64,000 nucleotides of DNA from Halomarina pelagica (lineage in GTDB: Archaea; Halobacteriota; Halobacteria; Halobacteriales; Haloarculaceae): positions 372,001-436,000 of the forward strand of contig NZ_CP100455.1 in NCBI RefSeq assembly GCF_024228315.1, given 5' to 3'. Made by a program: the position numbers and the translations under genes. Positions 1 to 64,000 of the stretch are shown here, piece by piece (the first letter of the stretch is position 1; each line of letters starts with the position of its first letter). Below the pieces are notes generated by a model. That model was given only the letters and a program-made list of their open reading frames with translations. It searched no databases and had not been told where the DNA came from.

Positions 1-78
1 TGGGTGCGCCAGGACGGAAAAGGGTCCGCAGGCGATCGCAAGGGCGATCGGCGCTCCGCGTTCCGCTCGCGTCGAACG

Positions 79-1215
79 CTACGAGAGCGCGTCGTCGAGC
101 ACCTCGCGCACCTCGCGCCGGAACCGCTCGCGGCCGAAGCGTCGCTCCACGGACGCCGGGTCCGGACGGAGGTCCGCCCGGAGGTCCGGCGAGGAGAGGA
201 CGCGGTCGATCGTCTCGATCGCGTCCTCGACGGTGTGGTAGGTGAGGTGCGCCCGCCGGTCGACGATGTCGCGCTGTCCGCCGTTGTCGGGGACGAACGG
301 GAGCGCGCCGCCGGCGACGAGTTCGGCGACGGCCATCCCGAAGTGCTCGTGGCGCTTCGCGTGGAGCCCGTAGCGGTGCGTGCACACGAGTTCGACGAGC
401 CGTTCGCGCGGGAGTTCCCCCTCGATCGAGACGTGCGGCCGGTCGGCGGCGAGGGAGGCGAGGCGCTCGCGGTACCCCTCGTCGTACGCCGGGCCGACGA
501 GGTGGAGGTGCACGTCGTGGCCCCGCTCGCGCACCCCGTCGACGACGGCGATGACGTCCTCCAGGTTCTTGTAGGGGGCGAGCCGACCGATCGTCACGAA
601 CCCCTCCTCGCGCTCCTCCCACGGGCGCGGGTCGAACCCGTGCGTGTCGACCGGCGGGTGGACCACCTCGGGGCGCGCGCCGTAGGCGTCCTGCACGACG
701 TCCGCCATCCACGAGGAGTTGGTGAGGAGGCGACTCCCCCTGATGGTCTCGGCGTCGTACCCGCCCACTCGGTAGGAGAGGCGGTCGTAGGCGTGGTCGA
801 CGAAGCTGTCCTCGCCGACGCGCTTCGAGACGACGAGCCGCGCGAACCGGGGCGTGTGGACGTACTGGACGAGCGGGCCGGGGACGCTCAGCTCGTTGTC
901 CGTGCCGACGGTGGCGTCGAACCGCCCCGCGTGACGGGCGACGAACCGGTTGAGGAGGGCGTTCCGGAGGTTGTACAGCGTGACGCCGGTCGCGTCCTCG
1001 AGCGCGTCGAGTACTCGCTTCGAGCGGCGCGGTCGGCGGACGGCGACGTCCGCCACGTCGGTCCGGTAGTACTCGTTCAACTCGTCGAAGTCGGGGCGGG
1101 TCACGGTGAACAGCGTCACGTCGTGGTTCGAGAGGGCCTCGAGGACGTTCATGCACACCGCCTCGCCGCCCCCCTTCGCCGTCAGGTCGACGTGCGCGAC
1201 TGCTATCCGTGCCAT
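79..1215 (-). CDS. Glycosyltransferase family 4 protein
   Basis: Probable retaining GT-B glycosyltransferase of 378 residues that would transfer a sugar from a nucleotide donor during surface-glycan assembly at the cytoplasmic face. The start ATG at 1215 gives MARIAVAHVD followed by the Gly-rich GGGEA loop (residues 15-19) that usually opens GT4 enzymes. The upstream in-frame extension to 1368 is Arg/Ser-rich and overlaps the divergent gene, so I excluded it. The C-terminal donor-binding EX7E motif is seen as EHFGMAVAE (about 290-298), preceded by the GRLAPYKN phosphate-binding segment. It is divergent from a GT2 gene and a sulfatase-like gene, which suggests a surface polysaccharide or protein-glycosylation role. 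Donor and acceptor cannot be inferred. Confidence 0.88.
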   Translation of the reverse strand: MARIAVAHVDLTAKGGGEAVCMNVLEALSNHDVTLFTVTRPDFDELNEYYRTDVADVAVRRPRRSKRVLDALEDATGVTLYNLRNALLNRFVARHAGRFDATVGTDNELSVPGPLVQYVHTPRFARLVVSKRVGEDSFVDHAYDRLSYRVGGYDAETIRGSRLLTNSSWMADVVQDAYGARPEVVHPPVDTHGFDPRPWEEREEGFVTIGRLAPYKNLEDVIAVVDGVRERGHDVHLHLVGPAYDEGYRERLASLAADRPHVSIEGELPRERLVELVCTHRYGLHAKRHEHFGMAVAELVAGGALPFVPDNGGQRDIVDRRAHLTYHTVEDAIETIDRVLSSPDLRADLRPDPASVERRFGRERFRREVREVLDDALS

Positions 1216-1351
1216 GGTCTGATCGACGGATCGCCGCGTGGCGATCCTCGCCGACGGTGCGTCGGCGGACGGGTTAAGCGACGGGTCTGCCCTCGCAGGG
1301 CGCGCAAATGCAGACGTGACGGAGATGCGGCCGGCCCCCCAACGGAACGCG

Positions 1352-2278
1352 ATGGCGAACCGACCCACCGTCTCGGTCGTCGTTCCGACGTACTACCGCA
1401 ACGACCGGCTCCGTGAGGCGATCGACGGCGCGCTCGCCCAGCGAGCGCCGGTCGAGGTGATCGTCGTCGACGGGTCGGGCGAGGCCCACGCGCGCCCGGT
1501 CGTCGAGGCGTTCGACGGGACCGGGGAAGGTGACGGAGGGGAGATCGAGTACGTCGCCCAGGCGCGCGACGAGGGTCCGCACGCCGCCCGGAGCCTCGGC
1601 GCGGAACGCGCGACCGGCGAGTACGTCCAGTTTCTCGACGACGACGACCGCCTCCTCCCGGGCAAGTTCGAGGCGCAGCTCCCCCTGCTCGAGGCCGACG
1701 AGGCGGTCGGCGTCGTCTACTCCGGCCTGCGCGACGAGGAGTGGGGCGTCGTCGATCCGATCCCGGACGTCCGCGGCGACGTGCTCGAACACGCGCTCCG
1801 GCTCCGGACGTTCCCCTGCGTCCCGTCGACGATGCTCGTCGATCGGGCGGTGGTCGACGACCTCCTCCCGTTCGAGCACCGCCACGGGGCCGACGACTCG
1901 GGGATGAAGATCGAACTCGCGCGGCGGACGCGGTTCGACTACGTCGACCGACCGCTGGTCGAACGCGGTAAGCCCGACGGGACGCTCTCCTCCTCGTGGG
2001 CGCACGTCGACGGACGGCGGTACCTCGTCCGCCGCTACGCCGACCTCTACGATCGGTACCCCGACGAGGTCCGGCGGACGGCGGTCCGACAGACCCACTA
2101 CCGCGCGGGGAACAAGCACCTCGAGGAGTCGGCGTGGTCGCCGAGCGCGCCCGTCGAGTTCGCGCGGGCGGCCTACCACACGCCCGAACGGCGGGGGCGG
2201 TACGCCGCGACGGCGGTCGCCTCGGTGTTCGGCCGCCCCGGGATCGACGCCGCCGATCGGCTGGGGATCGCGCCGTGA
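1352..2278 (+). CDS. Glycosyltransferase family 2 protein
   Basis: Inverting GT-A glycosyltransferase, 308 residues. The N-terminus carries the family hallmark PTVSVVVPTYYR (residues 5-16), and the metal/nucleotide-binding acidic motif is FLDDDDR (94-100), inside ATGEYVQFLDDDDRLLPG. ATG 1352 places this hallmark right at the start; ATG 1325 in the same frame is an alternative. It is about 140 bases from the divergent GT4 start, and its stop overlaps the GTG of the next gene (GTGA), so the two downstream genes are probably co-transcribed. The length fits a single-domain GT2 with a short helical tail and no membrane anchor. The donor sugar is unknown. Confidence 0.88.
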   Translation: MANRPTVSVVVPTYYRNDRLREAIDGALAQRAPVEVIVVDGSGEAHARPVVEAFDGTGEGDGGEIEYVAQARDEGPHAARSLGAERATGEYVQFLDDDDRLLPGKFEAQLPLLEADEAVGVVYSGLRDEEWGVVDPIPDVRGDVLEHALRLRTFPCVPSTMLVDRAVVDDLLPFEHRHGADDSGMKIELARRTRFDYVDRPLVERGKPDGTLSSSWAHVDGRRYLVRRYADLYDRYPDEVRRTAVRQTHYRAGNKHLEESAWSPSAPVEFARAAYHTPERRGRYAATAVASVFGRPGIDAADRLGIAP

Positions 2279-3798
2279 GGCCGGAATTCGGCCCGTGGCC
2301 GGGGCGCACGTCGGCGGCGCTCTCGCGGGCGACGGCGGGCGTCCGACTCGCCGGCGGGGAACTCCGCGACGTCGTCCCGGACGGGGTGAAGGTCGTCCCG
2401 GACGGGGCGATCGACCGCGCGGCGGGGATCTGGACCGCCCTGGGGAACCGCCGGCGCGAGCGCCGGGCGGATCGGCGGTTCGCCGCCAGGGAGCGCCCCG
2501 AGCGCGAGCCGGCTCCCGACGCCCCGCAGCACGTGGTCTGCGTCGTCGTGGACGCGCTCCGGGCGGACGCCCTCGACGGGGACGGCACTCCGTTCCTCTC
2601 CGGGCTCTCCGGCGGCGACGCGATCTCGACCTCGACGTGGACGTTCCCCGCGATCGCCTCGCTCATGAGCGGTCGGTACCCGCACGACCACGGGGCGATG
2701 CGTCGCTCGGACTCGTTCGCCGACTCCGTCGAGGACGTCACCGGCCTTCCCGAGCCGATCCCCGACGACGAGCCGCTCCTGTCGGACGCGCTCGCGGGTG
2801 CCGGCTACCGGACCTACGGGGCGTTCGGGTTCGTCGTGCCCTTTCTCGCCCTCCGCGGGCGGTTCGAGACGCACGCGCTCTACGAGGACGCCCCCGCGGC
2901 GCGACTCCTCGCAGATCACGCCGCGTGGCTGGCCGACCACCGCGAGGAGCGGACGTTCTCGTACCTCCACCTCGCCGACTGTCACGAGCCGGTCGATCCG
3001 CCGGCGGGCTACTGGGAGGCCCACGGGGTGGCCGACCTCCCCGGAATACGCGGCTGGCGGCACGAGGACGTCGTCGAGCCCACGCCGACGGTCGAGCGGT
3101 TCCGACGACACCGTCGCCGGCTCTACGACGCGGCGGTGGAGTACGTCGACAACCGCCTGAGCGCCCACCACAACCGCGTGAGCGACCTCGCGGGCGGAGA
3201 CGTCGCCCTCGCGGTCGTCGGCGACCACGGCGAGGGGTTCTGGGAGCGCGCGGCGTTCCACGCCGAGCACTTCGCCGATCCGCGCCCCGCCCACTGCGTC
3301 GGTCACGGCGGCGCTCCCTACGAGGCGGTCGTCCGCGTCCCGGTTCGGACGGCGGGTCTCGGCGTCGCGCGCGCCGACGCCGACGGGTGTGGAAACGAGA
3401 GGGAGCGGCTCACGTCGCTCCTCGACGCCGCGCCGACGATCGCCGAGGTCGTCGGCGTCGATCTCCCCGACGCCCCCGACGCCGTCCCGCTCGGCCGATC
3501 GATCCCGGACGAGCGGGTGGTCCTCGTCGAGGGGGTCCGCTACGGCTACGAGAAGAAGGCCGCGTACGTGCGGGGTGGGGAGCAGACGTGGAAGCGCCTC
3601 GTCTCGCGCGGGGACGACGTGGACACGACGATCGAACTCCCGGGGGCGGTTCACCGCCCGCCGCCGGAGGCGATCGGGCGACGGCTCCGCGACGCCCTCC
3701 CGTCGTGGCCGGGCGAGAACCGGACCCGACCCGGACGGACCGACGGCGAACTCTCCTCCGACCTCGAACGCCGACTCGACCGCCTCGGGTATCGGTGA
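2275..3798 (+). CDS. Sulfatase / alkaline-phosphatase superfamily protein
   Basis: AlkP-fold hydrolase or transferase, 507 residues, without an obvious signal peptide. A GTG start at 2275 overlaps the preceding stop (GTGA), and no better start follows for 200 bases. The first metal site is VVVDALRAD (about 91-98). The nucleophile region is STWTFPAIASLMSG, in which a Thr takes the place of the sulfatase Cys/Ser. The second metal site is VGDHGEGFW (about residues 315-323). A Thr nucleophile fits the wider family of phospho- or sulfo-group transferases that modify surface glycans. Translational coupling to the GT2 gene supports such a role. A true sulfatase activity is not shown by the sequence. 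Confidence 0.85.
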   Translation: MRPEFGPWPGRTSAALSRATAGVRLAGGELRDVVPDGVKVVPDGAIDRAAGIWTALGNRRRERRADRRFAARERPEREPAPDAPQHVVCVVVDALRADALDGDGTPFLSGLSGGDAISTSTWTFPAIASLMSGRYPHDHGAMRRSDSFADSVEDVTGLPEPIPDDEPLLSDALAGAGYRTYGAFGFVVPFLALRGRFETHALYEDAPAARLLADHAAWLADHREERTFSYLHLADCHEPVDPPAGYWEAHGVADLPGIRGWRHEDVVEPTPTVERFRRHRRRLYDAAVEYVDNRLSAHHNRVSDLAGGDVALAVVGDHGEGFWERAAFHAEHFADPRPAHCVGHGGAPYEAVVRVPVRTAGLGVARADADGCGNERERLTSLLDAAPTIAEVVGVDLPDAPDAVPLGRSIPDERVVLVEGVRYGYEKKAAYVRGGEQTWKRLVSRGDDVDTTIELPGAVHRPPPEAIGRRLRDALPSWPGENRTRPGRTDGELSSDLERRLDRLGYR

Positions 3799-3880
3799 CC
3801 CGGGCCGTCCGTCAGGCCGGCGTTCGCTATCGACTATCGTCGGTCGTCGGAGGAAGAGAAGTCGACGCGGGGAGACGTCC

Positions 3881-4240
3881 TCAGGCCCCGACGACGCCGG
3901 CCGCGTCGGGCGCGACGACGCCCAGGAGCGCGAGCACGTAGACGATAATCAGCGACGCCAGCCACGCGATGAGCGCGATGCCGGCGGCGCTCAGCCAGCC
4001 GCCGGGGTACCGCCAGTTGATGACGCCGAGGTACGCGACGAGCGCGAGCAGCGGACCGAGCAGCGGGACCCAGCCGAACAGGAAGGCGACGATCGCCCAG
4101 ACGGCGGACGCGACGAGCGCCGTAATGACGGCGTAGGTGAAGTCCGCCGCGCCGGTGATGACGCGCGCGCCGACGTAGATGCCGGCCGCGCCGACGATCA
4201 GGCCGATCAGGAACACGATGATCGTATCGACGAGTGCCAT
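3881..4240 (-). CDS. Small polytopic membrane protein
   Basis: Hydrophobic protein of 119 residues with about four membrane segments (starting with VDTIIVFLIGLIVGAAGIYV, then segments around AVITALVASAVWAIVAF, LLGPLLALVAYLGVI and AALIAWLASLIIVYVLAL-like stretches). ATG 4240 is chosen over the upstream in-frame ATG at 4273 because the extension adds only polar residues before the first helix. It belongs to a class of small, uncharacterised haloarchaeal membrane proteins. I see no catalytic motif. It converges with the sulfatase-like gene, so it is an independent transcription unit. Confidence 0.7.
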   Translation of the reverse strand: MALVDTIIVFLIGLIVGAAGIYVGARVITGAADFTYAVITALVASAVWAIVAFLFGWVPLLGPLLALVAYLGVINWRYPGGWLSAAGIALIAWLASLIIVYVLALLGVVAPDAAGVVGA

Positions 4241-4335
4241 ATCGAAAGACAGGACGTCTAGCCTCCTCAGCACGTTGCTTTCTCATTCAGGGTGGCCCGG
4301 AACGTGCGTCGCGCTCCACGACTTTCGGCGGCGAG

Positions 4336-4524
4336 CGCCGGACCGTCTCGATACACCTCGACGTGGAGGGACCGCTTCGCCTCGTGAACCTCCTCGAGAA
4401 GCGCGGGTACGACGTCGACGGGAAAACGGTCGAACTCGAACTCGAGCCCTACGGCGTACGCTGGTTCCGCGTCGGCGACGTCCAGGCATCGGAGAAGGGT
4501 GCGACGCCCCGCTCGGACGGCTGA
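4336..4524 (+). pseudogene. Possible remnant of a glycosidase C-terminal beta domain
   Basis: This open frame encodes a stretch resembling the last beta-sandwich domain of alpha-amylase or trehalose-synthase type GH13 enzymes: RTVSIHLDVEG, then LLEKRGYDVDGK, then LELEPYGVRWFRV. Such enzymes typically end with a phrase like LxPYGxxWFRL. No catalytic barrel is present upstream: the frame runs back only into the start of the divergent small membrane gene. I therefore read it as a decayed 3' end of a carbohydrate-active gene. A short, independent protein with a start near 4234 is the alternative. Confidence 0.35.
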
Positions 4525-4597
4525 TCGAGGTACCTACAGTCGCCGTTACAGCGATATCGCCGTCTCGGCGGCTCCGTTCGGCGGTCCACCGCGGCGG

Positions 4598-6133
4598 TCA
4601 GTCCCGGGGCGATCGTCTCGGGAGGTCCTCGACGGCCGGCCCGTCCAGGACGCTCCCGTCGGGATCGAAGCGGGAGCCGTGACAGGGGCAGTCCCAGGTC
4701 TTCTCCGCGTCGTTCCAGTCGACGATGCAGTCCATGTGGGTGCAGACGGCGGAGACGGTGTGGAGTTCGCCCCCCTCGTCGCGGTACTGGCCGACCGGCC
4801 GTCCGTCGTGACGGACCACCCGGGCCTCGCCGGGGGCCGGCGTCGCCGCGTCGGCGCGCAACCCGTCGGTCCACCCCGTGACGAACTCCTTCGCCACGTG
4901 CGCGTTCTCCTTCAGTGCGGTGCGGACCGCGGAGAAGGAGAACCGCGTCGGGTCGTACACCGTCCGGTAGGGGTTCGGTCGGCCGAGCGCCATGTCGGCC
5001 AGGAGCCTCCCCGCGGCGGTGCCGTTGGTCATCCCCCAGCCGCCGAACCCGGTCCCGACGAGGATCCCGTCGCTCGTCGGGCCGGCGCGACCGACGAACG
5101 GGATCCGGTCGGGCGTCGAGTAGTCCTGCGTCGACCAGCGGTAGGGGATCTCCTCGACGTCGAACCGCTTCCGGGCGTAACGTTCGAGGCGCTCGTAGCG
5201 CTCCGGGGCGTCTCCGTGTCCCGTCTTGTGCGCCTCGCCCCCGACGAGGACGAGGTCCTCCTGGCCCGCGACGTGCGTGCGGAGCGACCGCATCGGCTCG
5301 CCCGGCTTGTAGTACAGCCCCTCCGTCGGGACGTCGCTCGCCCGCACCGCCAGCACGTAGGACCGTTCGGGGTAGAGCCGCGCGAAGAACAGCCGCCGAT
5401 CGAGGATCGGAAAGTGCGTCGCGACGACGACCGTCTCCGCCGCCACCGTCCCGCGGTCGGTCACGACGCGGTTGAGCCGACCGCGCTCGATCTCCAGGGC
5501 CTTCGTCCGCTCGAAGACGTGGCTCCCCGCCTCGTCGATCGACGCCGCGAGCGCGAGCAGGTACTCCCGGGGGTGGAACCGCGCCTGGTCGTCGACCCGG
5601 ATCGCGGCCTCCACGTCGAACGGCAGCGGCGTGTCCTCGACGAAACTCGCCGGGAGGCCGAGCGCCGTCGCGGCGTCGACCTCGGCGGCGATCGCGTCGC
5701 GCCGGTCGGGCGAGTCAGTGTACGTGTACGCCGGCGTCCGCCCGAAGTCGCACTCGATCTCCCGCCGTTCGACCGTCTCGGCGATATGCTCGATGGCCCG
5801 CTGGTTCGCCTCGGCGTACTGGCGGGCCAGCCCGTCGCCGACCGTGGACCTGAGCCGGTCGTAGATCAGCCCGTGCTGGGCCGTGACCTTCGCCGTCGTC
5901 CGCCCGGTGACCCCCTCGACGACGTGGCCCGACTCGACGACGGCCACCTCCTCGCCGGCGTCGGCGAGTTCGGCCGCCGCGGTCAGCCCGGTGATCCCGC
6001 CGCCGACGACGGCGACGTCGACGCGCCGATCGGCGGAGAGCGGATCGTACGACGTCTCGGGCGTCGTGTCGATCCAGACCGATTCGGTCGGCGTCGGTGC
6101 GGTACCGTCTCCGGCGGATTCGTCATCACTCAT
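4598..6133 (-). CDS. FAD-dependent oxidoreductase with C-terminal Rieske [2Fe-2S] domain
   Basis: Two-domain redox protein of 511 residues. Residues about 38-400 form a DAO-type flavoprotein: the dinucleotide motif VVGGGITGL (42-50), VVESG closing the second strand, and a C-terminal FAD contact at GTGFGGWGMTNG. Residues about 425-500 form a Rieske domain with ligands C464-T-H466 and C482-P-C-H485. C469 and C484 match the disulfide pair of cytochrome bc1-type Rieske proteins. The same domain order is known in the Bacillus YhfW-type family, whose substrate is not established. The start at 6133 gives MSDDESAG; the longer frame upstream is low-complexity. It is divergent from an SDR gene across a G-rich repeat. 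No signal peptide, so it is probably cytoplasmic. Confidence 0.88.
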   Translation of the reverse strand: MSDDESAGDGTAPTPTESVWIDTTPETSYDPLSADRRVDVAVVGGGITGLTAAAELADAGEEVAVVESGHVVEGVTGRTTAKVTAQHGLIYDRLRSTVGDGLARQYAEANQRAIEHIAETVERREIECDFGRTPAYTYTDSPDRRDAIAAEVDAATALGLPASFVEDTPLPFDVEAAIRVDDQARFHPREYLLALAASIDEAGSHVFERTKALEIERGRLNRVVTDRGTVAAETVVVATHFPILDRRLFFARLYPERSYVLAVRASDVPTEGLYYKPGEPMRSLRTHVAGQEDLVLVGGEAHKTGHGDAPERYERLERYARKRFDVEEIPYRWSTQDYSTPDRIPFVGRAGPTSDGILVGTGFGGWGMTNGTAAGRLLADMALGRPNPYRTVYDPTRFSFSAVRTALKENAHVAKEFVTGWTDGLRADAATPAPGEARVVRHDGRPVGQYRDEGGELHTVSAVCTHMDCIVDWNDAEKTWDCPCHGSRFDPDGSVLDGPAVEDLPRRSPRD

Positions 6134-6446
6134 GCGTATCGACCCGAGGCCTGCGCCCCCGGTGAGGTGATCGTGATTGACCCGACCGCCGGATACGTGT
6201 TCGGCTGGCGAATCCGACGGCGGAACAGCGAGCGCGGCGACGGAGTCCGCGACGAGGGTGGTGAGGTGCGGCCGGGGTCGAGCGCGGTCGGGGTCGAGAG
6301 TCGTCAGGGCCGAGTGCGGTCGGATCGAGGGCGGTGGTGAGGTGAGGTGAGGTGGGGTGAGGTGAGGTGGGGCGACGGGGCGTGAGCCGCCGGGTCGACA
6401 TATGCAGGTCGAAGGATCAGGTCGGCGGTGGCGGTAGCCGTGGTGT
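6134..6446. other. Intergenic region between divergent oxidoreductase genes
   Basis: This 313-base spacer separates the FAD/Rieske gene (minus strand) from the SDR gene (plus strand) and must hold both promoters. It contains imperfect repeats of a GGTCGAG-type unit around 6270-6340, and the pentameric GGTGA repeat described separately. I see no protein-coding signal in it. Confidence 0.6.
6332..6372 (+). repeat. GGTGA/GGTGGGG short tandem repeat, G-quadruplex-like
   Basis: The plus strand has nine GG-starting units in 41 bases: mostly GGTGA, with GGTGG variants ending in GGGG. Runs of GG separated by two- to three-base loops fit a two-tetrad G-quadruplex pattern. It lies about 75-115 bases before the start of the SDR gene. 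Whether it is regulatory or a slippage product is not shown. Confidence 0.7.
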
Positions 6447-7259
6447 ATGGCCGAGTACGATTTCGAGGGGAGGGTAGCGTTCGTCACCGGTGCGGCGAGG
6501 GGGCAGGGTCGCTCACACGCCCTCCGCTACGCCGAGAACGGCGCGGACGTGGTCGTCACCGACGTCTGCGAGACGGACGAGGACTCGACGTACGAGCTGT
6601 CGGGCCGCGAGCAACTGGAGGAGACGGTCGGCCTCGTCGAGGAGCGGGGGCAGGACGCGATCGGCGTGAAGGTGGACGTCTCGGACGAGGCGGCGGTCGA
6701 ACGCGCGGTCGGGGAGGCCCTCGACGCGTTCGGCCGGATCGACATCCTCGCGAACAACGCCGGCGTGGCACCCGTCTCCGGCCTGCTCGACCTCGACGAG
6801 CGGACCTGGGACTACACGCTCGACGTGAACCTGAAGGGGATGTGGCTCACCGCGAAGCACGTCGGGCGACACATGGTCGAACGCGGCGAGGGGGGACGCA
6901 TCGTCAACACCTCCTCTACGGCCGGTCTCGCCGCCTCGCCGGGCCTCGGCCACTACACGGCCGCGAAACACGGCGTCGTCGGGCTGACCAAGACGCTCGC
7001 GGTGGAACTCGCCCCGCACGACGTCACGGTCAACGCCGTCTGTCCGACCGCCGTGGACACGGAGATGACCAGCGGCATCGTCGAGACGATCGACGACGAG
7101 ATCGCCGCCATCGCCGAACAGTCGGGACCGGACAACCTCTTCTCGGACATCCTCCAACCGGAGGACGTCAGCGCGGCGTTCATGTGGCTGTCGAGCGACG
7201 ACGCCCGCTTCGTCACCGGCACCGCGATCCCGGTGGCGGCGGGCGCGACCGCCCTCTGA
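6447..7259 (+). CDS. Mycofactocin-type short-chain dehydrogenase/reductase
   Basis: SDR oxidoreductase of 270 residues. The NAD-binding motif is TGAARGQGRSHA (14-25), and the family also shows NNAGV and the catalytic YTAAK (about 168-172) with an upstream Ser in NTSSTAG. The GQGRSHA variant, together with an insert after the second strand (YELSGREQLEETVGLVEERGQ region, about residues 51-72), is characteristic of the SDR subfamily linked to the peptide redox cofactor mycofactocin, where bound NAD is non-exchangeable. That assignment is from family knowledge; no mycofactocin biosynthesis gene is in this window. It stands alone after the G-rich repeat. The substrate is probably an alcohol or carbonyl compound but is unknown. 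Confidence 0.88.
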   Translation: MAEYDFEGRVAFVTGAARGQGRSHALRYAENGADVVVTDVCETDEDSTYELSGREQLEETVGLVEERGQDAIGVKVDVSDEAAVERAVGEALDAFGRIDILANNAGVAPVSGLLDLDERTWDYTLDVNLKGMWLTAKHVGRHMVERGEGGRIVNTSSTAGLAASPGLGHYTAAKHGVVGLTKTLAVELAPHDVTVNAVCPTAVDTEMTSGIVETIDDEIAAIAEQSGPDNLFSDILQPEDVSAAFMWLSSDDARFVTGTAIPVAAGATAL

Positions 7260-7432
7260 ACGGGATCCCGAGCGGACCACGGCCCCGCCTCGTTGGAACG
7301 CCGGCCCGACGTGCGAGCCGAGCCGACCGAACTGGCCGTGCCGATGCACGCGACACACACGGCGCACGCGGCGCACCGACCGTGAGATCGCAGACCCAAC
7401 TCTCTTGAACCACCTTGTCGTTCGGTGACACG

Positions 7433-8020
7433 ATGTCGTCACGTACCGAAGACGCGACCCGGGGGACGCTGCTGAGCGGCGCGGGAGGGCGTGCGGGCGG
7501 CCTCCCCGTCGGGAAGTGGGCACGGATCGCGATGCGCGAGGTGGTGAAGGAGGCGATAAAGGACGCGGTCGTCGAGGGGATCGAGGAGGCCGACCGGCGC
7601 GCGGCGGCCGATCGCGCGGAATCGCGGAAGCGGTCGAAGAACGCGCGCGGCCGGCGTCGGTCGGCGTCGGGAGAGCACGACCGCCGGTCCGGGAAGGGCG
7701 GACTCCTGCTCAAGTCGATGCTGGTCGTCGGCCTCGTCGCCCTCGCGCTCGGGCGGCGGGAGCGACTCCGATCGGCGGCGACGGACGCGCGCGAGCGAAT
7801 CGCCGGCTCGACGGGACCGGACGGCGAGGACGGCGACCGAGGGGATCGCCCGGGGGCGACCGGCGACGATCGGGCCGACCGGCGCGCCGGACGCGACCGA
7901 TCCGAGCACGTCGAGGGGGAGGCCTCGGGCGGCGTCGACGAGCGCGAACCCGACGAAGGAGGCGAAGCGGACGACGACGAGGCGGACGCCGAGTCACCGG
8001 AGCAGGAGGCGACCGACTGA
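7433..8020 (+). CDS. Hypothetical protein with one membrane segment and acidic tail
   Basis: Protein of 195 residues that I cannot assign to a known function. After a Gly-rich N-terminus there is an amphipathic helix (REVVKEAIKDAVVEGIEEA), a basic patch, one hydrophobic segment (LLLKSMLVVGLVALALG, roughly residues 90-106) and a long acidic, low-complexity tail of about 80 residues rich in Asp, Glu and Gly. The layout suggests a membrane-anchored protein with a disordered tail. ATG 7433 is used because the earlier in-frame start is TTG. It is followed by 150 non-coding bases. Confidence 0.6.
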   Translation: MSSRTEDATRGTLLSGAGGRAGGLPVGKWARIAMREVVKEAIKDAVVEGIEEADRRAAADRAESRKRSKNARGRRRSASGEHDRRSGKGGLLLKSMLVVGLVALALGRRERLRSAATDARERIAGSTGPDGEDGDRGDRPGATGDDRADRRAGRDRSEHVEGEASGGVDEREPDEGGEADDDEADAESPEQEATD

Positions 8021-8177
8021 CGGCCGTCGAGGTCGGCGTCGGGCGGTCGACCCCGCCGCGCCACGGCCGCGGATCCGTCGCTCGCGAGTCGCCGGTCGTC
8101 GAGGTCCGTGAAACCGCGCCGAACCCTGCCTGTCGAAACACCGGGGTTGATAATCCGACGGAACGAAGGATCGGGCT

Positions 8178-8504
8178 ATGAGTGGATTCGGAGAGACGCC
8201 GCCCGAGGAGGACGAAGACGAGGTAACCCAGCTCTCCTTCGGCCAGACGCTCTACACGGAGAGCGGAACGCCGGTCGGGGAGGTTCGAAGCATCGAGGAG
8301 GGGGGCGTGTTCGTCACCGTCCGGGAGGGCGTGGAGGCGCTCACGGTCGAACACGCCCGCTCGGGGCACGAGTTCGGCGAGGCGGAACTCGTCTGGCGCT
8401 GTACGGAGTGCGGGGAGATGGGTGAGATAGACGACGGACTCCCCGAGGAGTGCCCGAACTGCGGCGCGCCGAAGGAGGACCTGATGTACTGGACCGAGGA
8501 CTGA
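8178..8504 (+). CDS. Rubredoxin-like zinc-ribbon protein (haloarchaeal DUF7130 type)
   Basis: Small protein of 108 residues with an N-terminal PRC-like beta domain (about 18-65; SFGQTLYTESGTPVGEVRSI) followed by a zinc ribbon: CTECG (about 75-79) and CPNCG (about 94-98) separated by an acidic loop, ending in DLMYWTED. The four Cys would bind zinc or iron in a rubredoxin-like knuckle. Proteins of this build are common in haloarchaea and have no established role. The name DUF7130 is from memory. It is a single gene with no operon partner. Confidence 0.75.
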   Translation: MSGFGETPPEEDEDEVTQLSFGQTLYTESGTPVGEVRSIEEGGVFVTVREGVEALTVEHARSGHEFGEAELVWRCTECGEMGEIDDGLPEECPNCGAPKEDLMYWTED

Positions 8505-8636
8505 GACGGACTGCCGTAACTGCGTACCGCTTCGACCGCCCGCTTCCGTGCGGTCGCTACGTAACTGACGTACTGCAGTCGGTGCGAGGCGATCTGTCGG
8601 GACCGCCGAGGAAGAGCGACCGGTCTCCGCGGGCGG

Positions 8637-8927
8637 TCAGCCGTACATCGCGGTCACCGAGTCGATCTCGTCCGCCACCGAGATCCGCCGGTTGACCTCG
8701 CGCATTCCGGCGCGGACCGTCGCGTAGTCGAGCACGATACCATCGTTCGGGTCGGACGAACGACGCGACGATTTTCCGACGCCGTCCTCCGCTCCGCTCG
8801 TCCGCTCCGTGCGATCCGTTCCGTCGTTTCCTCGGTACATTCGTGCGTCCTCGTCTGATCGGTCAGTTACCGGATCCGAGTCTGCCGTTCGTCCGTCCTC
8901 GGGGGACCGTTCGTCCGGGGCGTTCAC
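8637..8927 (-). CDS. Small hypothetical protein, coupled to a zinc-finger gene
   Basis: A 96-residue frame whose N-terminal 60 residues are a polar, disordered Asp/Ser/Thr-rich stretch and whose C-terminus looks folded (GIVLDYATVRAGMREVNRR then VADEIDSVTAMYG). Its ATG overlaps the stop of the upstream zinc-finger gene (ATGA), which supports a shared transcript. I do not recognise a family. Confidence 0.5.
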   Translation of the reverse strand: MNAPDERSPEDGRTADSDPVTDRSDEDARMYRGNDGTDRTERTSGAEDGVGKSSRRSSDPNDGIVLDYATVRAGMREVNRRISVADEIDSVTAMYG

Positions 8928-9130
8928 TGGCGCTTCTCGCGCGTGTCGGCCCCGACACGGACCTTCGTCTCGCAGTTCGGACAGACGCGCGGGTTCCGCG
9001 CGTCGCCGGGCGCGAACACCCTGACGTACCGCCTCGATACGAACGAATCGCAGTTCTCACACTGAGGCATGTACCCACCTGGGGCGGTCGTCGCATACGT
9101 TCCGTGCTTGCACTCGCTCGGCGTTTCCAT
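8924..9130 (-). CDS. Small double-CxxC zinc-finger protein (DUF7563-like)
   Basis: A 68-residue protein with two Cys pairs, CENC (about 33-36) and CPNC (about 55-58), with FVSRRYVRVFAPGD between them. This matches the small haloarchaeal zinc-finger proteins annotated as DUF7563, which have no assigned biochemical role but may bind nucleic acid or a protein partner. The family name is from memory. It is the first gene of a two-gene overlapping unit on the minus strand. Confidence 0.65.
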   Translation of the reverse strand: METPSECKHGTYATTAPGGYMPQCENCDSFVSRRYVRVFAPGDARNPRVCPNCETKVRVGADTREKRQ

Positions 9131-9725
9131 CGGCGCTCGAACGATTCGCCGTACCGAACGAGTACCGTCGTCTCGGGGTAACGAGCCGCCGCGTCGCCCG
9201 TCGGGGCGAGCGGGGTGACCTTTCGGGACGTACCGCCCCGGTAGAGGCGCGAGTAATTAGTGGATGCCCTTCATTACTGCCGAATAGACGAAAACCTGGC
9301 TATTCACGACGATCTGAATACGTGCCGGTCACTCGAACGTCGCCGTCGACATCGGCGATCGACGCGTTCGGTTTCGCCGGGCGGAAACGGTGTGACTGGC
9401 CGTGAACGGTGGGTATACACGACCACGACGGCAGTGCGGCGCGTCGGCCGACGTCGCCCCCGCGATCGCGACCGGCGTCCGCCACCTCACGATAGCACCG
9501 TCTCTCGGAACCTAAAAATATCTGATATAGTGTAGAAAGTGATATGAACGCCGAGAAATCCGTCTTCGGGGTGGAGTCTACCGTGCCCGACGGAACACTA
9601 GTCCTCGAACGAACTTCAAAATTAGATGAATGTAACGAAAACGGGCTGCTTTGCACAAAGTTCATGTCCCGGTATCCTCATTCAATTCGTAAATTCCATG
9701 TTTGCGACCATGGTTGTAACCGACA
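9131..9725. other. Intergenic region with an AT-rich promoter-like segment
   Basis: No convincing gene on either strand. Bases about 9510-9720 are much more AT-rich than the surroundings. A TATA-like element near 9515-9521 lies about 26 bases before an ATG at 9544. The frame from that ATG (to 9810) has atypical composition, and its last third overlaps the exported-protein gene, so I do not call it, but a leaderless short gene remains possible. Confidence 0.5.
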
Positions 9726-10940
9726 ATGCCATCTCGAAAACCATCCCGGTCCTCTCGCGCCCGTAACGACTCGTCGGGGGCACTCTCCGACTACGGCACG
9801 ATGGCCGTAGTCGGCGGTGCCACGATCGTCATCCTGATCGCCGTCTCCGCGTTCGTCGTGTGGGGTCTCCCGCCGCTTATGGGCGGTGAGGGGGACGCCA
9901 CCGGCACGAACGGAACGAACGGTACGAACGCCTCCAACGGGTCGACCGGCGTCGTCGGCGCGACGCCGTCGAACGACACGTCGGGGAACGCGACCGACGC
10001 GCCGTCGGCCCCCGTCAATCGCTCGACGCCCAACGAGACGGCGGGCGGTAATCGGACCGAGACGCCGGCGGAGACGCCGACGCCCTCGGAGCCGAAGGAC
10101 TGGCACACGCTCGTCGTCGACGGGCAGAGTTCGTCGACCGCCGAGTACAGCGTCACCGTCTCCGGACGGCTGGAGCCCGTCCGCGGTGGGACGGGGAACG
10201 ACCAGCTGAGCGCGGACGGCCGGACGCTGGAGGGGCGGGTCACGGACGGGTACGACTCGTACCGATTCACGGGCGACCTGAAACAGCTCCAGGTGTCCGG
10301 GACGGCCCTGGTGAAGGTCGACGGTCGCGTCGTCCTCAGTTCGGGCGGCGCGACCGACCAGCGCCCCGGCGACGGCTCCGACGCGGATCGGGGCGGCGCG
10401 TACGCGGTCCGCGTCAAGGGCGGCGCGCAGGGGACCGGGCCGCTCGTCACGGTCGACGGGGAGCGACACGTGGTCGAGCCGGGGGAGACCTTCCGGATCC
10501 CGGCGGGAGCCGAGCGCGTCGAGGTCGTCTCGATGGAGTACCTCTCGCCGAAGACCGTCCAGTTCCTCGAGAACGGGAACGTCGTCGCCGAGCAGCGACT
10601 CGACGACACCGAACTGCAGATGGTCTGGACGCGCGGCGGTGGCGGCGACGACGCTCGACTGCCCGGCCCGGTCGAGATCTCGGCGACCGGCCCCGGCACG
10701 CAGTCGGGGGACCCGGTCCTCCACTCGACCGCGTACTACGGGACGAGCGACGGCGTGCTGCGAGTGAGCACGAACTCCGACGACGTCTACGGGCGACCCC
10801 AGAAGGTCACCGCGGAGGTCGGATACCACGCCGGTCCTCCCGACGAGGAGGTCACCCTCACGATCCGGAGCGGCGATATGGTCGAGCGCGTCACCGAGGT
10901 CCCGGCGGACGGGACGGTCGAGGTCACGCTGAGCGCCTGA
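9726..10940 (+). CDS. Exported or membrane-anchored protein with Asn/Thr/Ser-rich linker
   Basis: A 404-residue surface protein. After about 24 polar residues there is one hydrophobic segment (TMAVVGGATIVILIAVSAFVVWG, about 25-47) acting as signal or anchor. A low-complexity linker of GTN, ASN and TPTP repeats with many N-x-S/T sites follows to about residue 120. Two beta-rich modules come next (about 120-215, beginning HTLVVDG; and about 215-404). N-glycosylation of the linker would fit S-layer-associated haloarchaeal proteins. No enzymatic motif is visible. The N-terminus (DSSGALSDYGTMAVVGG) also recalls archaeal type IV pilin-like leader regions, but the canonical prepilin site is not clear. 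Confidence 0.7.
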   Translation: MPSRKPSRSSRARNDSSGALSDYGTMAVVGGATIVILIAVSAFVVWGLPPLMGGEGDATGTNGTNGTNASNGSTGVVGATPSNDTSGNATDAPSAPVNRSTPNETAGGNRTETPAETPTPSEPKDWHTLVVDGQSSSTAEYSVTVSGRLEPVRGGTGNDQLSADGRTLEGRVTDGYDSYRFTGDLKQLQVSGTALVKVDGRVVLSSGGATDQRPGDGSDADRGGAYAVRVKGGAQGTGPLVTVDGERHVVEPGETFRIPAGAERVEVVSMEYLSPKTVQFLENGNVVAEQRLDDTELQMVWTRGGGGDDARLPGPVEISATGPGTQSGDPVLHSTAYYGTSDGVLRVSTNSDDVYGRPQKVTAEVGYHAGPPDEEVTLTIRSGDMVERVTEVPADGTVEVTLSA

Positions 10941-10965
10941 GCCCTCGCCCTCGCCGCCGGGCGGG

Positions 10966-11043
10966 TTAGTTCCCCCTGATCCGCCGACAGACGATCGCAC
11001 CGACGAGCGCGTACCCGACGATCGCGACGAGTTCTCCGAGCAT
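10966..11043 (-). CDS. Possible 25-residue membrane peptide
   Basis: Very short frame MLGELVAIVGYALVGAIVC ending in a basic RRIRGN tail. It has the shape of a single membrane helix with a positively charged end. It converges with the exported-protein gene, 25 bases away. There is no ribosome-binding site and no clear promoter, so this is a candidate only. Confidence 0.25.
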   Translation of the reverse strand: MLGELVAIVGYALVGAIVCRRIRGN

Positions 11044-11182
11044 CGTCGTAGTCGTTCGTCCGCGCTCGCACGAGCGTACTGGCAATACGAATACCCCGCC
11101 GTCGGACGCGTGGCTAGTCTCTACCGGGCGTCGACGCGTCCGACCGGGGTCGGACGGCTCCCCGATCGGGCGTCTGACCGCG

Positions 11183-12259
11183 CTACGGTTCGACGACGCC
11201 CCCGGTCCGGTCCGCCTCGTGGATCGCCTCGATCACGCGCATGTCGGTCAGTCCGTGACGCCCGTCGGGGCCGATCGGGTCCCCGCCGAGGACCCGGTCG
11301 GCGAAGTAGTCGAACTCCAGTTCCATCTCCCGCTCCGCGTCCATCGACTCGTCCGACAACTCGACCGTCACGTCCCCTCGCGTGACGGTGAGCGTGCACT
11401 GCCCGCCGAACGCGGGTCGGAGGTCGATCTGGCCCTCCGTCCCGGTGACCTTGAGCTGGGAGTCCCGCTGTGCGCGCTGGCTCGAGGTGCTGACCGCGTG
11501 CACGTCGCCCTCGAAGCGGAGCAGCATCGACGAGCGCTCGTCGGGCACGTCCGAGAACGCCTCGTGCGACGACGTGAGCCACGCCTGGACGGCCACCGGG
11601 TCGCGGTCGAGGAGGTACCGCGCCGTGTTGATCGGGTAGATGCCCAGGTCCATGACCGACGTCCCGTATCCGGACAGCTCCGGGTCGAGCCGCCACTGGT
11701 CGGGATCGGGGATCATCTCCAGCAGCGGCTGGGAGTTGTTCCCGTACACCTGGACCGGTTCGCCGAGGACGCCGTCCTCGATCAGGCGGCGGGCGCGACG
11801 GACCGACGGGTCGGTCTGCATCCGGTAGGCGACCATCAGCGGTACGTCGTGCTCCTCGCACGTCTCGACCAGCCGTTCGGCGCGCTCGACGGTCGCCTCC
11901 ATGGGCTTCTCGCACAGCACCGCCTTGCCGAGTTCGGCGGCCGTCTCGGCGTACTCGAGGTGGTAGGCGTTCGGCGTCGCGACGTAGATCGCGTCGTATG
12001 CGTCGGCGGCCGCGCCGTCGTGGAACTCGTCGTACGTGATCGCGTGGTCCACGTCGTGTTCCGCCGCGACCCGCCGCCCCTTCTCGGCGGAGCTGCTCAC
12101 GAGGGTGGTCGTCCGGCACAGCTCCGTCGACTCGATCGCCGGGATCGCCACGTCCGTCGTCCACCAGCCGATCCCGACGAGGGCGAACCGAACGGTCCCC
12201 TCCACTCCCGTCCGCCAGTCGCGCTCCGCGTAGTTCTCTACGGCCGCTTCGAGGTCCAT
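11183..12259 (-). CDS. gfo6: D-xylose 1-dehydrogenase (NADP+), Gfo/Idh/MocA family
   Basis: A 358-residue oxidoreductase predicted to oxidise D-xylose to xylonolactone with NADP, the first step of the haloarchaeal oxidative pentose pathway. The Rossmann motif is VGIGWWTT (28-35) and the family signature CEKPM lies at 116-120. The GWWTTDVAIPA, YEEFHDGAA-like and PDPDQWRLD segments recall the characterised Haloferax/Haloarcula xylose dehydrogenases (Xdh/Gfo6) as I remember them. ATG 12259 was chosen over a GTG at 12268. No xylonate dehydratase or transporter gene is adjacent, so a related sugar dehydrogenase activity is possible. Confidence 0.8.
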   Translation of the reverse strand: MDLEAAVENYAERDWRTGVEGTVRFALVGIGWWTTDVAIPAIESTELCRTTTLVSSSAEKGRRVAAEHDVDHAITYDEFHDGAAADAYDAIYVATPNAYHLEYAETAAELGKAVLCEKPMEATVERAERLVETCEEHDVPLMVAYRMQTDPSVRRARRLIEDGVLGEPVQVYGNNSQPLLEMIPDPDQWRLDPELSGYGTSVMDLGIYPINTARYLLDRDPVAVQAWLTSSHEAFSDVPDERSSMLLRFEGDVHAVSTSSQRAQRDSQLKVTGTEGQIDLRPAFGGQCTLTVTRGDVTVELSDESMDAEREMELEFDYFADRVLGGDPIGPDGRHGLTDMRVIEAIHEADRTGGVVEP

Positions 12260-12319
12260 ACCGCCCACTACGGGAAGGGCTTCAATAAAACGCCACAGTC
12301 CGCGCCGGGCGTCGTGACG

Positions 12320-13039
12320 CTAGGTCCCGAGCTTCCCCGCGAGATCCTCGACGTCGTCGGCGACGACGTCGTACTCCCCGTCGTCCGGTCGGTCGACGTC
12401 GTCGGCTCGGTGCGGACCCCACTCCAGCGGGCGGTGGACGTACGCGGTTCGGAGGCCCGCCTCGCGGCCGGCGTCGAGGTCGGTCTCGTGGGCGGCCACC
12501 ATCACGACCCGCTCCGGGGGGAGATCCAGCAGATCCACGGCGGTCAGGTACGCCTCCTCGTCGGGCTTGTAGCGCCCGGCGAGTTCGGCCGAGAGGATCA
12601 GGTCCCACGGTATCCCGGCGCGCTTCGCCATGTTCGCGAGCAGCCGCACGTGGCCGTTGGAGAGCGGCGCGATGAGGTACCGCGTCCGAAGCCGCCTGAG
12701 ACCGGGGACGGCGTCCGGCCACGGATCGAGGCGGTGCCAGACGCGGGTGAGGTAGTCCACCTCGTCCTCCGCGAGGCCGTCCACGCCCAAGCGGTCGAGG
12801 AGCGTCTCCAGCGAATCGCGGTGGAGGGCGTCGAGGTTCCGCCAGGGGATCTCGCCGCGCCGCACGCGGTCCATCGAGGGCTGATACGCCTCGCGCCAGG
12901 CGTCGGCGAACGCGGCCCAGTCAACGTCGAGGTCGTGCTCCTCGCCGAGTCGCTCGCCGTCGCGGATGACCCCGCTGCGCCAGTCCACCACCGTCCCGAA
13001 GACGTCGAAGAGGAGGGCGTCCGCGTCCGGTACCGTCAT
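12320..13039 (-). CDS. Haloacid dehalogenase type II-like HAD hydrolase
   Basis: A 239-residue HAD-fold protein close to (S)-2-haloacid dehalogenases. Motif I is LLFDVFGTVVDW with the nucleophile Asp12. Val at the position two after it, in place of the phosphatase acid, is typical for dehalogenases. Motif II is APLSNGH (about 124-130) and motif III includes the Lys in GRYKPDEEAY (about 155-164). Motif IV is VMVAAHETDLDAGREAG. In archaea the true substrate is often unknown and may not be a haloacid. It is about 60 bases upstream of the xylose dehydrogenase gene on the same strand. Confidence 0.82.
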   Translation of the reverse strand: MTVPDADALLFDVFGTVVDWRSGVIRDGERLGEEHDLDVDWAAFADAWREAYQPSMDRVRRGEIPWRNLDALHRDSLETLLDRLGVDGLAEDEVDYLTRVWHRLDPWPDAVPGLRRLRTRYLIAPLSNGHVRLLANMAKRAGIPWDLILSAELAGRYKPDEEAYLTAVDLLDLPPERVVMVAAHETDLDAGREAGLRTAYVHRPLEWGPHRADDVDRPDDGEYDVVADDVEDLAGKLGT

Positions 13040-13226
13040 CGGCTCCCCCCGCGCTCGGTCGCGTGCGTTCCGCCTCTCTCCGAGGTCGCGCCGCTCTCGT
13101 CCGCGTCGTCCATACCGACTCGCGGTGGCACAGGGTATTCACTCTTCGGTCGCTCGCGACGCTCGCCGGGCGGTTACTCCGCGGTTAACGCGGCGTCGCC
13201 TCGACCCGACGGTGACGAACGGATCC

Positions 13227-13676
13227 CTATTCCGCCGGACGGGGATCGGCGGGGAGCGTCCGCCGCATGCACCGAACCGACGCCATCGAGTCGTCGGAGA
13301 ACGTCGACGTCTCCCGGATCGCGCGGGGGACCGTCGCCGGGTCGCAGTCGTCGAAGCCGATCCGCGAGAAGTACTCGGGGTCGCGCGTTCGGAGGTACAC
13401 CGCGGTCGCGCCCGCCCGCTCGACCCGCCTGAACAGCTCCGTGCAGATCCCCCGGCGATACCCCTTGCCCCGGACCGCCTCCTCGACGACGATCGGACGG
13501 AAGAGCGCGTCCCGCCCGTACCGCTCGTATCCGCCGACGCCGACGTAGTCGCCCTCGTCGACGCCGATGCAGAAGACCGGGCGATACTCCCGGATCCCGG
13601 TCGTCGGATACCCGTTCGCTTCGAGGAGCGCCTCGATGTACAGCGCGTCGGCCTCGGTCGCCTCGATGATGCGCAT
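13227..13676 (-). CDS. GNAT acetyltransferase, ArsN2-like
   Basis: A 149-residue GNAT domain. The acetyl-CoA binding loop is VRGKGYRRGICTEL (motif A), preceded by GVGGYERYGRDALFRPIVV. The C-terminal half (VYLRTRDPEYFSRIGF and a tail ending SVRCMRRTLP) follows the pattern of ArsN2 proteins found in arsenic operons, and more loosely that of ArgA-type acetyltransferases. No arsenic gene is nearby, so the role stays open. Start 13676 (MRIIEATEADA) is chosen because it begins at the first GNAT strand; the longer frame to 13754 runs through an AT-rich promoter-like stretch at 13680-13715. Confidence 0.75.
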   Translation of the reverse strand: MRIIEATEADALYIEALLEANGYPTTGIREYRPVFCIGVDEGDYVGVGGYERYGRDALFRPIVVEEAVRGKGYRRGICTELFRRVERAGATAVYLRTRDPEYFSRIGFDDCDPATVPRAIRETSTFSDDSMASVRCMRRTLPADPRPAE

Positions 13677-13793
13677 TATGTTCTCTTCTTGCAAGATGAA
13701 ATAATAGCTATGGCGTCGTTTCGTTCGGTTAAGCGGAACCATATCGGTCCGCACGTCGGGTCGGTGGCCGAGGTCGGCGACCCGGCGAGCGTT

Positions 13794-15023
13794 TCAACCC
13801 GCTCGCCCCCCGACGGGGGAATCGTCGGGGGCGATCGCGAGGACGTGGAACGCGAGGCACGTCGCGAGGAGTCCCGCGAGCGCGCCGAACACGACCCGCC
13901 AGCCGGCGGCGGTCGCGATCGTCCCGACGACCGCGCTCCCGAGCGCGCCGACGAGGAGGTAGACCGTCCGGACGAGACCGAACCCCGTCCCCCGCTCGTC
14001 GGCCGAGAGGTGATCGAGGATCCGCGACTGCACGGGGGTGGCCCACGTCCGCGAGAACCCCGCCAGACAGACCGCGCCGACGACGGCCGTCGCCGCGAGC
14101 CGGTAGCTCAACAGGCCGAAACCGACGATCCCCGCGAGCAGGGTCGCGACGAGCGTCGGTCCGTTGCCGTACCGATCGGCCAGCCACCCGGTGACGGGCT
14201 GGCCGAGCGCGCCGGCGACGAAGTACCCACCGTAGACGGCCGTCGCCGCTCCCGGCGGGAGGTCGTGGTACCCCTGGAGGCCCGCCGGCAGCAGCGCGAA
14301 GGAGGCGACGTCGACGAACTGGACGAGACACGCGAGCACGACCGAGGTCGCGATCGGCGGTCGCGCCAGGATCGACCGCACCCGCCGCGTCCCGATCCGA
14401 CGGGCGGGCGAGGCGGTGGGCGGGAGCGGCTCTGCCGAGCGTACCAGAAACAGGAGGCCGACCGCTATCGGGACCAGGGGGATCCCCGCGAGCAAGAGCG
14501 CGCTTCGCCACCCGTGGCGGACGCCGAACCCGACGACCAGCAGCGGTGCCACGATCCCCGCGACCTGGCCGCCGGTTCGAAAGACGCCGATCGCGCGGCC
14601 GGTCCGGTCGTAGAGGCTGTCGAGCAGTGCCGTCGAGGGACTGTAGTAGAGTCCGCCGCCGACGCCGAGCAGTATCGCGACCGCCAGGAACGCGCCGTGG
14701 GACGGCGCGAGCGCGAGCAGGACGGTTCCCGTCCCGGCGACGACGACGGCGGCGAGGATCACCCGCCGTTCTCCGTAGCGGTCGCTCAGTATCCCGCTCG
14801 GGAGCTGTAACGCCGCGGCCGTGACCCGGATCCCGGTGATCGCGAACCCGAACGCCCCGAGCGACATCCCGAGCGCGGCGACGATCTGCGGGCTCAGCGC
14901 GCTCACCAGCGCGGTGCTCAGTCGAACGCCGAAGTACACCGCGGTACAGAGCGTGAGGACGCCCGCGCGGTATCGCCACGGCCACAGGGCGTCCGCGAGG
15001 CGTCGTATCACCACGCTCGCCAC
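13794..15023 (-). CDS. MFS transporter
   Basis: A 409-residue major facilitator with 12 predicted membrane helices in two halves. The loop 2-3 signature is SGILSDRYGERR (about 76-87), repeated in the second half as TGWLADRYGN. Helix 1 begins after a short basic N-terminus. GTG at 15023 is the apparent start; no ATG lies between it and the first helix. Neighbouring genes give no substrate clue. It is the most distal gene of a minus-strand run, separated from the acetyltransferase by about 120 bases. Confidence 0.85.
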   Translation of the reverse strand: MASVVIRRLADALWPWRYRAGVLTLCTAVYFGVRLSTALVSALSPQIVAALGMSLGAFGFAITGIRVTAAALQLPSGILSDRYGERRVILAAVVVAGTGTVLLALAPSHGAFLAVAILLGVGGGLYYSPSTALLDSLYDRTGRAIGVFRTGGQVAGIVAPLLVVGFGVRHGWRSALLLAGIPLVPIAVGLLFLVRSAEPLPPTASPARRIGTRRVRSILARPPIATSVVLACLVQFVDVASFALLPAGLQGYHDLPPGAATAVYGGYFVAGALGQPVTGWLADRYGNGPTLVATLLAGIVGFGLLSYRLAATAVVGAVCLAGFSRTWATPVQSRILDHLSADERGTGFGLVRTVYLLVGALGSAVVGTIATAAGWRVVFGALAGLLATCLAFHVLAIAPDDSPVGGRAG

Positions 15024-15566
15024 CCGCCTCGACTCGCCGCCGGACGAGTCCGCGCTGTGGTCGTGTCGAGAGCGCCGATGCTACCCGCTTCTGTTGCTCG
15101 TCCCCGGATCATCGGAGTCGGATCGTCACCGACCACCACAATAACGTTTGAGATCTCTGAAGATTGTATCAATTCAGGACGTGAACAAGAACATCCGTCG
15201 ATATCTGTTCAGAATTTTCGACCGTTCGCTATATATCCGACCGAGCCGCCGTCGATCCCCTCGATCGGGGAGCAGAAACGATCGAGAGAGCGACACCTCT
15301 CCGTTCCGCCCGTTCGGATACGGAGATCGCGACGACGACGGGATGGGTACGTATCGCACGCCAGAGCGACGGACGAATAACGACCTCGCTCGGACGGACG
15401 CGACTCCCGCCGTCGTCGCGCCGACGGGCGTGCACCGACCGACGCGCGCCACAACATCCTCAATCCGGTGAATTTATATTATTTAGTTGTTTTAGCAAGA
15501 TTAACAATCCATGTATCGAGTCGAAGCACACGTTAACAATAACGAGGCGTCGTGAATACCGTGACA
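15024..15566. other. Intergenic region before the PadR gene
   Basis: No gene was recognised on either strand in 540 bases. It contains AT-rich patches at about 15137-15180 and 15465-15545. The latter includes TTTATATTATTT near 15472, a good TATA-like element, and a GTTAACAATAAC stretch close to the PadR start that could be an operator. Confidence 0.5.
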
Positions 15567-15866
15567 ATGACGCTGTTCGAACTGACGGGATTCCAGCGGG
15601 ACCTGCTGTACGTCATCGCCGGGCACGACAGGCCGTCGGGCCAGCAACTCAAGGACGAACTCGAGGCGTCCACGGGTCGGGAGATCACCCACGGGCGGCT
15701 CTACCCGAGTCTGGACACGCTGGTCAACGCGGGATACGTCGAGCGGGGGGAGATCGACCGGCGAACGAACTACTACGCGCTCACCGACGAGGGACGCGAG
15801 GCGCTGAAGGCGCGGATCGAGTGGGAGGGGACGTACCTCCCGACGGGGTTGTCGTCGGACGAGTGA
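15567..15866 (+). CDS. PadR-family transcriptional regulator
   Basis: A 99-residue winged-helix protein: LTGFQRDLLYVIAG (helix 1), a recognition region around TGREITHGRLYPSLDTLVNAG, and the wing VERGEIDRRTNYYALTDEGREAL. It is at the short end of the PadR range and lacks the long C-terminal dimerisation helix, as is usual for haloarchaeal PadR-like regulators. ATG 15567 is preferred over a GTG at 15552. Its target is unknown; an AT-rich upstream stretch may be its own operator. Confidence 0.85.
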   Translation: MTLFELTGFQRDLLYVIAGHDRPSGQQLKDELEASTGREITHGRLYPSLDTLVNAGYVERGEIDRRTNYYALTDEGREALKARIEWEGTYLPTGLSSDE

Positions 15867-16063
15867 ACCCCCTCCGCCGGGGGCGGCCGGAGCGGTTCGA
15901 CCTCTAGCCCCCGGCGAACCGCGTCGCTCCACGAGGATATGGTGACGGCAGGTTCTCGCCGGATCCCGCCGGCGGATCTACCGTCCGGCGTCCCGATTCT
16001 GTCGTGTCTATCGTGCGTCCCGGAGAGCCGTGACGCCGACCGCCGGTCGCGGCTCTCGTCGCC

Positions 16064-17128
16064 TCAGTAGGCGCGCTTCATGAACATCGACCGGCCGAAC
16101 TTGTAGAGGCTCCACCCGGGCTTCGAGAGGCCCTTCTGCCACTGCAGCGTCGGCACGAGGTCCCCGCCGTACTTCTGTTTGAACCGGAAGATGCTGTCGG
16201 AATAGTCGGTTCCTGTCCCGCCGAAGTCGTAGTGGTCGTACCCCTGCTCCTTCGCCCACTTGATCGCGCGTTCGTGGAGGAGTTCGGAGGGGTAGTACTC
16301 GAACTTCGAGGCGTCGGGGATCGCGGTGAAGTAGTGGTGGACCGCGGAGCGCTCGTCGTCGAGGAAGTGGAGGTAGCGACCGACCTCGCTCCCGTCGACG
16401 ACCGCGGTGAACACCTGAACGCGGTCGCCCATCCGCTCGGCGAGCAGGTCGAAGAACGACCGCGGGAACACGAACCCGTCGATGCGGTCCATGTTACTCT
16501 CGTACGCCTCGTACGTCCGGTCGAGGTCCGCCTCGCCGAGCGGCGTCGAGTCGACGTGGTACTCGTTCTCGTGGGCGTCCCGCAGCGCCTTCCGGCGTTC
16601 CTTGTCCATGTTGTCGCGGATCTGCTCCCAGCTCTGCTCCAGGTCGATGACGAACCGACAATTGAGCGTGATCGGCTCGTACCCGCGCTTCTGGAGGTGT
16701 TTTCCGTACCGGAGGTAGTTGAGGTCGTTCGTCCTGATGAGGTGATAGAGGACGTTCCGACCGCAGGCCGACTCGAGTTCGTCGAGCAGGAGGTCGAGAC
16801 ACTCTCCCTCGTTCGACTGGACGATCGGGCCGCCGTAGCCCGGCCGCGTCGAGACCGCCTCCTTGAGCCCCAGCGTCTCGGTGACGGGGGTGGCCGCGTC
16901 GATCGGCGCGTCGAAGTCGCGCACGAACGCGGGGAGGAGCGCGACCGGGTTCTCCTTCTTCGAGACGACGACGTGACACGGTCGGTGATCGAACGTCCGT
17001 TCGACTATCTCCAGCCACTCGTAGCGCTGGAACACCGTCCCGTGATTCGAGTGCTCGACCAGGTGGTTCCACTGGTTCTCGTTCACGGACTCGATGCTGC
17101 TGTAGGTGGTTACGTCTAGCTCGGTCAT
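16064..17128 (-). CDS. FemAB-like GNAT acyl/aminoacyltransferase
   Basis: A 354-residue protein with two tandem GNAT folds, as in FemAB-type enzymes. The first half holds HGTVFQRYEWLEIVERTF and HVVVSKKENPVALLPAF. The second holds VFTAVVDGSEVGRYLHFL and the C-terminal signature HYDFGGTGTDYSDSIFRFKQKYGG. Bacterial relatives add amino acids to peptidoglycan or take part in exopolysaccharide systems. Archaea lack murein, so a glycan or peptide modification is more likely here (inference). It faces the asparagine-synthase-like gene across a 600-base divergent region. Confidence 0.8.
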   Translation of the reverse strand: MTELDVTTYSSIESVNENQWNHLVEHSNHGTVFQRYEWLEIVERTFDHRPCHVVVSKKENPVALLPAFVRDFDAPIDAATPVTETLGLKEAVSTRPGYGGPIVQSNEGECLDLLLDELESACGRNVLYHLIRTNDLNYLRYGKHLQKRGYEPITLNCRFVIDLEQSWEQIRDNMDKERRKALRDAHENEYHVDSTPLGEADLDRTYEAYESNMDRIDGFVFPRSFFDLLAERMGDRVQVFTAVVDGSEVGRYLHFLDDERSAVHHYFTAIPDASKFEYYPSELLHERAIKWAKEQGYDHYDFGGTGTDYSDSIFRFKQKYGGDLVPTLQWQKGLSKPGWSLYKFGRSMFMKRAY

Positions 17129-17732
17129 TCGTCTCAGTGGGGTTGCGGGTGGTCTCCCGGGGCGAGTCGATCCGCTCGGTCGGCCGAAGACCGCCTCGAC
17201 CTCCGATTCGACGGTCGGCGGTCCTCGGTCTCGATCGGTACGCCACGGAGGGCGGCGGGGCCTCGTTCGAGCGACGGCCGGGACGACGCGTTCGGCGTCT
17301 CGGCGTCGTCGCGCGGCCCGGTCGGGTCACGACCGTTCGTAACTTCGTTCTCCATGACACTGATTCGTGTATGACCGTAGGCCGATTTTGTTACGAGCAC
17401 GTTAGTGCAGTTAACCGCGCCGTTACCCCGGAGACGACGCGGATTGATCGGTACTGGTCGTCGTCGTCGCGCCCGGCGAGACGCGCCCGACGTTCGACGC
17501 GCGCACGTCGTCGGACGTCGCCGGGCGGTTCGCGGGGACGTTCGCGCGCCGGGGGTGTCGACGGGTGGGAAACTGCGGTCGACGCTGACTCGACCGCCGG
17601 CCGCGACCGCGGCGAGTTAACGGCGACTTATCCCGACGCCCCGACACTGTCACCGCTGGGAGATAGAGTTTATCCGGTGAGTGTATCGTTTATTTATGAA
17701 CTACTAATGGGACGACGATAACAGCGGTCTCT
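17129..17732. other. Divergent intergenic region
   Basis: A 600-base gap between the FemAB-like gene (minus) and the asparagine-synthase-like gene (plus). Open frames cross it on both strands but they are Arg/Ser-rich and look non-coding. A TATA-like TTTATTTA at 17689-17696 would serve the rightward gene with a leader of about 10-15 bases. Confidence 0.5.
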
Positions 17733-19583
17733 ATGGTCGGAGTGTGCGCGAGTCTCGGCGACGACCCGGCGTTCGTCGACGATCTCTCCTCGCAACTGGA
17801 AGTGTTCGGGACGGAGTCGACGGGACGGATCCTCGACGGGGACGTGGGGGCGGCGAGCGTCTACCACACGACGGATACGGGCGGTCTCCCGGCGGAGACG
17901 GACGACGGGTACGTCTGGGCGTGGGGCGACGTCGCCGGGTTCGATCACCCGAACGGGTACGTCCCCCGCTCGGAGAGCGACACCGAGGCGTTGAGCGAGT
18001 ACTGCGCCGAACTGTATGCGACGTACGGAACCGCGTTCGTCAGGTGGCTCAACGGGCGCTTCGCGGTCGTCGTCCGGAACGACGAGGCGGGGACGGTCAC
18101 GGTCGCGACGGATCGCCTCGGAACGATGCCGTTCTACTACGCGCGCGTCGGGGGGACGTTCCTCCTCTCTACCTCGATGCAGAGCCTCACCACGCACCCG
18201 GACTGGACCCCGTCGTTCGACGCCGACGCCCTCGGGATGTACTTCACGCACCAGCTCACGATGGGGACCAGGACGCCGTTCGAGGGGATCGAGCGCCTCC
18301 ACCCCGGCTCGAGGCTGACGATCGATCTGGACGACCTCGAGGTCCGCCGCGAGCGCTACTGGACGCCGACGTACCGCCCCGTCGATCGGCCGGCGTCGTA
18401 CTTCGCGAACCGACTCGCGACCCTGCTGTCGCGGGCGATCGACGAGCGGACGGCCGACGACGCCGACTACGGCCTGTTCCTGAGCGGCGGCGGCGATTCG
18501 CGGGTCGTGCTCGCCGCGATGGACCGGACGCCGACTACCTATCACCTCAATGGCTGGCGGAACCGGGAGGCGCGGATCGCAGAACGGGTCGCGGAGCGCG
18601 CGGGCGCTCCCTTCAGGCTCCTCCTGCGCGACTCCGAGTACTACCCGGACCTGCTGGAGGGGAACGCCGCGCTCTCTAACTGCGTCGGGACGTTCCACGA
18701 GGGGCACGCGGTCGGCTTCGCCGAGCAGCTCAGGGAGGAGGTCGACGCGCTCGTCACCGGCCACATGTCGGACACGCTCTTCTCGGGCCACCACCTGCCG
18801 TATCGGTCGCGACGGCTCGGCCCGCTGGGGACGCTCTCGCTGCCCTTCGTCGAGCCGACGCCCACCGTCGAGGCGTACGTCGAGCGCGAGCGACGTCCCA
18901 CGCCGGCGTACTACGCACCGGCCGACGACAGCGGGACGCTGTTGCGACGGAACCTCAGCGTAACGGACGCGGGGATCCGTTCGTTCGGCGTCGAGTACGG
19001 GTCGCTCCGTGACCTCGTCCAGTTCGGGTCCTACTACCCCCACGCGAACGCGCCCGTCTTCTTCCAGCAGACGCTCGATCAGATCCTCCCCTTCCACAAC
19101 CCGTTCCTCGACACGCGGCTGATCGACCTCCACCTCACGATCCCCCACAGCGTGCGGCTTCGCCGGAACCTGATCGGTCGCGCGCTGCGGCGGCTCGACC
19201 CGGGCGTGGCGAGGATCCCCCACGCCGAGCGGATGACGCCCCTCTCCGCGCCGTTCGCCGTGCAGTACGCCGGCGAACTCGCGATGCGCGTCCTCGAAGA
19301 CCGGGGCGTCCTGCGTTCGCCCGCTCCCCACCAGACGCGCGGTCCCTGGCCGAACCACGCCGAACTGATCCGGTCGCACGACTTCGTCCGCGACGCCATC
19401 GACGAGCACGCGGACCTGATCCGCGCGGTTCCGTTCCTCGACGCGGACGGCGTCGAACGCTCGTACGCGGCGCACATGGACGGCGAGAACCGCCGAAACG
19501 AACTCTACTCGCTCGTCACCTTCCTCGCGATGCCCGCGGTCCGACGCGCCGTCGAGGGCGCTCGGCCCGCGCCCCGCATCTGA
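17733..19583 (+). CDS. Asparagine synthase-related protein lacking the glutaminase cysteine
   Basis: A 616-residue protein with the two-domain layout of glutamine-hydrolysing asparagine synthetases. The N-terminal Ntn-like domain (about 1-200) contains FVRWLNGRFAVVV and VATDRLGTMPFYY. It begins MVGVCASLGD, so the catalytic Cys normally at position 2 is absent (a Cys sits at 5). The C-terminal ATP-pyrophosphatase domain has the PP-loop SGGGDSR (251-257). It may therefore use free ammonia or another amine, or adenylate a different carboxylate. Similar proteins occur in surface-glycan and sortase-linked loci in bacteria. Its partner is likely the divergent FemAB-like gene. Confidence 0.82.
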   Translation: MVGVCASLGDDPAFVDDLSSQLEVFGTESTGRILDGDVGAASVYHTTDTGGLPAETDDGYVWAWGDVAGFDHPNGYVPRSESDTEALSEYCAELYATYGTAFVRWLNGRFAVVVRNDEAGTVTVATDRLGTMPFYYARVGGTFLLSTSMQSLTTHPDWTPSFDADALGMYFTHQLTMGTRTPFEGIERLHPGSRLTIDLDDLEVRRERYWTPTYRPVDRPASYFANRLATLLSRAIDERTADDADYGLFLSGGGDSRVVLAAMDRTPTTYHLNGWRNREARIAERVAERAGAPFRLLLRDSEYYPDLLEGNAALSNCVGTFHEGHAVGFAEQLREEVDALVTGHMSDTLFSGHHLPYRSRRLGPLGTLSLPFVEPTPTVEAYVERERRPTPAYYAPADDSGTLLRRNLSVTDAGIRSFGVEYGSLRDLVQFGSYYPHANAPVFFQQTLDQILPFHNPFLDTRLIDLHLTIPHSVRLRRNLIGRALRRLDPGVARIPHAERMTPLSAPFAVQYAGELAMRVLEDRGVLRSPAPHQTRGPWPNHAELIRSHDFVRDAIDEHADLIRAVPFLDADGVERSYAAHMDGENRRNELYSLVTFLAMPAVRRAVEGARPAPRI

Positions 19584-19644
19584 CGGCCATCGATTCCCGA
19601 CTTCCCCCTGAAGGTTTAACCCGCGTAGCGATGAAACGGAGCGC

Positions 19645-20301
19645 GTGAAGACTCACCGAATCCCGAAACAGAGCGGGGGCGCGTTCCACGTCGACGGCGG
19701 CGAGACGTTCGACGTCGTCACCCCCGAGCCACGGCAGGTCGCCGACCTCGTCGCGTTCAGCCGGTCGGATCCGAGCGAGGCCTTCTCGCAGTCCTACACG
19801 CGCGACCTCAACGGAAAGATACGGATCTCCGAGGGCGATCACCTCTACACGACCGCCGGCGAGCCGATCCTGACGATCACCCGCGACGACTGCGGGATCC
19901 ACGACGTACTGTTCGGCCCGTGCACGGAGTGGATGCTCACCGACCGGCCGATCGAGGGCGGCGTCCAGAACGAACCCGGCGGCTGTCGCGAGAACCTCGC
20001 GCTGGCGATGGCCGAGGTCGGTCTCGGCGACAGGCCGGTCCCGGACACGATGAACGTCTTCCAGCAGTCGACGATCACCGACCAGGTCTACTTCGACGTC
20101 CGGGAGAGCCCCGCGAACGCCGGCGACGCGGTCACGTTCCGCGCCGAGCGGGACGCGACGGTCGCGGTCTCCGCCTGCTCCGCGAAGGGGATCGCGAGCG
20201 GAACGACGCTCACGCCGATCGACCTCCGCGTCCCCGACGGTACCGAGGTGCACGTCGCGTCGGTGCTCGACGGGCCGCACGAGTCGACACGGGGGGTTTA
20301 G
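19645..20301 (+). CDS. DUF1989 (urea carboxylase-associated) family protein
   Basis: A 218-residue protein with DUF1989 hallmarks: GGAFHVDGGETFDVV at the N-terminus, the conserved GGCRENLALAM (about 112-122), MNVFQQSTI (about 134-142) and a C-terminal AVSACSAKGIASG. Relatives lie in urea-amidolyase and guanidine/aminomethyl metabolism clusters, and their fold is cupin-like. The start is GTG at 19645. It precedes a YqcI/YcgG gene on the same strand. A role in small nitrogen-compound metabolism is an inference from the family only. Confidence 0.78.
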   Translation: MKTHRIPKQSGGAFHVDGGETFDVVTPEPRQVADLVAFSRSDPSEAFSQSYTRDLNGKIRISEGDHLYTTAGEPILTITRDDCGIHDVLFGPCTEWMLTDRPIEGGVQNEPGGCRENLALAMAEVGLGDRPVPDTMNVFQQSTITDQVYFDVRESPANAGDAVTFRAERDATVAVSACSAKGIASGTTLTPIDLRVPDGTEVHVASVLDGPHESTRGV

Positions 20302-20376
20302 GCCACAATTACCACCGATTAACCGAATTGTAATTAAGCGCCTGGCAGCCGCCGTAACGGCCGTTGGTGATCCACC

Positions 20377-21141
20377 TTGCTCCAGAGAGATGCGGTCGAG
20401 GACGGAATCGTGGCGGGGGACCTGGCGGAGTGGAAGGCGACGCGATACCTCGACTTTCACGACACGATGGTCGATACCGAGTCGCCGTTCCCGTGTTACT
20501 TCGCCGTCGACGCCCACAAGAACGGCGATCTCCGGTACCTCTTCGCTCCCGATCCGACCTCCGACGCGGGGCGCGAGGCCGTCGCGGAGGGGCTTCGCGA
20601 GTACCTCGCCGAGGTCGATTCGATCGGGGACATCACGTCGCTCGTCGTCTTCTTCGAACCGCCGGACGGTGAACGGTCGGCGGAGTGGTACGAGTCGACG
20701 TTCTGGGACGTCCTCGCGTACCTCGCGGAACACGACGCGGAACCGTGGCCGTCGTCGATCCCCCAGGACCCGACGCACCCCGAGTGGACGTTCTGCTTCG
20801 ACGGCAGGCCGCTGTTCATGGTCGCCCGCGCGCCGTTCTACGACGAGCGGAGGAGCCGTCACACGCCCCACGGTCTGGAGATAACGATCCAGCCGCGATC
20901 GGTCTTCGAGGGGCTGGGCGCGGAGACGATCCGGGGCCAGCTCGCGAGGAAGGCGGTCCGCTCCCGGTTGCGCGCGTACGACGACGTCGACCCGCACCCG
21001 GACATCGGCGACTACACCGATCCCGAGAGTTCCGAGTGGAAGCAGTACTTCCTGCCGGAGTCGAACGACGAGACGACCGACCGGTTCCCCCTGTCGGATC
21101 TCTTCCCCGGCGCGGCCGAGGAGCAACCCGCGGACGACTGA
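20377..21141 (+). CDS. YqcI/YcgG family protein
   Basis: A 254-residue protein matching the YqcI/YcgG (DUF1826-like) pattern: SPFPCYFAVDAHKNGDLRY at about 36-54, the central FDGRPLFMVARAPFYDERRS (about 140-159) and HGLEITIQPRSVFEGL. The family has no established biochemical role; some members appear near nitrogen and amino-acid metabolism genes. The start is a TTG at 20377 directly after an in-frame stop; a GTG at 20410 is the alternative. It lies 75 bases after the DUF1989 gene and may be co-transcribed. Confidence 0.75.
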   Translation: MLQRDAVEDGIVAGDLAEWKATRYLDFHDTMVDTESPFPCYFAVDAHKNGDLRYLFAPDPTSDAGREAVAEGLREYLAEVDSIGDITSLVVFFEPPDGERSAEWYESTFWDVLAYLAEHDAEPWPSSIPQDPTHPEWTFCFDGRPLFMVARAPFYDERRSRHTPHGLEITIQPRSVFEGLGAETIRGQLARKAVRSRLRAYDDVDPHPDIGDYTDPESSEWKQYFLPESNDETTDRFPLSDLFPGAAEEQPADD

Positions 21142-21810
21142 TCCGAACGGTCCGGCGACGCGACGGACGATCGGGCCGGCCGACCCGCGGTACCGCAGTA
21201 AACGCATCACTAACCGCCGGCGAGAGGCCGCGCCGTCGGAGCCCTACTCGCCGCCGGCCGCCACGAAACCGGTCGATCGCTCCGCGAGCACGGAGCCCCG
21301 TCGGTCGTCGGGTCGAGCGCCAGCGACCGGCGCGAACGGTTCGTGACGCTCGCCTCCGGAAGCGGATCCGCACCGTCGCCGTGGGTACCGCCACGGCGGT
21401 CGGCGCTCGCCCGATCGCCGCGCGTCGGGAACGACCGGGTGACGCGACGTCGGTGCGCGGCGAATCGCAACACGGAAGCGGGGTCGAACGCGGAACCGCA
21501 CGACTGCGGCGTGTCTGACGGGTCGTCACCCCCGACGACGCCACCGTCCCCTCTTTCTCCGCACATCTGTCTTACGGTTCTCGATCGCGAGTCTGACAGG
21601 GGTTTATGATCGTTGCCGGTGTGGAACCGTAGTACCGACAGCGCGTCTCCCGATCCGCGTGCGAACGCGCCTCCGAACGAGAACGGCGATGCCGTCGGTC
21701 GCCCGCCAGTGCGTTACGTCGTCACGTAGTGAACGTCCTCGCGGGGACGGCCGACGGACAGCCGCGGCTCTCGGCGGACGGATCGGAACGGGCCGCACGG
21801 GTGGTGACCC
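21142..21810. other. Intergenic region upstream of the Orc1/Cdc6 gene
   Basis: About 670 bases with no supported gene. I looked for haloarchaeal origin-recognition boxes and an AT-rich unwinding element, as an Orc gene often sits beside an origin, and found neither. Sequence is GC-rich throughout. Confidence 0.45.
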
Positions 21811-22854
21811 ATGACAGACAACGGCCGACACCGAGATCGAGCAGCCGACCGTCGCCGGACTACCGATCGGGGAGCGTCCCGCGATCGCGCCGATGGGCCG
21901 GGGACCCCGGTCGATCGGGAGTCCGCCGGAGAGCTGTTCGAGTCGCTGCTCGATCGCGAGACGGTGTTCGAGGACAAGGAACTCCTCCGACCGTCGCACA
22001 CGCCCGACCTGCTCCCCCATCGAGAGGGACAGATCGCGCAGTTGGCCGAGCACCTCGGCGCGACGCTGCGGGGTGACGCGCCGTCGAACGTCCAGATCTA
22101 CGGGAAGACCGGGACGGGAAAGACCGTCTGCGTGAAGTACGTCACCCAGGAGCTGATCCGGGCCGCCGGCACGACGGCCGTTCCCTGCCGCGTCGAGTAC
22201 GTGAACGGGGAGGTGACCGACACCCAGTATCGGGTGTTCGCCAGCCTGACGAACCGGATCGCCACCGCCGACGGCGAGCGCGAGGGGGACCGACCGGTCC
22301 CGGTGTCGGGCTGGCCGACGGGGCGGGTCTACCGGGCGTTCGTCCGGGCCGTCGACGCGCTCGACCGTGGGGTCGTCGTCGTCCTCGACGAGGTCGACAA
22401 ACTCGTCCGACGGGACGCCGGCGACGCGCTCTACAAACTCCTCAGGGTCAACGCCGACCTCGAGCGGTCGCACGTCTCCGTGGTCGGGATCTCGAACGAC
22501 CTGACGTTCACCGACGCGCTCGATCCGCGCGTGCGATCGAGCCTCGGCGACGCGGAGATCGTCTTCCCGCCCTACGACGGCCTGCAACTCCGCGACATCC
22601 TCCGCGTCCGCGCGTCGGCCGCGTTCCGTGACGGTCGCGTGACCGACGGCGTCATCCCGCTCTGCGCCGCGTTCGCCGCCCGGGAGCACGGCGACGCCCG
22701 CCGCGCGCTCGACACGCTCCGGGTGGCGGGCGAGGTCGCGGACGCCGCGGGGGCGGACCGCGTCGAGGAACACCACGTCCGCCGGGCGCGAGAGCGGGCG
22801 GACGCCGCGGGGGCGGACCGCGAGGTGACCGACCGCTCGTCGGGCCGGACGTGA
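21811..22854 (+). CDS. Orc1/Cdc6-family AAA+ protein, C-terminally truncated
   Basis: Origin-recognition/helicase-loader type AAA+ ATPase of 347 residues. After a disordered basic N-terminus (1-40) come LLPHREGQIAQLAEHL, Walker A GKTGTGKT (98-105), Walker B VVVVLDEVDKL (about 188-198), sensor 1 VVGISNDLTF and the lid helix AREHGDARRALDTLRVAGE. The protein ends soon after HHVRRARERAD. The winged-helix domain that binds origin boxes, normally about 80-100 more residues, is missing, and the end carries a 20-residue duplicated unit. It may be a plasmid- or element-derived Orc, or a degenerate paralogue that cannot bind an origin. Confidence 0.85.
   Translation: MTDNGRHRDRAADRRRTTDRGASRDRADGPGTPVDRESAGELFESLLDRETVFEDKELLRPSHTPDLLPHREGQIAQLAEHLGATLRGDAPSNVQIYGKTGTGKTVCVKYVTQELIRAAGTTAVPCRVEYVNGEVTDTQYRVFASLTNRIATADGEREGDRPVPVSGWPTGRVYRAFVRAVDALDRGVVVVLDEVDKLVRRDAGDALYKLLRVNADLERSHVSVVGISNDLTFTDALDPRVRSSLGDAEIVFPPYDGLQLRDILRVRASAAFRDGRVTDGVIPLCAAFAAREHGDARRALDTLRVAGEVADAAGADRVEEHHVRRARERADAAGADREVTDRSSGRT
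22738..22822 (+). repeat. 60-base period direct duplication inside the orc gene
   Basis: A 25-base GC-rich block occurs at 22738-22762 and again, identically, at 22798-22822, exactly 60 bases apart and in frame. Both copies encode ADAAGADR. It lies at the point where the winged-helix coding region should begin. Confidence 0.85.
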
Positions 22855-22886
22855 GCGGGTCGGACGGAGCGTTCCCGCCTCGCGGT

Positions 22887-23288
22887 CTACGAGTCGAACG
22901 CGTCGACCCCGGCCTCCGCGACCGTCACGTCCTCCTCGACGCTCCCGCCGCTCACGCCGATCGCCCCGACGAGTTCCCCGTCGGACCGGAGCGGGACGCC
23001 GCCGCCGAAGACGACGATCCGGCCGTCGTTCGTCGTGTGGATCCCGAACAGCGACTCGCCGGGCCGGGCCACCTCCGCGAGATCCGCGGTCGGCATCTGC
23101 AGGCTGAGCGCCGAGTACGCCTTGTCCTGTGCGATGTCGACGCTCGCGAGGAGTGCGTCGTCCATCCGCCGGAACGCGACCAGGTTCCCGCCGTCGTCGA
23201 CGACGGCGACGCACATCGGTACCTCGATCTCCTCCGCCTTGTCGACCGCGGCGTCGATGGCCGCGGTCGCCGTGGATAGGTTCATCAT
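22887..23288 (-). CDS. HbpS/GlcG-type (DUF336) protein
   Basis: A 133-residue HbpS-like protein: MNLSTATAAIDAAVDKA at the start, VPMCVAVVDDGGNLVAFRRMD, the conserved AYSALSLQMPT and the C-terminal GGGVPLRSDGELVGAIGVSGGS. This fold binds haem or cobalamin-related ligands in some members, and it forms the C-terminal half of PduO in propanediol-utilisation loci. The ATG at 23288 is preferred over 23318 because a TATA-like element at 23328-23335 predicts transcription starting near 23304. It is divergent from the diol dehydratase operon, which suggests a function with that enzyme. Confidence 0.8.
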   Translation of the reverse strand: MMNLSTATAAIDAAVDKAEEIEVPMCVAVVDDGGNLVAFRRMDDALLASVDIAQDKAYSALSLQMPTADLAEVARPGESLFGIHTTNDGRIVVFGGGVPLRSDGELVGAIGVSGGSVEEDVTVAEAGVDAFDS

Positions 23289-23327
23289 GGCATTCTCCGT
23301 ACCCCACTCCGAAGGCATCGCCCGACT

Positions 23328-23343
23328 TATACTATTACGTAAT
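23328..23343 (-). promoter_or_regulatory. TATA-like element and ATTACGTAAT palindrome of the HbpS gene
   Basis: On the minus strand TAGTATAA (23335-23328) sits about 40-45 bases before the ATG at 23288, and a 10-base palindrome ATTACGTAAT (23334-23343) lies directly upstream of it. This looks like a basal promoter with an overlapping operator. Confidence 0.4.
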
Positions 23344-23511
23344 CATCGAGTTACCGTCACTTCTCTCCGGGGCGGGAGCGTCGGTCGCGCCGGGACGGAG
23401 CGCACACTCCGACTGAAGTCGATCGGACAGTAGGCGGCACTCTCGCCGCCGTGCGATCCCGACGGACGTTCACGGAGCCGTGTGAGTTTACCGAGGAGTA
23501 ACAAACGCGGT

Positions 23512-23524
23512 TTGGGTTACCCAA
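23512..23524. promoter_or_regulatory. 13-base palindrome upstream of the diol dehydratase operon
   Basis: TTGGGTTACCCAA has six-base arms around one base and lies about 60 bases before the pduC start in the divergent region. It is a candidate regulator-binding site; no regulator gene is adjacent. Confidence 0.35.
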
Positions 23525-23582
23525 TCGAACTTGTCTATCCGCTGGAAAGAACTATGCTTCCACACTCGATACCATATCACAC

Positions 23583-25301
23583 ATGCCCGACGATCAGCTT
23601 CGTCCCGACGGAGCGGGAACAGAACAGCCGGCGGGACCGCGGCGGTCGCGACGGTTCGAGTTGCTCGACGAGCGTCCCGTCAACCAGGACGGGTTCGCGC
23701 GGGAGTGGCCCGAGGTGGGCCTCGTCGCGACGGACGGGCCGAACGACCCCGAGCCGAGCGTGACCGTCGAGGACGGGACGGTCGTCGAGATGGACGGGAC
23801 CCCTCGCGAGGAGTTCGACTTCCTCGACTACTTCATCGCCGACTACGCCCTCGACGCCGAGCGGGCCGAGGAGGCGATGGCGATCGACTCCCTCGAGTTC
23901 GCCCGCCGGCTCGTCGACATCAACGTCCCGCGGACGGAGATCGTCGAGTACACGACGGCGATGACGCCGGCGAAGCTCACCGACGTGGTGAGCCACCTCA
24001 ACACGCTCGAGCTGATGATGGCGCTCACGAAGATGCGGACGCGCCGGACGCCCGGCAACCAGGCGCACGTGACGAGCGTGAAGGACCACCCCGTCCAGAT
24101 CGCGGCCGACGCCGCGGAGGCGACGCTCCGGGGGTTCGACGAGATCGAGACGACGGTCGGCGTCGCCCGCTACGCCCCGTTCAACGCCCTCGCCCAGACG
24201 GTCGGCGCGCAGGCGGGCCGCGGGGGCGTCCTCACGCAGTGCGCCGTCGAGGAGGCGACCGAGCTAGAGCTGGGGATGAAGGGCCTCACCGCCTACGCCG
24301 AGACGGTCTCGGTCTACGGGACGGAGTCCGTGTTCAAGGACGGCGACGACACGCCCTGGTCGAAGGCGTTCCTGGCGTCGGGCTACGCCTCGCGCGGCCT
24401 CAAGATGCGCTTCACCTCCGGCTCCGGCTCCGAGGTCAACATGGGCCAGGCGGAGGGGAAGTCGATGCTCTACCTGGAGACGCGCTGCGTCCTCGTGACC
24501 AAGGGCTGCGGGGTGCAGGGGCTCCAGAACGGCGGCATCAGCTGCATCGCCATCCCCTCCTCCGTTCCTGGGGGCATCCGTGGCGTCCTCGCGGAGAACC
24601 TCATCACGACGATGGTCGACCTGGAGGTCGCCTCCGGGAACGACCAGACGTTCTCGCACTCCCACAAGCGACAGATGGCCCGCACGCTCCCGCAGTTGCT
24701 CGCGGGTACCGACTTCATCTTCTCGGGGTTCAGCGCCGTCCCGAACTACGACAACATGTTCGCGGGGTCGAACTTCGACTCCTACGACTTCGACGACTAC
24801 AACGTCATCCAGCGGGACCTCGCCGTGGACGGCGGGCTGAAGCCCGTCGACGAGGAGGACGTGATCGCCGCGCGCAACAGGGCGGCGCGGGCGCTCCAGG
24901 TCGTCTTCCGCGAACTCGGCTTCCCGCCGGTCACCGACGAGGAGGTCGAGGCGGCGACCTACGCCGACGGCTCCGCGGAGATGCCCGACCGCAACCAGGC
25001 GGAGGACCTCAAGGCCGCGGGCGAACTGATGGAGGGCGAGGTGACCGGCGCGGACATCGTCACGATCCTCGCGGAGAACGGCTTCGAGGAGATGGCCGAG
25101 AACCTGCTGAACATGCTCAAACAGCGCGTCTCCGGCGACTACCTCCAGACCGCCGCGGTCATCGACGAGTCGTTCGCCGTCGTCAGCGCGGTCAACGACG
25201 CGAACGACTACGAGGGACCGGGAACGGGCTACCGCCTCTCCGAGGAGCGCTGGGAGGAGATCAAGGACATCCGCCAGGCGTTCGACCCCGAGGAGGTCTG
25301 A
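23583..25301 (+). CDS. pduC: Adenosylcobalamin-dependent diol/glycerol dehydratase, large subunit
   Basis: A 572-residue large (alpha) subunit, close to the roughly 554 residues of bacterial PduC/DhaB1, with a short extra N-terminus. The enzyme converts 1,2-propanediol to propanal, or glycerol to 3-hydroxypropanal, by a B12 radical route. Clear family stretches include DGFAREWPEVGL, EFDFLDYFIADYA, GVARYAPFNALAQTVG, the substrate/K+ region FTSGSGSEVNMG, GGISCIAIPSSVPGG and FAGSNFDSYDFDDYNV. It starts an operon with pduD, E, G and H. Whether diol or glycerol is preferred cannot be told from motifs I can see. Confidence 0.95.
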   Translation: MPDDQLRPDGAGTEQPAGPRRSRRFELLDERPVNQDGFAREWPEVGLVATDGPNDPEPSVTVEDGTVVEMDGTPREEFDFLDYFIADYALDAERAEEAMAIDSLEFARRLVDINVPRTEIVEYTTAMTPAKLTDVVSHLNTLELMMALTKMRTRRTPGNQAHVTSVKDHPVQIAADAAEATLRGFDEIETTVGVARYAPFNALAQTVGAQAGRGGVLTQCAVEEATELELGMKGLTAYAETVSVYGTESVFKDGDDTPWSKAFLASGYASRGLKMRFTSGSGSEVNMGQAEGKSMLYLETRCVLVTKGCGVQGLQNGGISCIAIPSSVPGGIRGVLAENLITTMVDLEVASGNDQTFSHSHKRQMARTLPQLLAGTDFIFSGFSAVPNYDNMFAGSNFDSYDFDDYNVIQRDLAVDGGLKPVDEEDVIAARNRAARALQVVFRELGFPPVTDEEVEAATYADGSAEMPDRNQAEDLKAAGELMEGEVTGADIVTILAENGFEEMAENLLNMLKQRVSGDYLQTAAVIDESFAVVSAVNDANDYEGPGTGYRLSEERWEEIKDIRQAFDPEEV

Positions 25302-25302
25302 C

Positions 25303-25890
25303 ATGAGTACGCACGCACCACGGACGACCCGGCTCGCCCTCACCGAGGTCGGCCCGGCCGAGAAGGGGCAGGCGGCGGACGAGGTGGTCGTCGCGGTGAG
25401 TCCCCAGTTCGGCGTCGAGCAGACGGAGACGATGGTCGGCATCTCACACGCCGACGTCCTCCGCGAGGCGATGGCCGGCATCGAGGAGGAGGGCGTCACC
25501 GCCCGCGTCGTCCGCTTCTCCGACACGGCCGACCTCGGGCAGATCGGAAACCGCGGCGCGAAGCTCAGCGGCTCAGGGATCGCGATCGGCGTCCAGTCGC
25601 GCGGGACGACGCTCATCCACCAGGCGGACCTGGTGCCGCTGAACAACCTCGAACTGTTCCCGCAGGCACCGCTGCTCGACGAGGAGAAGTTCCGGGCGAT
25701 CGGCCGGAACGCCGCCCGGTACGCGAAGGGGGAGTCCCCCGCGCCGGTGACCGTCGAGAACGACGAGATGGCGCGGCCGAAGTACCAGGCGCTCGCCGCC
25801 GTCCTGCACATAAAGGAGATGCAGTCGCTCGACCCGGACCGACGGCCGACCGAACTCGCGGTCGAATTCACCACGGAGGGGGACCGATGA
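25303..25890 (+). CDS. pduD: Diol/glycerol dehydratase, medium subunit
   Basis: The 195-residue beta subunit, which together with the large subunit holds cobalamin in the base-on form. It shows VVVAVSPQFGVEQTETMVGI near residues 28-48, and GNRGAKLSGSGIAIGVQSRG and LNNLELFPQAPLL in the middle. The N-terminus is short: LTEVGPAEKGQAADE starts at about residue 13. The 30-odd residue extension that targets PduD into bacterial microcompartments is therefore absent. The ATG follows the pduC stop by one base (TGACATG). Confidence 0.95.
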   Translation: MSTHAPRTTRLALTEVGPAEKGQAADEVVVAVSPQFGVEQTETMVGISHADVLREAMAGIEEEGVTARVVRFSDTADLGQIGNRGAKLSGSGIAIGVQSRGTTLIHQADLVPLNNLELFPQAPLLDEEKFRAIGRNAARYAKGESPAPVTVENDEMARPKYQALAAVLHIKEMQSLDPDRRPTELAVEFTTEGDR

Positions 25891-26300
25891 CCGACGCAAA
25901 CGACGACCACGACCTCACGTACCCGCTCGCGGAGACGCCCGACGACGTCGCCACGCCCGAGGGCGTCACGCTCTCTGAGATCACGCTCGACGCCGTCGCG
26001 GACGGCAGCGTCGAGGGCGACGACATCCGGATCACGCCGGAGACGCTGGAGAAACAGGCGCAGATCGCCGAGGCGAGCGGCCGCCCGCAGGTCGCGCGGA
26101 ACTTCCGGCGGGCCGCCGAACTCTCGACGGTGCCGGACGCCCGGATCCTCGAGATCTACAACGCGCTCCGCCCGAGCGGGGCCGAAAAGGACGAGTTGCT
26201 CGCGATCGCAGAGGAACTCGAGAGCGAGTACGGCGCGACGATCAACGCGGCCCACGTCCGCGAGGCCGTCGACATCTACGAGAAGCGCGGCCTGTTCTGA
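25887..26300 (+). CDS. pduE: Diol/glycerol dehydratase, small subunit
   Basis: The 137-residue gamma subunit. DDIRITPETLEKQAQIAEASG, FRRAAELSTVPDARILEIYNALRP-type helices and the C-terminal INAAHVREAVDIYEKRGLF follow bacterial PduE almost throughout. The protein begins directly at the DLTYPLAETPDDV region and lacks the long N-terminal helix of encapsulated enzymes. Its ATG overlaps the pduD stop (ATGA), so the three subunits are translationally coupled. Confidence 0.95.
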   Translation: MTDANDDHDLTYPLAETPDDVATPEGVTLSEITLDAVADGSVEGDDIRITPETLEKQAQIAEASGRPQVARNFRRAAELSTVPDARILEIYNALRPSGAEKDELLAIAEELESEYGATINAAHVREAVDIYEKRGLF

Positions 26301-26361
26301 GCGCGACACGCGAGGGCGGCACGGTCGCCCCCGGTACGTCGCGTCCGGTGATACACAACTC

Positions 26362-28242
26362 ATGCACTACATCGCAGGCATCGACATCGGCAACTCTAGT
26401 ACGGAGGTGGCGGTCCTCCGGCGGGCGGACGACCGCTGGGAGTTCGTCGCGACCAGCCTCTTTCGGACGACCGGGCTGAAGGGAACGACGGAGAACGTCC
26501 CGGGGATCGTGAACGCGCTCCGCGGGGCGGCAGACCGCGCGGGGATCGCGCTCTCGGACCTCGATCTCCTGCTGCTCAACGAGGCGGCACCCGTCATCGG
26601 GGACGTGGCGATGGAGACGATCACGGAGACCGTCGTCACGGAGTCGACGATGATCGGCCACGACCCGTCGACCCCGGGCGGCGTCGGGATCGGGCGGGGG
26701 ACGGTCCTCGACGTCGACGCGCCGTTCGACTCGGTCGATGGGGGGTCAGACGTGATCCTCGCCGTCCCCGGCTCCGTCGACTTCGCGATCGCCGCGTCGC
26801 GGATCAACGAGTGGTGGGCGGCGGGGTTCGACGTCGAGGGGGCGATCCTCGAGCGGGACGACGGCGTCCTCGTCGCCAACCGCCTCGACCGGGAGATCCC
26901 GATCGTCGACGAGGTCTCGCGGCTCGAGGACGTCCCCCGAGGACAGCCGGCCGCGGTCGAGGTAGCCCCCGAGGGGCGCACCGTCCAGGAGCTGTCGAAC
27001 CCCTACGGCATCGCCACCCTGTTCGACCTCTCGCCGGAGGAGACCCGGAAGGTCATCCCGGTCGCGCGGGCGCTCGTCGGGAACAAGTCCGCCGTCGTGA
27101 TCAAGACGCCGCGGGGAGACGTGGAGGAGCGGAGCATCCCGGCGGGGACGATCCGGATCACCGACCGGAACGGGAACACCGACGCCGTCGACACGGAGGA
27201 CGGTGCCGGCGCGATCATGGACGCCGTCGGGCGGGCGTGGCCGATCATGGACGTCACCGGCGAGTCCGGGACGAACGTCGGCGGGATGCTGAACCGCGCC
27301 CGCGCCGAGATGGCGGAGATCACCGACCAGGATCCCACGGAGATCCGGATCCGCGACCTGCTGGCCGTGGACACGCTCGTCCCGACCGAGGTGAAGGGGG
27401 CGGTCGCCGACGAGTTCACGCTCGAGAGCGCCGTCGGCGTCGCCTCGATGGTGAAGACGAGTCGGCTGCCCCTCCGGCAGATCGCCGACGCGCTCGAGGA
27501 GCGCCTGGACGTCGAGGTCCGAATCCAGGGCGTCGAGGCGACCATGGCCGTCCTCGGTGCCCTGACGACCCCCGGGACCGACTTCCCGCTCGCCATCCTC
27601 GACATCGGCGGCGGGTCGACCGACGCCGCCTACATGAACGAGGACCAGACCGTCGACTCGATCCACCTCGCGGGGGCGGGGGACATGGTCACGATGCTCA
27701 TCGACTCCGAACTCGGACTCGACGACCGCGAACTCGCGGAGGCGATCAAGGTCAACCCGCTCGCGACGGTCCAGACCCTCTACAGCGTCCAGCACGAGAG
27801 CGGTTCGGTCGAGTTCCTCGACGAACCGGTCCCCCCGGAGCTGTTCGGTCGGGTGGTCCTCCTGCGCGACGACGGCTCGATGGACCCGATCGTCGCCGAC
27901 CACGACCTCCGGACGATCCGGGAGGTGCGCCGCGAGGCGAAGTCGAAGGTGTTCGTCGAGAACGCCCGCCGCGCGCTCGAACTCATCACGCCGACGCGAA
28001 ACGTCCGGCACCTCCCGTTCGTCGTGATGGTCGGGCGGTCCGCGCTCGACTTCGAGATCCCGGAGATGATCTCCGACGCGCTCGCCGAGTACGGGATCGT
28101 CTGCGGTCGGGGGAACGTCCGCGGCGGACAGGGCCCGCGCAACGCCGTCGCGACCGGCCTCGCGCTCTCGCACATCGACGGCGGCGAGTACGTCGACCTC
28201 GACGCCGGGTTCGGGGGTCCCGCGGAGGGCGACGCCCGATGA
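26362..28242 (+). CDS. pduG: Diol dehydratase reactivase, large ATPase subunit
   Basis: A 626-residue chaperone-like ATPase that, with PduH, swaps inactivated cobalamin out of the dehydratase. The actin/Hsp70-type phosphate 1 loop is GIDIGNSSTEVAV (6-18) and the phosphate 2 loop is LDIGGGSTDAA (about 413-423). Between them lies the swivelling domain with DVTGESGTNVGGML. The length is near the roughly 610 residues usual for the family. It starts 61 bases after pduE and ends in an ATGA overlap with pduH. Its presence indicates the dehydratase is functional and suffers mechanism-based inactivation. Confidence 0.94.
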   Translation: MHYIAGIDIGNSSTEVAVLRRADDRWEFVATSLFRTTGLKGTTENVPGIVNALRGAADRAGIALSDLDLLLLNEAAPVIGDVAMETITETVVTESTMIGHDPSTPGGVGIGRGTVLDVDAPFDSVDGGSDVILAVPGSVDFAIAASRINEWWAAGFDVEGAILERDDGVLVANRLDREIPIVDEVSRLEDVPRGQPAAVEVAPEGRTVQELSNPYGIATLFDLSPEETRKVIPVARALVGNKSAVVIKTPRGDVEERSIPAGTIRITDRNGNTDAVDTEDGAGAIMDAVGRAWPIMDVTGESGTNVGGMLNRARAEMAEITDQDPTEIRIRDLLAVDTLVPTEVKGAVADEFTLESAVGVASMVKTSRLPLRQIADALEERLDVEVRIQGVEATMAVLGALTTPGTDFPLAILDIGGGSTDAAYMNEDQTVDSIHLAGAGDMVTMLIDSELGLDDRELAEAIKVNPLATVQTLYSVQHESGSVEFLDEPVPPELFGRVVLLRDDGSMDPIVADHDLRTIREVRREAKSKVFVENARRALELITPTRNVRHLPFVVMVGRSALDFEIPEMISDALAEYGIVCGRGNVRGGQGPRNAVATGLALSHIDGGEYVDLDAGFGGPAEGDAR

Positions 28243-28577
28243 CCGACGCGGACGCCCCGCCCGCGGTCCGCCTCGTGACCGCGTCCGACTGCGAGGCGCT
28301 CTCCCGGCAGGTCGCGCACGGGCTGGAGGAGGAGTCGGTGCCGGTTCGAGCCGCCGAGGCGGCGTTCGACGACCCGGTCGCGGCCGCGTTCGACGCCGCG
28401 GGCGAGTCCCGCCTCGAGATCGGCGTCGCGCTCTCCCCCGAACGGATCGTCCTCCACCACGAACGGCTGCCGTCCGCCGAGCCGCTGCTCGCCGTCGATC
28501 GACCGTCGCCCGCCGACGCCCGGCGGGTCGGGACGAACGCCGGACGACTCGCGAAACGGCTCCCGCTTCGGCTCTAG
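28239..28577 (+). CDS. pduH: Diol dehydratase reactivase, small subunit
   Basis: A 112-residue protein fitting PduH, which has the same fold as the dehydratase beta subunit and competes for it during reactivation. Visible features are CEALSRQVAHGLEEESVP, the central GVALSPERIVLHHERLP and PADARRVGTNAGRLAK at the end. It is the last gene of the operon, with an ATG overlapping the pduG stop. About 290 bases, including an AT-rich stretch at 28650-28745, separate it from the next gene. Confidence 0.88.
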   Translation: MTDADAPPAVRLVTASDCEALSRQVAHGLEEESVPVRAAEAAFDDPVAAAFDAAGESRLEIGVALSPERIVLHHERLPSAEPLLAVDRPSPADARRVGTNAGRLAKRLPLRL

Positions 28578-28868
28578 CGACCGCTGGCGGTCGATCCGTC
28601 TCCCCTCCGGATGGGAACGCGTACTGCACAGTGACGCTACGTCGTGTTCCACGTTAGTACCACCAATCAGTATCACTGAGCAGTGTTACTACTCAGTTGG
28701 ATTAATTAGTATAACTTTACACAAACGCTCTTCAGTTGCACTAGTCGCCGTGGTTCGTCCGTACGCACTTTCGGTACGAGCGGGCGGTCGAACGACGGAT
28801 CACTGCGCCGACCGCGTCGACCAGCGCGCGAGACGTAGCTTTACGCCCCCGGTGGCCGTGCCCGTCGT

Positions 28869-29264
28869 ATGGCCGATCCGTACTCGACGACGATCCAGGT
28901 GCGATTTCGCGACATCGACGCGATGGACCACGTCAACAGCGCGGTCTACGCGACCTACCTCGAACAGGCTCGGGCGGCGTTCTTTCGCGACGTCCTCGAC
29001 GAACGGCTCGATCGGGTGGACACGGTCATCGCCCGCCAGGAGATCGAGTACCGCCACCCGATCGACCTCGGCGACGCCGTCCGCGTCGACGTCGAGGTGT
29101 CGCGGCTGGGCGAGTCGAGCGTCACGATGACCTACGAGGTGTACGCCGACGGGGACCTGGCGGCGACCGCAGAGACCGTCCAGGTGGCCTACGACCGCGA
29201 GACGGAGCGGTCCCGCCCCCTGCCGGCGGCCTGGCGGGAGCGCATCGCGGCGCGAGAGGAGTGA
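28869..29264 (+). CDS. Acyl-CoA thioesterase (4HBT hotdog fold)
   Basis: A 131-residue hotdog thioesterase. The catalytic-region motif RFRDIDAMDHVNSAVYATYLEQAR is split over residues 12-35, with Asp15/Asp17 and the HVN turn typical of 4-hydroxybenzoyl-CoA thioesterase relatives. The middle strand EIEYRHPIDLGDAVRVDVEV follows. It would hydrolyse an acyl-CoA to acid and CoA in the cytoplasm; the chain length is not predictable. A stop codon and about 140 bases separate it from the FAD dehydrogenase gene. Confidence 0.87.
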   Translation: MADPYSTTIQVRFRDIDAMDHVNSAVYATYLEQARAAFFRDVLDERLDRVDTVIARQEIEYRHPIDLGDAVRVDVEVSRLGESSVTMTYEVYADGDLAATAETVQVAYDRETERSRPLPAAWRERIAAREE

Positions 29265-29407
29265 TACTGTCCGCCGTACGCCCGTCACGAATCCCGCCAC
29301 CGGCGGTCGACGCCACCGGCCAGCGCGATCTCGCGACCGGCGAGCGATGCGACGCGCAGAGAGCGGTACTCGATAACGCTTTTCAGATCGCGGGGCGATC
29401 TCGTCCT

Positions 29408-30787
29408 ATGCCCGACGTATCGTTCCTCGAGGACGTGCTCGCGGACGATCAGCTCTCGACGGCGGCGACCGACCGCGACCGCCACGCCCGCGACTGGGGG
29501 ACCGCCGAACGCGACGCGTCCCCGCCGGACGTCGTCGCCTGGCCGGAGTCGACCGAGGAGGTCGCCGCCGTGCTCGCGGCGGCGAACGAACGCGGCGTCC
29601 CGGTCACCCCCTTCGCCGCCGGGACGGGGATCGAGGGCAACGCCGTCCCCGCGCGGGGCGGCGTCAGCCTCGACCTGACGCGGATGGACTCGGTGCTCGA
29701 CGTCCGCCCGAGCGACCGACAGGTCGACGTGGAGCCGGGCGTGCTCGGCGGACGGGTCGACGAGGCGGTCGCCTCCGCGGGGCTCTTCTTCCCGCCGCTG
29801 CCGACGTCCGGCGACGTGGCGACGATCGGGGGGATGATCGCGACGAACGCGAGCGGCAAGCAGACCGTCAAGTACGGCAAGGTCGGCGACTGGGTGCGCG
29901 AACTCGAGGTCGTCCTCGCGGACGGATCGGTGATCACCCCCGGCACGAGGGCGAAGAAGAGTTCCTCCGGGTACGACCTCCGCGACCTGATCGTCGGCAG
30001 CGAGGGGACCCTCGGAGTCGTCACGCGAGCGACGCTGGAACTCGCCGGCCGACCCGACCAGATCCGCGCCGGGCGCGCCGTGTTCGGGGACCTCGACGAC
30101 GCGACCGCGGCCGTCGCCGACGTGATCCGGTCGGGCGTCGACGTCGCCGCGCTCGAACTCATCGACGCCCTGAGCGCGCGGATGGCGAACGCCTACATCG
30201 ACGCGGACCTCCCCGCCCGCCCGACCGTCTTCCTCGAGTTCCACGCGAACCACGGGATCGGGGAGGAAGTCGCGTTCTGCCGGCGCGTGCTCGAGGAGTA
30301 CGACCCGGTCGAGATCGAGATCGGAGACGAGCGAGCGGCGGACGACATCTGGGCGGCGCGGCGCGAACTCGCGGACGCGACGCGCGCCTACTACCCGGAT
30401 CGGGAGTCCATACACGCCGGCGACGTGGCCGTCCCGATCACCGCCTACCCCGACCTCGTCGGCGTCATCCACGCGCTCGCCGACGAGCACGACGTCCCCA
30501 TCCCCACGTTCGGTCACGCCGGCGACGGCAACGTCCACTTCGACGTCCTCGTTGATCCGGGGGACGACGGGCAGGTCGCGGCCGGTCACGCGATCTACGA
30601 CGCCATCGTCGAGCGCGCGATCGAACTCGGGGGCACCGCCACGGGCGAGCACGGCATCGGCCAGGGGAAGCGCCAGTTCCTCCGACTCGAACACGGGGAC
30701 GCGGGGGTGGCCGCGATGCGGGCGATCAAGGACGCCCTCGACCCCAACGGCACGCTCAACCCCGGGAAGATCTTCCCGGACGACTGA
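29408..30787 (+). CDS. FAD-linked oxidase, GlcD/D-lactate dehydrogenase type
   Basis: A 459-residue flavoprotein of the GlcD/Dld group that oxidises a 2-hydroxy acid such as D-lactate or glycolate. The FAD-binding type 4 domain has VPVTPFAAGTGIEGN (about 69-83), SGDVATIGGMIATNASGK and IVGSEGTLGVVT. The C-terminal oxidase domain has GHAGDGNVHFD and TATGEHGIGQGKRQFL, ending in LNPGKIFPDD. The start at 29408 (MPDVSFLEDVL) fits the family; the longer frame from 29261 is non-homologous. No separate iron-sulfur (GlcF) partner is beside it. Confidence 0.9.
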   Translation: MPDVSFLEDVLADDQLSTAATDRDRHARDWGTAERDASPPDVVAWPESTEEVAAVLAAANERGVPVTPFAAGTGIEGNAVPARGGVSLDLTRMDSVLDVRPSDRQVDVEPGVLGGRVDEAVASAGLFFPPLPTSGDVATIGGMIATNASGKQTVKYGKVGDWVRELEVVLADGSVITPGTRAKKSSSGYDLRDLIVGSEGTLGVVTRATLELAGRPDQIRAGRAVFGDLDDATAAVADVIRSGVDVAALELIDALSARMANAYIDADLPARPTVFLEFHANHGIGEEVAFCRRVLEEYDPVEIEIGDERAADDIWAARRELADATRAYYPDRESIHAGDVAVPITAYPDLVGVIHALADEHDVPIPTFGHAGDGNVHFDVLVDPGDDGQVAAGHAIYDAIVERAIELGGTATGEHGIGQGKRQFLRLEHGDAGVAAMRAIKDALDPNGTLNPGKIFPDD

Positions 30788-30912
30788 CGGTCCGTGGGCG
30801 TCATCCTGACAGTGTCATTACGAGACGTACGTGATCGCCGCCTGATGGTCCCGCAGTGACCACGTTCTGCGGCAACAGACACTGCTAAGTACCCCTAGAT
30901 GTACTTGCTGCT

Positions 30913-32022
30913 ATGTCAGAGAGAACCTCGCTCAGTCGGCGGCGGTTGTTGCGGGCGACCGGCCTTTCGAGCGCGGCCGCCCTCGCGGGATGCCTGGGCG
31001 GCGGTGGCGGCGGGAGTCAGCGAGTGCCGACGGACGTCGGCGAGTGGCCGCCCACGGAGTACAACGAGGAACTGATCGTGTGGAACTGGTACGACGACTG
31101 GGCCTCGTGGGCGAAGGGGGCGTTCGAGAAGGAACACGGCGTCTCGGTGACCACGAGCGGGTACTCCTCGCCGAATCAGTGGTACTCCAAGTTGCAGTCC
31201 GGCGGTGCCGGGATCGACAACATCGCCGGGACGACCAACTGGGTCGAGCGGTCGATCGAGAACGACTTCCTGCACGAGATCCCGGTCGACCTCATGCCGG
31301 CGTGGGGGAACATCACCGATCGTATCAAAGAGGTCTCGTCCTACCAGAAGGACGGGAAGACGTACGGGGTCCCGGAGAGCCTGGTGCTCTACCCGCTGAC
31401 GTACAACACCGACTACTTCGACGCCGCGCCGTCGTCGTGGGACGTCCTGTGGAGCGACGAACACCGGGGGAAGATCGTGATGTGGGACAACTCCACCGTC
31501 TCCTGTCAGATCGCGGCGCTCTACACCGGGCAAGACCCCATCCGGCCGAAGGACTACGCGGAGATCGAGGAGGTGCTGAAACAGCAGAAGCCGCTGCTCA
31601 AGACCTACTGGGGCGACTACGAGCAGGCGCAGCAACTGTTCGTGAACGAGGACGTCGTCGCCGGGCCGCTCACCATGGGCCGGACGTACACGGCCCGCTT
31701 CAAGGAGGGCGCGCCGGTTCACTACACCGCGCCGAAGGAGGGCGCGATGTACACGAGCGACCTGTTCGTCATCCCGAAGAGCGCGCCCAACCCGATCGCC
31801 AGCCTCCTGTTCACCGACTGGGCCAGCCAGCCGGCGGTGGCGGCGAAGCTGTTCGAGACGATGGGGTACAAACCCGCCGTCGACATCTCCGATCAGCTCT
31901 CCGAGCGGGACCTGAAGTTCACGACCTGGTCGGACGACTGGAACCTCGTCTTTCAGGAGACGCTCTCCGACGACGTGCGTTCGAAGTACGACGAGATCTG
32001 GACGGCCGTCAAGGCGGCCTGA
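30913..32022 (+). CDS. ABC transporter substrate-binding lipoprotein, polyamine type
   Basis: A 369-residue extracellular binding protein of the PotD/spermidine-putrescine group. The N-terminus has a Tat motif (SRRRLL, 8-13) and a lipobox ending at Cys27 (AGC), followed by a Gly-rich spacer. This is the usual haloarchaeal Tat-exported, lipid-anchored form. The mature domain starts at LIVWNWYDDWASW, and GVPESLVLYPLTYNTDYF is a typical hinge segment. Operon with an ATPase and two permeases (6-base gap, then overlaps). The ligand could be a polyamine, a small amine or another compound; neighbours do not decide it. Confidence 0.9.
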   Translation: MSERTSLSRRRLLRATGLSSAAALAGCLGGGGGGSQRVPTDVGEWPPTEYNEELIVWNWYDDWASWAKGAFEKEHGVSVTTSGYSSPNQWYSKLQSGGAGIDNIAGTTNWVERSIENDFLHEIPVDLMPAWGNITDRIKEVSSYQKDGKTYGVPESLVLYPLTYNTDYFDAAPSSWDVLWSDEHRGKIVMWDNSTVSCQIAALYTGQDPIRPKDYAEIEEVLKQQKPLLKTYWGDYEQAQQLFVNEDVVAGPLTMGRTYTARFKEGAPVHYTAPKEGAMYTSDLFVIPKSAPNPIASLLFTDWASQPAVAAKLFETMGYKPAVDISDQLSERDLKFTTWSDDWNLVFQETLSDDVRSKYDEIWTAVKAA

Positions 32023-32028
32023 TCCCGG

Positions 32029-33102
32029 ATGGCGCTGCTCAACGTCTCGGGGCTCACGAAACGCTTCGGCGACCTCACGGCCGTCGACGACGCCACCTTC
32101 GAGGTCGAGGACGGGGAGTTCGTCTCGATCCTCGGCCCGTCCGGGAGCGGCAAGTCCACGATCCTCCGGATGATCGCGGGGTTCGAGGAGCCGACCGCCG
32201 GCTCCATCGACCTCGCGGGGGAGGAACTGGTCGGTACGCCCCCCTTCGAGCGCGACCTCAACATGGTGTTTCAGAACCTCGCGCTCTTTCCCCACCTCAC
32301 GGTCGCCGAGAACGTCCAGTACGGGCTGAAACAGAAGGGCGTCTCACCGGCCGAGCGCGAGTCGCGCACCGAGGAGATGCTCGCGATGGTCCGCCTCGAC
32401 GGTTACGGGCCGCGGACGCCCGACGAACTCTCCGGCGGGGAGCAACAGCGGGTCGCGCTCGCCCGGGCGCTTGTCAACGAACCGGCGCTCATCCTGTTCG
32501 ACGAGCCGCTGTCGTCGCTCGACCGGAAGCTCCGCCAGCACATGCAGTCGGAGCTACAGCGCATTCAGTCGGAGACGGGGATCACCTTCCTCTACGTCAC
32601 CCACGACCAGGAGGTCGCGCTGTCCGTCTCGGATCGCCTCGTCGTCCTCGACGACGGCGTCGTCGAGCAGATCGGGAGCGTCGAGGCGCTGTACGAGACG
32701 CCGAACTCGCAGTTCGTCGCCGACTTCATCGGTGATGTCAACACCGTTCCCGCGACCGTGTCCGCCGTCGCCGACGACCGCGTGACGCTCGCGACCGACG
32801 GCGGCGACGTCTCCGTCGCGAGAACCGTCGCCGACGGCGTCTCCGCGGGCGACGCGGTGAACGTCTGCGTCCGCCCCCACCACGTCCGCCTCGGGAACGG
32901 CGCGTCCGGCGCGTTCGTCACCCCGGGCGTCGTCAGAAACCGGAGTTATCGGGGGAGCGACGTCGTCTACACGGTCGACACCGACGCGTGGGGGCCGCTC
33001 ACCGCGGACGTCCGCGGCGGCGACTTCGAGGTGGGCGAGGCGGTGACGCTCGCGTGGGACGAACGCGACGTCCACCTCTTCGCGGCCGAGGGGGGAGCCT
33101 GA
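32029..33102 (+). CDS. ABC transporter ATP-binding protein (PotA type)
   Basis: A 357-residue ATPase. Walker A is GPSGSGKST (36-44), the signature is LSGGEQQRVALARAL (about 133-147), Walker B is LILFDEPLSSLD, and the H-loop is YVTHDQEVAL. A C-terminal TOBE-like domain (about 240-350) is present, as in PotA/MalK-type importers. Lies 6 bases after the binding-protein gene and its stop overlaps the first permease start (TGATG). Confidence 0.93.
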   Translation: MALLNVSGLTKRFGDLTAVDDATFEVEDGEFVSILGPSGSGKSTILRMIAGFEEPTAGSIDLAGEELVGTPPFERDLNMVFQNLALFPHLTVAENVQYGLKQKGVSPAERESRTEEMLAMVRLDGYGPRTPDELSGGEQQRVALARALVNEPALILFDEPLSSLDRKLRQHMQSELQRIQSETGITFLYVTHDQEVALSVSDRLVVLDDGVVEQIGSVEALYETPNSQFVADFIGDVNTVPATVSAVADDRVTLATDGGDVSVARTVADGVSAGDAVNVCVRPHHVRLGNGASGAFVTPGVVRNRSYRGSDVVYTVDTDAWGPLTADVRGGDFEVGEAVTLAWDERDVHLFAAEGGA

Positions 33103-34022
33103 TGGCCGACGCGACGACGACGACCGAGGCGACCGGAACGGGACGCGAGCGTCTCCGCGGCCTCGTGGCCTTCTTCCGCGAGCGACCGCGGCTGAAGGTG
33201 GGCGCGATCGCGGGGATCCCGTACGCCGTGCTCACCGTCTTCTTCGTGCTCCCTCTGCTGGTGATGCTCCTCATCTCGTTCCGTCAGGGGACGATCGACG
33301 GCCCGTTCACCGTCGAGAACTACGTCGCGTTTCTCACCTCCTCCACGTACCTCACGGTGGTGTGGCGGACGTTCCTCATCACGGTCCAGGTGACGGCCGT
33401 CGTGACGGTCGTCGGGTACGCGCTCGCCTACAGCATCGTCCGGTTCTCGCGGCGGACGACGCTGCTGTTGCTGCTCGTCATCCTGCCGTTCTGGACGAGT
33501 TACATCATCCGGATGTACGCCTGGATCAACATCCTCCAGCGCGGCGGGGTGCTCGACTCGACGCTCGTCCTCCTCGGCGTGCTCGACCAGCCCGCGGGGT
33601 TCCTCTACAGCCAGCCCGCGGTGATGGTCGGGTTCGTCTACGTCTGGCTCCCGCTCGCGGTGCTCCCGTTCTACGCGTCGCTGGCGAACATGGATCCCGA
33701 CCTCGTCGAGGCCGCGAAGGACCTCGGTGCGGGACCGATCAAAGCGTTCGTCACCGTGACGCTCCCGACGACGATCAACGGGGTCGTGACGGGGGTGATC
33801 CTCGTCTTCATCCCCACGTTCGGGTCGTTCATCACGCCCCGCCTGCTCGGCGGGACGAACAACGTGATGATCGGGATGATCATCGAGAACCAGTTCAAGG
33901 AGGCGTTCAACTGGCCGTTCGGCGCGGCCATCGGGATCGTCATCTCGGCCGTCGTCGTCGCGTTGCTCGTCGCGGGCGCGCGCGTCGGCGGCGACCTCTT
34001 CGACGGGGGTGAGCGGGCGTGA
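33102..34022 (+). CDS. ABC transporter permease (PotB type)
   Basis: A 306-residue inner-membrane permease with six or seven helices. The first begins at about residue 45 (GIPYAVLTVFFVLPLLVMLLI). The ATPase-contact loop is EAAKDLGAGPIKAFVTVTLP (about 205-224), an EAA motif. The polar N-terminus of about 35 residues is longer than usual. The ATG at 33102 overlaps the ATPase stop; a longer in-frame extension lies inside the ATPase gene and is rejected. Confidence 0.9.
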   Translation: MADATTTTEATGTGRERLRGLVAFFRERPRLKVGAIAGIPYAVLTVFFVLPLLVMLLISFRQGTIDGPFTVENYVAFLTSSTYLTVVWRTFLITVQVTAVVTVVGYALAYSIVRFSRRTTLLLLLVILPFWTSYIIRMYAWINILQRGGVLDSTLVLLGVLDQPAGFLYSQPAVMVGFVYVWLPLAVLPFYASLANMDPDLVEAAKDLGAGPIKAFVTVTLPTTINGVVTGVILVFIPTFGSFITPRLLGGTNNVMIGMIIENQFKEAFNWPFGAAIGIVISAVVVALLVAGARVGGDLFDGGERA

Positions 34023-34849
34023 GCGTCGTCGCGAGCGTCGAGCGGTTCGTCCACCGCCGCGGCGCGTCGATGGCGCGCGTCGTGACGGCGCTCGTGTTCG
34101 CCTTCCTGTGGGTACCGATCGCCGTCCTCGTGCTCATGTCGTTCGCGGAAGGGGGCGTCCTCTCGTTCCCGCCGGAACGACTCACGCTGAAGTGGTACGA
34201 GGCGTTCCTCCGGAACGACGCCGCGCTCGACGCCATCGTGACGACGCTCACGGTGAGCGTCCCGGCGACGCTCCTCACGGTGACGCTCGCGACCCTGCTC
34301 GCGTACGCGGTCGACCGGTTCGAGTTCCCCGGTCGGGGGCTGCTCCAGTTGCTCGCCACGCTCCCCGTGGTCGTCCCGCTCGTCGTCACGGCCGTTGCGC
34401 TGGTGCTGTTCTTCGGCGTCGTCCGCCCGATCGTCGCCGTCTCCGGCTACCCGGCGGTCGTCGTCGCGCACGTCGTCAGGACGATTCCCTTCGCGGCGCT
34501 CGTCATCATTCCGACGTTCCTGACGTTCGACCGCCGACTGGAGGAGGCGTCGAAGGACCTGGGCGCGGACGAACTCCAGACGTTCCTCCAGGTGACGCTC
34601 CCCAACGTCTTCCCGGGGATCGTCGCGGGCGGCCTGCTCGCGTTCACGCTCTCGTTCAACGAGTTCGTCTTCACCTACTTCGTGAAGGACACCACGACGA
34701 CGACCCTCCCGGTCTACATCTGGAACCAGATCCGCTACAACGTCACCCCGGAGGTGAACGTCATCAGCGTCGTCTTCCTCGGCGTCGCCGTGACGCTCGT
34801 GCTCGTCGCCGTCTCGCTCACCCGCGTGGAGCTGATCGCGCGCCGGTGA
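34019..34849 (+). CDS. ABC transporter permease (PotC type)
   Basis: A 276-residue second permease of the importer with about six helices. The EAA-like loop is EEASKDLGADELQTFLQVTLP (20 residues of it at about 176-196), and the C-terminal FNEFVFTYFVKDTTTTTLPV region is typical of PotC. It starts at a GTG overlapping the previous stop (GTGA), which completes a tightly coupled four-gene transporter operon. Confidence 0.9.
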   Translation: MSVVASVERFVHRRGASMARVVTALVFAFLWVPIAVLVLMSFAEGGVLSFPPERLTLKWYEAFLRNDAALDAIVTTLTVSVPATLLTVTLATLLAYAVDRFEFPGRGLLQLLATLPVVVPLVVTAVALVLFFGVVRPIVAVSGYPAVVVAHVVRTIPFAALVIIPTFLTFDRRLEEASKDLGADELQTFLQVTLPNVFPGIVAGGLLAFTLSFNEFVFTYFVKDTTTTTLPVYIWNQIRYNVTPEVNVISVVFLGVAVTLVLVAVSLTRVELIARR

Positions 34850-34931
34850 ACGGCCGCCGTCGCGCCCACCTGTCGCGTCTCCGTACCGTCACAAGGGCAA
34901 CTTAATGTTCCCCCGGCGTTCAGGAAGCGGT

Positions 34932-36095
34932 ATGTCACCGAACGACGTATTCTCCCGGCCGATGGGGAGCCGTCGGGTCAGCGGGATGCGCGAGTCGGTC
35001 ATCCGCGAGATGACCCGCGAGGCGCACGCCCACGGCGCGATCAACCTCTCGCAGGGGATCCCCGACGAGGACGAGACGCCGCCGTCGGTGAAGCGCGCGG
35101 CGAAGGAGGCCGTCGACTCGTCGAGCCAGTACACGATCACGTGGGGGCTCCCCGAACTCCGCGAGGCGATCGCGGCGCGCTACGCCGAGTGGAAGGGGGT
35201 CGAGTACGACCCGACGACCGAGGTGACCGTGACTTGCGGGACGAGCGAGGGGATCATGTCGACGCTCCTCTCGCTGTGCGACCCGGGCGACGGCGTCATC
35301 TACTTCGAACCGACCTACGAGAGCTACATCCCCGGCGTGCAGTTCGCGGAGGGCCGGCCCGTCCCGATCGACATCACCGACGGCCTCGAGGTCGAGGCCG
35401 ACGCCCTGTGGGAGGCCGCGGCGGACGCGGAACTGCTCGTGCTGAACCACCCGCAGAACCCGACGGGGAAGGTGTTCACGCCCGACGAACTCGAACTCGT
35501 CGCGGAGGTGGCCAGCGAGGAGGACCTCGTCGTCGTCACCGACGAGATCTACGAGCACATCGTCTACGTCGACGACTACCTGAGCCCCGTCGAGGTCGGC
35601 GACCTCGCGGACCGGACGGTCGTCTGCACCGGGATGTCGAAGACGTTCTCCGTGACGGGCTGGCGCGTCGGCTTCGTCCTCGCGCCCGAACCGCTCGCCG
35701 CCGAACTCCGGAAGTTCCACGACTACACCAGCATCTGCGCGCCGACGCCCTTCCAGCGGGCAGGCGTCGAGGCGCTCTCGCTCCCCGAGTCCTACTACGC
35801 CGACCTCGCGGACTCCTACGAGCGCCGCCGCGACCTGCTGTACGACGGCCTCCGCGACGTCGGTCTCGACCCGGTGAAACCCGACGGCGCGTACTACATG
35901 CTCACGCGCTACCCCACCGACGAGGCGGACACCGACTTCACCCTGCGGCTCATCCGCGAGGCGGGCGTCGCGGTCGTCCCCGGGAGCAGCTTCTACACCG
36001 ACGAGGGTCCCGACTGGGTGCGCTTTACCTTCTCGCGCAACGAGGGGACGATCGAGGAGGCGCTCTCCCGCCTCGAGGAACACCGCTTCTGGTGA
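34932..36095 (+). CDS. PLP-dependent aminotransferase, class I/II
   Basis: A 387-residue fold-type I aminotransferase, similar in layout to aspartate/aromatic aminotransferases. NLSQGIPDEDETPP opens the substrate region; HPQNPTGKVF contacts PLP. The Schiff-base lysine is Lys237 in GMSKTFSVTGWRVGF, and RFTFSRN near the C-terminus holds the carboxylate-binding Arg. ATG 34932 is chosen because the frame upstream (MFPRRSGSG) is unlike the family. It follows the polyamine-type ABC operon by about 80 bases but has its own AT-rich leader, so coupling is uncertain. The donor amino acid is not predictable. Confidence 0.9.
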   Translation: MSPNDVFSRPMGSRRVSGMRESVIREMTREAHAHGAINLSQGIPDEDETPPSVKRAAKEAVDSSSQYTITWGLPELREAIAARYAEWKGVEYDPTTEVTVTCGTSEGIMSTLLSLCDPGDGVIYFEPTYESYIPGVQFAEGRPVPIDITDGLEVEADALWEAAADAELLVLNHPQNPTGKVFTPDELELVAEVASEEDLVVVTDEIYEHIVYVDDYLSPVEVGDLADRTVVCTGMSKTFSVTGWRVGFVLAPEPLAAELRKFHDYTSICAPTPFQRAGVEALSLPESYYADLADSYERRRDLLYDGLRDVGLDPVKPDGAYYMLTRYPTDEADTDFTLRLIREAGVAVVPGSSFYTDEGPDWVRFTFSRNEGTIEEALSRLEEHRFW

Positions 36096-36301
36096 GTCGG
36101 TCGGATCCGAGCCGTCCGCGGTAGCGGTCCCCCGGCCGACGTACCCGCCGCACGCGGCCGGTTCGAGGAAGGGCCCGATCACGTCGCGCGCCCGTCTCAC
36201 GGCCGTGGGACTCCCGACTGCCGGACGATCGGAACGGACGAACCTTCGGCGCGGGTGGACGGTCGGCAGTATACTTACGGCGTCGGATCGTAGCGTCGCG
36301 C

Positions 36302-37615
36302 ATGCGATTCGAGTCGGAGTTCGTCGGCGATCGCTCGGGGTTCGCGTGGTGGGCGATCGTGCTCGCGGTCGGCGGCGTCCTCCTCTACGCGATCTACGAG
36401 TACGTCGGGGCGTTCGTCCTCGGGCTGTTCATCTACTACGCGACGCGGCCCATCTACGAGCGCCTCGGCGACCGGATCCCCTCGCGGTCGCTCAGGGCCG
36501 GCCTCGCGCTCGCGCTGATCGCGCTCCCGATCCTCCTGCTGATCGGCTACACGGTCCTCGTCGGCGTTCGTGAGCTGAGCGGCCTCGCCGTCGCCGACCT
36601 CGGGACGTACCTGCGTCCGCTCCGGCCGTACGTCGGCGAAGCCGCCCTCAGGAACCCTCAGGAGCTGCTCGCGTCGCTGCTGGAGAACCCACAGCAGCTC
36701 CGGCAGTTCGGGGACGCGGACACCGTACAGCAGGTGGTCGGGACGGCCGGCGGCTACCTCGGCGTCTTCGCCGCCGGGCTGGTCCAGCTGTTCATCGCGC
36801 TCGCGGTCGGGTTCTACCTGCTCCGTGACGACTTCAAGCTCGCCGGGTGGGTCCGCTCATCGCTCGCCCGCGACGACCCTGCGCTCGTCGCGTTCGGCAC
36901 CGCGGTCGACCGCGACCTCAAGACGGTCTACTTCGGGAACATCCTGAACGCGTTCGTCGTGGCGGTGGTCGCCGCCGTCTCCTACAACGCGCTCGACGCG
37001 GTCGCGCCCCCGGCGCTCTCGATCCCCGCGCCGACGCTCCTCGGGCTGCTCACCGGCGCGGCGAGCCTCGTCCCGGTAGTCGGGATGAAGATCGTCTACG
37101 TGCCGGTCGCCCTCTACCTGTTCGGGCTCTCGCTGCTCACCGACCCCGCGTCGCTCTGGTACCCGATCGCGTTCCTCGTCGTGAGCCTCGCGGTCGTCGA
37201 CGGGGCGACCGAACTGCTCCTCAGGCCGTACATCTCCGGGCGGAACCTCCACGTCGGGTTGGTCCTGTTCGCGTACATCCTCGGCCCGCTCATCTTCGGC
37301 TGGTACGGTCTCTTCCTCGGCCCGCTCGTGCTCGTGGTCGCGGTCCACCTCGCCCGGATCGTCCTCCCCGAACTCGTCCACGGCGAGCCGGTCGACCCCT
37401 CGGCCGACGGTCGCGATCCGATCCCCGACGCCGACGGCGGCGTCGAGGACCCGTCGACGTCGAGCCGCGCGGCCGACGGGGACGACGCTACGGGGGAAAC
37501 GGTCGACGCGGTCGACGGAGGAAGGGTCGAGGACGGAGGAGGCCCGACCGACGACGAGACGGCCGACGAGGGAACGATCGAAGGGGGAGACGACGCGGTC
37601 GACGAGCGCTCGTAG
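36302..37615 (+). CDS. AI-2E family transporter-like membrane protein
   Basis: A 437-residue polytopic membrane protein with about eight helices, of the AI-2E/PerM family of putative exporters. Conserved pieces include the N-terminal pair of helices (AFVLGLFIYYATRPIYERL), the long soluble loop at about 95-155, VDRDLKTVYFGNILNAFVVA and the C-terminal LILFAYILGPLIFGWYGLFLGP-like stretch. The last 80 residues are an acidic, disordered tail. A TATA-like TATACTTA at about 36270-36277 sits about 28 bases from the ATG, fitting leaderless transcription. The substrate is unknown. Confidence 0.87.
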   Translation: MRFESEFVGDRSGFAWWAIVLAVGGVLLYAIYEYVGAFVLGLFIYYATRPIYERLGDRIPSRSLRAGLALALIALPILLLIGYTVLVGVRELSGLAVADLGTYLRPLRPYVGEAALRNPQELLASLLENPQQLRQFGDADTVQQVVGTAGGYLGVFAAGLVQLFIALAVGFYLLRDDFKLAGWVRSSLARDDPALVAFGTAVDRDLKTVYFGNILNAFVVAVVAAVSYNALDAVAPPALSIPAPTLLGLLTGAASLVPVVGMKIVYVPVALYLFGLSLLTDPASLWYPIAFLVVSLAVVDGATELLLRPYISGRNLHVGLVLFAYILGPLIFGWYGLFLGPLVLVVAVHLARIVLPELVHGEPVDPSADGRDPIPDADGGVEDPSTSSRAADGDDATGETVDAVDGGRVEDGGGPTDDETADEGTIEGGDDAVDERS

Positions 37616-37739
37616 CGGCGTCTCTTCCGCTCGTCGCTCGTCGCGTCGCCCCGCCTCGACGTGGCGTCGCCCGGGTTCGAGACTACAATCCTGATTGTCA
37701 CAAGCAAAAGAATGACGCTCCTTCGGAACTAACGGCGCG

Positions 37740-37919
37740 ATGATGTCTCAGCGGCGACCCGAGGCCGGACTGGGCTCCGAACGGCGACCCTCCCTCCGCT
37801 CGTCGACCGTGACCCGTCACTCCGACGGGACGATCACGTACTTCGACGGCGAGGTGGTGCGGGAACTCGGGGGAGCGAAACGGGTGATCGCGGACGTCGT
37901 CCTCCGACTCGTCGGCTGA
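37740..37919 (+). CDS. Small hypothetical protein (59 residues)
   Basis: A short frame with two adjacent ATGs. The N-terminal half is Arg/Ser-rich; the second half looks structured (HSDGTITYFDGEVVRELG then RVIADVVLRLVG). The codon positions have the GC-rich third-base pattern of real genes here. It lies in the gap between the AI-2E gene and the permease gene. I do not recognise a family. Confidence 0.45.
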   Translation: MMSQRRPEAGLGSERRPSLRSSTVTRHSDGTITYFDGEVVRELGGAKRVIADVVLRLVG

Positions 37920-38093
37920 CGCCGGCGCGTCAGCGGGCCGGCGGACGCGAGGAGCACTCGCGTCCCGATGGCGACGGCGTTGGCGTGCGCGACGGAGAGG
38001 TCGGAACCGACCGTCGCGCTAGCGACGCGTGTCGCGCCGTCGAATCGTGTGCCGGGCAAGGATTTACGGTTGGCTGTCGAGTAGCGCACCGAG

Positions 38094-40508
38094 ATGGCAG
38101 AATCAACCGCGGAATCCGCCGGCGAGGCGGAAGGCGGAGAGGTGGAGACGGACCTCTCCCGCGACATGAGTCTGGCCGACGTCACCTTCATCGGCGTCGG
38201 GGCGATGATCGGTGCCGGCGTGTTCGCGCTGACCGGTTTCGCCGCGGGGCTTGCGGGCCCGGCGCTCACGCTCGCGTTCCTGTTGAACGGCTTCGTCGCA
38301 ACGTTCACCGCCGTGTCGTACGCCGAACTCGGCGCGGCGTTCCCCGAGGCGGGCGGCGGGTACCTCTGGGTCAAAGAGGCGCTCGTCGACCCGAACGGGT
38401 TCTACGCGGGGTGGATGAGCTGGTTCGCCCACGCGGTCGCCTGCTCGCTCTACGCCGTCACGTTCGGGGCCTTCCTGCTCGAGTTGATCCACTACGCGGG
38501 GCTCCTCCCGACGCCGGACGAGGTCATGCTCCTCGGCATCGTCACGGGCCACATGCTCGAGAAGCTGTTCGCGGTGCTGATGATCTCGCTCTTCGCCTAC
38601 ATCAACTACCGGGGCGCGGAGGAGACGGGCACCGCGGGTATCGTCGTCACGGCGATCAAGGTCGTCGTCCTCGGCGTGTTCGTCGCCTTCGGTATCATGG
38701 CGACCCTCAACAGCCCGAACTGGACCGGGAAGTTCCTGAACAGCCCCACGTTCGCGCCGAACGGCCTGTTCGGCATCGTCGGCGCAATGGGCTTCACCTA
38801 CATCGCCTTCGAGGGCTACGAGATCATCGTCCAGTCCGGCGAGGAGGTCGTCGACCCCGGGACGAACATCCCCAAGGCGGTCTTCTACTCGATGATCGTC
38901 GTCGTCCCGATCTACGTCCTCGTCGCGTTCGCCTCGATCGGCGGCATCGAGGTGACCCAGGACCTGGTTCGACAGGCCGGTCTGGACGGACAGGGACAGG
39001 TGTACACGTGGGAGCTGCTCGGCCAGCTCGGTGAACTCGGCATCATCGAGGCGGCCGGGCAGTTCGTCCCCTACGGCGTCCCGCTGCTCCTGTTCGCCGG
39101 GCTGGCGGCGACGATGAGCGCGCTCAACGCGACGGTCTACTCCTCCAGCCGCGTCTCGTTCGCCATGGGTCGCGACCGGGCGCTCCCGGCGTTCTTCGAC
39201 CGGATCCACCCCGGCAAGCGCACGCCCCACTGGGCGATCCTCCTGTCGGCGGTGCTCATCGCGGTGATGGCGATCGCGCTGCCGATCGAGAGCGTCGCCG
39301 CCGCGGCGGACATCATGTTCATCCTGCTGTTCGTACAGGTCAACTGGACGGTCATCCGGATGCGCCAGACGCACCCCGACCTGCCGCGGACGTACACGGT
39401 GCCGTTCATGCCGTGGCCGCCGCTGATCGGCATCGTCCTCCAGATCCTGCTCACGCCGTTTCTCATCTACACGCTCGGGCTGGAGGCGATCGGCATCGGC
39501 GAGAGTAACCACGGCTTGATCGCCCTGGTCACGACGATCGTCTGGATGGGCCTCGGTCTCGTCATCTACTACGGCTACTCGAAGCAGAAGGAAGCCGAGA
39601 AGCTCGAGGAGGAGACCCCGACCGTGGTCACCGAGCGGCACCCGGAGGCCGCGGGGAAGCAGATCGTCGTCCCGGTCGCGAACCCCGAGAACGCCACGCA
39701 GTTGATGCGGACGGCGATCGACTGGGCGAAGGACACGGGCGGCGAGATCCTCGTCACCAGCGTCGTCACGGTCCCGCACCAGACCCCGATCTCGGAGGGC
39801 CGGGCGTTCATCGACGGCGAGCGCGAGGTCATCGAGCGGGCGATGGCGGTCGCCGAGGACGCCGACGTTCCCGTGAGCGGGACGATCCGGATCGGCCACG
39901 ACGTCGCCGACGCGATCGTCAACACCGTCGACCAGTACGGGAGCGACGCGGTCCTCATGGGGTGGAAGGGACAGCGCGCCACCCAGCGGCGCGACATCGT
40001 CCTCGGGAGCAACGTCGACAGGGTGGTGACGGAGGCCGACGCCGACGTGTTCGTCGAGAAGATCGGACCCGAGGCGGGTAGTGCCGAGGCGATCCTCGTC
40101 CCGACCGCGGGCGGCCCGCACGCGGAACTGGCCGCCGACCTCGCCGACTCGATCGCCGCCTCCGAGGGCGCACGGGTCGACGTCGTCTACGTCGTCGATC
40201 CGGACGCGTCCGGATCCGAACGCGCGGAGGTCGAAGAGATGCTCGACGAGGCGGCGGCCCGCTTCGACAGGACGGACCCCGAGCGGGTGAACACGGCGGT
40301 GCTCGAGGGGACGGACGTAGTCGACGAACTGCTCGACGCGTCGGAGGACTACGACGTCACCGTCATCGGTGCGACCCGCGAGGGGCTCCTCCAGCAGTTC
40401 GTCTTCGGGGCGCTCCCGGAGGAGTTCGGCCGTCGCGCGAACGTCACGACGATCATGACCAAGCGCGACGTCGACCTCCGTTCCCGCCTCGCCCGGTGGA
40501 TCGGGTAG
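38094..40508 (+). CDS. APC-family amino acid permease fused to two universal stress domains
   Basis: An 804-residue fusion. Residues about 20-495 form a 12-helix APC transporter: MSLADVTFIGVGAMIGAGVF at the first helix with the unwound GAGVF segment, YAELGAAFPEAGGGYLWV in helix 2, and YIAFEGYEIIVQSGEEV. Residues about 520-660 and 665-795 are two UspA-like domains with the GWKGQRATQRRDIVLGSN nucleotide loop in the first and VIGATREGLLQQFVFGALP in the second. Such fusions are common in halophilic archaea and may regulate transport by ATP or stress state (inference). Confidence 0.92.
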   Translation: MAESTAESAGEAEGGEVETDLSRDMSLADVTFIGVGAMIGAGVFALTGFAAGLAGPALTLAFLLNGFVATFTAVSYAELGAAFPEAGGGYLWVKEALVDPNGFYAGWMSWFAHAVACSLYAVTFGAFLLELIHYAGLLPTPDEVMLLGIVTGHMLEKLFAVLMISLFAYINYRGAEETGTAGIVVTAIKVVVLGVFVAFGIMATLNSPNWTGKFLNSPTFAPNGLFGIVGAMGFTYIAFEGYEIIVQSGEEVVDPGTNIPKAVFYSMIVVVPIYVLVAFASIGGIEVTQDLVRQAGLDGQGQVYTWELLGQLGELGIIEAAGQFVPYGVPLLLFAGLAATMSALNATVYSSSRVSFAMGRDRALPAFFDRIHPGKRTPHWAILLSAVLIAVMAIALPIESVAAAADIMFILLFVQVNWTVIRMRQTHPDLPRTYTVPFMPWPPLIGIVLQILLTPFLIYTLGLEAIGIGESNHGLIALVTTIVWMGLGLVIYYGYSKQKEAEKLEEETPTVVTERHPEAAGKQIVVPVANPENATQLMRTAIDWAKDTGGEILVTSVVTVPHQTPISEGRAFIDGEREVIERAMAVAEDADVPVSGTIRIGHDVADAIVNTVDQYGSDAVLMGWKGQRATQRRDIVLGSNVDRVVTEADADVFVEKIGPEAGSAEAILVPTAGGPHAELAADLADSIAASEGARVDVVYVVDPDASGSERAEVEEMLDEAAARFDRTDPERVNTAVLEGTDVVDELLDASEDYDVTVIGATREGLLQQFVFGALPEEFGRRANVTTIMTKRDVDLRSRLARWIG

Positions 40509-40543
40509 GGCGGTGTCCGCCCACCGTCGTAGCGGTTCCGGAG

Positions 40544-41353
40544 TTAAACGGCCAGGAGGAGGGCGGTATAGACGAGCCCGCCGAGGGCGAACGCCCAGAA
40601 CCTGCTCTCGCGTTCCTCGGGCAGTTCCTCCTTGATCACGTTGAGCACGACGCCGCCGGCGAGGAAGGAAAACAGGACGGCGACGGCCGCCTCGTCTATT
40701 TCGATCGCGTATCCGATCGCCGCCCCGATCACGACCGCGGCGCCCAGTATCCAGCGGCCGACCCGATCGTACGTCCGCCTGTGATGCTCGCGCAGTCCGA
40801 AGTCGTTCACGACGAAGTGAAGCCCCATCGCGGCGGCGAAAAACAGGAGGCTCGCGGTCCCCGGCGACTCCCGGTGGAGCAGCAGATACCCGATCAGACC
40901 GCTGTAGACGGCGAAGGAGCCGATGTGGATCCAGAACACGCCCGCGCTCGGCGTCCGCTCGCCGTCCTCGAGCGACCTGTCGGACTGGGACCGCTTCGCC
41001 ATCCGCTCCAGTCCGTAGAAGAGGACGAACCCCAGGAGCGCGATCAGGTACACGTGGCGCTCTGAGAACGTGGCGATGACGATCCCGCTCCGCTCGACCG
41101 TCTCCGCCCCCTCGCTGACCTCGGGCAGAACGTGGACGAACACGTAGGCGACCGACGCGCCGCCGGCCATCGACAGCCAGCGGCTCCGGGGGATGACCTC
41201 GAGGAAGCGCAGCTTCCCGGCGAACAGGTGGACGAGCGCCAGTCCGACGGCGAGAATCGGCACGAGCACGGCCACTCGGTCATCGATTCCGACGGTCGCG
41301 AGGACGCGGGCAGTGGCGGAGCCGAGGGCGGGGGAAACGAGCGCGCGCATCAT
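40544..41353 (-). CDS. Polytopic membrane protein, ZIP-like
   Basis: A 269-residue protein with about eight hydrophobic segments, including VLVPILAVGLALVHLFAG, GASVAYVFVHVLPEV and LYGLERMAKRS-type loops. His-containing helices (VHVLPE, LHFVVND) recall ZIP-like metal carriers, but the full HNxxDG motif is missing, so I call only resemblance. The ATG at 41353/41350 is preferred over 41443 because the longer frame adds a polar, Arg/Pro-rich leader. It converges with the APC gene with about 35 bases between stops. Confidence 0.65.
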   Translation of the reverse strand: MMRALVSPALGSATARVLATVGIDDRVAVLVPILAVGLALVHLFAGKLRFLEVIPRSRWLSMAGGASVAYVFVHVLPEVSEGAETVERSGIVIATFSERHVYLIALLGFVLFYGLERMAKRSQSDRSLEDGERTPSAGVFWIHIGSFAVYSGLIGYLLLHRESPGTASLLFFAAAMGLHFVVNDFGLREHHRRTYDRVGRWILGAAVVIGAAIGYAIEIDEAAVAVLFSFLAGGVVLNVIKEELPEERESRFWAFALGGLVYTALLLAV

Positions 41354-41617
41354 CGTCGGCTCCGTCGCGACGCCCCACGCGGGTGGCCGACCTGTCCGGC
41401 GATCGATTCGAGGAGGACGACCGGTGCCCTCCTCGTCCGGCATTCTCGTGTGATCGTCACGCGCCCGATTACTCCTCGGGCGTAAAGGGCGCTCGACCTG
41501 CGAGCGCAGGCGTACGTACGAGCGCCCCGATTCCGGTCGTCCGTCGCCGTCGATCGACGGGGATTCTCACTCTCGGACGGCAGAGGGTCCCCACGACGTT
41601 TGGGACCGACGTGCAAA

Positions 41618-41624
41618 CGTATAT
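41618..41624 (+). promoter_or_regulatory. TATA-like element for dhaKLM
   Basis: GTATATC-type box about 28-33 bases before the dhaK ATG, at the usual distance for a leaderless or short-leader haloarchaeal transcript. Confidence 0.4.
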
Positions 41625-41650
41625 CCCCGCGACGGTCGATCCTTCGGGGT

Positions 41651-42637
<987 letters not shown>

Positions 42638-42689
42638 ACCCGCGGTTCGAGGGGGAACGCTTACCTGAGTTCGCGGCGACCGGGGAGGC

Positions 42690-43394
42690 ATGACCGACGT
42701 TGCGCGGGAACGCGAGGCGATCGTCGCCGCCGTCGATCGGATCGCCGACCGACTCGCCGACGAGAAGGCGTACCTGACCGAACTCGACTCGGCGATCGGC
42801 GACGCCGACCACGGGACGAACGTGAGCCGCGGCTTCGGGGCCGCGCGGGAGGCGGTCGTCGAGGCGGACGACGCGAGCGCGGAGGACCTCGTGAAGACCG
42901 TCGGCATGACGCTCGTCTCGGAGGTCGGCGGCGCGGCGGGCCCGCTGTACGGCGGGTCGTTCATGCACGCCAGCGGGGAACTCGAGGAGGGGGTCACCGC
43001 CGCGTCCACCGTCGCGTTCGGGGAGGCGTTCCTCGAGAAGGTGCGGGATCGAGGCGGAGCCGAGGTGGGCGCGAAGACGATGGTCGACGCGATCACGCCG
43101 GCGGTCCACACCTACAAGAAGTCGATCGAGCAGGACGACCTGCCGCCGCTTGCCGCGCTCGCGAAGGCCGTCGACGCCGCCGAGCGCGGCGTGGACTTCA
43201 CGCTCCCGATCCGGGCGACCAAGGGCCGGGCGTCCTACCTCGGCTGGCGGTCGGTCGGCCACCAGGACCCCGGCGCGACGAGCACGCTCTTCATCTTAGA
43301 GGAGATCCACGCGACCGCGGAAGAGTACCTGAACGGGGAGGGCGAGCGGGACGCCAGTTCCCCATCGACGCCCGACGACGGGGAGGGCGAGTAG
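42690..43394 (+). CDS. dhaL: Dihydroxyacetone kinase subunit DhaL
   Basis: The 234-residue ADP-binding subunit; its nucleotide is not exchanged but re-phosphorylated by DhaM. The Mg ligands lie in DSAIGDADHGTN (Asp33, Asp38, Asp40), close to the bacterial positions. GGAAGPLYGGSF and GRASYLGWRSVGHQDPGA are also conserved. It starts 52 bases after dhaK and abuts dhaM. Confidence 0.95.
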   Translation: MTDVAREREAIVAAVDRIADRLADEKAYLTELDSAIGDADHGTNVSRGFGAAREAVVEADDASAEDLVKTVGMTLVSEVGGAAGPLYGGSFMHASGELEEGVTAASTVAFGEAFLEKVRDRGGAEVGAKTMVDAITPAVHTYKKSIEQDDLPPLAALAKAVDAAERGVDFTLPIRATKGRASYLGWRSVGHQDPGATSTLFILEEIHATAEEYLNGEGERDASSPSTPDDGEGE

Positions 43395-43772
43395 ATGGTC
43401 GGCGTGCTCGTCGTCTCCCACAGCCGACGCGCGGCGGAGGGGATCGTCGAGGTGGCGGCGGAGATGGCCGGCGACGTCGCCATCGCTGGGGTGGGGGGCG
43501 ACCCCGACGGCGGCATCGGGACCAGCGCGCCCGCGATCGGCGAGGCGCTCGACGGCCTCGACGACGACGCCGTCGTCGTGCTCGTCGATCTCGGGAGCGC
43601 GGTGATGAACGCCGAGATCGCCATCGAATCCTACGACGGCGAGGCGATCATCGCGGACGCGCCGGTGCTCGAGGGGGCGGTCAACTGCGCCGTCGAGGCC
43701 GGTTCGCCGAAGGCGACCCTCGAGTCCGTGCGCGAGGCCGCGGAGGCGGCAGGCGACGTCGCAAAGCTCTGA
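43395..43772 (+). CDS. dhaM: PTS-type phosphocarrier subunit DhaM
   Basis: A 125-residue EIIA-mannose-type domain. His9 in MVGVLVVSHSRRAAEG is the expected phosphorylated residue, and GGIGTSA plus LVDLGSAVMNAE match the domain. It is a single-domain DhaM, without the HPr and EI-like modules that some bacteria fuse to it, so a separate EI and HPr must supply the phosphate. Its ATG directly follows the dhaL stop. Cells with this triplet need PTS components elsewhere in the genome. Confidence 0.93.
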   Translation: MVGVLVVSHSRRAAEGIVEVAAEMAGDVAIAGVGGDPDGGIGTSAPAIGEALDGLDDDAVVVLVDLGSAVMNAEIAIESYDGEAIIADAPVLEGAVNCAVEAGSPKATLESVREAAEAAGDVAKL

Positions 43773-44080
43773 ACGCTGATCCGATGGCCGTTCCGTCGTA
43801 CACGTAGCCGACGCTCGGGGCGTCGAGTCACAGGTGGGGAGCGTCGAGGGCGATCCCATGGGGTACCCGCTCGCCCTCGACCGCTCGCGTATTCGAGATT
43901 CGAGACCGCGTACTTCAGCGTGACGGTATGCGGTCGGTACGCCGGGTACCGCGGACGACGTCGAACGCGGCCGACCTCCGCCCTTCGACGGCGCTACTCC
44001 CCGTAGGCGTCGAGCAGTTCCCACTCCTCGCGCATCAGCGCGCGGACCCCTCGACCACCGACGCCGAGGCCGGAACTGGC
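43773..44080. other. Intergenic region between dhaM and the HAD gene
   Basis: About 310 bases. An open frame continuous with the HAD gene begins at 43928, but its first 51 codons look non-coding. I see no other gene, and no strong terminator. Confidence 0.4.
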
Positions 44081-44758
44081 ATGGCGGACCGAACCGCAGG
44101 TGTAGGCGTGAGCCGATTTCGCGCGGTCCTGTTCGACATGGACGGGGTGCTCGTCGACTCCGAGGACCACTGGAACCGGGTGTGGCGCGAGGAGGTGTTC
44201 GCCCGCGTCGAGGAGGGGGAGCCGACCCTGGCGGAGGTGACCGGGCGCAACTACCGCGAGAGCCTCGCCGAGATCGACGAGGCCTACGGTCTCCCCGGCG
44301 GTCCCGAGCGCTTCGAACGCCGGTTCGAGACCGCCGCGGACGCCGTCTACGGCGAGGCGGTGTCGCTCACGCCGGGCGTCCCCGACCTCCTCGACGCACT
44401 CCGGGAGCGGGGCCTCGCCGTCGGCGTCGTCTCCTCGGCACCCGAGGCGTGGATCCGAACGGTCGTCGGACGCTTCGACCTCGACCCCCTCGACGTCGTC
44501 GTGAGCGCGGAACACCTGGACGGGCCGGGGAAGCCCGCCCCGGGGATCTACGAGCGCGCGGCCGACGCGCTCGGGGTCGCCCCGGACGACTGCGTCGTGA
44601 TCGAGGACTCCGAGAACGGCGTCAGGGCGGCGGCGCGGGCGGACGCGACGGTTGTTCGCTTCCGCCGCGGCGGCGACGCGGCCCCCACGCCCGGAACCGA
44701 CGCGATCGCCGCCGACCCCGCGGAACTCCGCGGGACGCTCCTCGATCTGGTCGGCTGA
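44081..44758 (+). CDS. HAD-family phosphatase (beta-phosphoglucomutase-like)
   Basis: A 225-residue HAD hydrolase of subfamily IA. Motif I is LFDMDGVLVDSEDHW with the nucleophile Asp19 and Asp21 acid/base, the DxD arrangement of phosphatases. A helical cap follows (about 30-95). Motif II is GVVSSAP, motif III contains the Lys of GPGKPAPGIYERAA and motif IV is CVVIEDSENGVRAA. The substrate is a phosphorylated small metabolite, not identifiable from sequence. ATG 44081 is used; a GTG at 44108 is possible. Confidence 0.85.
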   Translation: MADRTAGVGVSRFRAVLFDMDGVLVDSEDHWNRVWREEVFARVEEGEPTLAEVTGRNYRESLAEIDEAYGLPGGPERFERRFETAADAVYGEAVSLTPGVPDLLDALRERGLAVGVVSSAPEAWIRTVVGRFDLDPLDVVVSAEHLDGPGKPAPGIYERAADALGVAPDDCVVIEDSENGVRAAARADATVVRFRRGGDAAPTPGTDAIAADPAELRGTLLDLVG

Positions 44759-44862
44759 CGGACCCGGCGGCCACGGGGGGTAGTCGAGGTCCGCGGCGGG
44801 CGAACGAGTACGTACCTTGTGAACATGTATTATGACGGGAGGCGTCGTACTTCCCTCGAACC

Positions 44863-45678
44863 ATGGCGGAGGAGAGTTCACTCGAGGGTGCGGTATCGAT
44901 CGTGACGGGCGCGGGCGGACAGATCGGCGAGGGGATCGCGCTCGAACTCGCGGGGGCCGGGAGCGACGTGGTCGTCGCGGACGTGAACGCCCTGGAGACG
45001 GAGTACAACCAGCAGTCCTCGCGCGAGGTCGGCGGCGCGACGCGGGCGCAGGAGGTGGCCGACCGCGTGGAGGAGCGGGGACGGCGCGCGCACGTCGTCG
45101 AGTGCGACGTGACGAAGGACGACCAGGTCCGGGCGATGGTCGAGGAGACCGTCTCCGAGTTCGGTCGGCTCGACGTCCTCGTCAACAACGCGGGGATCAT
45201 CACCGTCGCCCCGGTCGAGGAGATGGCGGAGGAGGAGTGGGACTCCGTGATGGACGTGAACGTGAAAGGGGTGTTTCTCCCCTCGCGGGCGGCGATCCCG
45301 CACCTGCGGGAGTCCGCCGGGAGCATCGTCAACACCGCCTCCATCGCGGGGAGCATCGGGGCGGCGGGCCTCGGGCACTACTGCGCCTCGAAGCACGCCG
45401 TCCTCGGGCTGACGAAGTCGCTCGCGCTCGAACTCGCGCCCGACAACGTGACGGTGAACGCCATCTGTCCGGGGATCGTCGACACGCCGATGTGGGAGCG
45501 GGTGCTGACGCCGACGCTCGAGGAGTCCTACGAGGAGACGGTGGAGCGCGTCATCCCGCTCGGGCGCGACCAGACCCCCGAGGACATGGGTCGACTCGCC
45601 GTCTTCTACGCGACGAACCGGAACGTGACCGGTCAGGCGCTCGCGGTCGACGGGGGGATCCTCCAGAACGTGATCTGA
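44863..45678 (+). CDS. Short-chain dehydrogenase/reductase
   Basis: A 271-residue SDR. The cofactor motif is TGAGGQIGEG (about 15-24), with Asp at the end of the second strand (VVVADV) suggesting NAD preference. NNAGI, the catalytic Ser in NTASIAGS, and YCASK (about 167-171) are all present. Between strand 2 and helix 3 is an insert (NALETEYNQQSSREVGGAT region), longer than in the common SDR. Close relatives include ketoreductases and sugar or polyol dehydrogenases. A role with dhaKLM in polyol metabolism is only an inference from location. Confidence 0.87.
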   Translation: MAEESSLEGAVSIVTGAGGQIGEGIALELAGAGSDVVVADVNALETEYNQQSSREVGGATRAQEVADRVEERGRRAHVVECDVTKDDQVRAMVEETVSEFGRLDVLVNNAGIITVAPVEEMAEEEWDSVMDVNVKGVFLPSRAAIPHLRESAGSIVNTASIAGSIGAAGLGHYCASKHAVLGLTKSLALELAPDNVTVNAICPGIVDTPMWERVLTPTLEESYEETVERVIPLGRDQTPEDMGRLAVFYATNRNVTGQALAVDGGILQNVI

Positions 45679-46214
45679 GTCGCGACCCGGCGAAACGACG
45701 ACCACGTCCGCGAATCGTCGGCGCGTCGACGGGGTATCGCCTCCGCTCGAGATACGTCTCGTACAGTAGGTAATGTGACAGAGCTGTCTCGCCTCTCGGA
45801 TCACCGCGAAAACGGCCACAGGTGGTTGTGGTGGTGCCCACCACCATCTCCCCTCCGACCCCCGAGAGTTTAGTTAGCCGTCACATGTGTTATGTGATAT
45901 GACAGTCGAGAGGGGGAGACGCTACCCGACGGCCGAGGGTCCCCGGCCGCGACGGCGTATGATCGACCTTACTCCGTGAGAGTAACGCGCGCTTCGGTCG
46001 CGGTCGGCCGGCCCGAGAGCGGTGCACCGGATCGTCCTCTCCGCCGGAGTTCGATCGACGGTACACCGAGGGTGACCGCACGCCGTCGCGGCGATTCCGT
46101 CCCCATCCGCGTCGACTCGCGACGGATCGTATCATTCAGCCTTTATTAACGATCAACCTGGCGAGATGGGCTACAAATCGTTTATGTAGTCCTGTGCCAC
46201 ATATTCACGTAAGG
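45679..46214. other. Intergenic region before the DUF7504/CHAT cassette
   Basis: About 535 bases with no supported gene. It contains a hairpin-forming GGTGGTGCCCACCACC at 45830-45845 and an inverted repeat TCACAT-5-ATGTGA at 45881-45897. The last 80 bases are AT-rich and include TTTATGTA (46181-46188), a TATA-like element placed about 30 bases before the ATG at 46215. Confidence 0.5.
45830..45845. repeat. Short inverted repeat (GGTGGTG-CC-CACCACC)
   Basis: Seven-base arms around two bases, about 150 bases after the SDR stop. No T-run follows, so it is not an obvious terminator; a regulator-binding site is possible. Confidence 0.4.
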
Positions 46215-46943
46215 ATGCCCGCGCCCGACGAACAGTCCGACGTCGAGTCGTTCGAGCGGCCCGAAGCGTCGTTCGCCAGGACGCTCGAACGACTCAAGCG
46301 CGAGGGCTGTTCGGTGCTCGTCTGTGGTACCGTAGCGGCGGAGATCCGCGCGAAGATGACCCGCCAACTCTTCGGATCGACGGAGATGTACCGACGGCGG
46401 ATCCTGGGGCACACGGGTACCACGGCGCTCGATCCGGACGCGTACCTCCCGGCCGAACCGCCATCGGACCGTCACGCCGTCGTCGTCTCGCGGGCCGGTC
46501 CCGTTCGGGCGAGCGACACGAGCGGGGTGGTCGACGTCGCCCGCGCCGTGTCCGAGTACCACCCCAGCGGCGGGAGCGGCGGTTCGCTCGACGAACTCGA
46601 CGCGCTGGGTACCGCGCTCGCGGGTGCCGTCGACGAGGTCGCCGACCGCGATCACCTATCGCCGGGCGTCCTCCGTGTCGGCGTGACCTCCCTCGAACCG
46701 TACCTCGACGCGGACGGCGTCGAGGAGGTGGTCCGGTTCGTCCGAACGGTCGCCGCCCCCGTCCACGAGGACGGCGGGATGCTCCACGTCCACGTTCCGC
46801 TTTCGCACGACGACGCCCGCGTTCGTGCGCTCCTGCCCTACTTCGACGCCCGAATCGACCTCCGGGTCCACGAACCGCTCCCCCCGGAGTGCCGGTGGTA
46901 CCTCCCGGCGATCGACGAGCAGACCACGTGGATGCGGCTCTGA
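46215..46943 (+). CDS. DUF7504-type haloarchaeal protein
   Basis: A 242-residue soluble protein related to the small RecA/KaiC-like or MEDS-like proteins annotated as DUF7504 in haloarchaea (family name from memory). It has CSVLVCGTVAAEIRAKMTRQLFG near residues 30-52, RRRILGHTGTTA, and a C-terminal half with LRVGVTSLEPYLD, VHVPLSHDDARVRALLPYFDARIDLRVHE split over about 195-225. No intact Walker A is visible, so nucleotide binding is not shown. The start at 46215 suits the TATA-like element at 46181. Only 12 bases separate it from the CHAT gene, which indicates one operon. Confidence 0.7.
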   Translation: MPAPDEQSDVESFERPEASFARTLERLKREGCSVLVCGTVAAEIRAKMTRQLFGSTEMYRRRILGHTGTTALDPDAYLPAEPPSDRHAVVVSRAGPVRASDTSGVVDVARAVSEYHPSGGSGGSLDELDALGTALAGAVDEVADRDHLSPGVLRVGVTSLEPYLDADGVEEVVRFVRTVAAPVHEDGGMLHVHVPLSHDDARVRALLPYFDARIDLRVHEPLPPECRWYLPAIDEQTTWMRL

Positions 46944-46955
46944 GGCGAACGTTGG

Positions 46956-49085
46956 ATGAAGGACGCGCTACGGATCGTCGGGACGGATGATCCCCCAGGT
47001 GTGTGTATCGTCGACGACGTACAGGGCGTACAGACGCGACTCGCCCTCCCGACGGTGCCCACCCTCGAGCCATGTTCGGCCGATCGGTTCGCCTTTCCGA
47101 TCGATGCGGCCGTTCGGCTCGACGCGACGGAGGTTCGCGTCCCCCACCTCGTGAACGTGATCGTCAGGGACGCGGACGCGACGATCGTCGCCGAGGTGGC
47201 CAACAGGGGACGGGCCGCGATCGAGTACGGCAGCTACACCGTCGAGATCCACTCGCTGAGCGTCGTGACGTACCTCCACGTCGAGGGTCGGCTGGTCGTC
47301 GGGGCCGACGGCGGCGAGCGAGTCATCGCGGTCGGTGACGGGGGACACGTCCGCCTCGGCGTGCGCTCGCGGCACGAGCACCCCGCGGCGACGGTCACGA
47401 CGACGGCGGATCCGGTCGACGTGATGCGGGCGCTGTCGACGCTCGGATCGGCGCTGAAGACGACGTCGCCGGAGCGGTCGTGGCCCTCGCTCCGGGGCCA
47501 CCCGCCGTTCGTCGAACTCGGCGACCGCCTCGACGGGCCGTCGGCGCTCCTCGATCGGGAGTACACGACGACGCTCGAACTCCCGCCGACGTTCGAGTAC
47601 GTCTTCCCGGCGTCGTCGCTCGCGTACTACCTCGACGCGGAGGTGCGGCCGGGGGAGACCCCCAGACTGTTGCTCGACGGCTCCGCCTACGATCTCGAGG
47701 CCGAGGTCGACTACGAGACGGCCGTCCACCGGACGCTCCGGCAGGTTTTCCTGCTCGACTGCGTCACGCGCACCGAGGGGTACTATCCGGTCGAACTGGA
47801 CGTCCGCGCCCGCCTCGAACGGCGACTCGATCTCGACTTCGCCGACCTCTACGACCGGCCGTTGGCCGATCGGACCGCGGCGTACCTCGACGTCCCGTTC
47901 GAGGCGCTGGCCGACGAACTCCCGACGTGGAAGCAGACGGCGGACGTCGCACCGACCGCCGAGCACGTCGCGTTCCTCCCGATCCTCGCGGCCGATCTCG
48001 CGCTCGTTCGGTGTCCGCCCGTTCGCAGTCCGTCCGAGGCCGAGGTTCCGGCGGCCATCGCCGACTTCTTCCGCACGGAGAGTCGTCGAACCGATCCCGC
48101 GTCGGTGCTGGTGCGCGACGCCGGGCGGGTCCCCCGGACGCGGCAGGGCGAGGACGCCGCGGCCGATCGGATCGTCGTCCCGCCGCCGTCGGAGACGATC
48201 GAGCACACCTGGATCGGCGACGGGTATCCGGTGACCGCCTCGAAGCCGACCATCGACGCCTGCAAGCGGCGGCTGGCGGCGAAACCGAGCGGGAGCATCG
48301 AGGTCGCCGTCGTCTCGAACTCCCCGGAGATGCGCGCCGAGAACGACGTCAGCGACTACTACGGCCTCCGCGAGTTCGTCGAGTTCGACGTGGCACTCTA
48401 CGAGGACCTCACGCGCGACGAACTTGCGGCCCTGTTCGCGAGCGGGCTGGACTTCGTCCACTACGTCGGCCACGTCGACGAGCGGGGGATGCAGTGTTCC
48501 GACGGCTACCTCGATGCGGGGACGCTGGACGCGGTCGAGACGCGCGCGTTCGTCCTGAACGCCTGCAACTCCTACGAGCAGGGGATGCGACTCGTGCACG
48601 CCGGCTCGATCGCCGGCGTCGTGACGGCCTCGAGGGTGGCGAACGACCCGGCCACGCGGGTCGGACGGACCCTCGCCCGCCTGCTCAACGCCGGGTTCTC
48701 CCTCGCCGGCGCGCTCGACATCGTCAGCACGGCCACCGTCACCGGCCAGCAGTACGGTGCCGTCGGGGACGCGCAACTCGCGCTGACCGACAGCGCGGGC
48801 GGGACGCCGATCATGGCCGATCTGGATCGACGGGCGGACGGTCGATACGACGTGTGTATCAGGGGCTATCCGACACCGAGGGTCCCCCTCGGGACCCTCT
48901 ACACGCCGTACGTCGGGAACAACGAACGGCGGTACCTGAACTCCGGTCGGATCGCGGAGTTCACCGTCACGAGGTCGCAACTCGAGGAGTTCCTCACGCT
49001 CGAACGCTTCCCGGTGCGGTACGGAGACGCGCTCCGGTGGAGCGATCGGCTTCTGGCGGACGGGTTCGAATTAGACGCAGAATGA
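46956..49085 (+). CDS. CHAT-domain (caspase-like) protein
   Basis: A 709-residue protein. About residues 1-440 are a haloarchaea-specific region without a motif I recognise, rich in beta-strand patterns. Residues about 445-630 form a CHAT-type peptidase domain: VAVVSNSPEMRAE, then DFVHYVGHVDERGM with His502 and His506, and AFVLNACNSYEQG with Cys537, giving the His/Cys dyad of caspase-fold proteases. GVVTASRVANDPATRVGR follows. The C-terminal 80 residues contain LYTPYVGNNERRYLNSG. It is downstream of a DUF7504 gene and convergent with a tiny membrane-peptide gene. Caspase-like proteases paired with small membrane proteins act in several prokaryotic death or defence systems; whether this one does is inference. 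Confidence 0.8.
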   Translation: MKDALRIVGTDDPPGVCIVDDVQGVQTRLALPTVPTLEPCSADRFAFPIDAAVRLDATEVRVPHLVNVIVRDADATIVAEVANRGRAAIEYGSYTVEIHSLSVVTYLHVEGRLVVGADGGERVIAVGDGGHVRLGVRSRHEHPAATVTTTADPVDVMRALSTLGSALKTTSPERSWPSLRGHPPFVELGDRLDGPSALLDREYTTTLELPPTFEYVFPASSLAYYLDAEVRPGETPRLLLDGSAYDLEAEVDYETAVHRTLRQVFLLDCVTRTEGYYPVELDVRARLERRLDLDFADLYDRPLADRTAAYLDVPFEALADELPTWKQTADVAPTAEHVAFLPILAADLALVRCPPVRSPSEAEVPAAIADFFRTESRRTDPASVLVRDAGRVPRTRQGEDAAADRIVVPPPSETIEHTWIGDGYPVTASKPTIDACKRRLAAKPSGSIEVAVVSNSPEMRAENDVSDYYGLREFVEFDVALYEDLTRDELAALFASGLDFVHYVGHVDERGMQCSDGYLDAGTLDAVETRAFVLNACNSYEQGMRLVHAGSIAGVVTASRVANDPATRVGRTLARLLNAGFSLAGALDIVSTATVTGQQYGAVGDAQLALTDSAGGTPIMADLDRRADGRYDVCIRGYPTPRVPLGTLYTPYVGNNERRYLNSGRIAEFTVTRSQLEEFLTLERFPVRYGDALRWSDRLLADGFELDAE

Positions 49086-49114
49086 GGCGCGTGACTTCGA
49101 TTTCTCAGGTAACT

Positions 49115-49264
49115 TTACGGGCCAGTGTTCGAACTCCCCGCCGCGGCGAGGACGGACTGCGCCTGCGCGAGGAGCACGAGCGTCGTGAACAGGACGCCGG
49201 TCATCTTGGGGTGGTCGGCCAGGTACGTTGCGATCGTCGAGCCGCTGGTGTCCATCTCGGACAT
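49115..49264 (-). CDS. DUF7503-type small membrane peptide
   Basis: A 49-residue peptide: a polar N-terminus MSEMDTSGSTIATYLADHPK, one membrane helix (MTGVLFTTLVLLAQAQSVLAA) and a short GSSNTGP tail. The layout, with 'Y-L-A-(D/E)-x-P-(K/R)-M-x-G-V-L-F', matches the tiny haloarchaeal proteins annotated as DUF7503 (from memory), which often lie beside DUF7504 genes. A start six bases upstream (49270) is possible. It converges with the CHAT gene with about 30 bases between stops, and an AT-rich promoter region (49271-49345) precedes it. Confidence 0.75.
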   Translation of the reverse strand: MSEMDTSGSTIATYLADHPKMTGVLFTTLVLLAQAQSVLAAAGSSNTGP

Positions 49265-49270
49265 ACACAT

Positions 49271-49345
49271 TTCTATTCGACACTATCTCATTAAAATTAT
49301 CTTATTTAATTATAAGTTTTAGAGTTTAATTTTACTCACTTGTGC
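49271..49345 (-). promoter_or_regulatory. AT-rich promoter region of the small membrane peptide
   Basis: A run of almost only A and T in otherwise GC-rich DNA directly before the peptide start, with several TATA-like options on the minus strand (AATTAAATAAGATAAT near 49300). Exact box assignment is not possible by eye. Confidence 0.4.
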
Positions 49346-49466
49346 GTTCTGGCACCAGCGGTTAAGCGTTGTTAAACAGTTCGAAACGGCCGGTTCGTTT
49401 GTCGTCGCGCCCCTCGAACGTCGCGTTCCGGGCGCTGGTCGTCGCCGATTTCGAGCGGACGAGCGG

Positions 49467-49643
49467 TCATCGAGTCCGCCGTTCGAGCGCCCGCGCGAGG
49501 ATCGTGTCCGCCACTACGACGCCGATCCAGATCAACGCCCAGACGGCGACGACCGCCGCGATCAACAGGAGCCAATGTAACTCCCCCGGGAGAGGGGAGC
49601 CGCTCGCGTGCAGGACGCCCGGGTCGATCGCCGGCGCGGTCAC
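49467..49643 (-). CDS. Small membrane protein coupled to DUF2243
   Basis: A 58-residue protein with one strong membrane helix (LHWLLLIAAVVAVWALIWIG, about 22-41) and a basic C-terminus (RALERRTR). It starts at a GTG that overlaps the stop of the DUF2243 frame (GTGA). This coupling supports it as real and as part of the same former operon, whose upstream gene is now interrupted by an insertion element. Confidence 0.6.
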   Translation of the reverse strand: MTAPAIDPGVLHASGSPLPGELHWLLLIAAVVAVWALIWIGVVVADTILARALERRTR

Positions 49644-50008
49644 CCGGACTCGCCCTCCGACCGTCCGGTTCGGTAGACGTACGCCCCGGCCGCGACGATG
49701 AGCAGGCTGATCACCGCCCAGTGGGGGTCGTAGTACCCGGGACCGTCCGTCGCGTGGTGCAGGCCCAGCAGCGTGTGGTTGACGACTACGTCGAACAGGT
49801 CGAAGACGCCCAGGCCGATCACCGCCGCGCCGGCGATCGGTCGCATCGGGAGCGGGGCGGCGGTTCGGCGCTCCGCCCGCCAGAGGAGCCCGCCGCCGAT
49901 CCCCGCCACGACGAGCATCGCGACGGAGAAGAGGCCGTCGGCGAGGAGGTTCGTTCGAAGTCCGTCCACGGTCGACGTCGGGTAGATCCCGGAGACCAGG
50001 TGGTGGAG
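49640..50008 (-). pseudogene. DUF2243 membrane protein, C-terminal fragment
   Basis: In-frame sequence from about 50008 reads LHHLVSGIYPTSTVDGLRTN, then LLADGLFSVAMLVVAGIGGG, LGVFDLFDVVVNHTLLGLHH and a last helix, which is the body of a DUF2243 protein (three membrane helices with conserved His). There is no proper start: upstream the frame enters the end of the IS1341-type element and meets a stop. The matching N-terminus is found on the other side of the element at 51554-51649. A GTG at 49969 could allow a shortened product. Confidence 0.75.
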
Positions 50009-50152
50009 GTAAACTACCCCACCCTACTCCCTCGGCGCTCCGCGCCTCGGTTCGTTGAGGGTGGGACCACCGACGGAACTCTGTTCCGTCGAGGCCTCGA
50101 AAGACGCGTTGTGTCTTTCGGTGGCTTTGATGTGGACTCCCGGCAAGAGTCA
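50009..50152 (-). ncRNA. Candidate omega/right-end guide RNA of the tnpB element
   Basis: The region downstream of tnpB folds into successive stems: CGAAAGAC/GTCTTTCG (50098-50120), a perfect nine-base stem CGACGGAAC/GTTCCGTCG (50071-50091) and GGCGC/GCGCC (50034-50046). In IS605-group elements the RNA from this end, reading on into flanking DNA, guides TnpB. By that model the guide here would come from the DUF2243 flank just left of 50009. Predicted from position and folding only. Confidence 0.4.
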
Positions 50153-50180
50153 CCAGCCAATTGGCTGGTGACTCTTGCCG
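50141..50180. repeat. Perfect 40-base palindrome over the tnpB stop
   Basis: Two 20-base arms with no spacer, centred between 50160 and 50161. The last codons and stop of tnpB lie inside it. It could act as a terminator, a block to readthrough, or part of the guide RNA scaffold. Confidence 0.9.
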
Positions 50181-51406
50181 TTCAACGTCCCACCATTCAC
50201 ACGCACGTCTACTTGTGCGTCTCCGCTCCCCGACTTGGGCGAGGAGCGGAGTTTATGGGTTCGCTTTCGAACGTACCGCGTCCCGATGTTCTTCGCGGCG
50301 TTGTAGTCCGCGTTGACCTCGTACCCGCACTTCTGGCAACAGAAGTGTTCCCCGTGGCGGTTGTCCTCGTGCGTGAACCCACAGTCCGTCCGAGAACAGC
50401 GTTGGGACGTATGGTTCGGTTCGACTTGTTCCACGGAGACACCGCGTTCTGGGGCCTTGTAGGAGACATACTCGAATAGGCGTCGAAACGCCCAGACGTG
50501 GTGCCACTTTGCGTGTGGAAGCCGCTCTCGAATGTTGGTCAAATCCTCGAACACGAGTACGTCGCAGTCGTGTTCGACGGCTTCCGAAACGAGTTCGTTG
50601 GCGACGGTGTAGATGTACTGTTTCCGCCATGCTTCTTCGCGTTTGCCGAGGTGAAGCAGAGCGTTGTGCGCGGCTTGTGTTCCGCGCTGTTGCATCTCTC
50701 CACGTCGCTTCTCGAACTCGCGACACCAATGGTCGTAGTCGTCTCCCTGCCAGAACGTGCCGGTCGAAGCGACGGCGAGACTGTTGACGCCGAGGTCGAT
50801 ACCGAGGACTGTTTGGTGTTCAGTATCTGCCGAAATCTCTGCGTCGTCACCACCGTCTCCTTCGGAGTCGTACTTCCGCGTGGTAATGTGGAAGTAGAAC
50901 TCGTCGTCCACTGCGTCGTACTGGAGCGTGCTTGCACGGAAATCGAACTCCTCGGACAGCACGTACTGCTCGTATGGCGTTGGGCTGTTCGAGGGAAGTT
51001 TAAAGTCACACTCGACGCGACCGTTAACAGTCGAGAGCGAGACTTTGTTCCGGTAGAACGTTGCGCTCCGCTTGTCGTAGAGCATACTCCACGACGTGAA
51101 CTCCGGTTGGCTCACTCGCTTTCCGTTCTTCCACCGTTCGACGCATCCTTTGACGGCTTGGACGGCGCGTCGGATGGCTTCTTGAACAAGGTTCGCGGTG
51201 AGGTCGGTTTCGTCGCGTAGTTCGTCGTAGAGAGCGTTTCGTGCGGTCGTGTTGGCCGTGACGCACTCGGTGTAGGAGTCGTCGGACCAACAGAACTCGG
51301 CGGCACGGTTGGCGCAGTGAAGGAATTGCCGGGCGGATTCGTGGAGGTCGTCGCGTCGCTCGTCTGGAACGACGAGTTTGACGGGTGCGGTACGCCGGAC
51401 CTCCAT
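50150..51406 (-). CDS. tnpB: RNA-guided endonuclease TnpB (IS1341 type)
   Basis: A 418-residue TnpB, full length for the family. The RuvC-like nuclease residues are all present: Asp204 in GIDLGVNS, Glu287 in VFEDL and Asp367 in NADYNAAKNIG. The zinc-finger insert has Cys337, Cys342, Cys357 and Cys360. The N-terminal wedge and RNA-binding region (about 1-190) is complete, with RWKNGKRVSQPEF. TnpB proteins use a guide RNA from the element end to cut matching DNA, which helps the element persist. Codon use is less GC-rich than in neighbouring host genes, which fits a mobile origin. The catalytic set suggests it is active. Confidence 0.93.
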   Translation of the reverse strand: MEVRRTAPVKLVVPDERRDDLHESARQFLHCANRAAEFCWSDDSYTECVTANTTARNALYDELRDETDLTANLVQEAIRRAVQAVKGCVERWKNGKRVSQPEFTSWSMLYDKRSATFYRNKVSLSTVNGRVECDFKLPSNSPTPYEQYVLSEEFDFRASTLQYDAVDDEFYFHITTRKYDSEGDGGDDAEISADTEHQTVLGIDLGVNSLAVASTGTFWQGDDYDHWCREFEKRRGEMQQRGTQAAHNALLHLGKREEAWRKQYIYTVANELVSEAVEHDCDVLVFEDLTNIRERLPHAKWHHVWAFRRLFEYVSYKAPERGVSVEQVEPNHTSQRCSRTDCGFTHEDNRHGEHFCCQKCGYEVNADYNAAKNIGTRYVRKRTHKLRSSPKSGSGDAQVDVRVNGGTLNGKSHQPIGW

Positions 51407-51553
51407 ATTTCAGATGGAGAACCAACGGTTCTTAAACGTTCGGGAGTCGGTTGGTCGTAGTGTGCCGGTTGTGTTGTACCATGTCGGTTTCCTCTCCGGC
51501 CTACTTGCTCACTACGTTCGCTCCTTGAGTCCGGAGGCTCCACCTCGAAAAAT

Positions 51554-51649
51554 GCTGAATCCGAATCCCAGGACGCCCGCGGCGACGATCGCTCTCGCGG
51601 TACTCTCTCCGTCGGGTGCCGGGGATCCGGCGGCGGGTCGGTCGCTCAT
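51554..51649 (-). pseudogene. DUF2243 membrane protein, N-terminal fragment
   Basis: From ATG 51649 the frame reads MSDRPAAGSPAPDGESTARA followed by IVAAGVLGFGFS, which fits the start of a DUF2243 protein (first helix). It then runs into unrelated sequence and stops at about 51512. The rest of the gene is at 49640-50008 beyond the IS1341-type element. The reading direction is the same, so the element split one gene. Confidence 0.65.
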
Positions 51650-51715
51650 GGAGGTCTACGTCTGACGACTCGTCGGGGGTACTAGATCGTTGTGCGCACC
51701 TTTGCAAGGCAGCGG

Positions 51716-52981
51716 TCACCGGGACCGGGCGACGGCGCTCCGCGAACGGCCGTCGGTCGCGTCGGCGATCACCTCGCCGACGCGGGCACCGAGCGCCGGC
51801 CAGCGGTGGTGTTCCCTGACGAACGCCGCGCCGCGTCGACCCATCTCGGCGCGCTCGTCGTCGTCCGCGAGCACGTCGCGCATCGCGTCGGCGATCGCGT
51901 CCGGGTCGTTGTCGACCGCGACGCCGCCACCGGAGCGATCGGTCACGACCCCGATCTCGGTCACCCGGCTCGCCACGTAGGGCGTGCCGACGGCCATCGT
52001 CTCGAGGAGTTTGGTGGGGCGCGCGTAGTCGAGGCTGTACTCGGTCTTGAGGGGCACCCAGCTCAGCGCCGCCGATCGGAGGATCGACGGGATCTCCTCG
52101 CGCGGGACGGGGCCGTCGAACGTCACGCGGTCCTCGATCCCGAGGTCGCGCGCGAGGGCCTCGAGTTCGTCCCGGCGGTCGCCGAACCCGACGACGCGAA
52201 GCTCGCGGTCGCCGTCGAGCCTGGCGAACCCGCGGAAGAACGGTTCGAACGCCTGGGCCTGGCCGAACTTGCCCGTGTAGACGACGGGTCGGTCGTCGGG
52301 AGCGTCGCCCCCGTCCGCCGTCGCCGGGGCGAACTCGTCGAGGTCGATCCCGTACGGGACCGGGGTGAACTCCTCGACGGGCGCGTCGTGCTTCGCGGCG
52401 TACTGCTCGGCCATCGTCGGCGTGAGGACGACGACGTGATCCGCCAGTTCGAACGCCCGACGTTCGAGCGCCTCGACCGCCCGGTGGACCGCAGAGCCGT
52501 GCTCGATGAACCCGAGATCGACCGCGTTGTCGATCCACAGGTCGTCCACGTCGACGATCCAGGCGCGTCCGAGCGCCTTCGCGACGAATCCGGGGACGAG
52601 CGTCGAGTGCGGGCCGATGAAGGTGACGACGCAGTCGTAGCGCCACCACGTCGCCAGCACGTACACGGAGGCGAGGAGCGCGAACACGACGTAGTTGAGG
52701 ATGCGGCCGATCCCGGCCCAGTCGTCGTCGCCGGCGGGCTGGTAGGTCCACAGGCGGGTGACCGAGACCCCGTCGACGGTCTCGCGTTGCCACGGTCGGT
52801 TGCTCCGCTCGAACGTGCCCAGCGGCACGATCGGCGGCGGCGCGAGCACGTGACACTCGAACCCGTCGGGGAGGTGCTGAGCCAGCTTGTGCCACCTGTG
52901 GGCACCGCCCATCGACTCCGGGGGGAACAGCTGCGAGATCGCGAGCACCCGGATCGGATCGTCGTCCCCTCGGCCGGTCAT
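51716..52981 (-). CDS. Glycosyltransferase family 4 protein
   Basis: A 421-residue GT-B glycosyltransferase. The N-terminal domain begins VLAISQLFPPESMGGAHRW, typical for GT4, and has a hydrophobic stretch (NYVVFALLASVYVLATWW, about 90-107) that may attach it to the membrane. The donor-binding side shows VVYTGKFGQAQAFEPF and EYSLDYARPTKLLETMAVG. It is the last gene of a three-gene minus-strand set with a dehydrogenase (ATGA overlap) and an epimerase, so it likely builds the same nucleotide-sugar-derived glycan. Confidence 0.87.
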   Translation of the reverse strand: MTGRGDDDPIRVLAISQLFPPESMGGAHRWHKLAQHLPDGFECHVLAPPPIVPLGTFERSNRPWQRETVDGVSVTRLWTYQPAGDDDWAGIGRILNYVVFALLASVYVLATWWRYDCVVTFIGPHSTLVPGFVAKALGRAWIVDVDDLWIDNAVDLGFIEHGSAVHRAVEALERRAFELADHVVVLTPTMAEQYAAKHDAPVEEFTPVPYGIDLDEFAPATADGGDAPDDRPVVYTGKFGQAQAFEPFFRGFARLDGDRELRVVGFGDRRDELEALARDLGIEDRVTFDGPVPREEIPSILRSAALSWVPLKTEYSLDYARPTKLLETMAVGTPYVASRVTEIGVVTDRSGGGVAVDNDPDAIADAMRDVLADDDERAEMGRRGAAFVREHHRWPALGARVGEVIADATDGRSRSAVARSR

Positions 52982-54261
52982 GACCCGGGTTCGGGATCGA
53001 CCGGGTTTCCGGTGCCGAACTGGAGCACGCGGATCCCCTCGGCTTCGAGCGACGGCCGCAGCTCGTCGAGTTCCGCGACCGACTCGCCGTGCGGGACGAG
53101 CTGGAGCACGACGTCGGGGGACTCGCGCTCGATCAACGACGGGAGGTCGTCGTACGTTACCTCCTCGGCGTACCGATCGTAGTGGACGACGTCGTATCCG
53201 TCGGCGGTGAGGTCCTCGACGACCGTGATCGCCGCGCTGTTCCGGAGGTCGTACGTGTCGGGTTTGTACGTCGCGCCGAGCGCCAGGATCCGCGGGTCAG
53301 AGAGGTCCGCGACGGCGCGGCGCACCTTCTTCGCGGTGACCTCGGGCATCCGCTCGTTGATCCGGCGGGCGGTCGTGATGAGGTCCGCGTACTCCGGGGT
53401 GGCTTCGTTGAGGAACCACGGATCGACGGGGAGGCAGTGGCCGCCGACGCCGATGCCGGGCGTGAGGATGTCGACGCGCGGGTGGTGGTTCGCGAGGTCG
53501 ATCACGTCCTTCATGTTCACGTCGAGGGCGTCCCCGATGAGCGCGAACTCGTTCGCGATCGCGATGTTGATGTCCCGATACGTGTTCTCGAGGAGCTTGC
53601 ACAGCTCGGCGGAGAGGAGGTCGGTGTAGTAGATCTCGCCCTCGAGGAACGGCTCGTAGATCATCGCCGCTCGGCGGCGGCTCGCGTCGTCGACGCCGCC
53701 GATGACGCGGTCGTTGTGCACGATCTCGTCGAACACGTTCCCGGGGAGGATTCGCTCGGGCGAGTGCGCCAGTTGAACGTCCTCGCCGACCGCGAAGCCC
53801 GCGTCCTCGAGCAGCGGGACGACGACCTGTTCGCACGTCAGCGGCGGGATGGTCGACTCGACGTTGATGAGGTCGCCCGACTCGAGGTACGGCAGGATCG
53901 ACTCGACGGCACCCCGGACGTGAGCCAGCTCGGGGCTCTTCGTCTTCTCCGCGAGCGGCGTCGGCACCGAGATCACGAACGCGTCGCCGTCGGTCGGCGT
54001 GGTCCGCGCGATCAGGTTCTCGTTCACCTGCTCGCTGTCGAGCAACGCCTGGAGGCGGCGTTCGTCGAGGTTGAGCGTCCCGTCGTTGATCGCGTCCACC
54101 AGGTTCTCGTCGATGTCGACGCCGACGACGCGCTTGCCGCGCTCGGCGAGGAGCAACGCGAGCGGCAGCCCGACGAACCCGGTCCCGACCACGACGATCT
54201 CGTCGACGGGGTCGAGGCGTCCCGCGTCGGTGCCGCTCACCGCGTCGCTACTCGACGTCAT
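52978..54261 (-). CDS. Nucleotide-sugar dehydrogenase (UDP-ManNAc dehydrogenase-like)
   Basis: A 427-residue enzyme that oxidises the C6 of a UDP-sugar to the uronic acid in two NAD-dependent steps. Rossmann motif VVGTGFVGLPLA (24-35), Lys222 in LCKLLENTYRD, and the catalytic Cys276 in GVGGHCLPVDPWFL. The PVDPWFL form and SPERILPG are closer to WecC-type UDP-N-acetylmannosamine dehydrogenases than to UDP-glucose dehydrogenases. It overlaps the epimerase gene upstream and the GT4 gene downstream. The product would be a hexuronic acid, a common component of haloarchaeal surface glycans. Confidence 0.9.
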   Translation of the reverse strand: MTSSSDAVSGTDAGRLDPVDEIVVVGTGFVGLPLALLLAERGKRVVGVDIDENLVDAINDGTLNLDERRLQALLDSEQVNENLIARTTPTDGDAFVISVPTPLAEKTKSPELAHVRGAVESILPYLESGDLINVESTIPPLTCEQVVVPLLEDAGFAVGEDVQLAHSPERILPGNVFDEIVHNDRVIGGVDDASRRRAAMIYEPFLEGEIYYTDLLSAELCKLLENTYRDINIAIANEFALIGDALDVNMKDVIDLANHHPRVDILTPGIGVGGHCLPVDPWFLNEATPEYADLITTARRINERMPEVTAKKVRRAVADLSDPRILALGATYKPDTYDLRNSAAITVVEDLTADGYDVVHYDRYAEEVTYDDLPSLIERESPDVVLQLVPHGESVAELDELRPSLEAEGIRVLQFGTGNPVDPEPGS

Positions 54262-55165
54262 AGACCTCGCGCATCCACTCGATCGTCTCGGGGACGCCCT
54301 CCTCGAGGGTGACCCGCTGTTCGTGGCCGAGATCGCGCTTCGCCTTCTCGACGCTGGCCCGCTTGTTCAGCGTGTTGTGCTCCTCGGTCCCCCGGTACTC
54401 GACGAGGTCGTCGTCCTTGTCGAGGTAGTCGAGGACGATGTCGGACAGCTCCTTGATGTTGCGGTACCGCTCGCCGCCGATGTTGTACACCTCCCCCGGC
54501 TCGAAGTTGTCGACGACGTTCGCGAGCGTCACGATCGTGTCGTCGATGTAGGTGAACGAGCGGTGGTGATCGTCGTAGACGTGGTAGGGCAGGTCGTGGA
54601 GCGCGCGGTAGCAGAACTTCGCGACGACGCTCCGGTACTCGCTGTAGTACTCTCCCGGCCCGTACGTGTTGAAGAACCGTACTCGGACGGTCTCGGTGCC
54701 GTATCGGTCCGTCGCGTTCAGGATCTGCTGTTCGTTCACCCACTTCGAGATGGCGTAGTCGTTGAGCTGTCGCGGGCCGACCCGACGCGGCACGTCCTCG
54801 ACCATGACGTCGTCGTAGTCGCCGTACACCTCGCTACTCGAGGAGAACACCAGGCGGAAGTCGTGCTCGCGCTGGAGCCTGAGCATGTTCTTCGTCCCGA
54901 TGGCGTTCGACTTCCACATCGTCTCGTAGAAGTCCTCGCCGTTCTTCCGGCCGAACTCGGCGGCGAGGTGGTAGACGTAGTCGAAGTCCCGATCCTCGAA
55001 CACCGATTCGAGCTGGCGGTACTCGCTCACGTCGCAGCGGTAGTACCGCTCGCGCTCGCTCCACGGCAGGTCGGCGACCCACACGTCGTGGCCGCGAGCC
55101 TCGAGTTCCTCGGTCAACGGCGCTCCGATAGCGCCTAGTCCACCCGTAATCAGCACCTGAGACAT
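54248..55165 (-). CDS. NAD-dependent epimerase/dehydratase
   Basis: A 305-residue extended SDR acting on a nucleotide sugar. TGGLGAIGAPL (7-17) binds NAD; the catalytic set is Ser109-111 in VFSSSSEVYGD and Tyr137/Lys141 in YAISK. RFFNTYGPGEYYSEYRS and SFTYIDDT fit the UDP-hexose epimerase/decarboxylase group. It overlaps the dehydrogenase gene by 14 bases and starts the minus-strand glycan operon. An AT-rich gap of about 90 bases separates it from the next GT4 gene. Confidence 0.88.
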   Translation of the reverse strand: MSQVLITGGLGAIGAPLTEELEARGHDVWVADLPWSERERYYRCDVSEYRQLESVFEDRDFDYVYHLAAEFGRKNGEDFYETMWKSNAIGTKNMLRLQREHDFRLVFSSSSEVYGDYDDVMVEDVPRRVGPRQLNDYAISKWVNEQQILNATDRYGTETVRVRFFNTYGPGEYYSEYRSVVAKFCYRALHDLPYHVYDDHHRSFTYIDDTIVTLANVVDNFEPGEVYNIGGERYRNIKELSDIVLDYLDKDDDLVEYRGTEEHNTLNKRASVEKAKRDLGHEQRVTLEEGVPETIEWMREVYDVE

Positions 55166-55254
55166 TACAATCGCGTGGTACAGTTGCCTCGTAATTAATC
55201 TATGGAAAAAGCCATATGTTTTTAAGTAAAATTATGGTTATTCGAATAGAGTTC

Positions 55255-56418
55255 TTAACGTTTTGTAACGCGGCCGCGAGCCGCGGCTTCGTACGCGGCG
55301 ACGTGTCGATCGACGCACCGATCGAGCGAGAACTCCTCCCGCGCGCGTTCCCGCGCGCGTTCGCCGCGCCGTCGCGCGAGGTCGGGGTCCGAGAGCGTCT
55401 CCGCGATCGCGTCGGCCAGCGCCTCCGGGTCGGCGGGGGGGACGATCCGCCCGTGAACGCCGTCGTCGAGCTGTTCGGGGACGCCGCCGACCCGCGTCGC
55501 GACGATCGGCCGTTCCATCGCCATCGCCTCGAGCACCGCCATCGGACACGCCTCCGCCACCGACGGCAGCGCGAACACGTCGAACAGCGACAGCAGTTCG
55601 GGGACGTCCGAGCGGCGACCCAGGAAGTGTACCGACTCCTCGAGACCGAGATCGGCCCGAAGCGTCTCCAGTCCGTCCACGTACTCCGCGCGCGTGTCGG
55701 GCGCGCCGCCGACGATCGCCGTCGTCACCGGGCCGTACCGATCGGTCACCCGATCGACGGCCCGGAGCAGGTGCTCGTGGCCCTTGACCGGGTTGAGGTT
55801 GCCGACCGTGCCGACGATCGGTCGGTCGGGGTCGACCCCGAGTTCGGCGGCGAACGCCTCGCGGTCGGCCGCTACCGCGTCGGGGTCGAACCGATCGGTG
55901 TCCACCGGCGCGTACAGCGTCCGCGCGTCCGTCCCCCCCGGGAAGTAGTACCCGGTGACGGCGTCCGCCGCGACGACGATCTCGTCGGCGATCCGCTCGG
56001 CCGTCAACGCCGCGGCCCGCGCGACGGGCCTGGCGAGGGAGGTGTCGTTGAAGTGCCAGACCAGCCCCGCCGGGGACGAGGCGGCCGCCAGCGCCGCCTG
56101 GAAGTTGATCGGCATGTTGGCGTGGACGACGTCGACGTCCTCCTCGCGGACGACCCGCCGGAGTCGTTCGACGGCCAGCGGTAACGTGAGCAGATACCGA
56201 CCGTTCGCGGCCACCTGCCGCGGCGGCCGCATCCGGGCCAACCCCGGCCGACGGACCGTGAACCCCTCGTCGGCCGCCATCTCGGCGAACGCGTCCTCGC
56301 CCTCGGGGAGCGCGAACACCGTCTCGACTCCCCGCGAGCGGAGTCGCTCTGCCACCGACAGCGAACGCAGTTGCGGCCCGCCCACGCGGGGATCGGGTAG
56401 ACTGTTTAGCACGCGCAT
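55255..56418 (-). CDS. Glycosyltransferase family 4 protein
   Basis: A 387-residue GT4 enzyme. MRVLNSLPDPRVGGPQLRSL opens the acceptor domain; DVVHANMPINFQAA and GTVGNLNPVKGHEHLL mark the middle, and the donor site is FDVFALPSVAEACPMAVLEAMAM with the EX7E-type pair about residues 287-295. Base composition is GC-rich like the host. It marks the right limit of the GC-rich part of the glycan locus; upstream of its start the DNA switches to AT-rich. Confidence 0.88.
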   Translation of the reverse strand: MRVLNSLPDPRVGGPQLRSLSVAERLRSRGVETVFALPEGEDAFAEMAADEGFTVRRPGLARMRPPRQVAANGRYLLTLPLAVERLRRVVREEDVDVVHANMPINFQAALAAASSPAGLVWHFNDTSLARPVARAAALTAERIADEIVVAADAVTGYYFPGGTDARTLYAPVDTDRFDPDAVAADREAFAAELGVDPDRPIVGTVGNLNPVKGHEHLLRAVDRVTDRYGPVTTAIVGGAPDTRAEYVDGLETLRADLGLEESVHFLGRRSDVPELLSLFDVFALPSVAEACPMAVLEAMAMERPIVATRVGGVPEQLDDGVHGRIVPPADPEALADAIAETLSDPDLARRRGERARERAREEFSLDRCVDRHVAAYEAAARGRVTKR

Positions 56419-56662
56419 TTTAGATACGTTTCCTATTCATAGAGGATCAAATCTGGCTTTAATTTTCTTTCTACATCGTCTGTAAAGTCGCATCCTGACC
56501 GCCACCGTGGAACCTATTTCCGTTCGTTCAGAATGTCCGGCCTCGAATACGGGGGATCCGACAAAAATAATTCTACGACATACTATGATAATATCTAACT
56601 ATTCTCGAACCTCTCTCGTCAATACCTGAAGCTTATGTTAATCGCAGGTGCAACTCGAATCA

Positions 56663-58219
56663 ATGGGGAGGGACCTTGTCGATCGAGTGCTCGTAGTATT
56701 TGGATCAAATCTGGGCGCACAGCTCGTTGTTATCGCAACGACTCCTATTCTAGTTAGACTACTTGGTGTCTCTGCGTATGGGGAGTACGCGTTTGTACTC
56801 TCTGTAATGTCCTTGTCAGCCGTTGTGGCTTCGGCCGGCACGTTCGATAGTACACGCAAATTTATTGCAGAACAGCGATCATGGGAGAACTGGCGTAATC
56901 ATGTATTTAGCATATATACCCGTACTGTTTTGCTGATCGGATTTGCAATCTCTATTTTATTCATTCTTATTTCTACATTCGATTTGATTAGATTGTTGAT
57001 GGGGGAAAATAAGAGCAGTTACACACTTTATTTCTACTTTCTCGCACTGCTCGTACCCTTACAGGCCGTGTTTAGATTGTCACGTAGTGCTCTCATGGGC
57101 CTTGATCTTGAGTCCTATTCGGAACCACTCTTTATCGTTCAACGGATTCTTTTCGGGATAAGTGCTATCGTACTTATATGGCTGGGCTGGGGAGTTGTAG
57201 GAGCTCTTATAGGTCAAGTAATCGCACTCATCGTTGTTGTCGGGTGTGCACTTACCCTCTTAAATCGCGAAATTAAACTGTCGTCAATAATTAGGCCCAT
57301 CCCGTCGTCATTTCCATGTCGGACGTTACTTTCATATAATGTCTCAACGGTAGCGCTTAAACTACTGAATGCATCATTATACAATATCGATATTATTCTA
57401 CTCGGGCTGATCGCCGGAGACGCCGCTACCGGATCATATCGAGCTGCACTCGTTGTAGCAGAGTTCTTATGGCTCGTCCCGATGGCAGTCCAGATCGTCC
57501 TCCTGCACTCTACTTCTCAACTTTGGAGCAATAATGAGTCTGAAAGTATATCTAAATTATCCTCAAAAGCCGTCCGCTTTACACTCGTTTTCACTCTACT
57601 TCTGGTCATTGGAGTAGCAGCGTTAGCAGAACAGGTTATTACTTTATACTTCGGTTCTGAGTTTATCCGTGCGGCAGATACGCTTTTGTTCTTGCTCCCT
57701 GGAGCATTAGGATTCGCCGTAGCACGTCCTATATTTGCCACTGGACAGGGACATGGTGATCTTCGACCTGTATTATTGGCCACCGGCACTGCTGCTTTAC
57801 TCAACGTATTACTCAATGTAATCCTTATTCCGCAGTATGGCGCAGTCGGTGCTGCTATTGCTACAAGCATCGGGTATGGATCTATGTTCTTATTTCATAT
57901 TTTAAGCGCTTATTATCTTGGCTTTAATCCTGTCGCCGATCTACGACTTCCACGAGTCCTAACAACCGCAATTATAGCTGCAGTGCCGATTTTTGGCCTT
58001 GTAAGGCTCCTACCTGGAAATCTCCTCCCATTATTTGTTGTGCCGCCTATCGGGTTCATCATTTACTCGCTCTTGGCGCTACGGACACGAGCAATTGATC
58101 CTGAAGAGTTACGGATACTCACTAAGCGCGTTCCTATTCATTCCCTAGAAGATACTCTACCGCCTAGTGTGTTAAAAATCATTCAATCCTCTATTGATTC
58201 AATTATGGGCCCAAGGTAA
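56663..58219 (+). CDS. Polysaccharide flippase (Wzx/PST type)
   Basis: A 518-residue membrane protein with about 12-14 helices of the MATE-like oligosaccharide flippase superfamily. It opens with VLVVFGSNLGAQLVVIATTP and LVRLLGVSAYGEYAFVLSV, typical of Wzx proteins, and has GVVGALIGQVIALIVVV and YGAVGAAIATSIGYG in the two halves. It would move a lipid-linked oligosaccharide across the membrane. ATG 56663 is used; a TATA-like CTTATG near 56631 supports it over a GTG at 56648. Base composition is strongly AT-biased relative to the host genes on the left. Confidence 0.88.
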   Translation: MGRDLVDRVLVVFGSNLGAQLVVIATTPILVRLLGVSAYGEYAFVLSVMSLSAVVASAGTFDSTRKFIAEQRSWENWRNHVFSIYTRTVLLIGFAISILFILISTFDLIRLLMGENKSSYTLYFYFLALLVPLQAVFRLSRSALMGLDLESYSEPLFIVQRILFGISAIVLIWLGWGVVGALIGQVIALIVVVGCALTLLNREIKLSSIIRPIPSSFPCRTLLSYNVSTVALKLLNASLYNIDIILLGLIAGDAATGSYRAALVVAEFLWLVPMAVQIVLLHSTSQLWSNNESESISKLSSKAVRFTLVFTLLLVIGVAALAEQVITLYFGSEFIRAADTLLFLLPGALGFAVARPIFATGQGHGDLRPVLLATGTAALLNVLLNVILIPQYGAVGAAIATSIGYGSMFLFHILSAYYLGFNPVADLRLPRVLTTAIIAAVPIFGLVRLLPGNLLPLFVVPPIGFIIYSLLALRTRAIDPEELRILTKRVPIHSLEDTLPPSVLKIIQSSIDSIMGPR

Positions 58220-58277
58220 CACTTCTTCGAAGTACATTTATAAATTATTATCATAAACGAATGCATCAAACAACACC

Positions 58278-58284
58278 TTTATAA
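58278..58284 (+). promoter_or_regulatory. TATA-like element of the GT-C-like gene
   Basis: TTTATAA about 32-38 bases before the ATG at 58316; suits a short-leader transcript. Confidence 0.4.
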
Positions 58285-58315
58285 CTGCTTCCGTGAGTAA
58301 ACAATACCTGCTAAG

Positions 58316-60097
58316 ATGACTAACTGGGGATGGCGAGCATTAAAGATCTCAACTATTATAGGCGCAGTAGCAACTCTCTTAATCTCCATTGAACCCCCTG
58401 CAAACTCGTTTGAACCATCGATATATTCCGCTTACCCTCTGTGGCTCTGGCTAATATTTGCTCTTGCACTTGCGGGAGGGATTAGTAGTTCTCTCTACGC
58501 TGGGTGGAAAGACGCTTCTCGACGCTGGTTTGCGAGTATTACTCTTGTTTTGGGATTATATCTTGTTTTGTTCACTCTTCCTCTGTTCCGGGAGTACGTC
58601 GTCTTCGGTCGTGGCAGCTACGACATTCTTGCTCACCTCGCATTTATACGGACTACCGTTGAAACGGGGACTCTCTCTCCATCCAATTGGTATCCCATTC
58701 TCCATCTCTTGAGTTCTATACTTACACTCTTCGGCGTTCCGTTTAGGACAACCCCCATGGTTATCCAATTCGTATTATTCAGTTTGTATGTTGTTTCTAT
58801 CTACCTCTACGGTCGACAGCAGTTCACTGGTCAAGTTGGAATGTTGGCTGGTGCAACAACGCTTCCTCTCATCCTCGGACAGTTCCATACCTCTCTCCAC
58901 CCTTCAATCCATTCTTTTTATTTATTACCACTCTTTTTCCTATCGGTCCACTATAAATCATATCGATGGCGAATAGTGATGCTGTTACTCCTGTTTGCGA
59001 TTGTCTTCTTTCATCCAATGACAGCTATTCTTGCTCTTTGTTACATCGCGGTTTCCGCTGCTGTGCCCTGGATCGGTATGTTGTTCGATGAAACGTGGAA
59101 ACGTACGTCGCCGACCATCACTATCAAACCTGGGGTGGTAATGGTATCTATTGGAGCACTACTGATCTACTGGTACATTGGATTTAATCGAATAACAGTA
59201 TTAGTCGCGGGATGGATAGTGGGAGTTTCATCATTGTCCGGAGGGAATGGAAACAGTGCCGCTTTTGCCCTATCACCTTTCCACTTCTTTTTACGTGGGT
59301 TTACTCTGTACGGTGACGTTGTACTGTACATGTTTATTTCAATTTTCGCGGCTTTCATTGTGACTTTCTTGCTCTGGCGTCACCCTGACGTTACAGGACG
59401 ATACCTTCATGTCGAAGTTCAGTGGTTCTTTGGGTTAGTATTCTGTCTCGGAGTCGTTGCATTAGGAATTCTCGGAAATCCTATACGGGCTGCTCGCTAC
59501 TTCTTCCTCTTTTCGGCAGTTCTTATCGGCGGTGCTATGGCTGCGCTCACCCGCCTTGGAAACTATCTATTCCCCTCTCGCCATCAGAGAACTCTAAATA
59601 CCATCTGTTCCATTTTACTCGCAGCGAATATTGTTCTTGCAGGGGTTGTTGGTGCAGCAGGCGTCTATCCCAATGGCAATCATTTAACAGAAACAGAAGT
59701 GAAGTCCGTCAACTGGATCCTTACTCATACAAATAACGATCCAGTGCTAAGCCTCAGCATGTCGCGAAAGATGACTCTCTTCGTACGTGGGACACATGAT
59801 GCCCCAAAGCAATGGCGGTTCCAAGAGGAAAAAGCAGCACTTCAGCTTCCGTCTCATTTAGGTTACCAAAATAACCAAACAGTAGCTAACCTTCATAAGG
59901 ATGATTTTTACATTTTCACGAAAGAATATGATCTCGAATACTATAAATCATCGTATCGCGAACAGTGGCCAGCACTAACTTGGTATACCGTTCACGACCT
60001 TCGAAAATTGCGCAATGATTCGGCCGCTGATCGCATCTATACATCTGGTCTTAAACGGGCGTCTGTCTGGAGAGTCACACAACGAGACACAGCATGA
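58316..60097 (+). CDS. Large polytopic membrane protein, GT-C-like
   Basis: A 593-residue protein with about 12 membrane helices followed by a soluble tail of about 110 residues. After helix 3 there is an external loop FGRGSYDILAHLAFIRTTVE (about 97-116), with a D-x3-H-L arrangement resembling the acidic loop of GT-C transferases such as oligosaccharyl- or dolichyl-sugar-dependent enzymes. I see no other signature, so GT-C membership is an inference. Position beside a flippase and a GT4 gene suggests transfer or polymerisation of surface sugars. AT-rich coding sequence. Confidence 0.7.
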   Translation: MTNWGWRALKISTIIGAVATLLISIEPPANSFEPSIYSAYPLWLWLIFALALAGGISSSLYAGWKDASRRWFASITLVLGLYLVLFTLPLFREYVVFGRGSYDILAHLAFIRTTVETGTLSPSNWYPILHLLSSILTLFGVPFRTTPMVIQFVLFSLYVVSIYLYGRQQFTGQVGMLAGATTLPLILGQFHTSLHPSIHSFYLLPLFFLSVHYKSYRWRIVMLLLLFAIVFFHPMTAILALCYIAVSAAVPWIGMLFDETWKRTSPTITIKPGVVMVSIGALLIYWYIGFNRITVLVAGWIVGVSSLSGGNGNSAAFALSPFHFFLRGFTLYGDVVLYMFISIFAAFIVTFLLWRHPDVTGRYLHVEVQWFFGLVFCLGVVALGILGNPIRAARYFFLFSAVLIGGAMAALTRLGNYLFPSRHQRTLNTICSILLAANIVLAGVVGAAGVYPNGNHLTETEVKSVNWILTHTNNDPVLSLSMSRKMTLFVRGTHDAPKQWRFQEEKAALQLPSHLGYQNNQTVANLHKDDFYIFTKEYDLEYYKSSYREQWPALTWYTVHDLRKLRNDSAADRIYTSGLKRASVWRVTQRDTA

Positions 60098-60455
60098 AAC
60101 AAAGGGTTGATCTGATATAATTGTCACTTCCCATCGCTATTATTATTACTATTATTCTATCATCTAAACCATCTGTTTTCAGAACTACCCTTCTGATCTA
60201 TCGTGATGAAGGATGCTGCTCTATACTGTTAACCTATTTTAGTTGCTCTATTGAAAATACGGTACGGCCGCGAGATCAGTGAATTGGGAGGCGAACGATC
60301 ATACCTGCCGACCAAGGAGTGGGTGATTCTTCCTTCCAATTCTGACGGTGAGTGTTGTAACCACTTCGATCAGGCTATATTCTTTGAAAAACAGACCGGA
60401 TTTTATTGAATGGCCATCGTCGGATTCATTGAGTCCCTGGGCTGTTCTCATTCTT
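60098..60455. other. Intergenic AT-rich region
   Basis: About 360 bases between convergent genes with no supported gene. It contains a short TTATTATTACTATTATT run near 60140 and no clear hairpin. Confidence 0.5.
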
Positions 60456-61619
60456 TCAATGGAGCAATCTCAGTAATGATAGCACCTTCCCTAATATTCT
60501 CCTTTCTGTGCTCAAGTTCGTGGATTCACAAATCGATTTAAGTGACTTCCGCATACATTTTCCTATGATCTCCGGATCGTTGTTCCGTTTTACCGCTTGC
60601 CGGGCATTCCTCCCCAATCGATAACGTTCTTCTGGATTATCTAGTAGATATTCAAGAGTTTCTCGAAATTCATTTTCATCGGAAGGGTCAATTAACATCC
60701 CTGTTTCTGTGTCTTCTATCTGCTCAACGATTCCATGATCTGCGTTTGCGACCACCGGAAGTTCAGCCATCTGAGCTTCTAGAATCACGTTTGGGTAGGC
60801 ATCAATAAACGATATATATGCCATAATATCTGCTTTGTTATAGAATGCAGTGATATTATCTACATATCCTAGAATGTGGATTCGATTTCTTATTCCAGAC
60901 TCAGATACGTTCTCTTCGATGAACTCCATTAAGTCTTCTAGGTACGGTCCATTGCCTGCGATCACGTATATAACGTCATCGCGTTTTTTTAAGATATGCT
61001 CTATATCCCGTATGATCCTACAGACTCCCTGGAACTTACCGTGATAATTGAGATTAGTGACGGTCAAGACCACCTGTTTATCCTTCGGAAGCGGGGATTC
61101 AGATTCATAATTACGGGAGTCATCCATCTCAATAATTTTAGGGGGGTAATGGACAACAGCGACACACCTCGGATCAATCCCTGTTCTTTCTACAATATCA
61201 TCTTTCAATGACGCTGCCACTACCATGTAGCCATTTGCGTACCATAGTGCTATCCGGTCTAGAAACATCTGTAGATAGTGAACACATATCTTTCGCCATT
61301 GATTATCTTCTTTTTTTAATCCTTGGATCCGGTCTCGACGACCTTCCCAGGGATTCCCCCCGAGTCTAACGACTAGGGGGACTCGATATAATATCGATAA
61401 TAGCATCACACAACAACCTAATAGATCTGGGCCGTTTACAAGAATAACGTCGTATTCCGCATTTCCGAGCTCCTCTCTCCCTTGTCGGATGATTGATGAA
61501 TACTTCCCAATTATTCCGTCCGATGAGTTAGGGGTTATTATTTCGGCTTCGCATTCAAGCGTCTCAAGAGGTACAATGAACTCCCAAGGCCTGCGTACGC
61601 TAAATGCAAGTATTTTCAT
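60456..61619 (-). CDS. Glycosyltransferase family 4 protein
   Basis: A 387-residue GT4 enzyme of AT-rich coding sequence. N-terminal FSVRRPWEFIVPLETL, acceptor-side VVRLGGNPWEGRRDRIQG, the middle VLTVTNLNYHGKFQGVCRII, and the donor site YISFIDAYPNVILEAQMAELPVV with the EX7E-like Glu of ILEAQMAE. It probably adds one sugar of the glycan exported by the nearby flippase. Convergent with the GT-C-like gene. Lys and Ile contents are much higher than in the host-like GT4 proteins on the left, in line with separate origin. Confidence 0.87.
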   Translation of the reverse strand: MKILAFSVRRPWEFIVPLETLECEAEIITPNSSDGIIGKYSSIIRQGREELGNAEYDVILVNGPDLLGCCVMLLSILYRVPLVVRLGGNPWEGRRDRIQGLKKEDNQWRKICVHYLQMFLDRIALWYANGYMVVAASLKDDIVERTGIDPRCVAVVHYPPKIIEMDDSRNYESESPLPKDKQVVLTVTNLNYHGKFQGVCRIIRDIEHILKKRDDVIYVIAGNGPYLEDLMEFIEENVSESGIRNRIHILGYVDNITAFYNKADIMAYISFIDAYPNVILEAQMAELPVVANADHGIVEQIEDTETGMLIDPSDENEFRETLEYLLDNPEERYRLGRNARQAVKRNNDPEIIGKCMRKSLKSICESTNLSTERRILGKVLSLLRLLH

Positions 61620-61784
61620 ATTGTATACTAACTACTAACAAGATATATCCCTTTCTTTTGCGATCGCGGTTTAGCGCTAGATAATCCCTTCTTACTAGGT
61701 GTTTATGTGCTATCACTAACCACGATCTTAAATGATATATTTCTTATGTATTTGTTGTCCCTACATTAAAGAAGATTCAGAAAA

Positions 61785-61791
61785 ATATATT
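61785..61791 (+). promoter_or_regulatory. TATA-like element of the AlkP-fold gene
   Basis: AAATATATTA-type box about 27-33 bases before the ATG at 61818, the expected distance for leaderless transcription. Confidence 0.45.
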
Positions 61792-61817
61792 ACTGGCTCT
61801 ATCTTACGTCTATATTA

Positions 61818-62741
61818 ATGAGTCCCGCATCAAATCTACGCAGGGCAATTACTACACCTCAACTCATCTTTCGCTATTTGAATAGGCAGTACTACACATT
61901 ATCGTCTAAAACCGGGTTAGATCGAGACCGGGTTGATATATTTGACGAAGACTGGGACAACCTCGTCATCCTCGACGCCTGTCGTTATGATATGTTTGAG
62001 CGACAAAACGAACTTCAAGGGCGATTGGAGAGTCGGTTTTCCGCCGGGTCCTCAACATTTGAATTCCTCCAATCCAACATTAATGGGAAATCGTTGCTTG
62101 ATACCGTGTATGTGACTGCAAATCCTCAATTTTACCATCACCGAGAGCGAATTTCGGGACAATTCCATGCAGTTGTAAACGTGTGGATGGATGATGGTTG
62201 GGACGACGCTTGTAATACCGTACTCCCCGAGACGACTACTAAATATGCAAAGAAAGCTACAGAACAGTATCCAAATAAACGTCTCATCATACACTATATT
62301 CAACCTCACTATCCTTTTTTAGACGAGTCAGTAGATTTTGATAAACAGCAACTTCATGAAGAAGGGGAGAAACGGGCTTTCTGGAACGAGATCTTCACAG
62401 GGGACCTTGAGGTATCCAGAGAGGTTGTTTGGGACTTATATACCCAAAATTTGAATCGGGTACTACAGTCCGTAGCTGGTCTAAAAGATGACTTAGAAGG
62501 GAAAACAGTCATCACATCTGACCATGGAAATATGGTCGGTGAACGGTCATTTCCGTTACCAATCCGCGAGTGGGGTCATCCACCGGGTATTCACACTACT
62601 ACTCTGACTAAGGTCCCTTGGTTAATAATCAACGATGGTCCGCGAAAAGAGATCATCTCTGACCGACCAAGTAAAGAGAGGAATCCAGCAGCCAACGACG
62701 ATACAGTCAGAGGGCATCTTGAGGATCTCGGTTACTTATAA
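61818..62741 (+). CDS. Sulfatase/alkaline-phosphatase-fold protein
   Basis: A 307-residue protein of the AlkP superfamily: LVILDACRYDMF (about 50-61) gives the first metal site, HYIQPHYPFLDE the middle and VITSDHGNMVGE (about 232-243) the second site with Asp-His. The DACRYD variant and the short length set it apart from classical sulfatases. Possible jobs are addition or removal of a phospho- or sulfo-group on the glycan. Together with the sulfatase-like gene at the left end of the window, this is the second AlkP-fold protein beside glycosyltransferases. AT-rich. Confidence 0.8.
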   Translation: MSPASNLRRAITTPQLIFRYLNRQYYTLSSKTGLDRDRVDIFDEDWDNLVILDACRYDMFERQNELQGRLESRFSAGSSTFEFLQSNINGKSLLDTVYVTANPQFYHHRERISGQFHAVVNVWMDDGWDDACNTVLPETTTKYAKKATEQYPNKRLIIHYIQPHYPFLDESVDFDKQQLHEEGEKRAFWNEIFTGDLEVSREVVWDLYTQNLNRVLQSVAGLKDDLEGKTVITSDHGNMVGERSFPLPIREWGHPPGIHTTTLTKVPWLIINDGPRKEIISDRPSKERNPAANDDTVRGHLEDLGYL

Positions 62742-62840
62742 ATGTACTGCTAGAGTAGTGTCATGACGACCCTGTTTAGACACAGATGACAACGGCTCAT
62801 ACCGGTAGACTAACCACTATTAGCAACAGATCCGAGTAGT

Positions 62841-62888
62841 ATGCCCTCTCGTCTTTCCCGATTCACAGATTATCTCGTTAGGCTCTGT
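62841..62888 (+). pseudogene. Possible 5' fragment of an older IS transposase
   Basis: MPSRLSRFTDYLVRL recalls the start of haloarchaeal IS4/IS5-type transposases. It is cut off at the left end of the IS6-like element, and no continuation is visible on the right. Only 16 codons, so weak. Confidence 0.25.
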
Positions 62889-62902
62889 GGCACTGTCTAG
62901 TT
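62889..62902 (+). repeat. Left inverted end of the IS6-like element
   Basis: GGCACTGTCTAGTT, an exact inverse of the right end. Confidence 0.85.
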
Positions 62903-62948
62903 AAGCCAGTTTGAGAAGCGAGCAGGTCGTTGAGTCGATCGACCAAGA

Positions 62949-63621
62949 TGCTCGACCTGCTCAGCGAGTGCTATGGGGCGGATGTAGAAGAAGCGTGGGA
63001 GCGTGAGCGGACGGCGGTTGCGTCAGGGCGGTCGCCGTCCGGCTCCACGCGACCGGGTGTTCGCTCAGAGAAATAACGTCGATCCTCGCTGACTTAGCCG
63101 TTGGACGCTCGCACGGAGTGGTTTGGAACTCGGTGCATCGAATTTCTGACAGCGTTCCTGACCCGCCGACGGTGAGACCGTCGCGGGTCGCGGTCGACAA
63201 GACCGCTGTCAAAATCAACGGTGAGTGGTCTTGGTTGTACGCTACAATAGACCTCGACACAAAGTTGATTCTAGACGTGGCGTTGTTTGGACGGCACGGC
63301 ACCGATCCGGCAGCTGCATTTCTGTCCGGCCTCGCCGAGAAACACGATCTCTCGGACACCGTGTTTCTCGTTGACCAGTTCGGCTATCGGACTGCCCTCT
63401 CACGACTTGGACTGAGCGGTCAGGTCGACGACACCGACCGGAACCGCATCGAAACGTGGTTTCACACCCTCAAAATGCGCGTTGACCGCTTCCACAACTC
63501 GTGGGTGGGCAGTCGGCGGAGCGTCCGCCAATGCCTTGTGCTGTTCACACATTACTACAACCATCTCAGACCGCACCAATCGCTCGACGGACGAACCCCG
63601 ATCGAGGAGGTGCTAAACTAG
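62949..63621 (+). pseudogene. IS6-family DDE transposase with a frameshift
   Basis: The N-terminus starts at 62949 (MLDLLSECYGADVEEAWERE) and continues in another frame from about 63028 as AVAVRLHATGCSLREITSIL, the helix-turn-helix, then LADLAVGRSHGVVWN. From 63118 the main frame is uninterrupted: first Asp in VAVDKTAVKI, second in FLVDQFGYR, Glu in RNRIETWFHTLK, and the end YYNHLRPHQSLDGRTPIEEVLN. One shift between about 63015 and 63030 joins the parts. Without recoding the element cannot make a full transposase. The EN-side catalytic triad itself is intact. Confidence 0.75.
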
Positions 63622-63629
63622 ACAGTGCC
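63616..63629 (-). repeat. Right inverted end of the IS6-like element
   Basis: Complement of GGCACTGTCTAGTT; lies just after the transposase stop. Confidence 0.85.
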
Positions 63630-63798
63630 GGTACGTCGTATTCTCCGTACCTTGAGACAAAGTAAGATGATGTGCTGGTGAAGTGTGTACTGCCGTTTCG
63701 AGAATTTCGAAGAGTAGTGGGCGACAGCTCGTCGGGCCAAGTGAAACGCCTGTTCCACAAACCGGAGTAACCGCGACTTCGGGAGGGTCTGCATTCGA

Positions 63799-64000
63799 TC
63801 ATATTACCGGCCGAACCTGTATCCCTCTGAGGATTTCAACAGAGCCACGTAACCTAGATGAGAAGCCCTGAAAGAGACCCTTCGAACTGTTCTCTAATTC
63901 ACTAACAATGTCCTTCACAAGAGCGTTCCCTTTGACGGCCAGCAGCGCGCCCGCTATGGCTCCGGTGCTGGCAACTCGCAGAAAGGGAACATCGAGCGCC
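63799..64000 (-). CDS. Partial protein running off the right edge
   Basis: An open minus-strand frame from the edge to a stop at 63799 gives 67 residues: VPFLRVASTGAIAGALLAVK, then NALVKDIVSELENSSKGLFQ and a tail RGIQVRPVI. It has a plausible amphipathic helical character and moderately AT-rich codons like the rest of this segment. I do not recognise the family. The start lies outside the window. Confidence 0.4.
   Translation of the reverse strand, partial: ALDVPFLRVASTGAIAGALLAVKGNALVKDIVSELENSSKGLFQGFSSRLRGSVEILRGIQVRPVI

What the first reader, a model, noticed from the sequence alone, without database searches (positions are those of the whole stretch)
46215..49264. DUF7504 + CHAT protease + tiny membrane peptide cassette
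Sequence shows three tightly packed genes: a DUF7504-type protein, 12 bases later a 709-residue protein with a caspase-like His/Cys pair (His502/His506 and Cys537), and, convergent 30 bases on, a 49-residue peptide with one membrane helix. Family knowledge: CHAT/caspase-fold proteases are effectors or activators in prokaryotic death and defence modules, sometimes cutting a membrane partner. Inference: the protease may process or control the membrane peptide on a signal sensed by the DUF7504 protein. The first 440 residues of the CHAT protein have no motif I recognise and could be the sensor.
Basis: partly seen in the sequence, partly recalled or inferred. Interest (0 to 1): 0.78.

Follow-up and report, generated by a model that had tools for sequence, protein, structure and literature searches.

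The report
Haloarchaeal caspase-fold protease with partner peptide
Almost every salt-loving archaeon carries a caspase-like protease gene whose end abuts, tail to tail, a tiny gene for a peptide ending in Gly-Pro, and the evolution of that pair suggests the last nine residues of the peptide, not its membrane helix, are the working part.

Summary
The window holds a DUF7504 protein (PF24336), a 709-aa CHAT (caspase-fold) protein with an intact His506/Cys537 dyad, and a convergent 49-aa DUF7503 peptide (PF24335). CHAT and peptide form a conserved pair: among loci selected by CHAT similarity, 74 of 84 CHAT genes have a convergent DUF7503 gene (median stop-to-stop gap 0 nt), and in a 391-genome class sample all 335 DUF7503-positive genomes are CHAT-positive. 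DUF7504 is a looser partner: a RecA/KaiC-fold protein that has lost its Walker A motif.

New finding: in one haloarchaeal genus (12 genomes), 9 replace the helix-anchored peptide with a soluble protein made of 2-14 copies of its C-terminal tail. Synonymous differences far outnumber replacements. So the 9-residue GxxxxxxGP tail is the conserved functional element and the membrane helix is dispensable.

Best explanation: a cognate protease-peptide pair in which the CHAT protein recognises the tail as substrate or regulatory ligand. No biochemistry was possible, and the direction (cutting versus being regulated) is unresolved. A death or defence role is not supported. The family is a candidate for the orphan caspase-like activity of Haloferax volcanii.

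The parts
46215..46943 (+). DUF7504 protein, 242 aa; degenerate RecA/KaiC-fold domain without a Walker A motif
   Evidence: PF24336 4.9e-37; profile of 53 homologues hits KaiC in PDB sequences at 9e-5; AF2 pLDDT 87.2, VIA Z 14.4 to KaiC 7s65_A over 176 residues; sequence shows VLVCGTVAAEIRAK, not GxxxxGK[ST]
46956..49085 (+). CHAT (caspase-fold) protein, 709 aa
46968..47402 (+). N-terminal beta-rich region of the CHAT protein (residues 5-149), barely tested by the fold search
   Evidence: AF2 secondary structure; VIA rows span mainly residues 324-612
48201..48791 (+). active caspase-fold domain (residues 416-612)
   Evidence: VIA Z 18.5 to gingipain RgpB (240 aligned, from residue 325), 17.9 separase, 16.6 SAVED-CHAT (168 aligned, residues 443-612), 14.4 Craspase TPR-CHAT
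48459..48473 (+). HYVGH motif; His502 codon 48459-48461, catalytic His506 codon 48471-48473
   Evidence: invariant in 65-member alignment A2; H506 in 141 of 144
48564..48566 (+). catalytic Cys537 codon in the LNAC motif
   Evidence: invariant in A2; C in 140 of 143
49115..49264 (-). DUF7503 peptide gene, 49 aa: N-terminal HPK motif, one hydrophobic helix, 9-residue tail ending Gly-Pro
   Evidence: PF24335 1.4e-18; convergent homologue beside 74 of 84 CHAT genes
49139..49201 (-). hydrophobic helix of the peptide (about residues 22-42)
   Evidence: max 19-mer hydropathy 1.80; 78 homologues mean 1.71 for the best 18-mer, K/R 2.09 before versus 0.10 after the helix
49118..49144 (-). C-terminal 9-mer AAGSSNTGP, the conserved functional element; Gly-Pro in all 78 canonical peptides aligned (a set chosen to end GP; one homologue, L086, lacks it)
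   Evidence: multiplied 2-14 times in genus g51
49265..49330 (-). AT-rich promoter region of the peptide gene (own promoter, inferred)
   Evidence: AT 0.65 in the 70 bases before DUF7503 genes versus 0.38 before CHAT genes; CGAAAA-TTATAT-like elements in Haloferax orthologues

Best explanation
A cognate protease-peptide pair. The CHAT protein is a soluble caspase-fold cysteine protease. Its dedicated partner is the C-terminal nine-residue element GxxxxxxGP carried by the small convergent gene. The usual carrier is a single-helix membrane peptide; in one genus it is a soluble multi-copy protein. The CHAT protein most likely recognises this element directly, as a substrate that it cuts out of the precursor or as a peptide ligand that switches the protease on or off. 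The nearly constant tail length (9 residues in 66 of 78), the conserved Gly-Pro and the variable middle, conserved between close relatives, suggest a specificity tag for each protease-peptide pair. DUF7504 is probably a non-ATPase RecA/KaiC-fold adaptor used by many but not all copies. Shown: the anatomy, conservation of the dyad, linkage, nesting of distribution, dispensability of the helix, protein-level selection on the tail repeats. Inferred: direct binding, proteolytic activity, direction of control, and the role of DUF7504.
For: Convergent DUF7503 within 400 nt of 74 of 84 CHAT genes, stops abutting (gap -4 to +2 nt in most), none on the same strand. All 335 DUF7503-positive genomes carry CHAT and none of the 26 CHAT-negative ones has DUF7503, hypergeometric P about 2.5e-25 without correction for phylogeny. 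Dyad invariant. Fold matches to gingipain, separase, SAVED-CHAT and Craspase. In genus g51 (12 genomes) 9 have a helix-less precursor of 2-14 copies of the tail unit and 3 keep the helix form; the two forms are interspersed on the CHAT tree, and a helix-form tail SNGGGISGP nearly equals the repeat unit GNGGGISGP. Within arrays pairwise codon differences are 758 synonymous to 105 replacement; between genomes the unit positions GN and GISGP show only synonymous change, replacements sit at unit positions 1, 2, 4, 7 and 8. Tail similarity tracks CHAT similarity (r 0.50). Distant CHAT paralogues in genus g60 also have convergent small proteins with Gly-Pro at or near the C-terminus.
Against: No binding or cleavage was measured, and no complex could be modelled. 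The charge pattern predicts that the tail of the helix form faces outside, while the CHAT protein has no clear signal peptide or membrane helix, so direct contact would need cleavage and re-import, an inverted topology or contact through the N-terminal segment. Part of the CHAT family (about ten type-B genes on one branch, and L106/L107) has no detected peptide yet keeps the dyad. The tail-CHAT correlation is expected from common descent alone, and the helix-CHAT correlation is similar (0.47).
Confidence: 0.5

Rival explanations
1. Peptide-signalling pair: the helix acts as a signal sequence, the 9-mer is released outside after the V/A-x-A motif, returns through an oligopeptide transporter and binds the CHAT protein, much as streptococcal SHP peptides act on Rgg or PatX on HetR.
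For: V or A at -3 in 70 of 78 and A or G at -1 in 75 of 78 just before a tail that is 9 residues long in 66 of 78; N-in charge pattern; tail variable but conserved between close relatives; multi-copy precursors in g51. Group III shp genes lie downstream of rgg in convergent orientation and mature SHPs are 8-9-mers (PMC3679016). PatX needs export and a C-terminal hexapeptide is active (PMC12756182).
Against: Nine g51 genomes lost the helix, so export by Sec would be lost; no signal-peptide predictor was run; no transporter linkage was looked for; CHAT is not a known peptide receptor.
Confidence: 0.22
2. Pseudosubstrate inhibitor: the tail sits in the CHAT active site and holds it inactive, as securin does with separase; release or degradation of the peptide unleashes the protease on another target.
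For: Separase is among the closest folds (Z 17.9); the peptide gene has its own AT-rich promoter; many tail copies would raise avidity.
Against: Some CHAT genes lack any detected peptide but keep the dyad; topology problem as above; nothing shows inhibition.
Confidence: 0.15
3. Death or defence module: the protease cuts the membrane peptide to make a pore or kill the cell on infection.
For: Caspase-fold proteases do this elsewhere (family knowledge); the helix form is a small membrane protein.
Against: Found in 365 of 391 genomes of the class sample, no PADLOC match, no phage-collection match; helix lost in nine genomes while the tail is kept and multiplied.
Confidence: 0.06
4. Antisense control: abutting stops make the two mRNAs overlap, and the small transcript regulates the CHAT mRNA; the peptide is secondary.
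For: Conserved tail-to-tail layout with median gap 0 nt.
Against: The peptide is under protein-level constraint: codon-position differences 0.416/0.354/0.574, repeat arrays 758 synonymous to 105 replacement. In the window the gap is 29 nt and in some loci over 100 nt.
Confidence: 0.05

Closest known systems
TPR-CHAT/Csx29 with Csx30 (type III-E Craspase)
   Same: CHAT fold with His/Cys dyad, tandem caspase-like arrangement in the alignment, a dedicated protein partner that is the substrate (PMC10028731; VIA Z 14.4)
   Different: No CRISPR effector or TPR detected; partner is a 49-aa peptide, not a large protein; no activity shown
Separase-securin and gingipain R
   Same: Closest folds: RgpB Z 18.5, separase Z 17.9
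   Different: Remote by sequence (8-15% identity); different N-terminal region; partner unrelated
SHP/Rgg (group III) and other RRNPP-type peptide systems
   Same: Small hydrophobic precursor with a short C-terminal active segment, gene convergent with its partner (PMC3679016)
   Different: Partner is a CHAT protein, not a TPR transcription factor; archaeal; soluble multi-copy variants
PatX/HetR, with the CHAT protein HetF in the same pathway
   Same: Small precursor with N-terminal export helix and short C-terminal active motif (PMC12756182); HetF is a putative CHAT protease (PMC8406250)
   Different: PatX acts on HetR and is processed by PatP, not shown to involve HetF; tail motif RGTGR versus GP
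Pfam DUF7503 and DUF7504
   Same: Window genes are members
   Different: No paper in the library searched; the CHAT link, tail conservation and multi-copy form are not described there as far as could be checked
Caspase-like activity of Haloferax volcanii (orphan enzyme)
   Same: Caspase-type activity reported in a haloarchaeon, with Archaea said to lack caspase homologues (PMC3615174); DUF7503 and DUF7504 ring in H. volcanii and other Haloferax species carry the CHAT pair
   Different: No experiment links that activity to this family; substrate preference of the CHAT protein is unknown

Membership tests
CHAT (PF12770) caspase-fold proteases | sequence profile match | tested here: met
   20 of 65 family members match, best 2.1e-5; the window protein alone does not at E<=1
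CHAT (PF12770) caspase-fold proteases | caspase fold in the C-terminal half | tested here: met
   VIA Z 16.6 to SAVED-CHAT, 18.5 gingipain, 17.9 separase
CHAT (PF12770) caspase-fold proteases | catalytic His and Cys at the motif positions | tested here: met
   H506 and C537 invariant in A2; exceptions only fragments or broken ORFs
CHAT (PF12770) caspase-fold proteases | peptidase activity | not testable with these tools
   needs biochemistry
TPR-CHAT (HetF/Csx29 type) | tetratricopeptide repeats | tested here: inconclusive
   no TPR among Pfam hits of 65 members; N-terminal part beta-rich in the model
DUF7503 (PF24335) | profile match above cut-off | tested here: met
   66.6 bits, cut-off 27
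DUF7504 (PF24336) | profile match above cut-off | tested here: met
   128.6 bits, cut-off 27
RecA/KaiC ATPases | RecA-like fold | tested here: met
   Foldseek KaiC 1.3e-5, VIA Z 14.4
RecA/KaiC ATPases | Walker A motif GxxxxGK[ST] | tested here: not met
   window sequence VLVCGTVAAEIRAK; absent from consensus of A3
Caspase-gasdermin death operons | gasdermin-type pore-forming partner | tested here: not met
   partner is a 49-aa single-helix peptide with only a DUF7503 hit
RRNPP/SHP-Rgg peptide signalling | adjacent small hydrophobic precursor with short C-terminal segment | tested here: met
   anatomy and linkage; activity of the segment not shown
RRNPP/SHP-Rgg peptide signalling | TPR-domain intracellular receptor | tested here: not met
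   partner is a caspase-fold protein without a Pfam TPR hit
RRNPP/SHP-Rgg peptide signalling | secretion, maturation and re-import of the peptide | not testable with these tools
   needs mass spectrometry and genetics

The most novel reading that the evidence does not exclude
An archaeal peptide-communication or peptide-control system present in most haloarchaea: diverse GxxxxxxGP nonapeptides, each paired with its own caspase-fold protease, made either from a membrane precursor or from a multi-copy polyprotein.
Probability: 0.25. Interest if true: 0.92.

Novelty: new variant of a known kind. Interest (0 to 1): 0.74.

Why it matters
Haloarchaea show strong caspase-like activity without a known gene. 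This family puts an intact caspase-fold protease in 365 of 391 genomes sampled and gives it a dedicated micropeptide partner. The helix-to-multi-copy switch is a natural experiment that points to nine residues as the functional part, so the idea can be tested with short synthetic peptides in a genetic model, Haloferax volcanii.

Tried and rejected
Defence reading: no PADLOC hit for any of the three proteins and no hit to the CHAT protein in the phage collection; set aside, though absence from a library does not exclude it. Obligate three-gene cassette: rejected, since DUF7504 is beside only part of the CHAT genes. Membrane helix as the essential part: rejected by the g51 replacements. Solved-structure relatives by sequence: none for the CHAT profile at E<=10. 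NCBIfam: nothing credible. Fold search for the CHAT N-terminal region: barely tested, no conclusion. Literature: no paper on DUF7503 or DUF7504, none for 'CHAT domain' with 'haloarchaea' in the library searched; Makarova 2019 on archaeal conflict systems not held. A Pfam hit for the upstream neighbour of the L008 paralogue: none. The E. coli, viral-contig and metagenome collections were not searched.

Full report
Observation. DUF7504 (46215-46943 +) scores 128.6 bits against PF24336; the 709-aa protein (46956-49085 +) follows after 12 bases; the peptide (49115-49264 -) is DUF7503, PF24335, 66.6 bits. The gap between the convergent genes is 29 nt.

What the large protein is. The window protein has no Pfam match of its own, but 20 of 65 relatives match CHAT, best 2.1e-5. 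An AlphaFold2 model from that alignment has mean pLDDT 89.1 and pTM 0.90. Its second half matches gingipain RgpB (Z 18.5, 240 residues), separase (17.9), SAVED-CHAT (16.6) and Craspase TPR-CHAT (14.4). H502, G505, H506, N535, C537 and S539 are invariant in 65 sequences. In the wider set H506 is kept in 141 of 144 and C537 in 140 of 143; all but fragments or broken ORFs keep both. Proteolysis itself is inferred, not shown. The N-terminal beta-rich region was barely tested by the fold search.

What the first gene is. A profile of 53 DUF7504 sequences hits KaiC at 9e-5, and the model (pLDDT 87.2) has the RecA/KaiC/Rad51 fold (Foldseek 1.3e-5, Z 14.4). The Walker A motif is missing, so it is unlikely to be an ATPase (inference). 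DUF7504 occurs in 391 of 391 genomes of the class sample, usually in several copies.

Linkage. The genome itself has five CHAT paralogues. Four have a convergent DUF7503-like peptide and two have DUF7504 just upstream. In 80 named haloarchaeal loci, 74 of 84 CHAT genes have a convergent DUF7503 gene within 400 nt and none has one on the same strand. The median stop-to-stop gap is 0 nt. DUF7504 is upstream in 49 and downstream of the peptide in 16. These loci were chosen by similarity to the window's CHAT family, so the fraction applies to that family. In all loci in hand, 99 of 122 CHAT genes have a nearby convergent ORF ending Gly-Pro versus 34 of 1202 other long ORFs. In the class sample CHAT is in 365 of 391 genomes and DUF7503 in 335; every DUF7503 genome also has CHAT (lists compared by eye). 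The P value of 2.5e-25 ignores shared ancestry. Outside the class, only four related genomes of about 240 had the CHAT family, without a Gly-Pro peptide partner.

The peptide. Seventy-eight canonical peptides share [HN]P[RK], a hydrophobic helix, a V/A-x-A motif and a tail of 9 residues (66 of 78) ending in Gly-Pro; the set was selected to end GP, and one further homologue (L086) lacks it. Codon-position differences (0.416, 0.354, 0.574) fit a coding sequence. The 70 bases before the gene are AT-rich (0.65 versus 0.38 before CHAT genes), with TATA-like elements in orthologues.

The natural experiment. In genus g51, 12 genomes could be read at this locus. Three keep the helix form. Nine have a soluble precursor at the same place, with a similar start (MSE.DSGTV in several) and the same 4-nt overlap with the CHAT stop, but with the helix gone and the tail unit repeated 2 to 14 times (one array is partly masked). 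The two forms are interspersed on the CHAT tree, though several nodes there are weakly supported. Within the six arrays analysed, pairwise codon differences are 758 synonymous against 105 replacement. Between genomes, the G-N and G-I-S-G-P positions of the unit show no replacements in those six, and changes fall mainly in the spacer and in two G/S positions; two other arrays read GAVSGP instead of GISGP-type ends. Two further genomes (G239, G266) have divergent peptides that end GP, including two 29-mers sharing only LDGSSSPYTGP. In genus g60, with 10-12 CHAT paralogues, most have a convergent single-helix small protein with Gly-Pro at or near the C-terminus. The tail, not the helix, is therefore the element that evolution preserves.

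Mechanism. I favour a cognate protease-peptide pair in which the CHAT protein recognises the tail. Whether it cuts the precursor, is switched by the free peptide, or is held inactive by it cannot be decided here. The charge pattern puts the tail of the helix form outside the cell, which favours release and re-import, or cleavage by another enzyme; the g51 form argues that a cytosolic tail also works. The residue before the unit is Asp in nearly all repeats and Ala in most helix forms; that this marks a change of cutting enzyme is speculation. The signalling reading has parallels in SHP/Rgg group III (PMC3679016) and PatX (PMC12756182).

Known or new. The two DUFs exist in Pfam without function, and no paper on them was found in the library searched. 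CHAT proteases with dedicated partners are known (Csx29/Csx30, PMC10028731). A near-universal archaeal CHAT family with a tail-to-tail micropeptide and a multi-copy variant is, as far as could be checked, new. H. volcanii extracts have strong caspase-like activity with no gene assigned in the paper read (PMC3615174), which makes this family a candidate and no more.

Limits. Loci are related by descent, so counts are not independent. Some contigs end near the genes. No complex was modelled and no activity measured.

Noticed in passing
window 50150-51406 (-): TnpB-like gene (Cas12f1-like_TNB, E 5.8e-21) about 0.9 kb beyond the peptide gene.
   Followed up: partly
window 49640-49969 (-): DUF2243 membrane protein that lacks the first 38 profile positions; another frame overlaps at 49467-50153, so it may be truncated or frameshifted.
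   Followed up: partly
window 42690-45678 (+): Dihydroxyacetone kinase parts (Dak2 domain, EIIA-man), a HAD hydrolase and a short-chain dehydrogenase upstream of the cassette.
   Followed up: no
L138-L155 (genomes G124, G346): Genus g60 has 10-12 CHAT paralogues per genome with diversified small proteins, some with a Cys-bracketed hydrophobic stretch (L114, L127), and a few broken CHAT copies.
   Followed up: partly
L130-L133: CHAT relatives in four genomes of one family outside the class, without a Gly-Pro peptide partner; one (L132) has lost the dyad.
   Followed up: partly
L108, L109, L111, L112, L115-L121: CHAT branch without any detected convergent peptide but with an intact dyad; its partner, if any, is unknown.
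   Followed up: partly
L009 6203-7882 (own genome, C1:534714-536318): Short CHAT paralogue (558 aa) without peptide or DUF7504.
   Followed up: no
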